DNA of 36,509 bases from a virus. The stretch covers positions 1 to 36,509 of the IMG/VR virus record IMGVR_UViG_3300030451_002253, one strand, 5' to 3'. The notes under the pieces are model-generated. The model was given only the letters and a program-made list of their open reading frames with translations. It had not been told where the DNA came from and did not search any database. Position 1 is the stretch's first letter. Each line of letters opens with the position of its first letter. Both the position numbers and the translations under genes were made by a program. Of the stretch, positions 1 through 36,509 are shown one piece after another.

Positions 1-396
1 GGGAATGTGACCAATTCGGCAATACAATTTCAGAACAATGGTGCTCCTTCGAGACAGCAGTTCAGCACTGGGAACTCGTGCAATGGAAGCACTATGACAT
101 TCAGCCCATTTTACATGGGAAATGATGTACAACCTGAAACTGAAGACGGATATGTCATAAACGAAAATTGGGGATTTCAAATTAATTTTATGGTCCCCTT
201 AAATAGAGATCTGACTAGACAATGTGAACGCATAGCTGCGTTACATGAAAGGAATATGAAACTCTCTCAAGAAATGACCAGAGCAATCAAATGTGCAGAA
301 CTACAGCGTAAAGGTTTTACCTTTCGTCCAGATTCTGATGCTGCCGACTTGTGCTCTGATGTCGTACCCATCCAATTAGTAAATAAATCCAATTGA
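1..396 (+). CDS. Hypothetical phage protein, 5' truncated
   Basis: An open frame runs in from the window edge without a clear start; an internal GTG at 7 exists, but the frame is open upstream of it, so the N-terminus is probably missing. About 130 residues are visible. The end is mixed polar with a heptad-like stretch (around residues 68-95, QCERIAALHERNMKLSQEM) that could be a short helix or coiled coil, and there are several Cys. No family is recognised. It lies just upstream of an oxygenase and the terminase genes, the place where T7-like genomes have genes between tail fibre and small terminase. Its stop TGA overlaps the TTG start of the next gene, so the two are translationally coupled. 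Function unknown. Confidence 0.6.
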   Translation, partial: GNVTNSAIQFQNNGAPSRQQFSTGNSCNGSTMTFSPFYMGNDVQPETEDGYVINENWGFQINFMVPLNRDLTRQCERIAALHERNMKLSQEMTRAIKCAELQRKGFTFRPDSDAADLCSDVVPIQLVNKSN

Positions 397-1034
397 CTTT
401 TCAAGAAATACCCCCAGCTCCTCCACAAATAGTCGATGAATCATTAGGGGAGGGAATTGTCGTTATAGATAATTTTCTTCCACCAGATGATTTTTATAAT
501 TTTGCTCAGAATGCAATGACCCAAAGTGCTTACTTGCCATGTGATTTTACGGCAGATCGTATGGAAAATGATGGAAGTATACAAATGTGTGGAGACGTAT
601 TGATTCCTGTAGATAAGAAAAAAATACATGAAGTTATGTGGCAATCAGCACTTTATGCAAGACATGATTCACACGTAACTATCTCTAATTTCTATCTACT
701 TAAAGAAGATGATATCAATGAGATTTTAAAAAAGTTGAATGTCAAAAAGTTATGGATGATGAGAATCAATTGTACCGCTGGTCAATACGAACCTCATAAA
801 GGAGCATTCCATAAAGACTTTCATACACCCATGATGGAAAAAGCAGTTGAGACTGCAATCCTTTATTTAAATACCAATAATGGTGGCACTCAATTCTTTG
901 ATGAAAACGGTCCTATTGTTAAATCTAAATCAAATAGATTAGTTAAATTTCCTACGAAAACTTTTCATGCAGGAATCTGGTGTACAGACGCAAAACTAAG
1001 ACACGTTTTAAATATTAATTACGAAACAAACTAA
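393..1034 (+). CDS. 2OG-Fe(II) oxygenase (prolyl hydroxylase-like)
   Basis: A 213-residue protein with the iron-binding triad of 2-oxoglutarate/Fe(II) dioxygenases: H140-x-D142 (FHKDFHT), distal H192 (KTFHAG) and R203 (KLRHVLNINY), the usual 2OG-binding basic residue. The family hydroxylates proteins, nucleobases or small molecules; the substrate cannot be told from sequence. The start is TTG at 393, overlapping the upstream TGA; this is the only start that keeps the N-terminal part (GIVVIDNFLPPDDFYNF), typical of these enzymes. Marine cyanophages often carry such genes. A second, unrelated-looking 2OG oxygenase is at 24508. Family call is firm, role is unknown. Confidence 0.82.
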   Translation: MTFQEIPPAPPQIVDESLGEGIVVIDNFLPPDDFYNFAQNAMTQSAYLPCDFTADRMENDGSIQMCGDVLIPVDKKKIHEVMWQSALYARHDSHVTISNFYLLKEDDINEILKKLNVKKLWMMRINCTAGQYEPHKGAFHKDFHTPMMEKAVETAILYLNTNNGGTQFFDENGPIVKSKSNRLVKFPTKTFHAGIWCTDAKLRHVLNINYETN

Positions 1035-1054
1035 AAATTACCCAAGAAAAAATT

Positions 1055-1213
1055 ATGTTAGCAATCCTTAAGCCATTCGTGCTCACTGCACTTAAGTCAC
1101 CAAAATTCAAAACTTTTGTAGTTGAATTATTGGAAAAACTTGTAGCACAGACTGATAACGAATTGGACGATACCGCCCTAAGAATAGTTAAAAAAGGTTT
1201 AGGAGTCCAATAA
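1055..1213 (+). CDS. Small hypothetical protein (52 aa)
   Basis: An ATG-started frame of 52 codons, MLAILKPFVLTALKSPKFKT and onward, with a hydrophobic, basic N-terminal part and an acidic middle (DNELDD). No strong Shine-Dalgarno is visible upstream (CCAAGAAAAAATT). Its stop overlaps the next ATG as TAATG, and the following genes are also chained by ATGA overlaps, which supports a real translated gene. The hydrophobic start is too short and charged to be a confident membrane segment. Position (between tail fibre and small terminase) is where T7 carries its holin gene 17.5, but I see no convincing holin features. Family not recognised. Confidence 0.5.
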   Translation: MLAILKPFVLTALKSPKFKTFVVELLEKLVAQTDNELDDTALRIVKKGLGVQ

Positions 1214-1347
1214 TGCCATACAAATTAATTGATAAGCATACTGGTAAAACAGTTGGTACTTATGTAAGAAGTAGTACCGCTCATAAAAAAAAAAACGCCA
1301 AAGATAATGAATACGGTGGATACCGGTTTACTGTAAAAAGAATATGA
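1213..1347 (+). CDS. Small basic hypothetical protein (44 aa)
   Basis: A 44-residue frame starting MPYKLIDKHTGKTVGTYV, rich in Lys and aromatic residues, ending GGYRFTVKRI. It is joined by TAATG to the gene before and by ATGA to small terminase after it. Short proteins of this kind (beta-strand pattern, 'K.TGK.VGTY...A..') are common in cyanophages, and the pattern looks like a tiny beta-rich domain, but I do not recognise a named family. A run of eleven A's (1286-1296) lies inside the frame and encodes the HKKKN stretch; a sequencing slip there would break the gene. Confidence 0.5.
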   Translation: MPYKLIDKHTGKTVGTYVRSSTAHKKKNAKDNEYGGYRFTVKRI

Positions 1348-1592
1348 AAAAGGCAACTGAAGAACAGTTCAATGAACTTCACCAGTTAGTCACAACAGAG
1401 TTTTTAAACAGAGTCAAGAGTGGTGAAGCTACCACTCAAGACCTAAAAGCAGCCTGTGATTGGCTGAAGACAAATGATATAAGCGGTGTTGCCTACGATG
1501 GTAATCCACTATCAAAGTTAGCTCAAGTATTACCCGAAATAGATCCAGAGTTAGTTCAAAGGAGGTTATATGGCAGCCCAATCAACAAGTGA
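1344..1592 (+). CDS. Terminase small subunit (T7 gp18-like DNA maturase A)
   Basis: An 82-residue protein, close in length to T7 gp18 (89 aa). It has the pattern of podovirus DNA-packaging small subunits: an N-terminal helix (EEQFNELHQLVTTEFLNRV), then KSGEATTQDLKAACDWLKTN and a C-terminal segment ending near LAQVLPEIDPELVQRRLYG. The small subunit forms a ring that binds the concatemer and presents it to the large subunit. ATG at 1344 overlaps the preceding stop. It is separated from the large subunit gene only by a small basic protein and an HNH gene. Call rests on length, pattern and position; similarity to gp18 itself is weak. Confidence 0.72.
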   Translation: MKKATEEQFNELHQLVTTEFLNRVKSGEATTQDLKAACDWLKTNDISGVAYDGNPLSKLAQVLPEIDPELVQRRLYGSPINK

Positions 1593-1827
1593 TTACTACA
1601 AGGAAAATCCGATAGCTGCGGCGAAGCGGCGTAAACAACAAGCTAAATACAACAAAACAGACAAAGGGAAAAAGTTAATTGCTAATGCTCAAAAACTCAG
1701 AGCCAAATTAAAGATACCTAAAGGTTCGAAAATGGATGCTGCTCACTGGCCGAACAGTACAACCAAAGGAAGAGCACAACACAGATCTATTAATAGAAAA
1801 AGCAGACTTAAAAGCCGTACAGCATGA
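1570..1827 (+). CDS. Basic hypothetical protein between terminase genes (85 aa)
   Basis: An 85-residue, strongly basic protein (many Lys and Arg) starting MAAQSTSDYYKENPIAAAKR, preceded by a good Shine-Dalgarno (AGGAGGTT at 1560, within small terminase). A C-terminal segment with DAAHWPNSTT and RSINRKSR recalls the small 'D-x-x-H ... N-R' phage proteins found near terminases, some of which are described as degenerate HNH-like, but the zinc-binding pairs are absent. It overlaps the HNH gene by ATGA. Likely nucleic-acid binding by charge; no function is claimed. Confidence 0.6.
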   Translation: MAAQSTSDYYKENPIAAAKRRKQQAKYNKTDKGKKLIANAQKLRAKLKIPKGSKMDAAHWPNSTTKGRAQHRSINRKSRLKSRTA

Positions 1828-2159
1828 CCCCCTTACTACCTAGCCCAAAACATTACCTATACAACTTAATAACCATGACAAGTCCTGACGCTAAGAAGCT
1901 CTGGAGAAGAGCTATTAAAGAGCACTTCAATTGTCAATGTGTTTATTGCGGAAAAACTTATGAACTTAATGAACTTACACTCGATCATGTCAAACCTCGT
2001 AGCAAAGGTGGAGAAGATCTTACAAGAAATGTCGTTTCCTGTTGCAAGAAATGTAACCAAGGTAAAGGTAGCAGTCATTGGCTCGGATGGTGTCGTCAGA
2101 CATTTGGATGCAGACCTATTCGAGAAAAGAGAATACTAGATCATATTGCATATGAGTGA
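1824..2159 (+). CDS. HNH endonuclease between terS and terL
   Basis: A 111-residue protein with a textbook HNH core: CxxC (CVYCG), L-x-x-DH (LTLDHVKPRSKGGEDLTRN) and a second CxxC (CCKKCNQGKG). The His-Asn-His metal finger cuts DNA; small free-standing enzymes of this type either act as homing endonucleases or, in several phages, help the terminase cut at packaging sites. Its place directly between terminase subunits fits the second role, but it could be a homing element. The start at 1824 is coupled by ATGA; an internal ATG at 1875 (TSPDAKKLWRRA) could be the true start and would remove a hydrophobic leader unlike the family. It overlaps the large terminase start by 8 bases. Confidence 0.85.
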   Translation: MTPLLPSPKHYLYNLITMTSPDAKKLWRRAIKEHFNCQCVYCGKTYELNELTLDHVKPRSKGGEDLTRNVVSCCKKCNQGKGSSHWLGWCRQTFGCRPIREKRILDHIAYE

Positions 2160-3882
2160 TACTTTAACCGCCTTACAAGGCGACTTTAAGCTGTTCCTAC
2201 AAGCACTGTGGGATCAGCTTGATCTACCCCAACCGACAAGAGCACAATATGCGATAGCTGATTACCTACAATCCGGTCCTAAACGTTTACAAATTCAAGC
2301 GTTTAGGGGCGTAGGTAAAAGCTGGATTACAGGTGCTTTTGTCTTATGGACTTTATTTAAGAACGCAGAAAAGAAAATAATGATAATTTCCGCTTCTAAG
2401 GAGAGAGCGGATAACATGTCGATCTTCTTACAAAAACTTATTATCGAAACTCCATGGCTTTCTCATTTACAACCCAAGTCAGACGATGCAAGGTGGTCCA
2501 GAATAAGCTTCGATGTGAACTGCTCACCTCACCAAGCTCCAAGCGTAAAGTCGGTGGGCATCACTGGTCAGCTCACCGGAAGCAGGGCAGACCTTATGAT
2601 CTTGGACGACATCGAGGTTCCAGGAAATTCCATGACGGAGTTAATGCGTGAGAAGCTTCTTCAACTCTGCACCGAAGCCGAATCAATCCTTACGCCGAAA
2701 AACGATAGCCGTATTATGTATCTCGGGACTCCTCAGACTACTTTTACTGTTTATCGTAAGCTGGCAGAGCGGAATTATAGACCATTTGTCTGGCCAGCAA
2801 GATTCCCAAAAAACTCAACACCATACGAAGGATTATTAGCTCCACAGCTACAAGAAGACATAGATAATGGTGTACAAGCAGGAGAATGTACAGACCCAGA
2901 TCGATTTAATGATGAAGATCTTGTAGAAAGAGAAGCAGCAATGGGTAGAAGCAACTTCATGCTTCAATTCCAACTTGATACAACCTTAAGTGACGCTGAG
3001 AAATTCCCATTGAAAATGGCTGATCTGGTTATAACCTCAGTCAATCCGAAAGAGGCTCCAGACAACGTTATATGGTGCTCAGATCCACGTAATGTTCTAA
3101 AGGATTTACCTACAGTAGGACTTCCTGGAGACTACTTCTACAGCCCTATGCAGCTGCAAGGAGAGTGGACTCCATACCAAGAGACAATTTGTGCTGTCGA
3201 TCCTTCCGGACGTGGAACCGATGAGACATCAGCTTGCTATTTATCTCAAAAAAATGGCTTCCTATATCTACATGAAGTGCGAGCCTACAGAGATGGATAC
3301 AGTGACACGACTTTATTAGACATACTTAAAGGTTGCAGGAAATATAATGCCAGCACCTTAGTAATTGAAACGAACTTCGGAGACGGAATAGTCAGTGAAC
3401 TTTTTAAAAAACATATTCAACAAACCAAACAGTCAATATTCATTGATGAAGTTAGGGCAAATGTTAGGAAAGAAGATAGAATCATTGACTCTCTTGAACC
3501 TGTTCTTAATCAACATCGTCTTATTGTTGACCGTGGTGTTATTGATTGGGACTACAACTCAAACAAAGACCTCGCCCCAGAACAAAGGCTTCTATACATG
3601 CTGTTCTACCAAATGAGTCGGATGTGTCGTATGAAGTTTGCTGTGAAACATGATGACAGACTTGATTGTCTGGCTATGGCAGTTAAATACTACACAGATG
3701 CTCTATCAATATCAGCTCAAGAACAGATCAACCTACGTAAACGTGAAGAGTGGGATGACATACTACAAGGCTTCCTAGATGACCCTCAGTCAAGTGCTAA
3801 TCACCTAGTCTTAGGCTTAGACGTAGACCAAAGACAACAAGCAAGAGGTAATGCTACCGGAAACTCAGTCCCCACCTGGTAA
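2152..3882 (+). CDS. Terminase large subunit (T7 gp19-like)
   Basis: A 576-residue packaging motor (T7 gp19 is 586). The N-terminal ATPase has Walker A FRGVGKSW (residues 51-58) and Walker B LMILDDIE (148-155); the C-terminal RNase H-like nuclease begins at AVDPSGRGTDETS (metal-binding Asp about 349), with later acidic sites in TLVIETNFGDG and KHDDRLDCLAMAVKYY. It pumps DNA into the prohead and cuts the concatemer. I prefer ATG at 2152 (MSDTLTALQ) over the in-frame TTG at 2146. It is followed by tandem hairpin terminators, the end of the late operon. Confidence 0.96.
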   Translation: MSDTLTALQGDFKLFLQALWDQLDLPQPTRAQYAIADYLQSGPKRLQIQAFRGVGKSWITGAFVLWTLFKNAEKKIMIISASKERADNMSIFLQKLIIETPWLSHLQPKSDDARWSRISFDVNCSPHQAPSVKSVGITGQLTGSRADLMILDDIEVPGNSMTELMREKLLQLCTEAESILTPKNDSRIMYLGTPQTTFTVYRKLAERNYRPFVWPARFPKNSTPYEGLLAPQLQEDIDNGVQAGECTDPDRFNDEDLVEREAAMGRSNFMLQFQLDTTLSDAEKFPLKMADLVITSVNPKEAPDNVIWCSDPRNVLKDLPTVGLPGDYFYSPMQLQGEWTPYQETICAVDPSGRGTDETSACYLSQKNGFLYLHEVRAYRDGYSDTTLLDILKGCRKYNASTLVIETNFGDGIVSELFKKHIQQTKQSIFIDEVRANVRKEDRIIDSLEPVLNQHRLIVDRGVIDWDYNSNKDLAPEQRLLYMLFYQMSRMCRMKFAVKHDDRLDCLAMAVKYYTDALSISAQEQINLRKREEWDDILQGFLDDPQSSANHLVLGLDVDQRQQARGNATGNSVPTW

Positions 3883-3907
3883 ATTTAGAGGTCGGAATAG
3901 AAGGGGA

Positions 3908-3960
3908 AGGGAGAAGGGTGGACTCCTTTCCCTGTAAAGGGGAGACAATCTCCCTTTTAC
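3908..3960 (+). terminator. Tandem hairpins after the terminase gene
   Basis: Two adjacent stems. The first pairs AGGGAGAAGG (3908-3917) with CCTTTCCCT (3925-3933) with one bulged G. The second pairs AAAGGGGAGA (3936-3945) with TCTCCCTTTT (3949-3958) across a CAA loop, ten pairs with one G-U, and its 3' arm ends in T's. CCTTTCCCT can also pair with the AAAGGGG of the second stem, so the two are partly exclusive. Together they would end late transcription downstream of the large terminase. Confidence 0.75.
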
Positions 3961-4078
3961 CTATATCCTCAGTGAGACGAAGTCGAACGGGTGAATGGAT
4001 ATCTTAAAACACTTCCCCCATCTACCTAAACTAAGTTTGGGAAGGGATAGTGATATTACATGTTATACGTATATTAGT

Positions 4079-4342
4079 ATGCCTAAGTTGAAGTTAAATA
4101 TCTTCCAACGTATCTATAAGAGTTTGAAGACTCCTTGGCTACCTGTTAACTATTTGATATTAGGATTCCTCATCGGATTAGAGGAACAGTACATTGATTT
4201 CAAAGCTAAACAGACTGTAGATGATGCGATTAAGAAGTATAAGAAAGAGAATGTATTCACTAAGGTAACTAAACCTGAAGTGGTAATGAGGGAAACGGAT
4301 AGCGGTTGGGAAATGTCTATAGGGGATGTCGATAAAAAATGA
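4079..4342 (+). CDS. Small single-pass membrane protein
   Basis: An 87-residue protein starting MPKLKLNIFQRIYKSLKTPW, with a basic N-terminus, one predicted membrane segment (about residues 24-38, VNYLILGFLIGL) and a long charged C-terminal part (DFKAKQTVDDAIKKYKKEN) that looks helical. The frame is open back to an ATG at 3995; I chose 4079 because the extra 28 residues (HFPHLPKLSLGRD) look unlike a protein start and contain a Pro-rich stretch, but the longer form cannot be excluded. One membrane pass plus a helical tail suits a phage holin or an inner-membrane spanin (T7 has 18.5 next to terL), but no signature decides this. Confidence 0.55.
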   Translation: MPKLKLNIFQRIYKSLKTPWLPVNYLILGFLIGLEEQYIDFKAKQTVDDAIKKYKKENVFTKVTKPEVVMRETDSGWEMSIGDVDKK

Positions 4343-4503
4343 CATAAATTTCTGAAGGCATAAATAAACGCCTCCCCAAGGACGGATTCCCCTGCGCCGC
4401 CCTCTGTTTTTGCGTGCGCTAGTCTCTTAGACTGGCTCACATTAAGGCTATAACTGGGTTTTCAGCGATATTTTTGCAGATTTCTAACTATTTTTCCTAT
4501 TTT

Positions 4504-4560
4504 GGCTGGGTCTGGGCTGGTTTTGAGTGGATCGGCTGGCCGCTGAATTTTCTGGCTAGG
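4504..4560 (+). repeat. GGCTGG-rich cluster
   Basis: GGCTGG occurs at 4504, 4515 and 4534, with GGCTAGG at 4554, in a stretch that is strikingly G/T-rich on the + strand and embedded in AT-rich sequence. Such strand-skewed short repeats near genome ends can be terminase recognition or end-processing sites; this is inference only. Confidence 0.4.
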
Positions 4561-4882
4561 TAAGTGGGGATCTGTAAGGCACACATAACATATAAAAAGA
4601 ATAATTAGGCTAATTGTTTAGAATCGCTGAGATCCATTGCTATACCTGGAGTTTGGGGAAATCGATGCATTAAAGTGTTCGGTTAACCGTAATAACATTA
4701 ATTGGATTCATTAGTGCAACTAATTTATAATTGAATTAATTACGTTGATTGTTTGACTGACTACAGCAAACAGCGAGCCGTAAGGTCTAACCGGCGCAAC
4801 CGGAAATAAATAAAAGGCTTAACAACTGTCTTGAGTAATTGTTACCGCTTCCGAAGCGTTTGAAATATCGGACTATTTGAAG

Positions 4883-4929
4883 TGATAGAAAGACAGGCTT
4901 TCACTATGGTTCGAGTCCATAGCTATCAA
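4883..4929 (+). other. tRNA-like element (acceptor stem plus T arm)
   Basis: TATGG (4905-4909), loop TTCGAGT (4910-4916) and CCATA (4917-4921) make a perfect tRNA T arm with the conserved TTCGA loop. The next bases GCTATCA (4922-4928) pair with TGATAG at 4883-4888 (six pairs), like a tRNA acceptor stem, followed by one unpaired A. Between acceptor and T arm there is only one short hairpin (GAAAG-acagg-CTTTC) in place of the D and anticodon arms. It is therefore not a normal tRNA; it may be a tRNA remnant, a tRNA mimic or a processing signal. Confidence 0.45.
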
Positions 4930-4978
4930 TTAGTAAATTTAATTATTTACTAAGTTGCAACTTATTAAACTTTTTAAA

Positions 4979-5278
4979 ATGTTTATTACTATTCCATTTA
5001 GAACATCACGCTGTACCGAATTTATTGCTGTTAATCCAGTTAATCAAAAGGTCATTGTTAGATACATGGGCGGTGCTGAGTATTTATTTAGAAATGTTTC
5101 TAGAAGAAAGATTATAAATTTAATGCTTAATCCGAATATGTCTTTAGGTTTTTGGAATAAGTCACTAAAAAAGAATGCTATTAAATACAATCCCAAGGTC
5201 AAAACTAAGAGAATGACTTATGAATTCGTTTCAATCTCGCCGTCATCTAATTGGCTGCCTGTTTCTCTTTCTAATTGA
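4979..5278 (+). CDS. Small early protein with KTSC-like pattern
   Basis: A 99-residue basic protein. Its middle (TSRCTEFIAVNPVNQKVIVR, then YMGGAEYLFRNVSRRKIINL and SLGFWNKSL) follows the pattern of KTSC-type domains: a strand, a turn, a strand with G-x-x-Y, then 'V...' and a helix, with S-x-G-x-x-x-x-x-x-L near the end. These small domains occur in phages and are often fused to nucleic-acid enzymes; function unknown. ATG 4979 is preferred over TTG 4955. No Shine-Dalgarno is visible, so translation may rely on the AT-rich leader. It is the first gene after the junction region and so probably an early gene. Confidence 0.6.
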   Translation: MFITIPFRTSRCTEFIAVNPVNQKVIVRYMGGAEYLFRNVSRRKIINLMLNPNMSLGFWNKSLKKNAIKYNPKVKTKRMTYEFVSISPSSNWLPVSLSN

Positions 5279-5289
5279 TCCACTAAGGA
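5276..5289 (+). repeat. Direct repeat TGATCCACTAAGGA, copy 1
   Basis: A 14-base sequence repeated exactly at 5429-5442. Here it starts at the stop codon of the upstream gene and its AAGGAG end is the Shine-Dalgarno of the gene at 5301. A 14-of-15 match to ATCCACTAAGGAGAC recurs at 8343-8357 (ATCCACTACGGAGAC), and ATCCACTAA again at 9836. Confidence 0.6.
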
Positions 5290-5300
5290 GACTATAAGCA

Positions 5301-5480
5301 ATGGCATTTATGGAAGTGATCGACTTGAACGGTGACTCTAAGCTTTATAACTTAGAGGAACTAAGTCAAGAACAATTCTCCGAGGTTATTAAAAGTAATC
5401 TCGATAACTTATTTAATTTTCGCTCAACTGATCCACTAAGGAAACAAATAGAGCTGTTCCCAATTAAAAAGAACTTATGA
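5301..5480 (+). CDS. Small acidic early protein (59 aa)
   Basis: A 59-residue frame starting MAFMEVIDLNGDSKLYNLEE with a good Shine-Dalgarno AAGGAG upstream. It is acidic in the first two thirds (LEELSQEQFSEV) and basic at the end (LFPIKKNL). Its stop overlaps the next ATG as ATGA, linking it to the methyltransferase-like gene. Small acidic early proteins in T7-like phages often inhibit host enzymes, but nothing in this one identifies a target. The second copy of the 14-base repeat lies inside this gene and encodes TDPLRK. Confidence 0.6.
   Translation: MAFMEVIDLNGDSKLYNLEELSQEQFSEVIKSNLDNLFNFRSTDPLRKQIELFPIKKNL
5429..5442 (+). repeat. Direct repeat TGATCCACTAAGGA, copy 2
   Basis: Identical to 5276-5289 but inside a coding region, in a different setting: it is not at a stop codon and the next gene start (5477) is 35 bases away, so it does not act as that gene's Shine-Dalgarno. 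This makes common use as a ribosome site an incomplete explanation. Confidence 0.55.
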
Positions 5481-6070
5481 AAGTTTTAGTAGCTTGCGAG
5501 TATTCCGGCGTTGTTCGGGATGCTTTCACACTACGTGGCCACGATGCCACGTCATGCGACTTCTTATCGAGTGACAGCCCAAAAGGTAAACACTACAAGG
5601 GAAACATGTTTGACCTTGTATATCATCCCAATTATTGGGATTTGATAATAGCTCATCCGCCTTGCACTCACTTAAGTGTAAGCGGTGCGGCTAAGTGGGC
5701 GGAGAAAGTAAAAGACGGGAGACAACAAGCGGCTATCAAATTTGTTGAACGGATCTGGGATCTATTCAATAAGTCAACGGCTCGGCTCTGTATAGAGAAT
5801 CCTGTTGGTGCTCTCTCTAGTCGCTCGAAGTTAGGTAAACCGACTCAATACATTCAGCCGTACATGTTCGGAACACCGGAACAAAAGAAGACAGGTCTTT
5901 GGTTAAGGAATCTTCCAAAACTAAAAGCCACTAATTTGATTGACGTTTCGGGATTACCAAAGAAAGAAGTACAACGCTTGCACTATCTTCCGCCGTCTAA
6001 GGACCGCTGGAAGTTGCGAAGCACAACTTATAAATCCGTTGCCAAGGCTATGGCCGAGCAATGGGGATAA
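5477..6070 (+). CDS. Cytosine-C5 methyltransferase-like protein
   Basis: A 197-residue protein related to phage cytosine-specific DNA methylases. It has an SAM-site-like start (MKVLVACEYSGVVRDAF), a Pro-Pro-Cys motif (AHPPCTHLSVSG, catalytic Cys candidate C63) and an E-N-P motif (CIENPVGALS, 107-109). It is much shorter than full C5 methylases (over 300 aa) and lacks an obvious target-recognition domain, so it may modify DNA with low specificity or have another role. Similar short proteins are common in marine and other phages. ATGA overlap with the preceding gene. A modification role against host restriction would be inference. Confidence 0.75.
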   Translation: MKVLVACEYSGVVRDAFTLRGHDATSCDFLSSDSPKGKHYKGNMFDLVYHPNYWDLIIAHPPCTHLSVSGAAKWAEKVKDGRQQAAIKFVERIWDLFNKSTARLCIENPVGALSSRSKLGKPTQYIQPYMFGTPEQKKTGLWLRNLPKLKATNLIDVSGLPKKEVQRLHYLPPSKDRWKLRSTTYKSVAKAMAEQWG

Positions 6071-6095
6071 ATGAAAAAAAGAATACAAGGCTTTT

Positions 6096-6120
6096 AGGAC
6101 GGTTCGATTCCGTCCTTTTC
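6096..6120 (+). terminator. Hairpin with tRNA T-loop sequence and T-run
   Basis: AGGACGG (6096-6102) pairs perfectly with CCGTCCT (6110-6116) around TTCGATT, a seven-base loop identical in form to a tRNA T loop, followed by TTTTC. It can work as a terminator. The bases before it (ACAAGGCTTTT) resemble those before the T arm at 4905 (ACAGGCTTTC), which suggests the two are related. A nine-codon frame (MKKRIQGF) ends at its 5' edge. Confidence 0.55.
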
Positions 6121-6125
6121 TATTG

Positions 6126-6147
6126 CCGCTCAATGAGAGCGGTTTTT
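6126..6147 (+). terminator. Rho-independent terminator
   Basis: CCGCTC (6126-6131), loop AATGA, GAGCGG (6137-6142), then TTTTT. A clean terminator just after the T-loop hairpin, separating the methyltransferase-like gene from the next gene. Confidence 0.8.
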
Positions 6148-6154
6148 ACTTCAA

Positions 6155-6877
6155 ATGGTTTTGGTTCACATTACTAAAAAATCAAGCAATCGGAAAATAG
6201 GAGACATACCGTGTTCTATTTCCGAAGAAAGTTCTTGCAGTCCAACATGCCCTTTTCTTAATTCTGGATGTTATGCGAAAACTGGTCCAGTGTCTTGGCA
6301 TTGGAAAAAAGTTAGTAACGGTACTCAATCAAACTTGACGGACTGGTCCGGACTCTGTTCTTTTGTAGAGAATTTAGATGACGGGCAATTAATGCGAATT
6401 AATGTCGCTGGTGATTTAATTCACAAGAACGGGGATATTGATAGATCAGCATTAAAACAATTAGTCAAGTCAAATAAGAATAAGAAAGCATGGACTTATA
6501 CTCATCATAAAATGAGCCGTGATAATTTCGATGCTGTAAAGCATGCGAATGAAAACGGATTCACAATAAATGTTTCTACTGAATCACTTGTTAAAGCTGA
6601 TAGAGTTATTGACTTAAAACTACCAGCGGTAACAGTTATTAGTAGTGATAATGATGCTGTTAAGCCTTTCAAGGGCTCAGACAATCGGACTTACTACAAG
6701 GTAACTAAACAGTTAAGAACGCCTAAAGGTCGCCGAGTTGTGGTCTGCCCAGCTCAAACGACTGAAAGCGGCGTTACTTGTAAGACGTGCAAACTCTGTA
6801 CACGCCAAAGAGATTTCGCCGTAGCGTTTGTTGCTCATGGAAATCAAGTTAAGAAAGTCAATGACGTTCTTTCATGA
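6155..6877 (+). CDS. Cys-rich phage protein, DUF7227-like
   Basis: A 240-residue protein with an N-terminal Cys cluster (CSPTCPFLNSGCYAKTGP, Cys 28, 32 and 39 with C20 nearby) and a C-terminal cluster (VCPAQ ... TCKTCKLCTRQRDFAVAF). This 'CxxxCPx...GCYA' pattern with a central LMRINVAGDL block is that of a widespread phage family (DUF7227, related in pattern to the mycobacteriophage gp88 group). Its biochemistry is unknown; the Cys sets suggest bound zinc or an iron-sulfur centre. The start ATG at 6155 follows a terminator closely; no Shine-Dalgarno is visible. It overlaps the next gene by ATGA. Confidence 0.72.
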   Translation: MVLVHITKKSSNRKIGDIPCSISEESSCSPTCPFLNSGCYAKTGPVSWHWKKVSNGTQSNLTDWSGLCSFVENLDDGQLMRINVAGDLIHKNGDIDRSALKQLVKSNKNKKAWTYTHHKMSRDNFDAVKHANENGFTINVSTESLVKADRVIDLKLPAVTVISSDNDAVKPFKGSDNRTYYKVTKQLRTPKGRRVVVCPAQTTESGVTCKTCKLCTRQRDFAVAFVAHGNQVKKVNDVLS

Positions 6878-7086
6878 GTAAGCGTAAAAACTGCCCACGA
6901 CTTGATAATAAAAGGTATTTAATTAGAGCTCTTGTCTTAAGTGTTACCGCACCTACTGATAAGGACTGTTTAAATGCTGTCAAGTTGGCCGATACTATTG
7001 CTGCCACTCTCAAACAATATGAGATTAAATATTGCAAGAGAGAGGCGGCAAAAGTTTTAAATTATCTCGGATTAAAAGCCCCGTAA
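6874..7086 (+). CDS. Small basic hypothetical protein (70 aa)
   Basis: A 70-residue protein, MSKRKNCPRLDNKRYLIRAL and onward, basic, mostly helical by pattern, with three Cys. It is translationally coupled (ATGA) to the DUF7227-like gene and closes that short operon, since its stop lies inside a terminator hairpin. No family recognised. Confidence 0.6.
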   Translation: MSKRKNCPRLDNKRYLIRALVLSVTAPTDKDCLNAVKLADTIAATLKQYEIKYCKREAAKVLNYLGLKAP

Positions 7087-7101
7087 AAAGGGCTTTTTTT
7101 T
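7074..7101 (+). terminator. Rho-independent terminator
   Basis: AAAAGCCC (7074-7081) pairs with GGGCTTTT (7090-7097) around CGTAAAAA, followed by more T's to 7101. It overlaps the stop codon of the preceding gene. Confidence 0.85.
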
Positions 7102-7122
7102 AGTCCTTTTTTTTTGTGCCAT

Positions 7123-7160
7123 ACGCAAGGACGCAAGGACGCAAGGACGCAAGGACGTAC
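7123..7160 (+). repeat. Iteron-like tandem repeat of ACGCAAGG
   Basis: Four perfect head-to-tail copies of the 8-base unit ACGCAAGG (7123-7154), ending ACGTAC. The junction sequence CAAGGACGTAC (7150-7160) recurs as a direct repeat at 7196-7206. It lies in a non-coding stretch of about 115 bases between two T-rich tracts (7102-7115 and 7165-7176). Arrays of this form bind replication or regulatory proteins; the role here is not known. Confidence 0.7.
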
Positions 7161-7216
7161 TACCTTTATTTTTTTTGTGATGTGAACCTGGAAATCAAGG
7201 ACGTACCAACTTCAAT

Positions 7217-7432
7217 ATGAATCAAACAAACTTTGTCACTGGGGTCTATGAGATTGCATGGCAATCGAACCCAGATCTCAATAGTGGCTCAACTTTCCAG
7301 GAAATACTGGAAGAGTTGAAGAGTATGAAAGATAAAGCCATGCGCATGGATATCTTAGTTAGTTCTTTAAGAACAGAGACTAAGCGTCCGTCTCTTAGAG
7401 AGACGCAAGCATTAAGGCAAGGACAGATCTAA
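7217..7432 (+). CDS. Small hypothetical early protein (71 aa)
   Basis: A 71-residue protein starting MNQTNFVTGVYEIAWQSNPD, with a helical middle (FQEILEELKSMKDKAMRMDI) and a basic tail. The tail region contains an inverted repeat CGTCTCT-TAG-AGAGACG (about 7389-7405) that would form a 7-bp hairpin in the mRNA without a T-run. No family recognised. It follows the iteron-like repeats and precedes an inverted repeat, so it is likely its own transcription unit. Confidence 0.5.
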   Translation: MNQTNFVTGVYEIAWQSNPDLNSGSTFQEILEELKSMKDKAMRMDILVSSLRTETKRPSLRETQALRQGQI

Positions 7433-7436
7433 CTTC

Positions 7437-7457
7437 TTGACAATACCTGACTGTCAA
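7437..7457. promoter_or_regulatory. Inverted repeat TTGACA-N9-TGTCAA
   Basis: A perfect 6-base inverted repeat with 9-base spacer, 48 bases before the next gene. TTGACA is also a perfect bacterial -35 box, though no good -10 element lies at the right distance. It may be an operator or part of a host-type early promoter. Confidence 0.4.
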
Positions 7458-7504
7458 TAAACCCTCCGAACAAGGAACAGGCATTCACACTAAATTTACC
7501 GCTC

Positions 7505-7666
7505 ATGCAAACTTATCAAGTTGAATACACGGTAATCGGAGATAATCGTTGGCACCTAATAGATGCTGATGATTTTGAAGATGCTGCATGGATAGCTAAA
7601 AATTGGACTACATCCAATGGCTATGAATTGGTCAATGTAAAACCACTACAAGTTGAGGAAACTTAA
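7505..7666 (+). CDS. Small hypothetical protein (53 aa)
   Basis: A 53-residue acidic protein, MQTYQVEYTVIGDNRWHLID and onward, whose pattern (beta strand, then a helix DADDFEDAAWIAKNW, then strand YELVNVKPLQV) suggests a tiny alpha/beta fold. It is directly followed by the next gene (TAA then ATG with no gap). No family recognised. Confidence 0.6.
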   Translation: MQTYQVEYTVIGDNRWHLIDADDFEDAAWIAKNWTTSNGYELVNVKPLQVEET

Positions 7667-8017
7667 ATGCGACGTAAACCATATAAGAGGAATAGATATT
7701 TTCCTAATAATGTAAGAGCAATACAAGAAGCTCCAGATAACATTTTCGTACCTGTTCCTTTTGATGAGTTTATTCAATGGAAAGTACATGGCTATGAGCT
7801 ACCTGAAAGTGTCTATTGTTTAATGCGAATAAAAGACACAGATACTGGCAAGATAGAAGAACGTTATTACAACACTGTCTATCACGCTAAGAAAAGGCTT
7901 AGTAAGTGTATCGAAGCTGGTAAAGAAATCACAATGGTATCTATGGAGGGGTGTTATCACCTACGACCAGAGGATATATTCTTAGACTTTAATAACGATG
8001 AAAAAAAGAACATTTGA
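7667..8017 (+). CDS. Hypothetical protein (116 aa)
   Basis: A 116-residue protein with a very basic start (MRRKPYKRNRYFPNNVRA), a middle FVPVPFDEFIQWKVHGYELP and an alternating strand pattern further on (ERYYNTVYHAKKRLSKC). It looks like a folded soluble domain but I do not recognise a family. It sits in a chain of four closely packed small genes (7505-8147), probably one early transcription unit; the next gene overlaps its 3' end by 20 bases. Confidence 0.65.
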   Translation: MRRKPYKRNRYFPNNVRAIQEAPDNIFVPVPFDEFIQWKVHGYELPESVYCLMRIKDTDTGKIEERYYNTVYHAKKRLSKCIEAGKEITMVSMEGCYHLRPEDIFLDFNNDEKKNI

Positions 8018-8147
8018 AAGACGGCTATCTGGTTTAATAGCCGAGGTTAACAATCATTCACATGTTGAAGAGATTCTTAACATTATACAAGAACAGGTGC
8101 TGGATGATACACACCAGATCGCCATATCAAGACAACCGTTGCACTAG
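7998..8147 (+). CDS. Small hypothetical protein (49 aa)
   Basis: A 49-residue frame, MKKRTFERRLSGLIAEVNNH and onward, overlapping the end of the upstream gene. The predicted helix AEVNNHSHVEEILNIIQEQV is amphipathic. No clear Shine-Dalgarno. Supported mainly by tight packing and its length relative to the surrounding small genes. Confidence 0.45.
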   Translation: MKKRTFERRLSGLIAEVNNHSHVEEILNIIQEQVLDDTHQIAISRQPLH

Positions 8148-8180
8148 CGAAACCATTAATGTAACTTGATTTCTAACTGG

Positions 8181-8206
8181 ATCGTAAGGTCGAAACGATT
8201 TTCATT
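8181..8206 (+). terminator. Weak hairpin with T-rich tail
   Basis: ATCGT (8181-8185) pairs with ACGAT (8195-8199), followed by TTTTCATTTTC. Five pairs only and a nine-base loop, so weak, but it lies where the small-gene chain ends. Confidence 0.35.
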
Positions 8207-8208
8207 TT

Positions 8209-8223
8209 CATTATTAAATAATG
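8209..8223. promoter_or_regulatory. Operator-like palindrome over a start codon
   Basis: CATTATT-A-AATAATG is a perfect inverted repeat whose last three bases are the ATG of the gene at 8221. AT-rich palindromes of this size are typical MarR-family operators, and a MarR-like gene follows, so self-regulation of this unit is plausible. This is inference. Confidence 0.45.
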
Positions 8224-8382
8224 CAACTTTTTTCTAAAGGCGGTCTATATATAGGTATAGATGATCACAAGTTTACTGACATTTCAATTCATATTTGGAA
8301 ATTTAGGCTAGAGTACTGTCAAGAACCACCCAAATCCAGTGAATCCACTACGGAGACAGGAGACAGACCAGCAAGTTCTTAA
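8221..8382 (+). CDS. Small hypothetical protein upstream of MarR-like gene (53 aa)
   Basis: A 53-residue frame starting MQLFSKGGLYIGIDDHKFTD, with a strand-rich first half and a polar, low-complexity end (PPKSSESTTETGDRPASS). Its start codon lies within a perfect palindrome and no Shine-Dalgarno is present. Its 3' end overlaps the next gene by 44 bases. The low-complexity tail is the out-of-frame product of that overlap, so the gene is only moderately supported. Confidence 0.4.
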   Translation: MQLFSKGGLYIGIDDHKFTDISIHIWKFRLEYCQEPPKSSESTTETGDRPASS

Positions 8383-8713
8383 GTTACTACACGTATTGCA
8401 GTTAATTAGAGAGCTTGAACCGGAGAAAGCGAAGGTTAATGAATTACCAATCCAAACATTAACCTGTTTGATGTATGTAGCCAGTCACGATGGCTGCCAT
8501 AAACAGGCAATGGAAGAGGATCTAAATATGAATAAAGCTGCTGGCAGTAGAAACACCGACTGGCTTGCTAGGATGCATCGACTTGGTAGGCCAGGACTGA
8601 ATTTAATCACAAAGGAGGTAGACAATTCCGACAAAAGACGCTCGGTTTTAAAGCTTACTCGTAAGGGTAAGGACTTAGTACACAAAATCACCCGAATACT
8701 TTATGACAACTGA
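8339..8713 (+). CDS. MarR-like winged-helix regulator
   Basis: A 124-residue protein with the MarR fold pattern: helices (DQQVLKLLHVLQLIRELEPE), the 'LPIQTLTCLMYVASHDGC' helix, recognition region (EEDLNMNKAAGSRNTDWLAR), the wing (ITKEVDNSDKRRSVLKLT) and 'RKGKDLVHKI' after it. The wing motif D-x-x-D-x-R-x-x-x-L-x-L-T-x-x-G is diagnostic. MarR proteins are dimeric repressors or activators. GTG 8339 is the only reasonable start. It overlaps the integrase start by 11 bases, so the two are co-expressed; it may control the integrase or RNA polymerase unit. Confidence 0.78.
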   Translation: MNPLRRQETDQQVLKLLHVLQLIRELEPEKAKVNELPIQTLTCLMYVASHDGCHKQAMEEDLNMNKAAGSRNTDWLARMHRLGRPGLNLITKEVDNSDKRRSVLKLTRKGKDLVHKITRILYDN

Positions 8714-9596
8714 TCCTGAGATTAGAACTTGGGGACAGGCTTTGGACTATGACTTAAAACGTAATCCATCTCATAAGCCAACTAGGAGTGGACACAATAC
8801 ATTTCTTTCACACTGCAATTATTTCACCTCATTAAATGGCAGATCTTTTCCTTGTAAAAGGATAACTCAAGATACCATTGATGATATGTATGATGCTGTT
8901 AGAGATGAAAGAGGAGTAGTTGATGCTACTGCTAACCGTTATATGTCCTCAATCAAAGCCGTGCTGAATTATGCACATAAAAAAAAGAAACTTCCGAATA
9001 AATTCGACTTTATCAAACTTCCTGAAGGGGATAGGGGTAGACCAGATTGGTATGCCAAAGAGACAGTCGATGAATATGAACGTATTGCAAGGAGTCACCT
9101 ATTTTGGAGAGATGATCTTGCAGACATTGCAGTATTCGGAGCTTATGTAGGAGCTAGACAAGCTGAAATCCTAAAGATCAAAGCTATTGATGTAGATCTT
9201 CATTCCTATGACGGGAAGGGGTCTGTATATATAGGGGGTCGTCCTGGATTTTCAACTAAAAATAGCGATTGGAGAGAAGTTCCAATGCATCCTAGAGTTC
9301 GAAAGATTGTTGAGAAACGTCTTGAGAATGCGAGATCATCTACCAGAATATTTGGTGACGAATGGTCTAACAAGGACGTGCTCTTGCGTCATTTTAGAAA
9401 AGTGTTATCTTTTATGAACCAGCCACCTGTGATGAATTTTCATCATCTACGCCACTCATTTGGAGTTTGGCATGCTGAAGGTGGTACACCAATGAGAACT
9501 TTAATGGAACTCATGGGTCACAAAACTATCGAAACTACACTTATTTATGCAAAAGTTTCTGATAGAGCCAGAGCAAATGCAATGGCAAACATATAA
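8703..9596 (+). CDS. int: Tyrosine integrase
   Basis: A 297-residue tyrosine recombinase with all catalytic residues: R152 (GARQAEIL), K186 (TKNSDWREVP), H248-x-x... in HHLRHSF with R250, H273 (MGHKTIETT) and the nucleophile Y282 (TLIYAKVS). The N-terminal SAM-like domain (about 1-105) binds the core site. An attP candidate equal to part of tRNA-Ser lies 108 bases downstream, as in other integrase-bearing T7-like cyanophages. Integration of such phages has been reported, stable lysogeny is doubtful. The gene looks intact. Confidence 0.95.
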   Translation: MTTDPEIRTWGQALDYDLKRNPSHKPTRSGHNTFLSHCNYFTSLNGRSFPCKRITQDTIDDMYDAVRDERGVVDATANRYMSSIKAVLNYAHKKKKLPNKFDFIKLPEGDRGRPDWYAKETVDEYERIARSHLFWRDDLADIAVFGAYVGARQAEILKIKAIDVDLHSYDGKGSVYIGGRPGFSTKNSDWREVPMHPRVRKIVEKRLENARSSTRIFGDEWSNKDVLLRHFRKVLSFMNQPPVMNFHHLRHSFGVWHAEGGTPMRTLMELMGHKTIETTLIYAKVSDRARANAMANI

Positions 9597-9617
9597 GTCA
9601 CACTAAGACTGACGAGG

Positions 9618-9792
9618 ACTGATCCTTTAAAAAAACAGTTATTCAGTTTACGAAAAGCCTGAAAATAGGGCGTAAACAAGCACCCAGACTATTTGAAAAA
9701 GTACGGAGGGGGTGGGATTCGAACCCACGGTGCCCTTGCAGACACGCTAGTTTTCAAGCCTGACCATAACTGAATAGCACATGTGGATCAGT
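9618..9792. repeat. Nested inverted repeats flanking the attP core
   Basis: ACTGATCC (9618-9625) and TATTCAGTT (9640-9648) on the left are matched in mirror order on the right by AACTGAATA (9768-9776) and GGATCAGT (9785-9792), around the tRNA-derived core. They could be integrase arm sites or pair in RNA. The right outer copy is also part of a terminator stem. Confidence 0.5.
9704..9758 (-). other. attP: attP core: 3' half of tRNA-Ser(UGA)
   Basis: On the minus strand this reads as the 3' portion of a tRNA-Ser: anticodon loop CTTGAAA (anticodon UGA), 3' anticodon stem ACTAG, a long variable arm, T arm GTGGG-TTCGAAT-CCCAC and acceptor CCCCTCC plus G. The bases before the loop do not pair with ACTAG, so the tRNA is incomplete and non-functional. 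Partial tRNA next to an integrase is the classic attP; insertion would restore the host gene. CCA is not encoded. Confidence 0.85.
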
Positions 9793-9826
9793 TAACGTTT
9801 AATCGTTGACTGGTCCTTATTTTATT
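9785..9826 (+). terminator. Strong terminator between attP and RNA polymerase
   Basis: GGATCAGTTAACG (9785-9797) pairs over 13 positions, two of them G-U, with CGTTGACTGGTCC (9804-9816) around TTTAAT, followed by TTATTTTATT. It would isolate the integrase unit from the RNA polymerase gene, implying a promoter downstream of it. Confidence 0.75.
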
Positions 9827-9887
9827 GGGTAATAGATCCACTAATGTCTCGGTTTTGACCGCAAACCCTAGACTAGCGACACTTATT

Positions 9888-12230
9888 ATGCCTACACCAT
9901 CACAAATTGATGAGCAAGTTCGGTTAGAAAGAGATCAAATAAAACAAGGAATTAATCTTTTAAATGACAATACAAAGAGTTTAGAAAAAAAATCTTATTC
10001 ATCTTCTTCTATATATGGCATTACTTCAATTCGAGAGTTACTGCCAATCGTAACGGAAGAGATTGAATCATGTAAGAAACTACTTAAAAGAGGTCATAAC
10101 GGCGTAGCGTTTAAAGAAGTACATCAGTATATAGAGAACGTTGATTCAGGAATACTGGCTGCAATTACATGCAAAGTATTAATTGATAAGGTCTTCAGTA
10201 CTAAAGATAAAAGTAATTATTTAAGCCATATTTCTTCTTCTATTGGCAGTGCTGTGGAAGACGAATGCCACATTACTTTCTACGAAACTACAGTCCCTGG
10301 CTTGCTTAATCACATTTCAAAGAATTATTGGCACAAGGCTTGTGGTACTCATCAGAGGATAGTTGTTCTTAGAACCTTGATGAATCGATATGGAGTCGAG
10401 ACATGGAAGAGATGGAATGCTGCCGTAAGAGTACGACTTGGTACATGGTTATTACACCGTGTAATGTCTACCTGTAATTGGTTTGAAAAGAAGAGAATAC
10501 ATCAAGCCGGAAGTAAATTTCCAACTGTAATAGTTCCAACGGAAGAGTATCTAGCAATAAAAGAAAAAATAATGCAAGATGCTGAGTTATTTGCACCGTT
10601 AGCATACCCAATGTATATCGAACCAAATGACTGGACTAATGAAAGAAAAGGAGGATATTTACTAAATGAGGTGATGAGAGGTCATCACTTAGTACGACAG
10701 GGAGAGGTCGGAATAGTACAGGGAGAATTACCACTTAGATTTTTAAATAAAATTCAAAAAGTTGGTTATAGAATAAATCCCTTTACTTATGAAATAGCAC
10801 AAGAGCTACTTCAAAGAGGTATAGCAGTTGGAAAGTTTATTCCAATTGTAGAAATACCAATGCCTGTTAAACCATTTGATATAGATCACAATAAAGAAAG
10901 TAGAAAATCTTACTGTAGAGAGACAGCAGAAGCTAAGAATAAACAAGCTTTAGTTTATCAAGCTAGTTGTAGAACTAGGAAACAAATGGAAGCAGCTCGT
11001 CTATTTATAAATAGAAAACGCTTCTTTATTCCTTGGAATTATGATTGGCGTGGTAGATGCTATCCCATCCCCACTTATTTAACGGTCCAAGATACGGACT
11101 TCGGGAAGTCACTCTTAAACTTCGCTGATGCAGCTGAAGTTACAGAAGAATCTAAGAAATGGATAGAGTTTCAAGTTGCTACTACTTATGGTTTAGATAA
11201 GGCGACCATTTCAGAACGACTGGAATGGGCAAGAAACAATCACGCATTAATAACAAGAATAGCTACAGATCCTATAGGCAATCTCAGTGAATGGGAAGGT
11301 GTTGAAGAGCCGTGGCAATTCGTTAGTGCATGTGATGAAATGTACCACTGCATCATTAAAGGAGATCGAAAGACAACCCGATTAATGATCGCAATTGATG
11401 CAACAGCATCGGGGATTCAAATACTCTCAGGACTTTGCAAGGATAAACAAGCAGCAATGCTATGTAATGTATTACCGTCAGATGAACCGGTTGATGCTTA
11501 TAAGATCGTTGCTGAAGAATCAAAGCCACAAATTCCTGTAGTCTTACATCCTCATTGGGATAGGAAATGTACCAAAAGAACGGTCATGACTATTCCTTAT
11601 AATGCCAAACCTTTTAGTAATAGGACATACATCAAGGACGCTCTTAAAGAGAAAGGTGTAGAGATAACTAAAGATGATTTAACTCAAACCGTAACTGCCG
11701 TAAGGGATGCCATGGAAATTGTAATTCCTGGACCCATGGCTCTCATGAGATGGATCGAGAAAGAGGTATCTAAAACTATTAGAAGAGGCGTAGAGAAAGT
11801 TCAATGGGTGACACCTTCAGGCTTCGTGGTATCGCAAAGATACATGAAGAAGGAAGTAGTCGAAATAAAAATGAAACTATTAGGACGCTGTGAAATACGA
11901 GTGGCTACAGATGATTCCAATGAAGTTGACATTCTAGGTCATAAGAATGGAACAGCTCCTAATCTCATTCATTCTTTAGATGCAGATACTTTGAGGTTTA
12001 CTGTTGATAAATTTGATAAACCCATAGCTTTAATTCATGACAGTGTTCTTTGTAGAGCTACTGATATGACTGAGTTGTCAGTAAAAGTTCGAGAAGCTTA
12101 CAGGCTCATATTTACTGAACATGACTATATAAATGATTTTGCCAAAGCAATTGGAGCAGAGTCAGAACCACCAATAATCGGGGACTTAGTTCCCTCAGAC
12201 GTAATTAATTCCACTTATTTTTTCTGTTAA
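9888..12230 (+). CDS. T7-like single-subunit RNA polymerase
   Basis: A 780-residue phage RNA polymerase (T7 gp1 is 883). Key sites are present: DWRGRCYPIP (near 385), D504 in AIDATASGIQ (T7 D537), K563 and Y571 in KRTVMTIPY (T7 K631, Y639) and D718 in LIHDS (T7 D812). It transcribes middle and late phage genes. ATG 9888 is chosen over an upstream TTG at 9825, which lies in the terminator tail. The shorter length relative to T7 falls mostly in the N-terminal domain. Its stop overlaps the SSB start (TAATG). Confidence 0.97.
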   Translation: MPTPSQIDEQVRLERDQIKQGINLLNDNTKSLEKKSYSSSSIYGITSIRELLPIVTEEIESCKKLLKRGHNGVAFKEVHQYIENVDSGILAAITCKVLIDKVFSTKDKSNYLSHISSSIGSAVEDECHITFYETTVPGLLNHISKNYWHKACGTHQRIVVLRTLMNRYGVETWKRWNAAVRVRLGTWLLHRVMSTCNWFEKKRIHQAGSKFPTVIVPTEEYLAIKEKIMQDAELFAPLAYPMYIEPNDWTNERKGGYLLNEVMRGHHLVRQGEVGIVQGELPLRFLNKIQKVGYRINPFTYEIAQELLQRGIAVGKFIPIVEIPMPVKPFDIDHNKESRKSYCRETAEAKNKQALVYQASCRTRKQMEAARLFINRKRFFIPWNYDWRGRCYPIPTYLTVQDTDFGKSLLNFADAAEVTEESKKWIEFQVATTYGLDKATISERLEWARNNHALITRIATDPIGNLSEWEGVEEPWQFVSACDEMYHCIIKGDRKTTRLMIAIDATASGIQILSGLCKDKQAAMLCNVLPSDEPVDAYKIVAEESKPQIPVVLHPHWDRKCTKRTVMTIPYNAKPFSNRTYIKDALKEKGVEITKDDLTQTVTAVRDAMEIVIPGPMALMRWIEKEVSKTIRRGVEKVQWVTPSGFVVSQRYMKKEVVEIKMKLLGRCEIRVATDDSNEVDILGHKNGTAPNLIHSLDADTLRFTVDKFDKPIALIHDSVLCRATDMTELSVKVREAYRLIFTEHDYINDFAKAIGAESEPPIIGDLVPSDVINSTYFFC

Positions 12231-12805
12231 TGAGAAACATCCACTTAACACAAGAACCAGTCACACTAACTGGTTTCCAAGCAATACTTAAACCAAGTAA
12301 GTTTGGTTATTCACTTAAAGCATTAGTTGGTCCAGAGATCATTGAAGCTCTTGAGAAAGAAAGAGAAGACTGCATTAAATGGTGCGAGTCTAAGTTAACT
12401 AAACCAAAAAACAGATGTGTCTTAAGACCTGAACCTTGGGAAGAGGTAGAACCAGAGCAATACACTGTTAAATTTTCATGGGGTGAAGATAAATGTCCTC
12501 CCGTTGTAGATACAGAAGGTACACCAATTACTAATTTAGATACTCCTGTTTACGAGGGCTCTAAGGTAAAAATTGGATTCCATCAAAGACCTTACGTTAT
12601 GAGAGATGGTGTAACTTATGGAACATCACTCAAATTAAGCGGAGTACAAGTTGTAAGCATTCAAAGTGGAGCTGGAGTTGATACTGGCGACCTAGATGAA
12701 GAAGGTGTAGCTGAGTTATTTGGTAAGACAGCTGGATTTAAAACTGATGATCCTAATGTAACTCCAGATCTAGCACCAAGTTCTGTAGAAGAAGACGACT
12801 TCTAA
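12230..12805 (+). CDS. Single-stranded DNA-binding protein (T7 gp2.5-like)
   Basis: A 191-residue protein (T7 gp2.5 is 232) with an OB-fold-like pattern and an acidic C-terminal tail ending in an aromatic residue (SSVEEDDF), the feature by which gp2.5 contacts polymerase and primase-helicase. It protects and organises ssDNA at the fork. Position between RNA polymerase and endonuclease I matches the T7 order. Coupled to both neighbours by TAATG overlaps. Confidence 0.85.
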   Translation: MRNIHLTQEPVTLTGFQAILKPSKFGYSLKALVGPEIIEALEKEREDCIKWCESKLTKPKNRCVLRPEPWEEVEPEQYTVKFSWGEDKCPPVVDTEGTPITNLDTPVYEGSKVKIGFHQRPYVMRDGVTYGTSLKLSGVQVVSIQSGAGVDTGDLDEEGVAELFGKTAGFKTDDPNVTPDLAPSSVEEDDF

Positions 12806-13155
12806 TGTTTAAATCAGGATTAGAAGAAAAGGTCTCTGATCTCTTATGTGATTTAAAGGTTGACTATGAATATGAAGGTCTTAGTCTTCCTTATACACTC
12901 AAGCATTTGTACACCCCTGATTTTGTATTAAAAAACGGGGTCATATTAGAAACTAAAGGATATTGGAGACCAGAAGATAGGAGAAAGATCAGACAAGTAG
13001 TAGCCGAGAATCCAGGTATAGACTTGCGTATGGTCTTTCAGGACCCTTATAAAAAGATATCTAAACGTAGTAAGACAACATATGCGAAATGGTGCTCACG
13101 TTATGACATCAAATGGTGTGCCTTCCATGCCATACCAGTGGACTGGTTGACATGA
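12805..13155 (+). CDS. Endonuclease I, junction resolvase (T7 gp3-like)
   Basis: A 116-residue protein (T7 gp3 is 149) with the PD-(D/E)XK-type site of T7 endonuclease I: E7 or E8, D39 in YTPDFVL, E49 and K51 in ILETKGYW; the D-to-E spacing of ten matches T7 D55 and E65. It resolves branched DNA and helps degrade host DNA. ATGA overlap with the primase-helicase. Confidence 0.92.
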   Translation: MFKSGLEEKVSDLLCDLKVDYEYEGLSLPYTLKHLYTPDFVLKNGVILETKGYWRPEDRRKIRQVVAENPGIDLRMVFQDPYKKISKRSKTTYAKWCSRYDIKWCAFHAIPVDWLT

Positions 13156-14720
13156 CTGAAAGCGAATTTATACAACATCAGCCATGCCCAGCGTGTGGCT
13201 CATCTGATGCACTGGCTGTATATACAGATGGGCATACCTTTTGTTTTAGTTGTCAGACTAGAACAGCTGGAGATGGGCAAGAAAAAAAACTACCCATGAA
13301 CACAAATGTACAATTCAAAGGCGAGGCTCAAGCCCTTAAGAAAAGGAAACTCAGCCAAAAGACATGTGAGAAATACAAGATCTATAGAGACGAGACACAC
13401 TTACGCTTCCCTTATTTCGACAGCTCTGGATGTATTAAGGGATTCAAGACAAAAGATAAATTAAAAAATTTCAAATATGAAGGAGTTTCCACTGATACCT
13501 TATTCGGTCAGCATCTCTTTCCTACTACTGGTAAACGTATTGTTATTACTGAAGGTGAATTAGATGCTGCGAGCTGTTATGAAGCTATGGACGGCTGGCC
13601 GATGGTCTCGCTCGGACATGGAGCAGCGTCAGCTAAAAAGGACTTACAAAAACAAATACCTTTACTACAAGGCTATGAGGAGATCGTATTATTCTTCGAC
13701 AATGACGATGCCGGAAGACGAGCTGTCGATCAAGCAGCGTCAGCCCTCCCACTCGGTAAAGTCAAGATTGCGAGATTGGAGCAATACAAAGATGCGTCAG
13801 ATGCACTCCAAGCCAATGATGCGGAAGCTATCCGCAGGGCTATCTGGGATGCGAAGCCGTATCAACCGGATGGCATCGTTGATGGGAAGACATTACTAGA
13901 TCAAGTAACGACTCCCAGTCCACCTTGTAATCACTCATATCCCTTTCCAGGACTGCAATCTATGACTCATGGCATACGCTATGGGGAGCTAACCACTATA
14001 ACAGCAGGGACTGGTCAAGGTAAGAGTACCTTCTGTAGGCAACTCGCAACTGAGTTGTTAAATGAAGGAACTAAAGTCGGGTACATCGCATTAGAAGAAT
14101 CTAACAGGCGAACAGCTTTAGGACTTATGTCAGTAGCTGTGGGTAAAGCCCTGCACTTAGGCGAACATGAATATTCCACCTTAAAAGATGCTTACGATTC
14201 CACTATCGCTGGTTGGAACCTTTATCTATACGACCATTTTGGTAGTTTATCTTCGGATACTATCTACAGTCGTATTGAATATATGGCTCTGGGCTTAGAT
14301 ACAAAAGTAGTTTTCCTCGATCATTTATCCATATTATTATCCGGACTAGATGGAAGTATGGATGAGAGACGTACCATAGATAAAACTATGACTGACCTGA
14401 GAAGTCTGGTTGAAAGAACAGGAATTAAATTATTCTTAGTTTCACACTTAAGACGAGCTCAAGGAGATAAAGCAATAGAAGATGGTCAAAAGGTTTCAAT
14501 AGGGATGCTTCGAGGAAGTGCATCAATTTCTCAGTTAAGCGATACAGTTTTAGCTTTAGAAAGAGATCAACAGAAACCTGATGATATTTCAATTTTAAGA
14601 GTTTTAAAAAATAGATATTCAGGAGAGACAGGAATAGCTGCCTCACTTAAATACGACAAAAACACCTGTAAATTCAATGAAACTACAGACCCCGTTTTCG
14701 ATCCCAGCACAGACTTCTGA
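13152..14720 (+). CDS. Primase-helicase (T7 gp4-like)
   Basis: A 522-residue bifunctional replication protein. The zinc-binding domain has C12, C15, C31 and C34 (CPACG, CFSCQ); the TOPRIM primase has EGELDAAS (134-141) and FDNDDAG (182-188); the helicase has Walker A GTGQGKST (286-293) and a Walker B-like VVFLDHLS. It unwinds DNA and makes primers for the phage polymerase. Start ATG 13152 overlaps the preceding stop; the upstream in-frame ATG at 13113 would add residues from the neighbour gene. T7 gp4 is 566 aa, so this one is near full length. Confidence 0.96.
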   Translation: MTESEFIQHQPCPACGSSDALAVYTDGHTFCFSCQTRTAGDGQEKKLPMNTNVQFKGEAQALKKRKLSQKTCEKYKIYRDETHLRFPYFDSSGCIKGFKTKDKLKNFKYEGVSTDTLFGQHLFPTTGKRIVITEGELDAASCYEAMDGWPMVSLGHGAASAKKDLQKQIPLLQGYEEIVLFFDNDDAGRRAVDQAASALPLGKVKIARLEQYKDASDALQANDAEAIRRAIWDAKPYQPDGIVDGKTLLDQVTTPSPPCNHSYPFPGLQSMTHGIRYGELTTITAGTGQGKSTFCRQLATELLNEGTKVGYIALEESNRRTALGLMSVAVGKALHLGEHEYSTLKDAYDSTIAGWNLYLYDHFGSLSSDTIYSRIEYMALGLDTKVVFLDHLSILLSGLDGSMDERRTIDKTMTDLRSLVERTGIKLFLVSHLRRAQGDKAIEDGQKVSIGMLRGSASISQLSDTVLALERDQQKPDDISILRVLKNRYSGETGIAASLKYDKNTCKFNETTDPVFDPSTDF

Positions 14721-14721
14721 G

Positions 14722-14823
14722 TTGGATGAATTGAAAAAACCAAACCCACCTACTAAACAGCAGAAAAGAAAAGCAAAGTTTAAAGATAAAACATATGTCG
14801 GAAAAACAAATGCTCGTATTTGA
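14722..14823 (+). CDS. Possible very small basic protein (33 aa)
   Basis: A TTG-started frame, LDELKKPNPPTKQQKRKAKF and onward, of 33 codons filling the 74-base gap between primase-helicase and polymerase and overlapping the latter. It is very basic. TTG is used for at least one other gene here (393), and the gap is otherwise unusual in a packed genome. No similarity known to me; it could be chance. Confidence 0.35.
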   Translation: MDELKKPNPPTKQQKRKAKFKDKTYVGKTNARI

Positions 14824-15328
14824 TTGCGAAACTAACGGACTATTACATGACCTTTCTGAGATACATTGCATCGCCATATACGACTCCCAAAAGGAAGAAA
14901 CCTTCGTATTTAATAATCAAGGTGGTGACTGCTACCCGATCACGGAAGGTTTGCATTGGCTTACCTCGGCTGATGTTATCGTTGGGCACAATATCATTAA
15001 TTTTGATATACCTGCTTTACGGAAAACTTATTCTTGGTTTGAGCCTCGTGGTAATGTTCTTGATACTCTTATCATGTCTCGTTTATACCATCCAAACATG
15101 ATGGATATAGACAAGAGAAGAAATATAGCAAGAATGCCATTACAACTATATGGAAGGCACAGTTTAGAAAGTTATGGATACCGATTAGGAGAATATAAAG
15201 GTGAGTTTGGAAAGACCACAGACTGGAAAGAGTGGTCACAAGAAATGCAAGATTACTGCGTCCAAGACGTAAACGTTACCACCAAATTATGCGAACACTT
15301 CCGGAAATACCTGATTGGCTCTTACTAG
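14795..15328 (+). CDS. DNA polymerase, 3'-5' exonuclease part
   Basis: A 177-residue protein equal to the exonuclease domain of T7 gp5. It has Exo I DCETNG (D10, E12), Exo II GHNIINFDIPAL and Exo III YCVQDVNVT (Y and D). It proofreads during replication. It ends at TAG in a frame different from the polymerase domain, at the point (after CEHFRKY) where the T7 enzyme passes from exonuclease to polymerase. Either the gene is truly split, or there is a ribosomal -1 shift, or the assembly lacks or gains a base. Overlap with the polymerase frame is 40 to 97 bases, depending on its start. Confidence 0.88.
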   Translation: MSEKQMLVFDCETNGLLHDLSEIHCIAIYDSQKEETFVFNNQGGDCYPITEGLHWLTSADVIVGHNIINFDIPALRKTYSWFEPRGNVLDTLIMSRLYHPNMMDIDKRRNIARMPLQLYGRHSLESYGYRLGEYKGEFGKTTDWKEWSQEMQDYCVQDVNVTTKLCEHFRKYLIGSY

Positions 15329-16554
15329 AACATCAGGTAGCTCAAATACTCACAGATCAAGAAATACATGGATGGTCATTTGATGAATCAAAAGGTCAGC
15401 AACTTGAGTCACATCTCAGAAGAGAGATGGAAGAAGTTACTGGAATACTTCGAGAACAATTCCCTCTCATTGGCGGAAAAATGTTCACTCCTAAACGAGA
15501 TAACGCTACACAAGGATATAGAGCAGGAGCAGAACTCCAGCGATTAGTTGAATTTAACCCTACTTCGAGAGATCACATAGCATGGATACTAAAACATCGG
15601 CTGAAAATTACTCTGACTCAGACCACGAAAACTGGGAAGATAATTATAGACGAGACTACATTGAAGGAGATCTCGAATCCCTTCTGCAAGTTATGTGCGA
15701 AAGCTTTGGATCTAAAAAAGAAGCTCGGAATGTTATCGCAAGGCGTGAACGCATGGCTACGGTTATGTACGACCTCTAGTCGAATACATCACCACTGTTC
15801 AGTGGCTACTAACACATTTAGATGTGCTCATAGAAAGCCAAACCTCGCACAGGTTCCAGCTGATAAAGAATTTAGAGAACTATTTACCGCATCCCCTGGT
15901 ATGACTATGGTTGGGGCGGATTTAAGTGGTATCGAATTAAGAATGCTTGCCCATTACTTAGGTAGATATGACGGAGGTAGATATGCAGATATCCTACTTA
16001 ACGGAGATATTCACCAAGTAAATGCTGACAAGATTGGCATATCAAGGAGACAAGTCAAGACTGTAACCTATGCCTACTTATATGGAGCTGGAAACCTTAA
16101 GTTAGGTCTGAGCTATGATCCACAACTTCCAGAGAGCAAAGCAGCTAAGAAAGGTAAAGAAATAAGAGCAGCTTTTGTTGCTGCCATTGATGGTTTAGCT
16201 GACCTACAGAAGGCAGTAGTAGCAAAAGGTTCTAATGGTTATCTATTAGCAATAGATGGACGGAGAGTCCTTGTAGATAGTTCTCACAAGTCACTGAACT
16301 ACTTACTTCAGTGCTCGGCAAGCATAATCGCCAAGCGGCAAATGGTTATAGCTAATGAGAAATTAAAAACCTTTCACACTAAACAACTCGCATTCATTCA
16401 CGATGAATTGCAATACGAATGTGATCCGAAATATGTAGACGAGGTAAAACTTACACTTGAAAACTCAGCAATTGAAGCTGGAGTTTATTACAAACTTAGA
16501 TGCCCAATCGCAGCAGAAGCCAAATCAGGATCTAACTGGAGCGAAGTCCACTAA
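15289..16554 (+). CDS. DNA polymerase, family A polymerase part (T7 gp5-like)
   Basis: A 421-residue polymerase domain. It has motif A (GADLSGIELRMLAHYLG), the O-helix motif B (RRQVKTVTYAYLYGAG) and motif C (FIHDELQYEC). The residue equivalent to E. coli Phe762 and T7 Tyr526 is Tyr261. The N-terminal stretch EHQVAQILTDQEIHGWSFDE aligns with T7 gp5 just after its exonuclease domain. A start at ATG 15289 is plausible; the frame is open back to 15232. Joined to the exonuclease part by a -1 shift near 15313-15318, it would give a protein of about 597 residues, normal for this clade. Confidence 0.9.
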   Translation: MRTLPEIPDWLLLEHQVAQILTDQEIHGWSFDESKGQQLESHLRREMEEVTGILREQFPLIGGKMFTPKRDNATQGYRAGAELQRLVEFNPTSRDHIAWILKHRLKITLTQTTKTGKIIIDETTLKEISNPFCKLCAKALDLKKKLGMLSQGVNAWLRLCTTSSRIHHHCSVATNTFRCAHRKPNLAQVPADKEFRELFTASPGMTMVGADLSGIELRMLAHYLGRYDGGRYADILLNGDIHQVNADKIGISRRQVKTVTYAYLYGAGNLKLGLSYDPQLPESKAAKKGKEIRAAFVAAIDGLADLQKAVVAKGSNGYLLAIDGRRVLVDSSHKSLNYLLQCSASIIAKRQMVIANEKLKTFHTKQLAFIHDELQYECDPKYVDEVKLTLENSAIEAGVYYKLRCPIAAEAKSGSNWSEVH

Positions 16555-16891
16555 GCAATGCAGTATATGTAAACAACATAAATTTATAACTGAATTTAAA
16601 ATATGTAATACAACTCCTAAGAAAATACACTATAAACATTTTTGTAAAAGTTGCGATAACAAAATAAATAGAGAAAGAAGAGAGATTAGAAAAAATGCAC
16701 CACCACAAACTGAACAATGTGAGTTATGTGGAAAGGTATGTAAGACGTATTTAGATCATTGCCATACAACCTTATCTTTTAGAGGTTGGTTATGTAATGA
16801 ATGCAATACAGGTCTCGGTTCTTTTAAAGAAAATACTGAACTTTTACAAAAAGCAATAACTTATTTAAGCCCGAATGAAATTATTAATTGA
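16457..16891 (+). CDS. Endonuclease VII-type protein
   Basis: A protein of up to 144 residues with the recombination endonuclease VII pattern: zinc-binding CxxC pairs (CSICK, CKSCD, CELCG) and LDHCHTTLSFRGWLCNECNTGLGSFKEN, which holds the D-H-C-H and N-x-x-G-x catalytic block. The family resolves branched DNA (T4 gp49) but small free-standing members act as homing-type enzymes. The first 30 residues overlap polymerase in another frame and look like random sequence, so the real start is uncertain. It overlaps the next gene by 17 bases. T7 has no gene like it here, so it is probably an insertion. Confidence 0.82.
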   Translation: MKTQQLKLEFITNLDAQSQQKPNQDLTGAKSTKQCSICKQHKFITEFKICNTTPKKIHYKHFCKSCDNKINRERREIRKNAPPQTEQCELCGKVCKTYLDHCHTTLSFRGWLCNECNTGLGSFKENTELLQKAITYLSPNEIIN

Positions 16892-17639
16892 TTGCGACTA
16901 CATAGTATATAAATGCTGTGCATCCGCAGAGACAGAACTTGATTTTGGTGACGATGTCATAGTTGTAACCTCATTATTTAGTGAGGCTTACAAATGTGTT
17001 CAAAGAGAATTAGAGCGAGTTAAAGACGAATTTCCTTTTCATGAGGAGATGCTGCTCTTTTTTACAAGCCCTAATAATTTTAGGAAAAAAATTTTACCGG
17101 AATACAAGGGTCATCGAAATCGAAAAAAGCCGTGTGGATTCAAAAGAGTTATAAATCAGCTCAAGAAAGATTACAAAGTAATTGTTAAACCTACTCTTGA
17201 AGCTGACGATAGCCTTGGGATTTATGCCACTAAATATAAAGGCAATATTATTGTCTCTCCTGACAAGGATATGAGGCAGATTGCTGGTAAATTATATGAC
17301 TTTAAGGAAACTGTAGAGATCACCCCTGAAGAGGGAGCTAAGTGGCATTTAACACAGACATTAAGTGGCGACAACACTGATGGCTACAGCGGTGTGCCAG
17401 GAATTGGAATAAAACGTGCTGAAAAAATCTTTGAAGAGAAAGGCTACACATGGAAAGCAGTCGTAGAAACTTTTGAAGAGAAAGGCATGACAGCTGATGA
17501 TGCATTAACTAATGCAAGACTCGCTCGAATATTAACTACTGATGACTACGACCATGAGAAAAAAGAACCAATCCTTTGGACCCCCACCTCCAATTACCAA
17601 ATTGACAATTCAGCAAGACTTGAAGCTACGCCAGCTTGA
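16875..17639 (+). CDS. 5'-3' exonuclease (T7 gp6-like)
   Basis: A 254-residue FEN/gp6-type exonuclease. It shows the acidic metal sites of the family: LLIDCDYIVY (D6, D8), LEADDSLGIYA, IVSPDKDMRQIA, and a SGDNTDGYSGVPGIGIKRAE helix-hairpin-helix region. It removes RNA primers and degrades host DNA to supply nucleotides. T7 gp6 is 300 aa. It is followed by overlapping small genes and RNR, so nucleotide recycling and reduction are linked. Confidence 0.93.
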   Translation: MKLLIDCDYIVYKCCASAETELDFGDDVIVVTSLFSEAYKCVQRELERVKDEFPFHEEMLLFFTSPNNFRKKILPEYKGHRNRKKPCGFKRVINQLKKDYKVIVKPTLEADDSLGIYATKYKGNIIVSPDKDMRQIAGKLYDFKETVEITPEEGAKWHLTQTLSGDNTDGYSGVPGIGIKRAEKIFEEKGYTWKAVVETFEEKGMTADDALTNARLARILTTDDYDHEKKEPILWTPTSNYQIDNSARLEATPA

Positions 17640-17838
17640 GATCTTGTTGGCAAAACCTGAGACAAGGAAGGAAGATATCGCAACTGTGATGATAGCTCTT
17701 CAAGAACAAGCCTTTGTCTTATCAAACTGTATAGAAAACTTAGTTAAAAAATGGCCGAAACCACCAATAGCCGAGGACCCTCCTATTACAAACGAGGACC
17801 TGTCGATGTTTGGGATTTTATTAGACAACAGGGATTAA
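17554..17838 (+). CDS. Small hypothetical protein (94 aa)
   Basis: A 94-residue protein starting MRKKNQSFGPPPPITKLT (an ATG four codons upstream at 17542 would also serve). After a Pro-rich start it is helical (LKLRQLEILLAKPETRKEDI, VMIALQEQAFVLSNCIENL). It overlaps the exonuclease by 86 bases and the DUF3310 gene by 88 bases. No family recognised; the long overlaps make it less certain, but the helical pattern looks like a real protein. Confidence 0.55.
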   Translation: MRKKNQSFGPPPPITKLTIQQDLKLRQLEILLAKPETRKEDIATVMIALQEQAFVLSNCIENLVKKWPKPPIAEDPPITNEDLSMFGILLDNRD

Positions 17839-18005
17839 ATTTTCACCTTGGAAACGTAATCAAATATGTATGTCGAGCCGGTTACAAAAACAATGACATC
17901 GAAGATCTATCAAAAGCAATCCACTACTTATCAAATGAAATCGAATTTAGAACCAAACAGAATTGCGAGAACTGGGAGAGTCCAACAATGGATCGACAAC
18001 CCTAA
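17751..18005 (+). CDS. DUF3310 family protein
   Basis: An 84-residue protein with the DUF3310 core: DVWDFI, then LNFHLGNVIKYVCRAGYKNN and DIEDLSKAIHYLSNEI. This family is widespread in phages and looks like a small all-helical, MazG- or kinase-associated domain; its action is not settled. The place between exonuclease and ribonucleotide reductase suggests a nucleotide-related role. The 3' end overlaps the RNR start. Confidence 0.85.
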   Translation: MAETTNSRGPSYYKRGPVDVWDFIRQQGLNFHLGNVIKYVCRAGYKNNDIEDLSKAIHYLSNEIEFRTKQNCENWESPTMDRQP

Positions 18006-19356
18006 CTCTCGTCTGCCCGTATCATGCACAGTCTTCGTAGTTGAAGACTCTATGGAGGGAAATGAAGGAATCCAAGCAAGCTGGCAGTTTGTGTCGCATG
18101 CTCTTAGATATGGAGCAGGAGTCGCAGTCCACCTGTCGAAACTTAGACCAAAAGGAACAACAACAGATAAAGGACCTGATACACTCGTTGCATCAGGACC
18201 AGTGTCATTCGGAAAAATTTACTCAACATTAAATGAAATACTTAGAAGAGGGGGCACATACCGTAATGGGGCGTGTGTTCTGCACCTTGATATTGATCAC
18301 CCCGATATTCTTGAGTTCGTGCAAGTCTCCAGACAAGAACTCCCATGGGTTAAACGATGTGTTGACCTCACCCCAGAGCTCTGGGCTAATACAGAAGCTG
18401 GAACAAAGGAAGCAATTATACGAGGGATTGCTAGAGGAGACATCTGGCTCAATAAAATAAGATATCACTATGACAAAGAAACTCAGTCACACCAACGGAT
18501 CTGGTCGAATGTCTGCATTGAGGTTTACTTGCCCTCACGAGGCACATGCCTGTTACAGCACATCAATCTCGGTGCCTGTCGTATCGGAGAAGTACGAGAG
18601 AGTTTCCGTGAAGGTATGCAATCTTTGTGCGACCTCCATGGTAGGACAGGCGTTGGAGAATCTGGAGAGTACCTTCCGCCAGATGTCGATAGACAAGTCG
18701 GACTCGGAATGCTCGGTCTGGCCAACTTCCTCAGAAACAATAATATAACTTATGCTCAATTTGGTGAAGCATTAGAAGCTACCAATAATGGAAATGTATC
18801 TGATACACTAGCTGGATTTGCTGCAAGAGAGCTCTATTTAGGTATAGAGGAAGCTGCAAATGTAGCAAGAAGTCACAACATGGTGAGGGCATTTGCCATA
18901 GCTCCAACTGCATCGTGCTCATATAGAAGTAGAGACTTAAAAGGTTATACTTGTACTCCTGAAATAGCACCGCCTATTGCACGAACAGTGGATAGAGATT
19001 CAGGTGAATTTGGAGTGGAGCAAGTTCAATATGGCAACGTTGAGATAGCCAGCGAGGTAGGCTGGGATGTTTATAAGAAAGTAGCCGATCAAATAATGAT
19101 CATGCTACATAGAACTGGATTGCTTCATGGCTATAGCTTCAATTCTTGGAGTGACATGGTGAATTACGATGAAGCTTTTGTAGAAGAGTGGTTGAAATCA
19201 CCACAAACTTCTCTCTATTATTCTTTACAAGTAATGGGCGACACTCAAGATAAGTCTGATGCTTACGCAGCATTAGATCAATCCGAAGTTGATGATTACT
19301 TGGCAGAGATAATGAGCAACAAACCAGATGAAATCGGATGTGATTGTCAGCAATGA
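17935..19356 (+). CDS. nrdA: Ribonucleotide reductase alpha subunit
   Basis: A 473-residue catalytic subunit, compact compared with E. coli NrdA (761) and without an ATP-cone domain, so allosteric dATP shut-off is unlikely. The active site shows the first redox Cys (RLPVSC), the radical Cys with N-x-C-x-E (SNVCIEVYLP), the second redox Cys (GTCLLQHINL) and a C-terminal CxC (IGCDCQQ) for re-reduction. ATG 17935 (MKSNLEPNRIARTG) is preferred over 17866. Cyanopodovirus RNRs of this type were once called class II and later re-annotated as class I because of the adjacent beta subunit. ATGA overlap with that gene. Confidence 0.9.
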   Translation: MKSNLEPNRIARTGRVQQWIDNPNSRLPVSCTVFVVEDSMEGNEGIQASWQFVSHALRYGAGVAVHLSKLRPKGTTTDKGPDTLVASGPVSFGKIYSTLNEILRRGGTYRNGACVLHLDIDHPDILEFVQVSRQELPWVKRCVDLTPELWANTEAGTKEAIIRGIARGDIWLNKIRYHYDKETQSHQRIWSNVCIEVYLPSRGTCLLQHINLGACRIGEVRESFREGMQSLCDLHGRTGVGESGEYLPPDVDRQVGLGMLGLANFLRNNNITYAQFGEALEATNNGNVSDTLAGFAARELYLGIEEAANVARSHNMVRAFAIAPTASCSYRSRDLKGYTCTPEIAPPIARTVDRDSGEFGVEQVQYGNVEIASEVGWDVYKKVADQIMIMLHRTGLLHGYSFNSWSDMVNYDEAFVEEWLKSPQTSLYYSLQVMGDTQDKSDAYAALDQSEVDDYLAEIMSNKPDEIGCDCQQ

Positions 19357-20066
19357 ACCCCTATACAAAATTATTAAATAGAAAAAGAACTTGGACACCG
19401 GTCCAAACCACTAAAGGAAAATTAAAATATGGTGCAGAAGAAACCATCTACCGTTGTCTTGCAGTACGGACAATGGAACTACCAGTTGGCTCGTTTATAT
19501 CTGAAGCTCTCTCGGAGATTCCTAAATTATCTAGAGAACTTCTGGAGTCAAACGTAAAAGATGAAGTTAAACATGACATAGCTCTCGAATATATCACTAA
19601 CGCCCATGGTGTAGATGATGAAGCTGAAGCTGAAGCACTACGCTTACGAGAGGCTTGGATGAGTCATCCTGATCACACAGTATTAAAAGCATTGGTAATA
19701 GAACGAGCAATATTCTTTGTTCTTTTACCATTCTTTAGATTCAATGGTGATGCAGGATTAAGAACTGTAAGTGCAGATATATCTAGAGACGAGCAAATAC
19801 ATGTAGCCACAAATAGTCTGGTATGTACAGAGCTCGGTCTAACCCCTAGTCCCTCTTTAGACAAACTGAGGAAGGCAACAATTAACTGGATAATGCAACC
19901 ACTTAAGAATGATCATGCCGATAGATATTTGAGCAAAAAATTTTGGCTCGATGCTAGTGATCGACTTATGTATGAGGGCAAGGCTCCAGAATTTAATGAA
20001 ACAAAAGCTGCGAGAATGCCAGCTTTCTTTGAACATGCAAACACAAATCTCCCTCAATACTCTTAG
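19353..20066 (+). CDS. nrdB: Ribonucleotide reductase beta subunit (ferritin-like)
   Basis: A 237-residue ferritin-like protein. Metal ligands match class I beta subunits: E42, E71 and H74 (DEVKH), E117 (VIERAIFF), E147 and H150 (DEQIH). It would hold the metal cofactor that starts the radical in the alpha subunit. The residue four after H74, where E. coli has radical Tyr122, is Leu78. ATG 19353 overlaps the alpha stop. The protein is shorter than E. coli NrdB (376). Confidence 0.82.
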   Translation: MNPYTKLLNRKRTWTPVQTTKGKLKYGAEETIYRCLAVRTMELPVGSFISEALSEIPKLSRELLESNVKDEVKHDIALEYITNAHGVDDEAEAEALRLREAWMSHPDHTVLKALVIERAIFFVLLPFFRFNGDAGLRTVSADISRDEQIHVATNSLVCTELGLTPSPSLDKLRKATINWIMQPLKNDHADRYLSKKFWLDASDRLMYEGKAPEFNETKAARMPAFFEHANTNLPQYS

Positions 20067-20226
20067 GCTTCACAATGAAAGGCTAGATGAGTTAATTAAA
20101 AAACTTGAGGATAATTTCGCATGGAAACCCATCCATCCGAAAGAAGATGTACAGACCATCATGTACAGAGCTGGTCAAGCCAGCGTTATTGAATATATAA
20201 AATCCATAATGGAGGAAGAAATCTAA
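20035..20226 (+). CDS. Small helical protein before the virion block (63 aa)
   Basis: A 63-residue protein starting MQTQISLNTLRLHNERLDEL, helical and acidic, with the pattern EDVQTIMYRAGQASVIEYIK. ATG 20035 lies in the end of nrdB (32-base overlap); the stop overlaps the next ATG (TAATG). No family recognised. It is probably the last middle gene or first late gene. Confidence 0.6.
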   Translation: MQTQISLNTLRLHNERLDELIKKLEDNFAWKPIHPKEDVQTIMYRAGQASVIEYIKSIMEEEI

Positions 20227-20573
20227 TGTGCGCACCCGTACTACCGCTTCTTGGAGCGATAGGTGGCGTAGTCACTGCTGCATCATCACTAGGAATACTT
20301 GGTGGTCAAAAGCAGGGACAACCCCCTCAAAGAAATCAAACACCCCCACCATCTGCTCAAAACCCAGGTCCTCAGGCGGCTGGGGCTGGTGATGATGAGC
20401 AAATAAAAGCAGAGGATATAGAAGTTAAGCAAAACGCTAAACAGAAAAGAGATAAACAAACAACTAAGAAAGGTACAGGCGGTCTAGGGGCTAAAGATCC
20501 TGGCGTCAATACTGGAACTTCAGCTGACACCCCAGCCGGAGGAGTTAATACAGGTACAGATCCAGCGACATGA
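20226..20573 (+). CDS. gp7.3-like small virion protein candidate
   Basis: A 115-residue low-complexity protein with a hydrophobic Gly/Ala N-terminus (LLGAIGGVVTAASSLGILGG), a Pro/Gln-rich part and a Lys/Gly/Thr-rich tail. It sits directly before the portal gene, as T7 gene 7.3 does; gp7.3 is similar in size, Ala/Gly/Lys-rich, is part of the virion and is needed for adsorption. Sequence identity is not visible, so the call rests on position and composition. Confidence 0.5.
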   Translation: MCAPVLPLLGAIGGVVTAASSLGILGGQKQGQPPQRNQTPPPSAQNPGPQAAGAGDDEQIKAEDIEVKQNAKQKRDKQTTKKGTGGLGAKDPGVNTGTSADTPAGGVNTGTDPAT

Positions 20574-22153
20574 TAGTAGCACGACAAAGATACAATCGAC
20601 TTACCAATGGTCGTTCGCAGTTCCTTGACACCGCAGTTGATTGTAGTGAATTGACGTTGCCCTATTTAATTAAAGATGACATAAATGGTCCGAATCATAA
20701 GAGGTTAATTACCCCTTGGCAAAGCATCGGAGCCAAAGCGGTTGTGAATTTGAGTGCAAAGCTCGCCCTAGCACTTCTTCCTCCGCAAACAACATTCTTC
20801 AAATTACAAATAAGAGATGACAAGCTTGGTGTAGATCTACCAGCTGAAGTTAGAAGTGAGATGGATCTTTCTTTTTCTAAAATGGAAAGGATGGTTATGG
20901 ATTACGTTAATGCTTCTACCGACAGAGTGATACTTAATCAAGCTTTAAAACATTTAATTGTATCTGGGAATGCATTAATATTTATGGGCAAGGATGGTCT
21001 CAAACATTTTCCCCTTAACCGTTTCGTTGTTAATAGAGATGGAAACGGGAACGTACTTGAGATTGTCACAAAGGAACTTATATCTCGTCAGGTTCTAGAC
21101 GTAGACTTAGAAGAACCAATTCAACCCAACACTGGGATTGATGAAGACAAGTCTGATGAAAATGATGTTGAAGTATATACCTATGTTCGTTTAGAAAACG
21201 GACGTTGGATTTGGCATCAAGAAGTATTCGATAAAATTATTAAAGGAAGTAGGAGTAGTGCTCCTAAGAATACCAGTCCTTGGCTCCCTCTCAGATTTAA
21301 TACTGTGGACGGAGAAGACTATGGACGTGGCAGAGTAGAAGAGTTCCTTGGGGATCTTAAATCTTTAGAAGGTTTGTCTCAAGCATTAACGGAAGGGGCT
21401 AGTGTAGCCTCGAAAGTTTTGTTTCTAGTCAGCCCCTCTTCAACCACGAAACCAAAAACCATTGCCCAAGCTGGGAATGGAGCGATTGTTCAGGGAAGAG
21501 CGGAAGATGTACAAGTAGTTCAGGTAGGAAAGACTGCTGATTTTCGAACAGCATCTGAAATGATTGCTACTTTAGAACGAAGAATTAATGAAGCTTTTCT
21601 TGTACTACAGATTAGACAAAGTGAAAGAACTACAGCAGAGGAGGTACGCCTCACTCAGCTAGAACTTGAGAAACAGTTAGGTGGTTTATTCAGTTTGTTA
21701 ACGGTTGAATTTTTAATACCTTATCTAAATAGAACACTTCACATACTTCAAAGAAATAATCAAATTCCTAAAATTCCTAAAGACTTAGTTAGACCACAAA
21801 TAATAGCTGGTGTTAATGCTTTAGGTAGAGGACAGGATAGAGAAAGCTTGACACAATTCATACAAACTTTGGCTCAAACTATTGGACCAGAAGCAACTAT
21901 GAAGCATGTAGATCCAGCTGAATATATAAAACGACTAGCAGCTGCTCAAGGTATAGATGTTCTAAATCTAATTAAGAGTGATGAACAACTACAGAAAGAA
22001 ATGCAGCAGCAACAAAAAGCAATGCAGCAACAGGAGATGACTAAACAGATGGGTCAACTTGCTAGAGCTCCAATAATGGACCCAAGTAAGAATCCATCAA
22101 TGTTAGAAGAGCAGCCTGAAGCTACAGAAGAACAACCACCTATGGAAGAATAA
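20570..22153 (+). CDS. Portal, head-tail connector (T7 gp8-like)
   Basis: A 527-residue protein (T7 gp8 is 536). Podovirus portal features include RQRYNRLTNGRSQFLDTAVD at the N-terminus, LITPWQSIGAKAVVNLSAKLALALLPP, and the conserved GEDYGRGRVEEFLGDLKSLE. A Gln/Met-rich helix (KEMQQQQKAMQQQEMTKQMG) and an acidic tail follow. The dodecamer forms the DNA entry channel and nucleates the prohead. ATG 20570 overlaps the upstream stop (ATGA), and its stop overlaps the scaffold start. Confidence 0.95.
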   Translation: MIVARQRYNRLTNGRSQFLDTAVDCSELTLPYLIKDDINGPNHKRLITPWQSIGAKAVVNLSAKLALALLPPQTTFFKLQIRDDKLGVDLPAEVRSEMDLSFSKMERMVMDYVNASTDRVILNQALKHLIVSGNALIFMGKDGLKHFPLNRFVVNRDGNGNVLEIVTKELISRQVLDVDLEEPIQPNTGIDEDKSDENDVEVYTYVRLENGRWIWHQEVFDKIIKGSRSSAPKNTSPWLPLRFNTVDGEDYGRGRVEEFLGDLKSLEGLSQALTEGASVASKVLFLVSPSSTTKPKTIAQAGNGAIVQGRAEDVQVVQVGKTADFRTASEMIATLERRINEAFLVLQIRQSERTTAEEVRLTQLELEKQLGGLFSLLTVEFLIPYLNRTLHILQRNNQIPKIPKDLVRPQIIAGVNALGRGQDRESLTQFIQTLAQTIGPEATMKHVDPAEYIKRLAAAQGIDVLNLIKSDEQLQKEMQQQQKAMQQQEMTKQMGQLARAPIMDPSKNPSMLEEQPEATEEQPPMEE

Positions 22154-23016
22154 TGTCAGAAACTTTAACAGTAAATGATACTCCCCAACAGGAAGGGTTG
22201 ACTGCTGAAGAGCAGGATTCCCTACAAGTTGGCGAGGAGATGGCTGAACAGCAAGGTGAATTACTTGCTGGTAAATATAAAAATGCTGAAGAATTAGAAC
22301 AGGCATATGTTGAACTCCAAAAAAAATTAGGAGAGAAAGATGACGTACCCCAAGAAAAACAAGAAACCGAAGAAGTAGAAACAGAGGAATCTGAAGAATC
22401 TGAAGAGCCACAACTTTATCAAGAAGATGGTTCTGTAAATTACGAAACTGTTAGCAAAGATTATGGTGAGACCTTAAGTAATTTATTTAAGGAAAAGAAT
22501 GTAGATCCATATAGTATTGCTGATCACTTCTATAAAAACAATGGTCAAATAACTCAAGAGATGCATGACCAATTAACTGGAGCTGGAATATCTAAAGAGG
22601 CAGTAGATGCTTATTTAGCTGGAAGAGCACAGGATATGGGAATGAACTCTCAAATTAGTGAAGCTAATATAAATTCAATTTATGAGTCAGTTGGCGGTGA
22701 GCAGAAATATAGATCTCTAATGACTTGGGCTAGTCAAAATCTATCTCAAGATTCTATTAATTCTTTTGATAATTTAGTAAATACTGGTGATCCTGCTTCT
22801 ATCCAATTAGCAGTAAATGGCTTAGTAGCTAAGTACCAAAACGATAATGGTTATGAAGGAAGAATGTTAACAGGTAAAGCAGCTAAAACAAATACAGATG
22901 TATTTAGAAGTCAAGCCCAGCTTGTAGAAGCTATGGCTGATCCACGTTATGACAGAGACCCAGCATATAGACAAGACGTTATATCAAAGCTTGATAGATC
23001 AGATCTCAAATTTTAA
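22153..23016 (+). CDS. Scaffolding protein (T7 gp9-like)
   Basis: A 287-residue acidic protein between portal and hli/psbA/capsid genes. The N-terminal third is highly acidic (EETEEVETEESEESEEPQ) and preceded by KYKNAEELEQAYVELQKKLG, a motif frequent in T7-like capsid assembly proteins; the C-terminal part is helical and basic at its end (DVISKLDRSDLKF), suited to contact the capsid inner face. It guides prohead assembly and then leaves. Confidence 0.85.
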   Translation: MSETLTVNDTPQQEGLTAEEQDSLQVGEEMAEQQGELLAGKYKNAEELEQAYVELQKKLGEKDDVPQEKQETEEVETEESEESEEPQLYQEDGSVNYETVSKDYGETLSNLFKEKNVDPYSIADHFYKNNGQITQEMHDQLTGAGISKEAVDAYLAGRAQDMGMNSQISEANINSIYESVGGEQKYRSLMTWASQNLSQDSINSFDNLVNTGDPASIQLAVNGLVAKYQNDNGYEGRMLTGKAAKTNTDVFRSQAQLVEAMADPRYDRDPAYRQDVISKLDRSDLKF

Positions 23017-23018
23017 CA

Positions 23019-23168
23019 ATGGAATACACAACATTAAGGGAGCCAACCAAAACTCCTAAATCACGACAGAAAAAAGCACAACAAAGTAGATGCCCATCTG
23101 GTTTCAGGTGGGACAGCAAGAAAGGCAAATGCGTTCAAGCATCAGTAGGTTCAGAATATAGACCATGA
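23019..23168 (+). CDS. Small basic Cys-containing protein (49 aa)
   Basis: A 49-residue frame, MEYTTLREPTKTPKSRQKKA and onward, with a motif CPSGFRWDSKKGKCVQ that looks like a small disulfide or EGF-like turn. It overlaps the hli gene by ATGA and follows scaffold by two bases, so it is very likely translated. No family recognised. Confidence 0.65.
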   Translation: MEYTTLREPTKTPKSRQKKAQQSRCPSGFRWDSKKGKCVQASVGSEYRP

Positions 23169-23356
23169 AAACAAAGGATCTAGATACCTTACTTGAGAAC
23201 GAATACGCTTACGAACCACCCATACAAGTATTACCAAAACAAAAACTAATGACACCCGAAGCAGAAAGATTTAATGGCTGGGCAGCAATGCTTGGCATCG
23301 TTGCAGCTATAGGAGCATACGTGACTACAGGTCAGATAATTCCAGGAATTTTCTAA
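23165..23356 (+). CDS. hli: High-light-inducible protein
   Basis: A 63-residue Hli/small CAB-like protein. The single transmembrane chlorophyll-binding helix carries the family motif (AERFNGWAAMLGIVAAIGAYVT): E and N-G near the start, A-M-L-G within. These proteins bind pigments in the thylakoid and protect photosystem II under stress. Ending ...GQIIPGIF is typical of marine cyanobacterial forms. Location just before psbA is the standard cyanopodovirus arrangement. Confidence 0.92.
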   Translation: MKTKDLDTLLENEYAYEPPIQVLPKQKLMTPEAERFNGWAAMLGIVAAIGAYVTTGQIIPGIF

Positions 23357-23363
23357 AAAAAGA

Positions 23364-23403
23364 GGCGGCTCGAATCGTATCGTAACCCGCCCAAATTTTT
23401 TTA
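23364..23403 (+). terminator. Hairpin and T-run in the hli-psbA gap
   Basis: GGCGG (23364-23368) pairs with CCGCC (23387-23391), with a large loop, followed by AAATTTTTTT. It may be a terminator for hli or a structured psbA leader: RNA elements called PhotoRC are known before psbA in marine cyanobacteria and phages, but I cannot confirm a match. No Shine-Dalgarno precedes psbA. Confidence 0.5.
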
Positions 23404-23414
23404 TTTCTATTTAA

Positions 23415-24497
23415 ATGGCAGCAATTCAACTCAGTAGAGAAGCAACTACCAACAATTGGGAGAGGTTTTGTGAGTGGGTTACTAGCACTAATAATCGGCT
23501 ATACCTTGGCTGGTTCGGTGTGCTTATGATACCTTGCTTACTAACTGCAACCACTTGCTTTATACTCGCCTTCATCGCAGCACCGCCTGTAGACATAGAC
23601 GGCATACGTGAGCCAGTATCAGGCTCGTTGTTGTACGGAAACAACATTATTAGTGGAGCTGTAGTTCCAAGCTCCAACGCAATAGGACTGCACTTTTACC
23701 CGATCTGGGAAGCTGGCACTTTGGACGAGTGGCTATATAACGGCGGACCATATCAACTCATTGTCTTTCACTTCTTAATAGGAGTAGCAGCATATGCTGG
23801 TAGACAGTGGGAACTTTCATACCGACTAGGCATGAGACCTTGGATCTTTGTAGCTTACACAGCTCCATTGTCAGCAGCCGCAGCGGTTTTTCTCGTTTAC
23901 CCTTTCGGACAGGGGAGTTTCAGTGATGGTATGCCTCTTGGTATCTCTGGCACTTTTAACTTTATGTTCGTATTCCAAGCAGAACACAATATCCTTATGC
24001 ATCCGTTCCACATGCTCGGTGTTGCTGGGGTATTCGGTGGAGCTTTGTTCGCTGCTATGCATGGAAGTCTCGTTACTTCCTCGATTATTAAGGAAACAAC
24101 AGACGAGGTCTCGCAGAACTATGGCTATAAATTTGGTCAAGACCAAGAGACATATAACATCGTTGCAGCTCATGGCTACTTCGGTCGCTTAATTTTCCAA
24201 TATGCGAGTTTCAATAATAGCCGTGCTCTTCATTTCTTTCTTGGTACTTGGCCGGTTGTTGGCATATGGCTGACATCCATGGGTGTATGTACTATGGCAT
24301 TTAATTTAAATGGCTTTAACTTTAATCAATCAGTAGTTGATGCTAATGGAAAAGTTATACCTACATGGGCAGATATTGTTAACAGACAGAACCTCGGTTT
24401 CGAGGTTATGCACGAACGTAACGCTCATAATTTTCCACTTGATTTAGCTTCAATCGAAGCTACAGAAGTGGCACTTACAGCCCCAGAAATTGGTTAG
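23415..24497 (+). CDS. psbA: Photosystem II D1 protein
   Basis: A full 360-residue D1 protein with five membrane helices. Functional residues are present: the AYTAP tyrosine Z, SDGMP (D170 region), QAEHN (E189/H190), HPFHM (H195/H198), AMHGS (H215), AAHGYF (H272), ASFNN (S264 region), [14 protein letters not shown] (manganese ligands and C-terminal processing site). Canonical residue 130 is Gln (GRQWELS), the low-light D1:1 type. The phage copy replaces host D1 as it turns over. The gene is uninterrupted, unlike some cyanophage psbA genes that hold introns. Start context TATTTAAATG lacks a Shine-Dalgarno. Confidence 0.99.
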
Positions 24498-24507
24498 TTG
24501 TATTTAA

Positions 24508-25038
24508 ATGACCTTTATCCCACCATATTGGTACTATACCGAGAGGGTAATCCACCCTAAACCAGAAGTAGATTACGTAATTGATGTTTTCAAGGAGAAG
24601 ATCCCATTAAATCAAAGTAAGAACATCTCTAGTTATAGTATTAATAATCGTCCAGAAGTCATTTGGAGTAAAAGATATAGTGAAATAGTTGAGAATATAG
24701 TTGTTCAACTAGGTTTGCGTAAATCGTTTAACTATAGATATGAATCTTGGGGACAGCTTTACACTAAAGGTTTAGAGCATGATTATCATAATCATACCGA
24801 ATTTAAAGAAACTAACGAAGCTACTATTAGCTTTGTTCACTACATAAAAAATGGTAACGAACCAAATTTTAGATTCATTAATCTAGATACTGATCAAATA
24901 CACATACCAAAACAAGAAGAAGGTGACATATTAATTTTCCCTTCGTACTTATTTCACAAAGTTATTCCAAACAAATCAGATAAAAACCGATTTGTGATAT
25001 CAGGAAATATTGCATTTACACCCCCAAAAATTAATTGA
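24508..25038 (+). CDS. 2OG-Fe(II) oxygenase family protein
   Basis: A 176-residue protein with the pattern of a cyanophage 2OG-Fe(II) oxygenase family: H94-N-H96 (DYHNHTEF), distal H150 in DILIFPSYLFHKVIPN and R161 in NRFVISGNIAF. The usual H-x-D is replaced by H-x-H, as is common in this family, so iron coordination may differ. Substrate unknown. It begins 11 bases after psbA with the same start context (TATTTAAATG), so it is probably co-transcribed with psbA. Its stop overlaps the next TTG start. Confidence 0.78.
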   Translation: MTFIPPYWYYTERVIHPKPEVDYVIDVFKEKIPLNQSKNISSYSINNRPEVIWSKRYSEIVENIVVQLGLRKSFNYRYESWGQLYTKGLEHDYHNHTEFKETNEATISFVHYIKNGNEPNFRFINLDTDQIHIPKQEEGDILIFPSYLFHKVIPNKSDKNRFVISGNIAFTPPKIN

Positions 25039-25232
25039 AAAATTTTTGTTTATATCTATCCTTAATCACTAACTTATTTATATGCTCTGGCGTTATCCGC
25101 CATTGGAACAGTATGAAAACACAAGATCCAGAAATTCTAAAAATACAGAGACAAGTAGATAAATTACTTGAAGAATATAGACAAGAACAGTACCAAAGAA
25201 AAGACGAACCAGAAGGAGATCCATCTTATTAA
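25035..25232 (+). CDS. Small protein, possible membrane anchor
   Basis: From a TTG overlapping the previous stop, a 65-residue protein with a hydrophobic N-terminal segment (NFCLYLSLITNLFICSGVI) and a charged helical part (LKIQRQVDKLLEEYRQEQYQ). If translation starts at ATG 25113, only the soluble 39-residue helix is made. TTG coupling occurs elsewhere in this genome (393), which favours the long form. One membrane pass plus a coiled tail could be lysis- or envelope-related, but no signature supports that. Confidence 0.5.
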   Translation: MKNFCLYLSLITNLFICSGVIRHWNSMKTQDPEILKIQRQVDKLLEEYRQEQYQRKDEPEGDPSY

Positions 25233-25233
25233 C

Positions 25234-25374
25234 ATGACAGAAAATCAAAGACACTGGAAACAGACAACAACAGGTAGAAAGAATATACCTATTGAAGAGT
25301 TTGGAAAACAGTCAAAGAAAACTAAGAAATCAAAAGAACCTGAATCTTTAGAAGAAGCTCTTACAGGAGAGTAA
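25234..25374 (+). CDS. Small charged protein (46 aa)
   Basis: A 46-residue hydrophilic protein starting MTENQRHWKQTTTGRKNIPI, with a Lys-rich part (KQSKKTKKSKEP) and an acidic end (ESLEEALTGE). An AGAAGGAG stretch lies upstream but with a long spacer. It lies one base after the previous gene and two before the next. No family recognised; likely disordered. Confidence 0.55.
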   Translation: MTENQRHWKQTTTGRKNIPIEEFGKQSKKTKKSKEPESLEEALTGE

Positions 25375-25376
25375 AG

Positions 25377-25895
25377 ATGTCAGTAACTGATCCTGAAAAG
25401 GTAGAATTTATTCAGGGTTTAACTAAAGATGTTATTCATGGTAGGAGATTATTTTTTGATCATCTAGTAAATACTGCTGAAGTAGTAGAAAAGTTATGTA
25501 AAGATATTGGCATTAAAGAGAATAGATATTTAATTGATGCGGCACTTTTCCATTCAGTATACGGTACTCATTATTTTGAAAATAAAAATGATACTACTAG
25601 AGAACAGGTTACTCTTTTAATAGGTGAAAAGGCAGAAACATTAGTTAATTTGTTTTGCACTTTACCTGAGAGACAAATTCAAATTCTTCAACATAAGTTT
25701 AAACCAGATCAGATGCAAAGAGATTTGTATATCTTGGAGTATGGGAATACGTTGGAGCAGACTATTTGTGATGTTCGATCAATAGGATATCCAAATCCAA
25801 TATGTATTTTCATTTTGAAATTATTGAGAGCAAATTTAATTGATCATTACAATTTACAGGTTCCACCATTTGAAGAATCTCTAATAGTAAACTAG
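25377..25895 (+). CDS. HD-like protein, DUF6817 pattern
   Basis: A 172-residue all-helical protein whose first half follows DUF6817/HD-type phosphohydrolases: FFDHLVNTAEVVEKL (H29), then LIDAALFHSVYGTHYF (H59, Y62), the 'FHSxYGT' signature. HD proteins cut phosphate bonds in nucleotides or second messengers; some members of this group lack full metal sets, and here I see no clear HD pair, so catalysis is uncertain. It is the last gene of the psbA-linked cassette before the riboswitch-like element. Confidence 0.65.
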   Translation: MSVTDPEKVEFIQGLTKDVIHGRRLFFDHLVNTAEVVEKLCKDIGIKENRYLIDAALFHSVYGTHYFENKNDTTREQVTLLIGEKAETLVNLFCTLPERQIQILQHKFKPDQMQRDLYILEYGNTLEQTICDVRSIGYPNPICIFILKLLRANLIDHYNLQVPPFEESLIVN

Positions 25896-25901
25896 CAACC
25901 A

Positions 25902-25973
25902 CGTCCGTTCATCCTTTATGAGGACGCATGAAACCTAATCATGGAACGGGGATTAGGTATATGGAGATTACCC
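25902..25973 (+). promoter_or_regulatory. Candidate glutamine-II (downstream-peptide) riboswitch
   Basis: A structured leader. CCTAATC (25934-25940) pairs perfectly with GATTAGG (25951-25957); the loop holds GAACG (25944-25948), complementary to CGTTC (25906-25910), giving a pseudoknot. A 5' hairpin is also possible (CGTCC 25902-25906 with GGACG 25922-25926, plus TCAT with ATGA). The Shine-Dalgarno GGAG (25963-25966) follows at once, and GATTA recurs just after it, so TAATC could pair with either copy. CGTTCATCC, GGACG and GGAACGG recall the downstream-peptide motif, which binds L-glutamine and precedes short cyanobacterial and phage frames. Confidence 0.62.
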
Positions 25974-26027
25974 ATGAAAGTAACCTACGTATATCGTGGC
26001 ATTGCTTACACAAAAATAGTTAAGTGA
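25974..26027 (+). CDS. 17-residue YRG peptide under the riboswitch-like element
   Basis: The frame MKVTYVYRGIAYTKIVK has a Shine-Dalgarno GGAG seven bases upstream and ends just before a terminator. The 'M-K-x-x-Y-x-x-Y-R-G-x-x-Y' pattern is that of the small DUF4278-like proteins found in cyanobacteria and their phages, in particular those after downstream-peptide RNAs. At 17 residues it is at the short end of that group. Function unknown; possibly acts on host nitrogen control, which is inference. Confidence 0.6.
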   Translation: MKVTYVYRGIAYTKIVK

Positions 26028-26042
26028 AGCTAAATTCTTTTT

Positions 26043-26075
26043 GGGCTGCAACCATTTCGGTTGTGGCTCTTTTTT
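26043..26075 (+). terminator. Strong rho-independent terminator
   Basis: GGGCTGCAACC (26043-26053) pairs over 11 positions (three wobbles) with GGTTGTGGCTC (26059-26069) around ATTTC, followed by TTTTTT. It closes the riboswitch-peptide unit, so the capsid gene needs its own promoter downstream. Confidence 0.85.
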
Positions 26076-26147
26076 GTTTTATAGAAGGTTTACACGTTCT
26101 ATATCACATGAGAGAAGAGACACCTCAGAGTCGGATCTCTTTTCAAT

Positions 26148-26228
26148 ATGGCTTTTGACCCTTACGAGGATACTCATCAGCCGTCTAGACGGTGGGATAG
26201 ACCACGCACTAAATCGAGTCTTATATAA
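26148..26228 (+). CDS. Possible 26-residue peptide before the capsid gene
   Basis: A short ATG frame, MAFDPYEDTHQPSRRWDRPR and six more residues, in the 220-base gap between terminator and capsid gene. The composition is protein-like and it contains a palindrome CCGTCTAGACGG. No clear Shine-Dalgarno and no known relative; it may be chance. Confidence 0.3.
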   Translation: MAFDPYEDTHQPSRRWDRPRTKSSLI

Positions 26229-26249
26229 AACAAGTAAGATTCCTATATT

Positions 26250-26261
26250 TTCACATGTGAA
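26250..26261. promoter_or_regulatory. Palindrome upstream of the capsid gene
   Basis: TTCACATGTGAA is a perfect 12-base palindrome 36 bases before the capsid ATG. It is followed by ATATATACCTTTAATTTTT, similar to TACTACCTTTATTTTTT after the iteron repeats (about 7157-7173). One or both could belong to a phage promoter; the phage RNA polymerase site is not known to me. Confidence 0.35.
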
Positions 26262-26296
26262 GACGACAATATATACCTTTAATTTTTAACTGAAAA

Positions 26297-26404
26297 ATGG
26301 CTAACGCTAATCAAGTCGCTTTAGGTAGAAGTAATCTATCTACAGGTACTGGTTATGGTGGCGCAACCGATAAGTACGCCCTGTATTTAAAGCTGTTCTC
26401 TGGT
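26297..26404 (+). CDS. Major capsid protein, exon 1
   Basis: ATG 26297 starts 36 codons (MANANQVALGRSNLSTGTGY, ending KYALYLKLFSG). This matches the N-terminus of T7 gp10 (GDKLALFLKVFGG) and is followed at once by in-frame stop codons of the intron. The last base is U, which can form the required U-G pair with the intron guide sequence. Exon 1 is missed if the start is sought only in the long frame downstream, which would begin inside the intron at 26611. Confidence 0.88.
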
Positions 26405-26631
26405 AATTAATTTTGCCCACATAAGAAGTGATTCCTATGAATGAATCGGATGAATTGCTGGAAGCCTAAGTCGCAAGATATGGTAATCAGCAGCCAAGCC
26501 TCTTACGCTTAAGAGGAAGGTTCAGAGACTACATGGAGTTCTAAGCGTAGAACGTAATACATGAAAAGCGTCCGACTACTTAATGAGTAGAAGATATAGT
26601 CCGTGCCTTATTGAAAGATAAGGAAAACATG
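26405..26631 (+). ncRNA. Group I intron in the major capsid gene
   Basis: A 227-nt intron. Conserved elements are in order: Q (AATCAGCAGCCAAGCC, 26485-26500), a P6-type stem CCTCTTA/TAAGAGG, R (GTTCAGAGACTA, 26520-26531), hairpins GTTCTA/TAGAAC and CTACT/AGTAG, and S (AAGATATAGTCC, 26591-26602). P7 is GACTA with TAGTC. The guide TTTTGCC (26411-26417) pairs GCC with exon-1 end GGT (P1) and TTTT with exon-2 start GAAA (P10), fixing both splice sites; the last base is G. The extra hairpin after P7 suggests subgroup IA. No internal endonuclease gene. Confidence 0.92.
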
Positions 26632-27651
26632 GAAATGTTCAAAGGTTTCCAGCATGAAACAATTGCTAGAGATCTTGTAACTAAGAGAACACTTAAGAAC
26701 GGCAAATCATTGCAGTTCATCTACACAGGTCGTATGACGAGTTCGTTCCATACGCCAGGAACCCCAATTTTGGGAAATGCTGACAAGGCTCCTCCAGTTG
26801 CAGAGAAGACCATCGTAATGGATGATCTACTAATCAGCTCTGCATTTGTTTATGACCTAGACGAGACACTTGCTCACTACGAATTAAGAGGAGAAATATC
26901 TAAGAAGATCGGATATGCTCTTGCTGAAAAATATGACAGACTTATCTTCCGTTCTATAACACGAGGAGCTAGGGCTGCATCCCCAGTTACTGCAACTAAC
27001 TTTGTAGAACCTGGCGGAACACAAATCAGAGTTGGATCTACAACTAACGATTCTGATGCTTATAACGCTGGAAACCTAGTAAACGCATTCTACGATGCAG
27101 CTGCTGCTCTTGACGAAAAGGGAGTTAGTTCTGATGGTAGATGTGCTGTACTAAACCCACGTCAATACTATGCACTTATCCAAGACGTTGGCTCTAACGG
27201 ATTAGTTAATAGAGACGTTCAGGGTTCTGCTTTACAAGGCGGAAGTGGCGTTATAGAGATCGCTGGAATCCACATCTACAAGTCAATGAATATTCCTTTC
27301 CTTGGCAAGTATGGTGTTGCTTACGGCGGTACAACAGGTGAGACTTCTCCTGGAAATCTTGGTTCTTTCATTGGACCTACACCTGAGAACGCAAACGCAA
27401 CAGGCGGAGTTAACAATGACTACGGTACTAACGCTGAGTTAGGTGCTAAGTCTTGTGGACTTATCTTCCAAAAGGAAGCTGCTGGTGTTGTTGAAGCAAT
27501 TGGACCACAAGTTCAAGTAACAAATGGTGATGTTTCTGTAATCTACCAAGGTGATGTGATCTTAGGTCGCATGGCTATGGGTGCAGACTACTTAAACCCA
27601 GCTGCTGCTGTTGAATTATATGTTGGTGCTACTGCTCCTTCAGGATTCTAA
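26632..27651 (+). CDS. Major capsid protein, exon 2 (T7 gp10-like)
   Basis: 339 residues that, joined to exon 1, give a 375-residue HK97-fold capsid protein, starting ...FSG-EMFKGFQHETIARDLV. It includes SGKS-like NGKSLQFIYTGRM, the DLDETLAHYELRGEISKKIG helix, and C-terminal AMGADYLNPAAAVEL, comparable to T7 YAMGHGGLRPEAA. It forms the icosahedral shell. Without splicing, the ribosome meets TAA two codons into the intron and only a 37-residue fragment is made, so correct removal of the intron is required for infection. Followed by a perfect terminator. Confidence 0.95.
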   Translation, partial: EMFKGFQHETIARDLVTKRTLKNGKSLQFIYTGRMTSSFHTPGTPILGNADKAPPVAEKTIVMDDLLISSAFVYDLDETLAHYELRGEISKKIGYALAEKYDRLIFRSITRGARAASPVTATNFVEPGGTQIRVGSTTNDSDAYNAGNLVNAFYDAAAALDEKGVSSDGRCAVLNPRQYYALIQDVGSNGLVNRDVQGSALQGGSGVIEIAGIHIYKSMNIPFLGKYGVAYGGTTGETSPGNLGSFIGPTPENANATGGVNNDYGTNAELGAKSCGLIFQKEAAGVVEAIGPQVQVTNGDVSVIYQGDVILGRMAMGADYLNPAAAVELYVGATAPSGF

Positions 27652-27667
27652 TTTATACACTTTATAC

Positions 27668-27692
27668 GGGAGCTTCGGCTCCCTTTTTTTTT
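27668..27692 (+). terminator. Terminator after the capsid gene
   Basis: GGGAGC-TTCG-GCTCCC followed by nine T's: a classic stem with a stable UUCG loop. The next gene starts immediately after the T-run. It resembles T7 Tphi after gene 10, which allows partial read-through and so gives more capsid than tail protein. Confidence 0.95.
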
Positions 27693-28358
27693 ATGTCAAC
27701 TCCCACAACAATAGATACCGAGACCGAACTCTCCGCCGTAAATACGATTCTGGGAGCTATTGGTCAATCTCCGGTTACAACATTAGGAACAGTAACTTCA
27801 GATACCACTAATACAGCTTCTGAAATTGCTAACACTTTCGAAAACCCAGAGATAGCACTTATATATCAAATACTCAAAGAGTGTAATATGGATGTCCAAA
27901 ATGAAGGTTGGACATTTAATAGAGAAGACCACGTTAAATTTATACCCGACTCATCAACAAAGGAAATAACAATACCTACGAATGTCTTACGTATGGATTC
28001 AGAAAATCCAGAAGATAAAACTGTAGTTCCTATTAGAAGAAATGGAAAATTATATGACAAGGTAGAGCATACATATACATGGGATGACGAAGAGATTTAT
28101 CTAAATGTTGTTTACCTGTTCCCTTATGATGACCTTCCTTCAGTATTTAAAAGATACATAACTTACAAAGCAGCTGGTAGAGCAGCCACACAGATGGTTA
28201 CTAACTCTCAGTTAGTTCAACTTTTACAAGTGCAAGAGCAAATGTCTAGAGCTGCATGTTTGGAATATGAATGTAATCAAGGTGACTACAACATGCTAGG
28301 CATGCCACATGAAACACATTATTCCACATATAAACCTTTCAAAGCATTGCAGAGATAA
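27693..28358 (+). CDS. Tail tube protein A (T7 gp11-like)
   Basis: A 221-residue protein (T7 gp11 is 196) directly after the capsid gene. The start TELSAVNTILGAIGQSPVTTL is the conserved beginning of gp11-type gatekeeper/tubular A proteins, and LIYQILKECNMDVQNEGWTFN and YITYKAAGRAATQ also fit. It forms a ring between portal and tail nozzle. Its stop overlaps the next start (TAATG). Confidence 0.92.
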   Translation: MSTPTTIDTETELSAVNTILGAIGQSPVTTLGTVTSDTTNTASEIANTFENPEIALIYQILKECNMDVQNEGWTFNREDHVKFIPDSSTKEITIPTNVLRMDSENPEDKTVVPIRRNGKLYDKVEHTYTWDDEEIYLNVVYLFPYDDLPSVFKRYITYKAAGRAATQMVTNSQLVQLLQVQEQMSRAACLEYECNQGDYNMLGMPHETHYSTYKPFKALQR

Positions 28359-31144
28359 TGTCAACAGTAACCCAATTAGTACCTAATTATGTCTTAGGTA
28401 TATCAGAACAGCCTGACGAACTTAAACTAGCTGGACAAGTTAAAGACTTGCAGAATGCTATCCCAGATGTGACATTGGGTTGCGTTAAACGGCCAGGAAG
28501 CAAGTTCGTCACTAGGATTACACCAAGTAGTGGAACTCTCAGTTGGTTTCATATTTATAATGATTCTGATACTCAATACATAGGTAACGTAAGTACATCA
28601 GGTGTTTTTCAAATATGGAGGACAAGTGATGGTGCATCTATACCTGTCGATTATTCAGGAGTAACAGGAACTAATGCTGCAACCTACTTAAGCGGTTGGT
28701 CTGACCCCACAGATATTCAAGCTTTAACTATTAACGAAAATACTTTCTTTACTAATAGAACTATAAATACACAGATGAAATCAGGAGCATCTGATAAATC
28801 TCCAGCTTTAGTAAATGAAGTAATAGTTGAAATAAAAACAATATCTTACGGTAAACAATACGCCTTAAATATTTATGATCCAGCAAATCCTGGAACTCCA
28901 ATAACTGAAACTAGAGCCACATCAATAGCTGCTAGAAATGATTTTACTTCTACTACATCAAATGATGGTTCTTGTAAAAGCATGGGTAGAGAAGTCATTA
29001 ACGCTACAGCATCTGGGAAAAAAAATTTAAGGTATGACATCGATGTTAGATGCATACCTGTAGTTGATCCAAATAATATTGGTGATAGCTCTAACGGACC
29101 TGAATATAATGATGCCTACACTGAATTTGCTAAATTACAATTTGGTGGAGAAGGTTGGACAACAGGAAATACACACAGCTACACAACAGAAAAAGGTGGT
29201 ACTGGAACTGTAGAAATTAAAAGTCATACAATCATGCGTTCTTCTGCAAACATTGCAGCAGTTCGTCCTGCGGCTACATCGTCTAGTGCTGATGAGGCTG
29301 TTACAGCTTCAGGAATATTGGGAGATATGAAGGCTTCATTGGATGCTATCTCTGGTACAGGTATTACAGCAACCATTACTGGTAACTGCTTGCATATGAA
29401 GCGGTCAACACCATTTGCTGTCAGTACTCCTGAACCCCAATTAATGAATGTAATTACTAATCGGGCTAACACTGTTGCACAATTACCTACTAATTGCAGA
29501 CATAATTATGTGGTTAAGATTGTAAACAGTGGAGATGAGGATGATGATTTTTACTTAAAGTTTAGGCAGTCTAATGCTGGTACAGCTAATCAGGACTATT
29601 TTGGTGAAGGCGTATGGGAGGAATGCCCAGCTCCTAACATTGAGATAGAAATAGATAAGGATACTATGCCTGTCAGACTTATTAGAGAGCTGCCAGGAAA
29701 TACATATCCCAACGGAAGATTTATTTGTGAGTCAATTGACTATACAAAGCGAGATGTTGGAGATGACAACACTAACCCTGTTCCGAGCTTTATAGGTAGT
29801 CCACTTCAAAAGATGCTGTTCTTTAGAAATAGATTAGTTGTATTAAGTCAGAACAATGTTATTACTTCTAAGACTAACGACTTCTTTAATTTCTTTAGTA
29901 CATCAGCAATGACCGAAACGTCAGCTGACCCTATAGATTTACAGGCGAGTTCAACATACCCAACAAAGATATTTGATGGTATAGAAGTAAATGCTGGTCT
30001 TTTACTATTGAGTTCTAACCAACAGTTTCTGTTCACTACGGATAGTGATGCTCTAACTCCAACAACAGCAAAAGTAAATTATTTAGCATCTTATAATTAC
30101 AACCCAAAAACAGTTCCATATTCATTAGGAACTAGCTCTGGATTTATAAATAGTACTGGAAAAAATTCCAGAATTTTCGAAATTGCAGATATAAAACGAG
30201 AGGGTGAACCCACTGTTTTAGAGCAAAGCAAACTGGTATCAAAGAAGTTACCTATTGATCTAACTATACCGACTAGCTCCAGAGAGAATAGCCTCTTACT
30301 TTTAGGGGCAAAAAATCGAAACGAAGTTTGGTGTTTTAGATACTACAGTAATGGTGAAAGACGAGTACAGTCTGCGTGGTTTAGATGGTCCTTATCTGGG
30401 GATTTAGTTCATCATGTAATTTTAGATGATGTTTATTATGTTGTAGTTAAAAATGGAACGGAGTATATTCTTGAATCTATAGATGTTAAAAAGCAAGATA
30501 CTACAGAAATAATAGGGGCAGAAAATTATCCAATTCATCTGGACAGACATACAGAAATGTCTGCTCTATCATCAGGCTCCTATAGTGCAACCACCAAAAA
30601 AACTACATTTGCTAGACCTACAGGTTTCACGAGTACAGCTCAATTAGCTGTGTACAATCACAATTCAGGAAATGATCTAGGTAGGTATGCTTTAGCAAAC
30701 GCTGTTTCTGGTAGTACTACTAACTTAGAAGTTGAAGGTGATTGGACCGGTACTACATTTATGCTGGGTTATTTATTTGATTTCCTTGTAGAGATACCAA
30801 CTATATATGTAACTCAGGCAGCTGCTGGAAAAAGTCGTTCAGATACAAGATCATCATTAGTAGTTCATAGATTGCATTTTGCATTTGGTGAAGTCGGAAA
30901 TATTAATACAACAATTAAACGAAAAGGAAGAGTTGACTATACAACTAATTTCAGTGCAGCTGAGATTGATTCTATTGGTTCAAACGAATTACCAATAGTC
31001 GCAGATTATATTCAAACTATTCCTATATACGAAAGAAATATAAATTTAACCGTACAAATTAAATCAACCCACCCTTCGCCAGCTACTCTCCATTCGATGA
31101 ACTGGGAAGGGGATTACAACCCCCGATATTATAGACGTGTCTAA
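28358..31144 (+). CDS. Tail tube protein B (T7 gp12-like)
   Basis: A 928-residue nozzle protein (T7 gp12 is 794). The beginning LVPNYVLGISEQPDELKLAG with Q-x-x-D-x-x and 'GCVKRPGSKFV' is typical of gp12-type proteins; SPLQKMLFFRNRLVVLSQNN and a C-terminal beta-propeller-like region ending GDYNPRYYRRV also match. It forms the tip of the tail. The extra length lies in the middle (about residues 180-400) and may be an added domain. Confidence 0.93.
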   Translation: MSTVTQLVPNYVLGISEQPDELKLAGQVKDLQNAIPDVTLGCVKRPGSKFVTRITPSSGTLSWFHIYNDSDTQYIGNVSTSGVFQIWRTSDGASIPVDYSGVTGTNAATYLSGWSDPTDIQALTINENTFFTNRTINTQMKSGASDKSPALVNEVIVEIKTISYGKQYALNIYDPANPGTPITETRATSIAARNDFTSTTSNDGSCKSMGREVINATASGKKNLRYDIDVRCIPVVDPNNIGDSSNGPEYNDAYTEFAKLQFGGEGWTTGNTHSYTTEKGGTGTVEIKSHTIMRSSANIAAVRPAATSSSADEAVTASGILGDMKASLDAISGTGITATITGNCLHMKRSTPFAVSTPEPQLMNVITNRANTVAQLPTNCRHNYVVKIVNSGDEDDDFYLKFRQSNAGTANQDYFGEGVWEECPAPNIEIEIDKDTMPVRLIRELPGNTYPNGRFICESIDYTKRDVGDDNTNPVPSFIGSPLQKMLFFRNRLVVLSQNNVITSKTNDFFNFFSTSAMTETSADPIDLQASSTYPTKIFDGIEVNAGLLLLSSNQQFLFTTDSDALTPTTAKVNYLASYNYNPKTVPYSLGTSSGFINSTGKNSRIFEIADIKREGEPTVLEQSKLVSKKLPIDLTIPTSSRENSLLLLGAKNRNEVWCFRYYSNGERRVQSAWFRWSLSGDLVHHVILDDVYYVVVKNGTEYILESIDVKKQDTTEIIGAENYPIHLDRHTEMSALSSGSYSATTKKTTFARPTGFTSTAQLAVYNHNSGNDLGRYALANAVSGSTTNLEVEGDWTGTTFMLGYLFDFLVEIPTIYVTQAAAGKSRSDTRSSLVVHRLHFAFGEVGNINTTIKRKGRVDYTTNFSAAEIDSIGSNELPIVADYIQTIPIYERNINLTVQIKSTHPSPATLHSMNWEGDYNPRYYRRV

Positions 31145-31592
31145 AGTAACAATCCGCCCAGCCACTAAAGAAGTGGCTTTAGAAGTTGCTCATAACTTAC
31201 GTTCAGATGATTATCGAGAACTAGTTGAGGGTTATGGATTACTACCCAGTATCCATCTCCCTCTTTTTTTAGAAACTGGAGAAAATATCTACTTCACTAT
31301 GCCAAACGGCAAGACTGCTGGCATGGCTGGCGTGAATGATGATGGAAGAGTATGGATGTTATGTACACCTGTTATACATCAATACCCTTTTGCATTCTCT
31401 AGAGAAGCTAAACGCTGGATCGATAAAAGATCTGAACGATTGTTATGGAATGTTTGCGATAAACGCAACACAGCACACCTAAGACTATTAAAGTTTTTGG
31501 GCTTTAAATTTCTTCGAGAAGTTTTACATGGTCCAAATTATTTACCATTTATTGAATTTTGTAAAATACCATGTGTTCAAAAGGAGGATTAA
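31137..31592 (+). CDS. gp13-like protein, GNAT-type fold
   Basis: A 151-residue protein starting with GTG overlapping gp12 by 8 bases. It resembles T7 gp13: VTIRPATKEVALEVA at the start, a central 'AGMAGVNDDGRVWMLCTP' and the end WNVCDKRNTAHLRLLKFLGF, which match gp13 (LWNYVWVGNTSHIRFLKTIG). The shape is that of an acetyltransferase fold, but enzyme activity in gp13 proteins is not established. T7 gp13 is needed for virion assembly. Confidence 0.82.
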   Translation: MSKVTIRPATKEVALEVAHNLRSDDYRELVEGYGLLPSIHLPLFLETGENIYFTMPNGKTAGMAGVNDDGRVWMLCTPVIHQYPFAFSREAKRWIDKRSERLLWNVCDKRNTAHLRLLKFLGFKFLREVLHGPNYLPFIEFCKIPCVQKED

Positions 31593-32515
31593 CGGCTGGG
31601 CAAAGTGCTTGGGCCGGATTTGGTCTCGATGCATTCGGTGCATTAGGAGGGTATTTCCAACAACGTAGAGATACTCGTAGACAAAACGAAGCGATAGCTA
31701 GACAGAATCGCTTACTTATAAACGCTTATGACACTAAGAATCGTAATGCAGAAAATGCATGGAATAACGATAAATTAGATCTCGATATAGCGGTAGAAAA
31801 TAAGTATCGTGAAACTATAGATGCCATTAGCGAAGCTCAGGCAAAGGCAAGAGAAACAATGGGTCAATCTGCTATAGCCCAACAGCAGATATTAACCAAA
31901 ATGATTAATGCCAGTGCTGGAAGAGAGCAAACTGGTAGAAGAACTGGAAGAAAAAACTTTGCTGAACTAGGAGCACAGTGGGCGGCTCAAGGAGCATCTG
32001 CTTCGTTCGCTAGAGATAGTGCAATTCTATTTCAAGATAGAGCTGGAAAGAGTATGTCTGCATTTGCCGGTGGAAAATATGTTGAGTATATAACTGGTAG
32101 ACCAAGCCCAGCTGCTCCACCACTATTGCAAGCATTTAAAAAAGGTCCGAGTTTCTTAAATACAGCATTATCTATAGCTGGATCTGCGTTAAGTCGATAT
32201 AACCAATACAAAAAAGCCACTGACAAGCCAGGCTGGGGCAACGCTTTGAAGTCAGGTAAGACAGGAGCAGAAAATATACCTTGGCAACAAGATCCAAATC
32301 AAGGTGGTCCATCTCTCTCAGAATCGTTCACATATGGTAAGGATCATGGGTTCGATATGGATGTTCCTAGATACGAGTCACCTGTGAATATGTTTGGTGG
32401 TTCAGGAGTACAAGCTGAAATGGATGATTGGTTTGATAGTAAACGAAACTTTAGTTCAGAAAATGAGCTTGGTATTGATTGGCAAAATAGCTTTGGCATA
32501 GGAGGTGACAAATAA
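31571..32515 (+). CDS. Internal virion protein (T7 gp14-like)
   Basis: A 314-residue protein (T7 gp14 is 196). The N-terminus MCSKGGLTAGQSAWAGFGLD and the helical, Arg/Gln-rich part (QRRDTRRQNEAIARQN) with AQQQILTKMINASAGREQTG are typical of the inner-core protein that is ejected into the cell and inserts in the outer membrane. The first 22 bases overlap gp13. The C-terminal 100 residues are Gly/Ser/Asn-rich and are extra relative to T7. Confidence 0.85.
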   Translation: MCSKGGLTAGQSAWAGFGLDAFGALGGYFQQRRDTRRQNEAIARQNRLLINAYDTKNRNAENAWNNDKLDLDIAVENKYRETIDAISEAQAKARETMGQSAIAQQQILTKMINASAGREQTGRRTGRKNFAELGAQWAAQGASASFARDSAILFQDRAGKSMSAFAGGKYVEYITGRPSPAAPPLLQAFKKGPSFLNTALSIAGSALSRYNQYKKATDKPGWGNALKSGKTGAENIPWQQDPNQGGPSLSESFTYGKDHGFDMDVPRYESPVNMFGGSGVQAEMDDWFDSKRNFSSENELGIDWQNSFGIGGDK

Positions 32516-34686
32516 TGTCTTACAGAAGAGTACTTGACAATTTAACTCAGGGAGAAGAAGCCAACGTAACTCGTGCAGGAAAATACAATCAAGATTGGGT
32601 CAGCGATGAGAGGAAAAGAGATTTAGCTCAACTAGATGCTATTAAAGGTTTCTCTCAAAAATTAGATCAATTTGTACAAGAGAAGTACAAAAGAGATGAT
32701 GCCCAGTTACAGGCAGATATGGAGCTTAAGGTTGCTGAAGAGCATTTAGAAGCTAAAGAGCAAACTGGAGATGCCAATATTTCTGAAGAGGAAAATATTC
32801 AATATATAAAAAATAAAGAGGATATTTTAATAAATGAGAAAGATTTAGCTAAAGCAGCTAATTCTGCATTAGAGAAAGGTGCATCTTTTCAGGAAGCTAA
32901 ACAGATACATAATCTATCTGGTGCAGCTCTCTATTACTATGTACGAGCAAAATCAAAAATAGCGGCTGATAATTATGAAGATTGGATAGCCGGTGAAATG
33001 AAAAAGAATAACACTTTAGAATTAGAGGCTAATGGAGTTGAATTTACACCTCAAACTGCTGAGACTTTAGATCAAAAGAAGATCGCTATGAAAGCTCTCA
33101 GGAGAGAGTATATGAGGCAGAATGATTTAGCTTCAGTTAACCCAGCCCTATTAAATGATGATGATGTTGGTTTTTATGATAAAGCTATCCAGTCTCACGA
33201 TAAGTTATATAAAGAGTATGAAAAAGATGATGCAATAAAAACTGGTATTAATGATCGTTTAGAGGCTGCTAACCAATTTAAAATAGATAAAGATTTTGAA
33301 GCACTATTCGGTAAAATTAAAATTACTGCTAAAGAAAATGGGGATGGACATAGTTATAAGGATGTTTTAGATGAGACTTTCGAGGTACTTAAAGACTCAG
33401 TCCTGAATGGTGATATAGAGTTCGAAGACTTAGAAGAAATTAAAAATCAAAAGATAACTGTAGACGGTAAACAGACTACTGTTGGCAGATGGAAAACTAG
33501 ATGGAGAGAGTTAGAAACTGAACTAGCAACAGAAGAAAAAAATAGAACACAAGCAAGATTAGATAAATTTATTGCTGCTAAAAAAGATATTGAAGCTGAT
33601 TGGAAAGAGTTAGAAGTTAGTAGTGAAGATCCAATTAGTGATGAAGATAAAGCTAAATTTATTAAAAGATGGACTGATGAAACAGGAGAGGAAAATCCTC
33701 CAGCGTGGATGAATGATTATTTAACTGCTGAAGATAATAATGACACAGACACTTTAGAGTTCCATTTAGATCAATCGGCTGGAGGTAGAGGTTATCTCAT
33801 AGAAGCTGATTTATTTGGCATGTCAAAAGCAGTCAAGAAGAAATACAAAGGAGATATCAAAAAAAGTGAAGATATACTAAAAGATAATGCCTTTCAGAAA
33901 AAAGCTGAAAGATCAATTAAGGCTTCACTAACAACAATTCTTGAGGTATCTGCTGATGACTCTACGGCAGAATATGATAATGCTTTAACTAATGCTGAAG
34001 CAGATTATGAAAATGAGTACTTAGCTGCTCTTACATATACTGAACCAGAGCAAGCTCATAAAATTGCGATACAAGCAGTTAAGGATAAGTTTGCTGGGAA
34101 AGATGGGAAGATCGATAAAAATGATCGTTATAGAAGTCCTTATTTCAAACAGAAAAGGGTAAATAAGGAGAAGATAAAACAACAAGTTAAAGAAAATAGA
34201 GAAGTTGTTCGTTTTCTAGAAAAAGGTGCAGCTGATCTTGAAGATGATGAGAACTTACTGGATTTTGTAAAAAACAATAAATTACCGTATGTTGATGAAC
34301 ATCTTGAATTAGCAAGAAATTATAAGAAAGATGGATCTAAAAAAGTTCCAGATTACTTTAAGAGGATTGCTAGAAAGGTTCCCTATCTTGAAGGTTGGGA
34401 TATTATGGATGCTCAATTAAAACTAGATCAGAAGTTAAAGGGAGAGAAACAAGATGGAGCTGGCGATCGACCATTAGATAACGAAGTCTTAAAAGATGAA
34501 AGTCTTAAAGATGTAAATAGAAAACTTACATATAAATCCAACCAATTCAGTATTCATCAGGCAGGAATTGATCTTTTAGATACCAAACAATATCTCGATT
34601 CTACGGACGAGTATTCGGTATTTAAGTCAATGTACAATACTGATCAAAATTTAATGATGCCTGGAATTAATTTATCCGGAGTTTAA
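32515..34686 (+). CDS. Internal core protein (T7 gp15-like)
   Basis: A 723-residue highly charged, helical protein (T7 gp15 is 747), between gp14- and gp16-like genes. Long Lys/Glu/Asp-rich helices dominate (EDKAKFIKRWTDETGEENPP, EEKNRTQARLDKFIAAKKDI). gp15 forms part of the core stack on the portal and the periplasmic tunnel for DNA ejection. Called mainly by position, length and pattern. TAATG overlap upstream; stop directly followed by the next ATG. Confidence 0.85.
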   Translation: MSYRRVLDNLTQGEEANVTRAGKYNQDWVSDERKRDLAQLDAIKGFSQKLDQFVQEKYKRDDAQLQADMELKVAEEHLEAKEQTGDANISEEENIQYIKNKEDILINEKDLAKAANSALEKGASFQEAKQIHNLSGAALYYYVRAKSKIAADNYEDWIAGEMKKNNTLELEANGVEFTPQTAETLDQKKIAMKALRREYMRQNDLASVNPALLNDDDVGFYDKAIQSHDKLYKEYEKDDAIKTGINDRLEAANQFKIDKDFEALFGKIKITAKENGDGHSYKDVLDETFEVLKDSVLNGDIEFEDLEEIKNQKITVDGKQTTVGRWKTRWRELETELATEEKNRTQARLDKFIAAKKDIEADWKELEVSSEDPISDEDKAKFIKRWTDETGEENPPAWMNDYLTAEDNNDTDTLEFHLDQSAGGRGYLIEADLFGMSKAVKKKYKGDIKKSEDILKDNAFQKKAERSIKASLTTILEVSADDSTAEYDNALTNAEADYENEYLAALTYTEPEQAHKIAIQAVKDKFAGKDGKIDKNDRYRSPYFKQKRVNKEKIKQQVKENREVVRFLEKGAADLEDDENLLDFVKNNKLPYVDEHLELARNYKKDGSKKVPDYFKRIARKVPYLEGWDIMDAQLKLDQKLKGEKQDGAGDRPLDNEVLKDESLKDVNRKLTYKSNQFSIHQAGIDLLDTKQYLDSTDEYSVFKSMYNTDQNLMMPGINLSGV

Positions 34687-36509
34687 ATGCAGGAACTAGA
34701 TGAAGAGTATATCTTCAGAAAAGCCGGTGAGTTTATGGATCAAAACTTACAAGAAGAATTAGATATACAACCTGACAAACAAGAAGTAAATGAAGAGACA
34801 GTAGCCGAGGAAGATGAATCTCGATTTATAGTTGATGGACAAGATTTACGTAATCATCCTCAATTTGAACAGCTTCGCTTAGATATTCCTTGGCAAGAAG
34901 GTGAAGGTGGCTGGGGCTATCAACAGAAGTTTCCTGATATTTATACAGGAAAAACTGCAACAGAAAATGCCCAAATTTTCTTAAAAAGGAAACACGCTTT
35001 TAAAGGTGATATTCCTATGGAGATACGAAATGGTATCTACAAAGGTGGTATTGATCTTGTTTCATCCATACTTACGGCTCCAGAACGATTGGTCGATATG
35101 ACACCTTACATCGGTCAAATGAAAAGAGGACCTGATGGTGGAATGATCAACCGTTACACAGGAGAAAAATACGAATTAGATTGGGACCCATTAAAGAATG
35201 TCAAAGATCCTTGGCAAAATGCATGGTGGGGAACACTCGTACAAGGTGTCACTAAATATGGTTTAGGTGCTCGTATTGCGAGAGGAGCTGGTGTTAAGGG
35301 GCTCATGAAACAGGAAGCTATTGTTGCTGGTTTATCAGAATATTCTCAAGGGGATAACGTATCAGGACAAATAGCGGAAAGAATGCCTTGGACGAAACAT
35401 GTATTTGGTTCAATTGCTACGAACGATACTGATTCACCATTAATGCTTACTCTAAAGAATGTTCTTGAGGAGATGGCATTAGGTAAAGTATTCGATCATA
35501 TAGTTGGAATTTGGAATCCAAAAAATTCTTCAGCAATTGTTAAAGCTAGAAGGGCTGACGTTGAAGATCAAATCGTAAAAAAAGGTGCAGCTGAATTAGC
35601 TGAAGAAATTGAATATGATAAAAACTTTCGTGTTTATGATGGTAAGCAATTAACTGGAGAAACTATCGATGTTGATGTAATACCTGATCCTCCTGAATTA
35701 GGTGGGAGAGTAGACAATCTTGTCGAAGGTACTAATAAACCAAAACCAACTACAGCTATAACTAGATCTGGGATGAGAGGGCATAAAAACAAGCCAATAG
35801 CCCAGCCTGGACAGGGATCTCCTACATCCAACTATAAACAGGGAGATTTATTTAGTATTCATAGACAGTTAAATAGAATAGACGATTCATTCGGTGTAGA
35901 GAAAGATATAGGTGGAACTGACTCTGTCATGTCACCCTTACAAGCTGAGAGAGCTGCAAGAGATTCCGGTTATTCAGTTAAGTTTTTACAAGCTAAAGCT
36001 AAAGAACTCTTAGGTGAAGAAAAGTTCAAAGAGATGATGAAGGAGTTCCGTGCTAAAGGGACACCTTTTAGAGAAGGATTTGAGCCAGCCTATAGACGAG
36101 TTCAAGAAATGATGGGACGGAATTGGCAAGATAAGACAACTCAGGAATTTTGGGAACCTATAGAATCTCAGTTAAAAGCTAGAACTGGAGATGATGCATG
36201 GATGAAGAGCGAAGATTACTGGTCAGTTGGTAATGTTTTAGTTGCTGACTTAGTAAATGGAGCTCTATTTAAAGAACTTAGAAACTTAGGAATAGCTGGT
36301 AAGGAACTTATAGACGTAGCAGATGTATTTGCACCTGATAGTTTGATGCAAGCTATCGAAGATAAGTTGATTGTTGGTTTGATGAATACAAAACGTACTC
36401 GTTATTTCACAGGTAAAAAGCTTGCAGAATTAAGAACTATAGGTTCTAAAAAAGCTGCTAGAGAAGCTGCAAAAGATATCGCCGATATGCATAAGGAAAC
36501 TGTAGACGG
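34687..36509 (+). CDS. Internal virion protein (T7 gp16-like), 3' truncated
   Basis: An open frame from ATG 34687 to the window end, 607 codons visible. The start is acidic (MQELDEEYIFRKAGEFMDQN); EGGWGYQQKFPDIYTGKTAT and GIDLVSSILTAPERLVD follow. T7 gp16 is 1318 residues and combines an N-terminal transglycosylase with long ejection-tunnel helices. I cannot point to a clear lytic transglycosylase E-S/G-x-x-Q motif in the visible part, so the enzyme domain may be absent, moved or diverged. Position after gp15 makes the call; the rest lies outside. Confidence 0.8.
   Translation, partial: MQELDEEYIFRKAGEFMDQNLQEELDIQPDKQEVNEETVAEEDESRFIVDGQDLRNHPQFEQLRLDIPWQEGEGGWGYQQKFPDIYTGKTATENAQIFLKRKHAFKGDIPMEIRNGIYKGGIDLVSSILTAPERLVDMTPYIGQMKRGPDGGMINRYTGEKYELDWDPLKNVKDPWQNAWWGTLVQGVTKYGLGARIARGAGVKGLMKQEAIVAGLSEYSQGDNVSGQIAERMPWTKHVFGSIATNDTDSPLMLTLKNVLEEMALGKVFDHIVGIWNPKNSSAIVKARRADVEDQIVKKGAAELAEEIEYDKNFRVYDGKQLTGETIDVDVIPDPPELGGRVDNLVEGTNKPKPTTAITRSGMRGHKNKPIAQPGQGSPTSNYKQGDLFSIHRQLNRIDDSFGVEKDIGGTDSVMSPLQAERAARDSGYSVKFLQAKAKELLGEEKFKEMMKEFRAKGTPFREGFEPAYRRVQEMMGRNWQDKTTQEFWEPIESQLKARTGDDAWMKSEDYWSVGNVLVADLVNGALFKELRNLGIAGKELIDVADVFAPDSLMQAIEDKLIVGLMNTKRTRYFTGKKLAELRTIGSKKAAREAAKDIADMHKETVD

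Follow-up and report, generated by a model that had tools for sequence, protein, structure and literature searches.

The window, by which we mean the whole stretch of 36,509 nucleotides analysed here, is part of a 46,872-base virus record. Its genes come in the order phage RNA polymerase, primase-helicase, head-tail connector, T7 capsid assembly protein, psbA and gp10-like capsid, and because of this gene order and the Pfam matches we assign the virus to the T7-like cyanophages; the nearest annotated phage found was Prochlorococcus phage P-SSP7, with ∼81% identity across half of a 9.4-kb query. A riboswitch aptamer, a 17-codon ORF and an intrinsic terminator, all on the + strand, lie between the psbA cassette and the capsid gene, which is where an earlier note on this DNA had placed them. 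Between psbA and the riboswitch there are also genes for a putative 2OG-Fe(II) oxygenase and a DUF6817 protein (24508-25038 and 25377-25895). The major capsid gene is split by a group I intron at 26395-26623 (RF00028, 98.7 bits), and the ORF listed for the capsid with a start at 26611 corresponds mainly to the second exon, the first exon running from near the ATG at 26297.

The earlier note had taken the leader for a glutamine-II (downstream-peptide) riboswitch and had named covariance searches with RF01704 and RF01739 (glnA) as the check. With cmscan, RF01704 matched positions 25903-25958 (+ strand) at full length with 59.1 bits, well over the cut-off of 33 (E 5e-12), all pairs being standard, and the 46,872-base record contains no second copy. 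RF01739, whose cut-off is 35, reached 17.3 bits, and because of this score we rejected the glutamine-I class for the window aptamer and assign the riboswitch to class II, as proposed. The aptamer is built, all on the + strand, from a pseudoknot of CGUUC (25906-25910) with GAACG (25944-25948), a helix P1 (25912-25915 with 25921-25924), a link strand CGCA (25925-25928) and a helix P2 (25933-25940 with 25951-25958). The glutamine-contacting bases of class II are known from the crystal structure of Huang et al. 2019 (PMC6698751), and by inspection all the conserved ligand-site bases in that numbering, namely C1, G2, G18, C39, G40, the long-range pair C19:G41 and A33:G42, are present in the window as C25906, G25907, G25926, C25947, G25948, C25927:G25949 and A25941:G25950. 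From this family membership we infer that L-glutamine would be the ligand of the window RNA.

Helices P1 and P2 covary among relatives. In an alignment of 45 diverse aptamers (A1), 126 cells were changed on both sides compared with 33 in shuffles, many of the sequences being related, so that cell counts do not equal independent events; the covariation score was 0.42 compared with 0.15 in shuffles and was at most 0.11 with the partner slid. The pseudoknot pair is invariant in this alignment because the search pattern had fixed it. A second scan and two isolates gave at least seven phage loci in which a pseudoknot C:G is exchanged for U:A (CGUUU/AAACG), and the pseudoknot is thus supported independently; all 7 of these loci among the matches listed have a YRG ORF behind them.

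The Shine-Dalgarno GGAG (25963-25966, + strand) stands 7 bases 5′ of the ATG at 25974, from which 17 codons encoding MKVTYVYRGIAYTKIVK run to the TGA at 26025-26027 (ORF 25974-26027, + strand), and the product is a single YRGxxY unit related to DUF4278 repeats. For comparison we used 77 distinct 10-codon cores out of 110 phage loci, among the matches listed. Y, R, G and the later Y are found in 77/77 distinct phage cores; since the ORFs were chosen by Y/F-R-G, the count is free of selection bias for the last Y alone. In-frame pN/pS was 0.46 for the cores and 0.49 for 29 distinct 17-aa forms, compared with 0.98 and 0.91 in shifted frames, and the shifted frames of the 17-aa forms contain stops in 27/29 and 13/29 cases. 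Judged by these ratios, purifying selection acts on the peptide frame, and the 17-aa YRG peptide claimed in the earlier note is upheld by its ORF, its Shine-Dalgarno and the in-frame value of 0.49. Moreover, the first Tyr codon is TAT in 71/77 cores and the second is TAC in 67/77, a bias which fits a constraint at the RNA level as well. No glutamine codon occurs in the window peptide, whose amino acids are kept in relatives; nearly all phage peptides are 13 to 39 aa long.

At the DUF4278 (PF14105) cut-off no Pfam match was obtained for the window peptide, with the query lengthened by four N-terminal residues, and the 34-aa homologue of S-CBP4 scored 21.6 bits against a cut-off of 25.3; the T7-like phage peptide forms that we tried fell below the cut-off or gave no match to DUF4278. 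Searches of Pfam and PHROGs with the peptides gave matches from the longer phage forms only, mostly weak, to DUF4278 or phrog_5049. At host loci with the RF01704 aptamer, the proteins are of 33-65 aa with mostly two or three YRG units, and two host proteins that were tried matched DUF4278 at 44.2 and 33.1 bits, over the cut-off. In its sequence, the phage peptide looks like one unit of the host DUF4278 (YRG) repeat.

A 206-base query found a matching segment in P-SSP7, P-SSP2, P-SSP3, P-GSP1, P-SSP10 and other phages, mostly unannotated; no feature lies under the match in P-SSP7, P-SSP2, P-SSP3, P-GSP1 and others, which agrees with the remark of the earlier note that gene callers overlook the peptide. 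In P-SSP7, the ATG of the YRG ORF is at position 20592 of AY939843.2 (L122, position 2573). RF01704 was over cut-off in 18/19 loci taken from phage records, and a whole-record search of 17 of these phage records gave one match per genome, 16 of them over cut-off. Among eight further T7-like cyanophage records, SS120-1 has a canonical aptamer (38.9 bits) and S-CBP3 a variant one, and S-CBP2, S-CBP42, P60, Syn5, S-SRP01 and S-B28 gave no Rfam match to either glutamine class. The T7-like cyanophage records examined (n=27) hence comprise 19 with a canonical aptamer, 1 with a variant, 1 with a remnant and 6 with neither aptamer class, and because of these 6 the module is not essential. The remnant is that of S-SBP1 (L137, around 2501-2541), where the YRG peptide is kept and the 5′ half of the aptamer is gone (19.6 bits, model positions 25-60); by its sequence, this is a natural loss of the switch. 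With P1 and P2 covarying and RF01704 above cut-off in 19/27 records, the paired bases are kept in related phages, a point that the earlier note had singled out.

A pattern scan that samples IMG/VR and requires fixed pseudoknot letters, together with isolates and host genomes, provided a set of strict aptamers. A short YRG ORF lies behind 127 of the 132 strict aptamers among the matches listed, usually ∼22 bases downstream; in four of the remaining five the contig stops there, and the fifth is probably a false match. When host genomes were scanned with the pattern, matches from outside Prochlorococcus and Synechococcus were mostly due to chance. The T7 capsid gene is downstream of the unit in 79/80 viral contigs with room, among the matches listed, and psbA is absent upstream at 11 loci with room (10 viral contigs and isolate S-TIP28). 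Therefore, the unit belongs to the scaffold-capsid interval with psbA as a frequent neighbour, and we rejected the tie to psbA that had been read from the window. On the sequence comparisons, the riboswitch-peptide pair is a conserved module of T7-like cyanophages.

In S-CBP3 (L266, 1695-1743), a YRG peptide is found at the corresponding site behind a variant aptamer, which scores 21.7 bits with class I and 16.1 bits with class II, both under cut-off. Two more scans gave at least 27 distinct variant leaders including S-CBP3, and 27/27 of those listed have a YRG ORF behind them, all on contigs with T7-like capsid-region genes. Four more variant loci gave no match at the Rfam cut-offs, making five scanned in all including S-CBP3. 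The variant aptamers keep the pseudoknot strands, and P2 closes across them in the class II manner; this P2 is supported by covariation, with one subgroup pairing one column off. Because GACGGG stands with GGAACGCG in these aptamers, C19:G41 of class II is replaced by G:C, and the variant thus joins a long-range G:C pair, which is a feature of class I, to a topology which is that of class II. From its sequence, we regard this aptamer variant, under both Rfam cut-offs at the five loci scanned, as probably new here.

The terminator of the window (26043-26079, + strand) consists of a stem-loop at 26043-26069, with an 11-bp stem and a 5-base loop, and a T-rich tail, that is, the G+C-rich hairpin and following U run of an intrinsic terminator, and it folds with −16.8 kcal/mol and a z of −6.1, no shuffle being equal. 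A terminator was found behind the peptide in 6/115 relatives, on which ground we rejected it as a core part of the unit; in sequence terms, it is a feature of the window's own lineage. Hence, of the three-part unit of riboswitch, peptide and terminator described in the earlier note, the terminator itself is real and its membership does not hold.

Farther downstream, a separate structured RNA element (26112-26206, + strand) consists of a hairpin with the loop CACCTCAGAGTCGGA and then a core at 26148-26206 (model R1), which ends in the palindrome CCGTCTAGACGG and TGGGATAGACCAC (alignments A2 and A3). The R1 core covaries, with 67 double-change cells compared with 26, and in 13/15 genomes searched it has a single match with E below 1e-5, which lies ahead of the capsid gene; an Rfam search of the element gave no match. 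The element at 26112-26206 is outside the riboswitch unit and is a second conserved RNA leading the capsid gene, which we likewise regard as probably new here. In some phages (L131 3742-3812, L050, L071 and many A2 loci), the hairpin 5′ of the R1 core is swapped either for a tRNA-like sequence which is apparently complete and which in NATL1A-7 is annotated as tRNA-Gly, or for a T-arm-like hairpin. These replacements suggest that the mRNA of the capsid gene is preceded by a processing site of the tRNA type.

In relatives of the window, the 5′ flank of the aptamer pairs with the Shine-Dalgarno and start region or with the Arg-Gly-Val codons, forming an outer helix, P0. In the window itself, P0 is a possible helix of 5 bp in a weak form, CCACG (25899-25903, + strand) with CGUGG (25995-25999, Arg-Gly codons), four of whose five pairs are included in the MFE fold of the leader; in relatives it has up to 12 bp. 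We compared best-helix scores with those of swapped flanks and shuffles, and the mean was 16.5 in short-peptide phages (swapped 14.4, sd 0.25; shuffled 12.6) and 14.3 in long-peptide phages (swapped 12.3, sd 0.31), where relatedness stays in the swapped-flank control and several leaders are near copies. The helix is strong in 26/26 distinct variant leaders (20.2 compared with 13.3 for swapped flanks, sd 0.74, highest mean 16.1) and in all 26 covers the Shine-Dalgarno or the start region, whereas none was seen in 14 host-type leaders (mean 11.1, swapped 11.8). The P0 partner in part tracks the wobble base of the Gly codon, with GGC/G 21 times, GGT/A 14 times and other combinations 36 times. In one phage group, P0 is UUCGUAC/GUACGAA and takes in the first pseudoknot base, and because of this shared base P0 and the pseudoknot cannot both form fully there. 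This outer helix, added by phage leaders and absent from the compared host leaders, is to judge from the alignments also new here.

The aptamer almost certainly controls the 17-aa peptide, as far as sequence can tell. We give a probability of about 0.7 to the reading that the element is a class II glutamine riboswitch which is glutamine-ON for a 17-aa YRG micropeptide acting in trans on host nitrogen metabolism; of this reading, the sequence analysis itself establishes the aptamer class, the intact ligand-contact bases, the conserved helices, the selected frame and the tight coupling of aptamer and peptide across the phage group. Without glutamine, the ribosome site and first codons would be paired, by a start-region hairpin in the window and by P0 in many relatives; L-glutamine would bind the leader aptamer, the pseudoknot and P2 would form, and the start region would open to switch the peptide ON. 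The peptide would most likely act in trans, mimicking a single repeat of the glutamine-regulated DUF4278 proteins of the host, and may act on the target of these proteins and so alter the nitrogen metabolism of the infected host. In the predicted ligand-free fold of the window, the start region including the Shine-Dalgarno pairs with peptide codons and P2 is broken, with a z of only −1.5. When the pseudoknot bases were blocked, mean accessibility of the start region went from 0.49 to 0.51 (29 up and 2 down, n=113), a small and nearly neutral effect with only a weak ON tendency. According to a passage in a review (PMC6316151), glutamine activates expression with the class II aptamer of Prochlorococcus, and Huang et al. 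suggest that the ribosome site is released in class II (PMC6698751).

The direction in phages could differ from that of the tested host switch, because P0 was not detected in the tested host group. Because P0 is phage-specific and could act oppositely, the main rival to glutamine-ON is that glutamine turns the peptide OFF, with the ligand-folded aptamer joining the flanks and P0 shutting the start region. P0 does enclose the aptamer, much as a closing stem does in many OFF switches, it lies over the Shine-Dalgarno or start region in every distinct variant leader and it is missing from host leaders. However, the UUCGUAC/GUACGAA helix competes with the first pseudoknot base, the ligand-free fold predicted for the window pairs the start region and breaks P2, and the tested Prochlorococcus switch is ON in the passage of the review cited above; we therefore consider OFF control rather unlikely. 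Glutamine-ON control of a peptide acting in trans also has to be weighed against a mere leader function, in which translation of the peptide would control the terminator or the capsid gene in cis and capsid synthesis would follow glutamine. The fixed site upstream of the capsid gene in 79/80 listed viral contigs with room and the terminator directly behind the window ORF fit such a leader, but with a terminator in only 6/115 relatives, conserved amino acids and no glutamine codon in the window peptide, up to four ORFs between peptide and capsid in Tangaroavirus, and a conserved, independently structured RNA element ahead of the capsid gene, we find it improbable.

Control of the capsid gene by the riboswitch is thus unlikely, because the terminator is unconserved, some phages have further genes in between and a separate leader RNA precedes the capsid gene. 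The link that the earlier note drew between virion-block expression and host nitrogen finds no support here, the peptide being the only ORF between switch and terminator in the window and several genes lying between peptide and capsid in some phages. Comparable host loci exist, and S-SBP1 retains only part of the aptamer, as might be expected of a remnant that was carried along from a downstream-peptide locus of the host and has no function in the phage; yet structure and frame are conserved over many phage genera, with compensatory changes and pN/pS below 0.5, which makes such a remnant very improbable. For the group as a whole, it seems fairly probable that T7-like cyanophages keep a fixed-site glutamine sensor for a one-repeat DUF4278 mimic, with switch forms of their own (P0 and the G:C variant).

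Weinberg et al. 2010 (PMC2864571) described the downstream-peptide motif from 634 RNAs of cyanobacteria and marine metagenomes, with ORFs of 17 to 100 aa, and their table gives cyanophage for the manA motif and not for the downstream-peptide motif. The present element shares with RF01704 of Weinberg et al. 2010 and Huang et al. 2019 the aptamer sequence, fold, ligand-contact bases and a short ORF directly behind, but belongs to T7-like cyanophages and to one fixed genomic site; the phage ORF has a single YRG unit where host-type loci have two or three, and compared with the 14 host-type leaders many phage relatives add the outer helix. In the open-access papers searched, we found no report that assigns class II to T7-like cyanophages. 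Host DUF4278 proteins (PMM1846; IF17/gifB N-terminus; PMC6316151) and the Yfr6 peptide (PMC2518516, PMC2864571) likewise have the YRGxxY repeat and are controlled by glutamine riboswitches, but the host DUF4278 proteins are longer and mostly multi-repeat, whereas the phage peptide is a single unit below or outside the Pfam model. These one-repeat phage copies may help to find the DUF4278 target of picocyanobacteria. The most abundant photosynthetic cells are the hosts for which P-SSP7 and its relatives serve as model phages. With a ligand that is known, a leader of 110 bases and a peptide that a change in one codon would knock out, the unit offers a direct test of infection-time nitrogen sensing.

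Other phage-borne glutamine riboswitches are the glnA RNA of T4-like cyanophages (PMC9964418) and the glnA-like riboswitch with tmRNA of the marine methylophage Melnitz (PMC9004378), but both differ from the present one in aptamer class, phage group and genes, the window carrying class II alone. In other viral contigs, some with T4-like cyanophage genes, we found a class I riboswitch before a two-YRG protein, and this protein is also present in cyanomyovirus isolates; therefore, glutamine sensing and YRG proteins are coupled in two unrelated phage groups. Viral contigs frequently carry class I aptamers (CGTTCATC...GACGGAAGTAG...GGAACGC; L386-L505) ahead of a wide variety of short ORFs; some of these ORFs contain YRG units, others (such as MTKYQSRLFIRAVKKSL or MNRFDHLHKTYREAK) contain none, and the aptamers also occur as tandem pairs.
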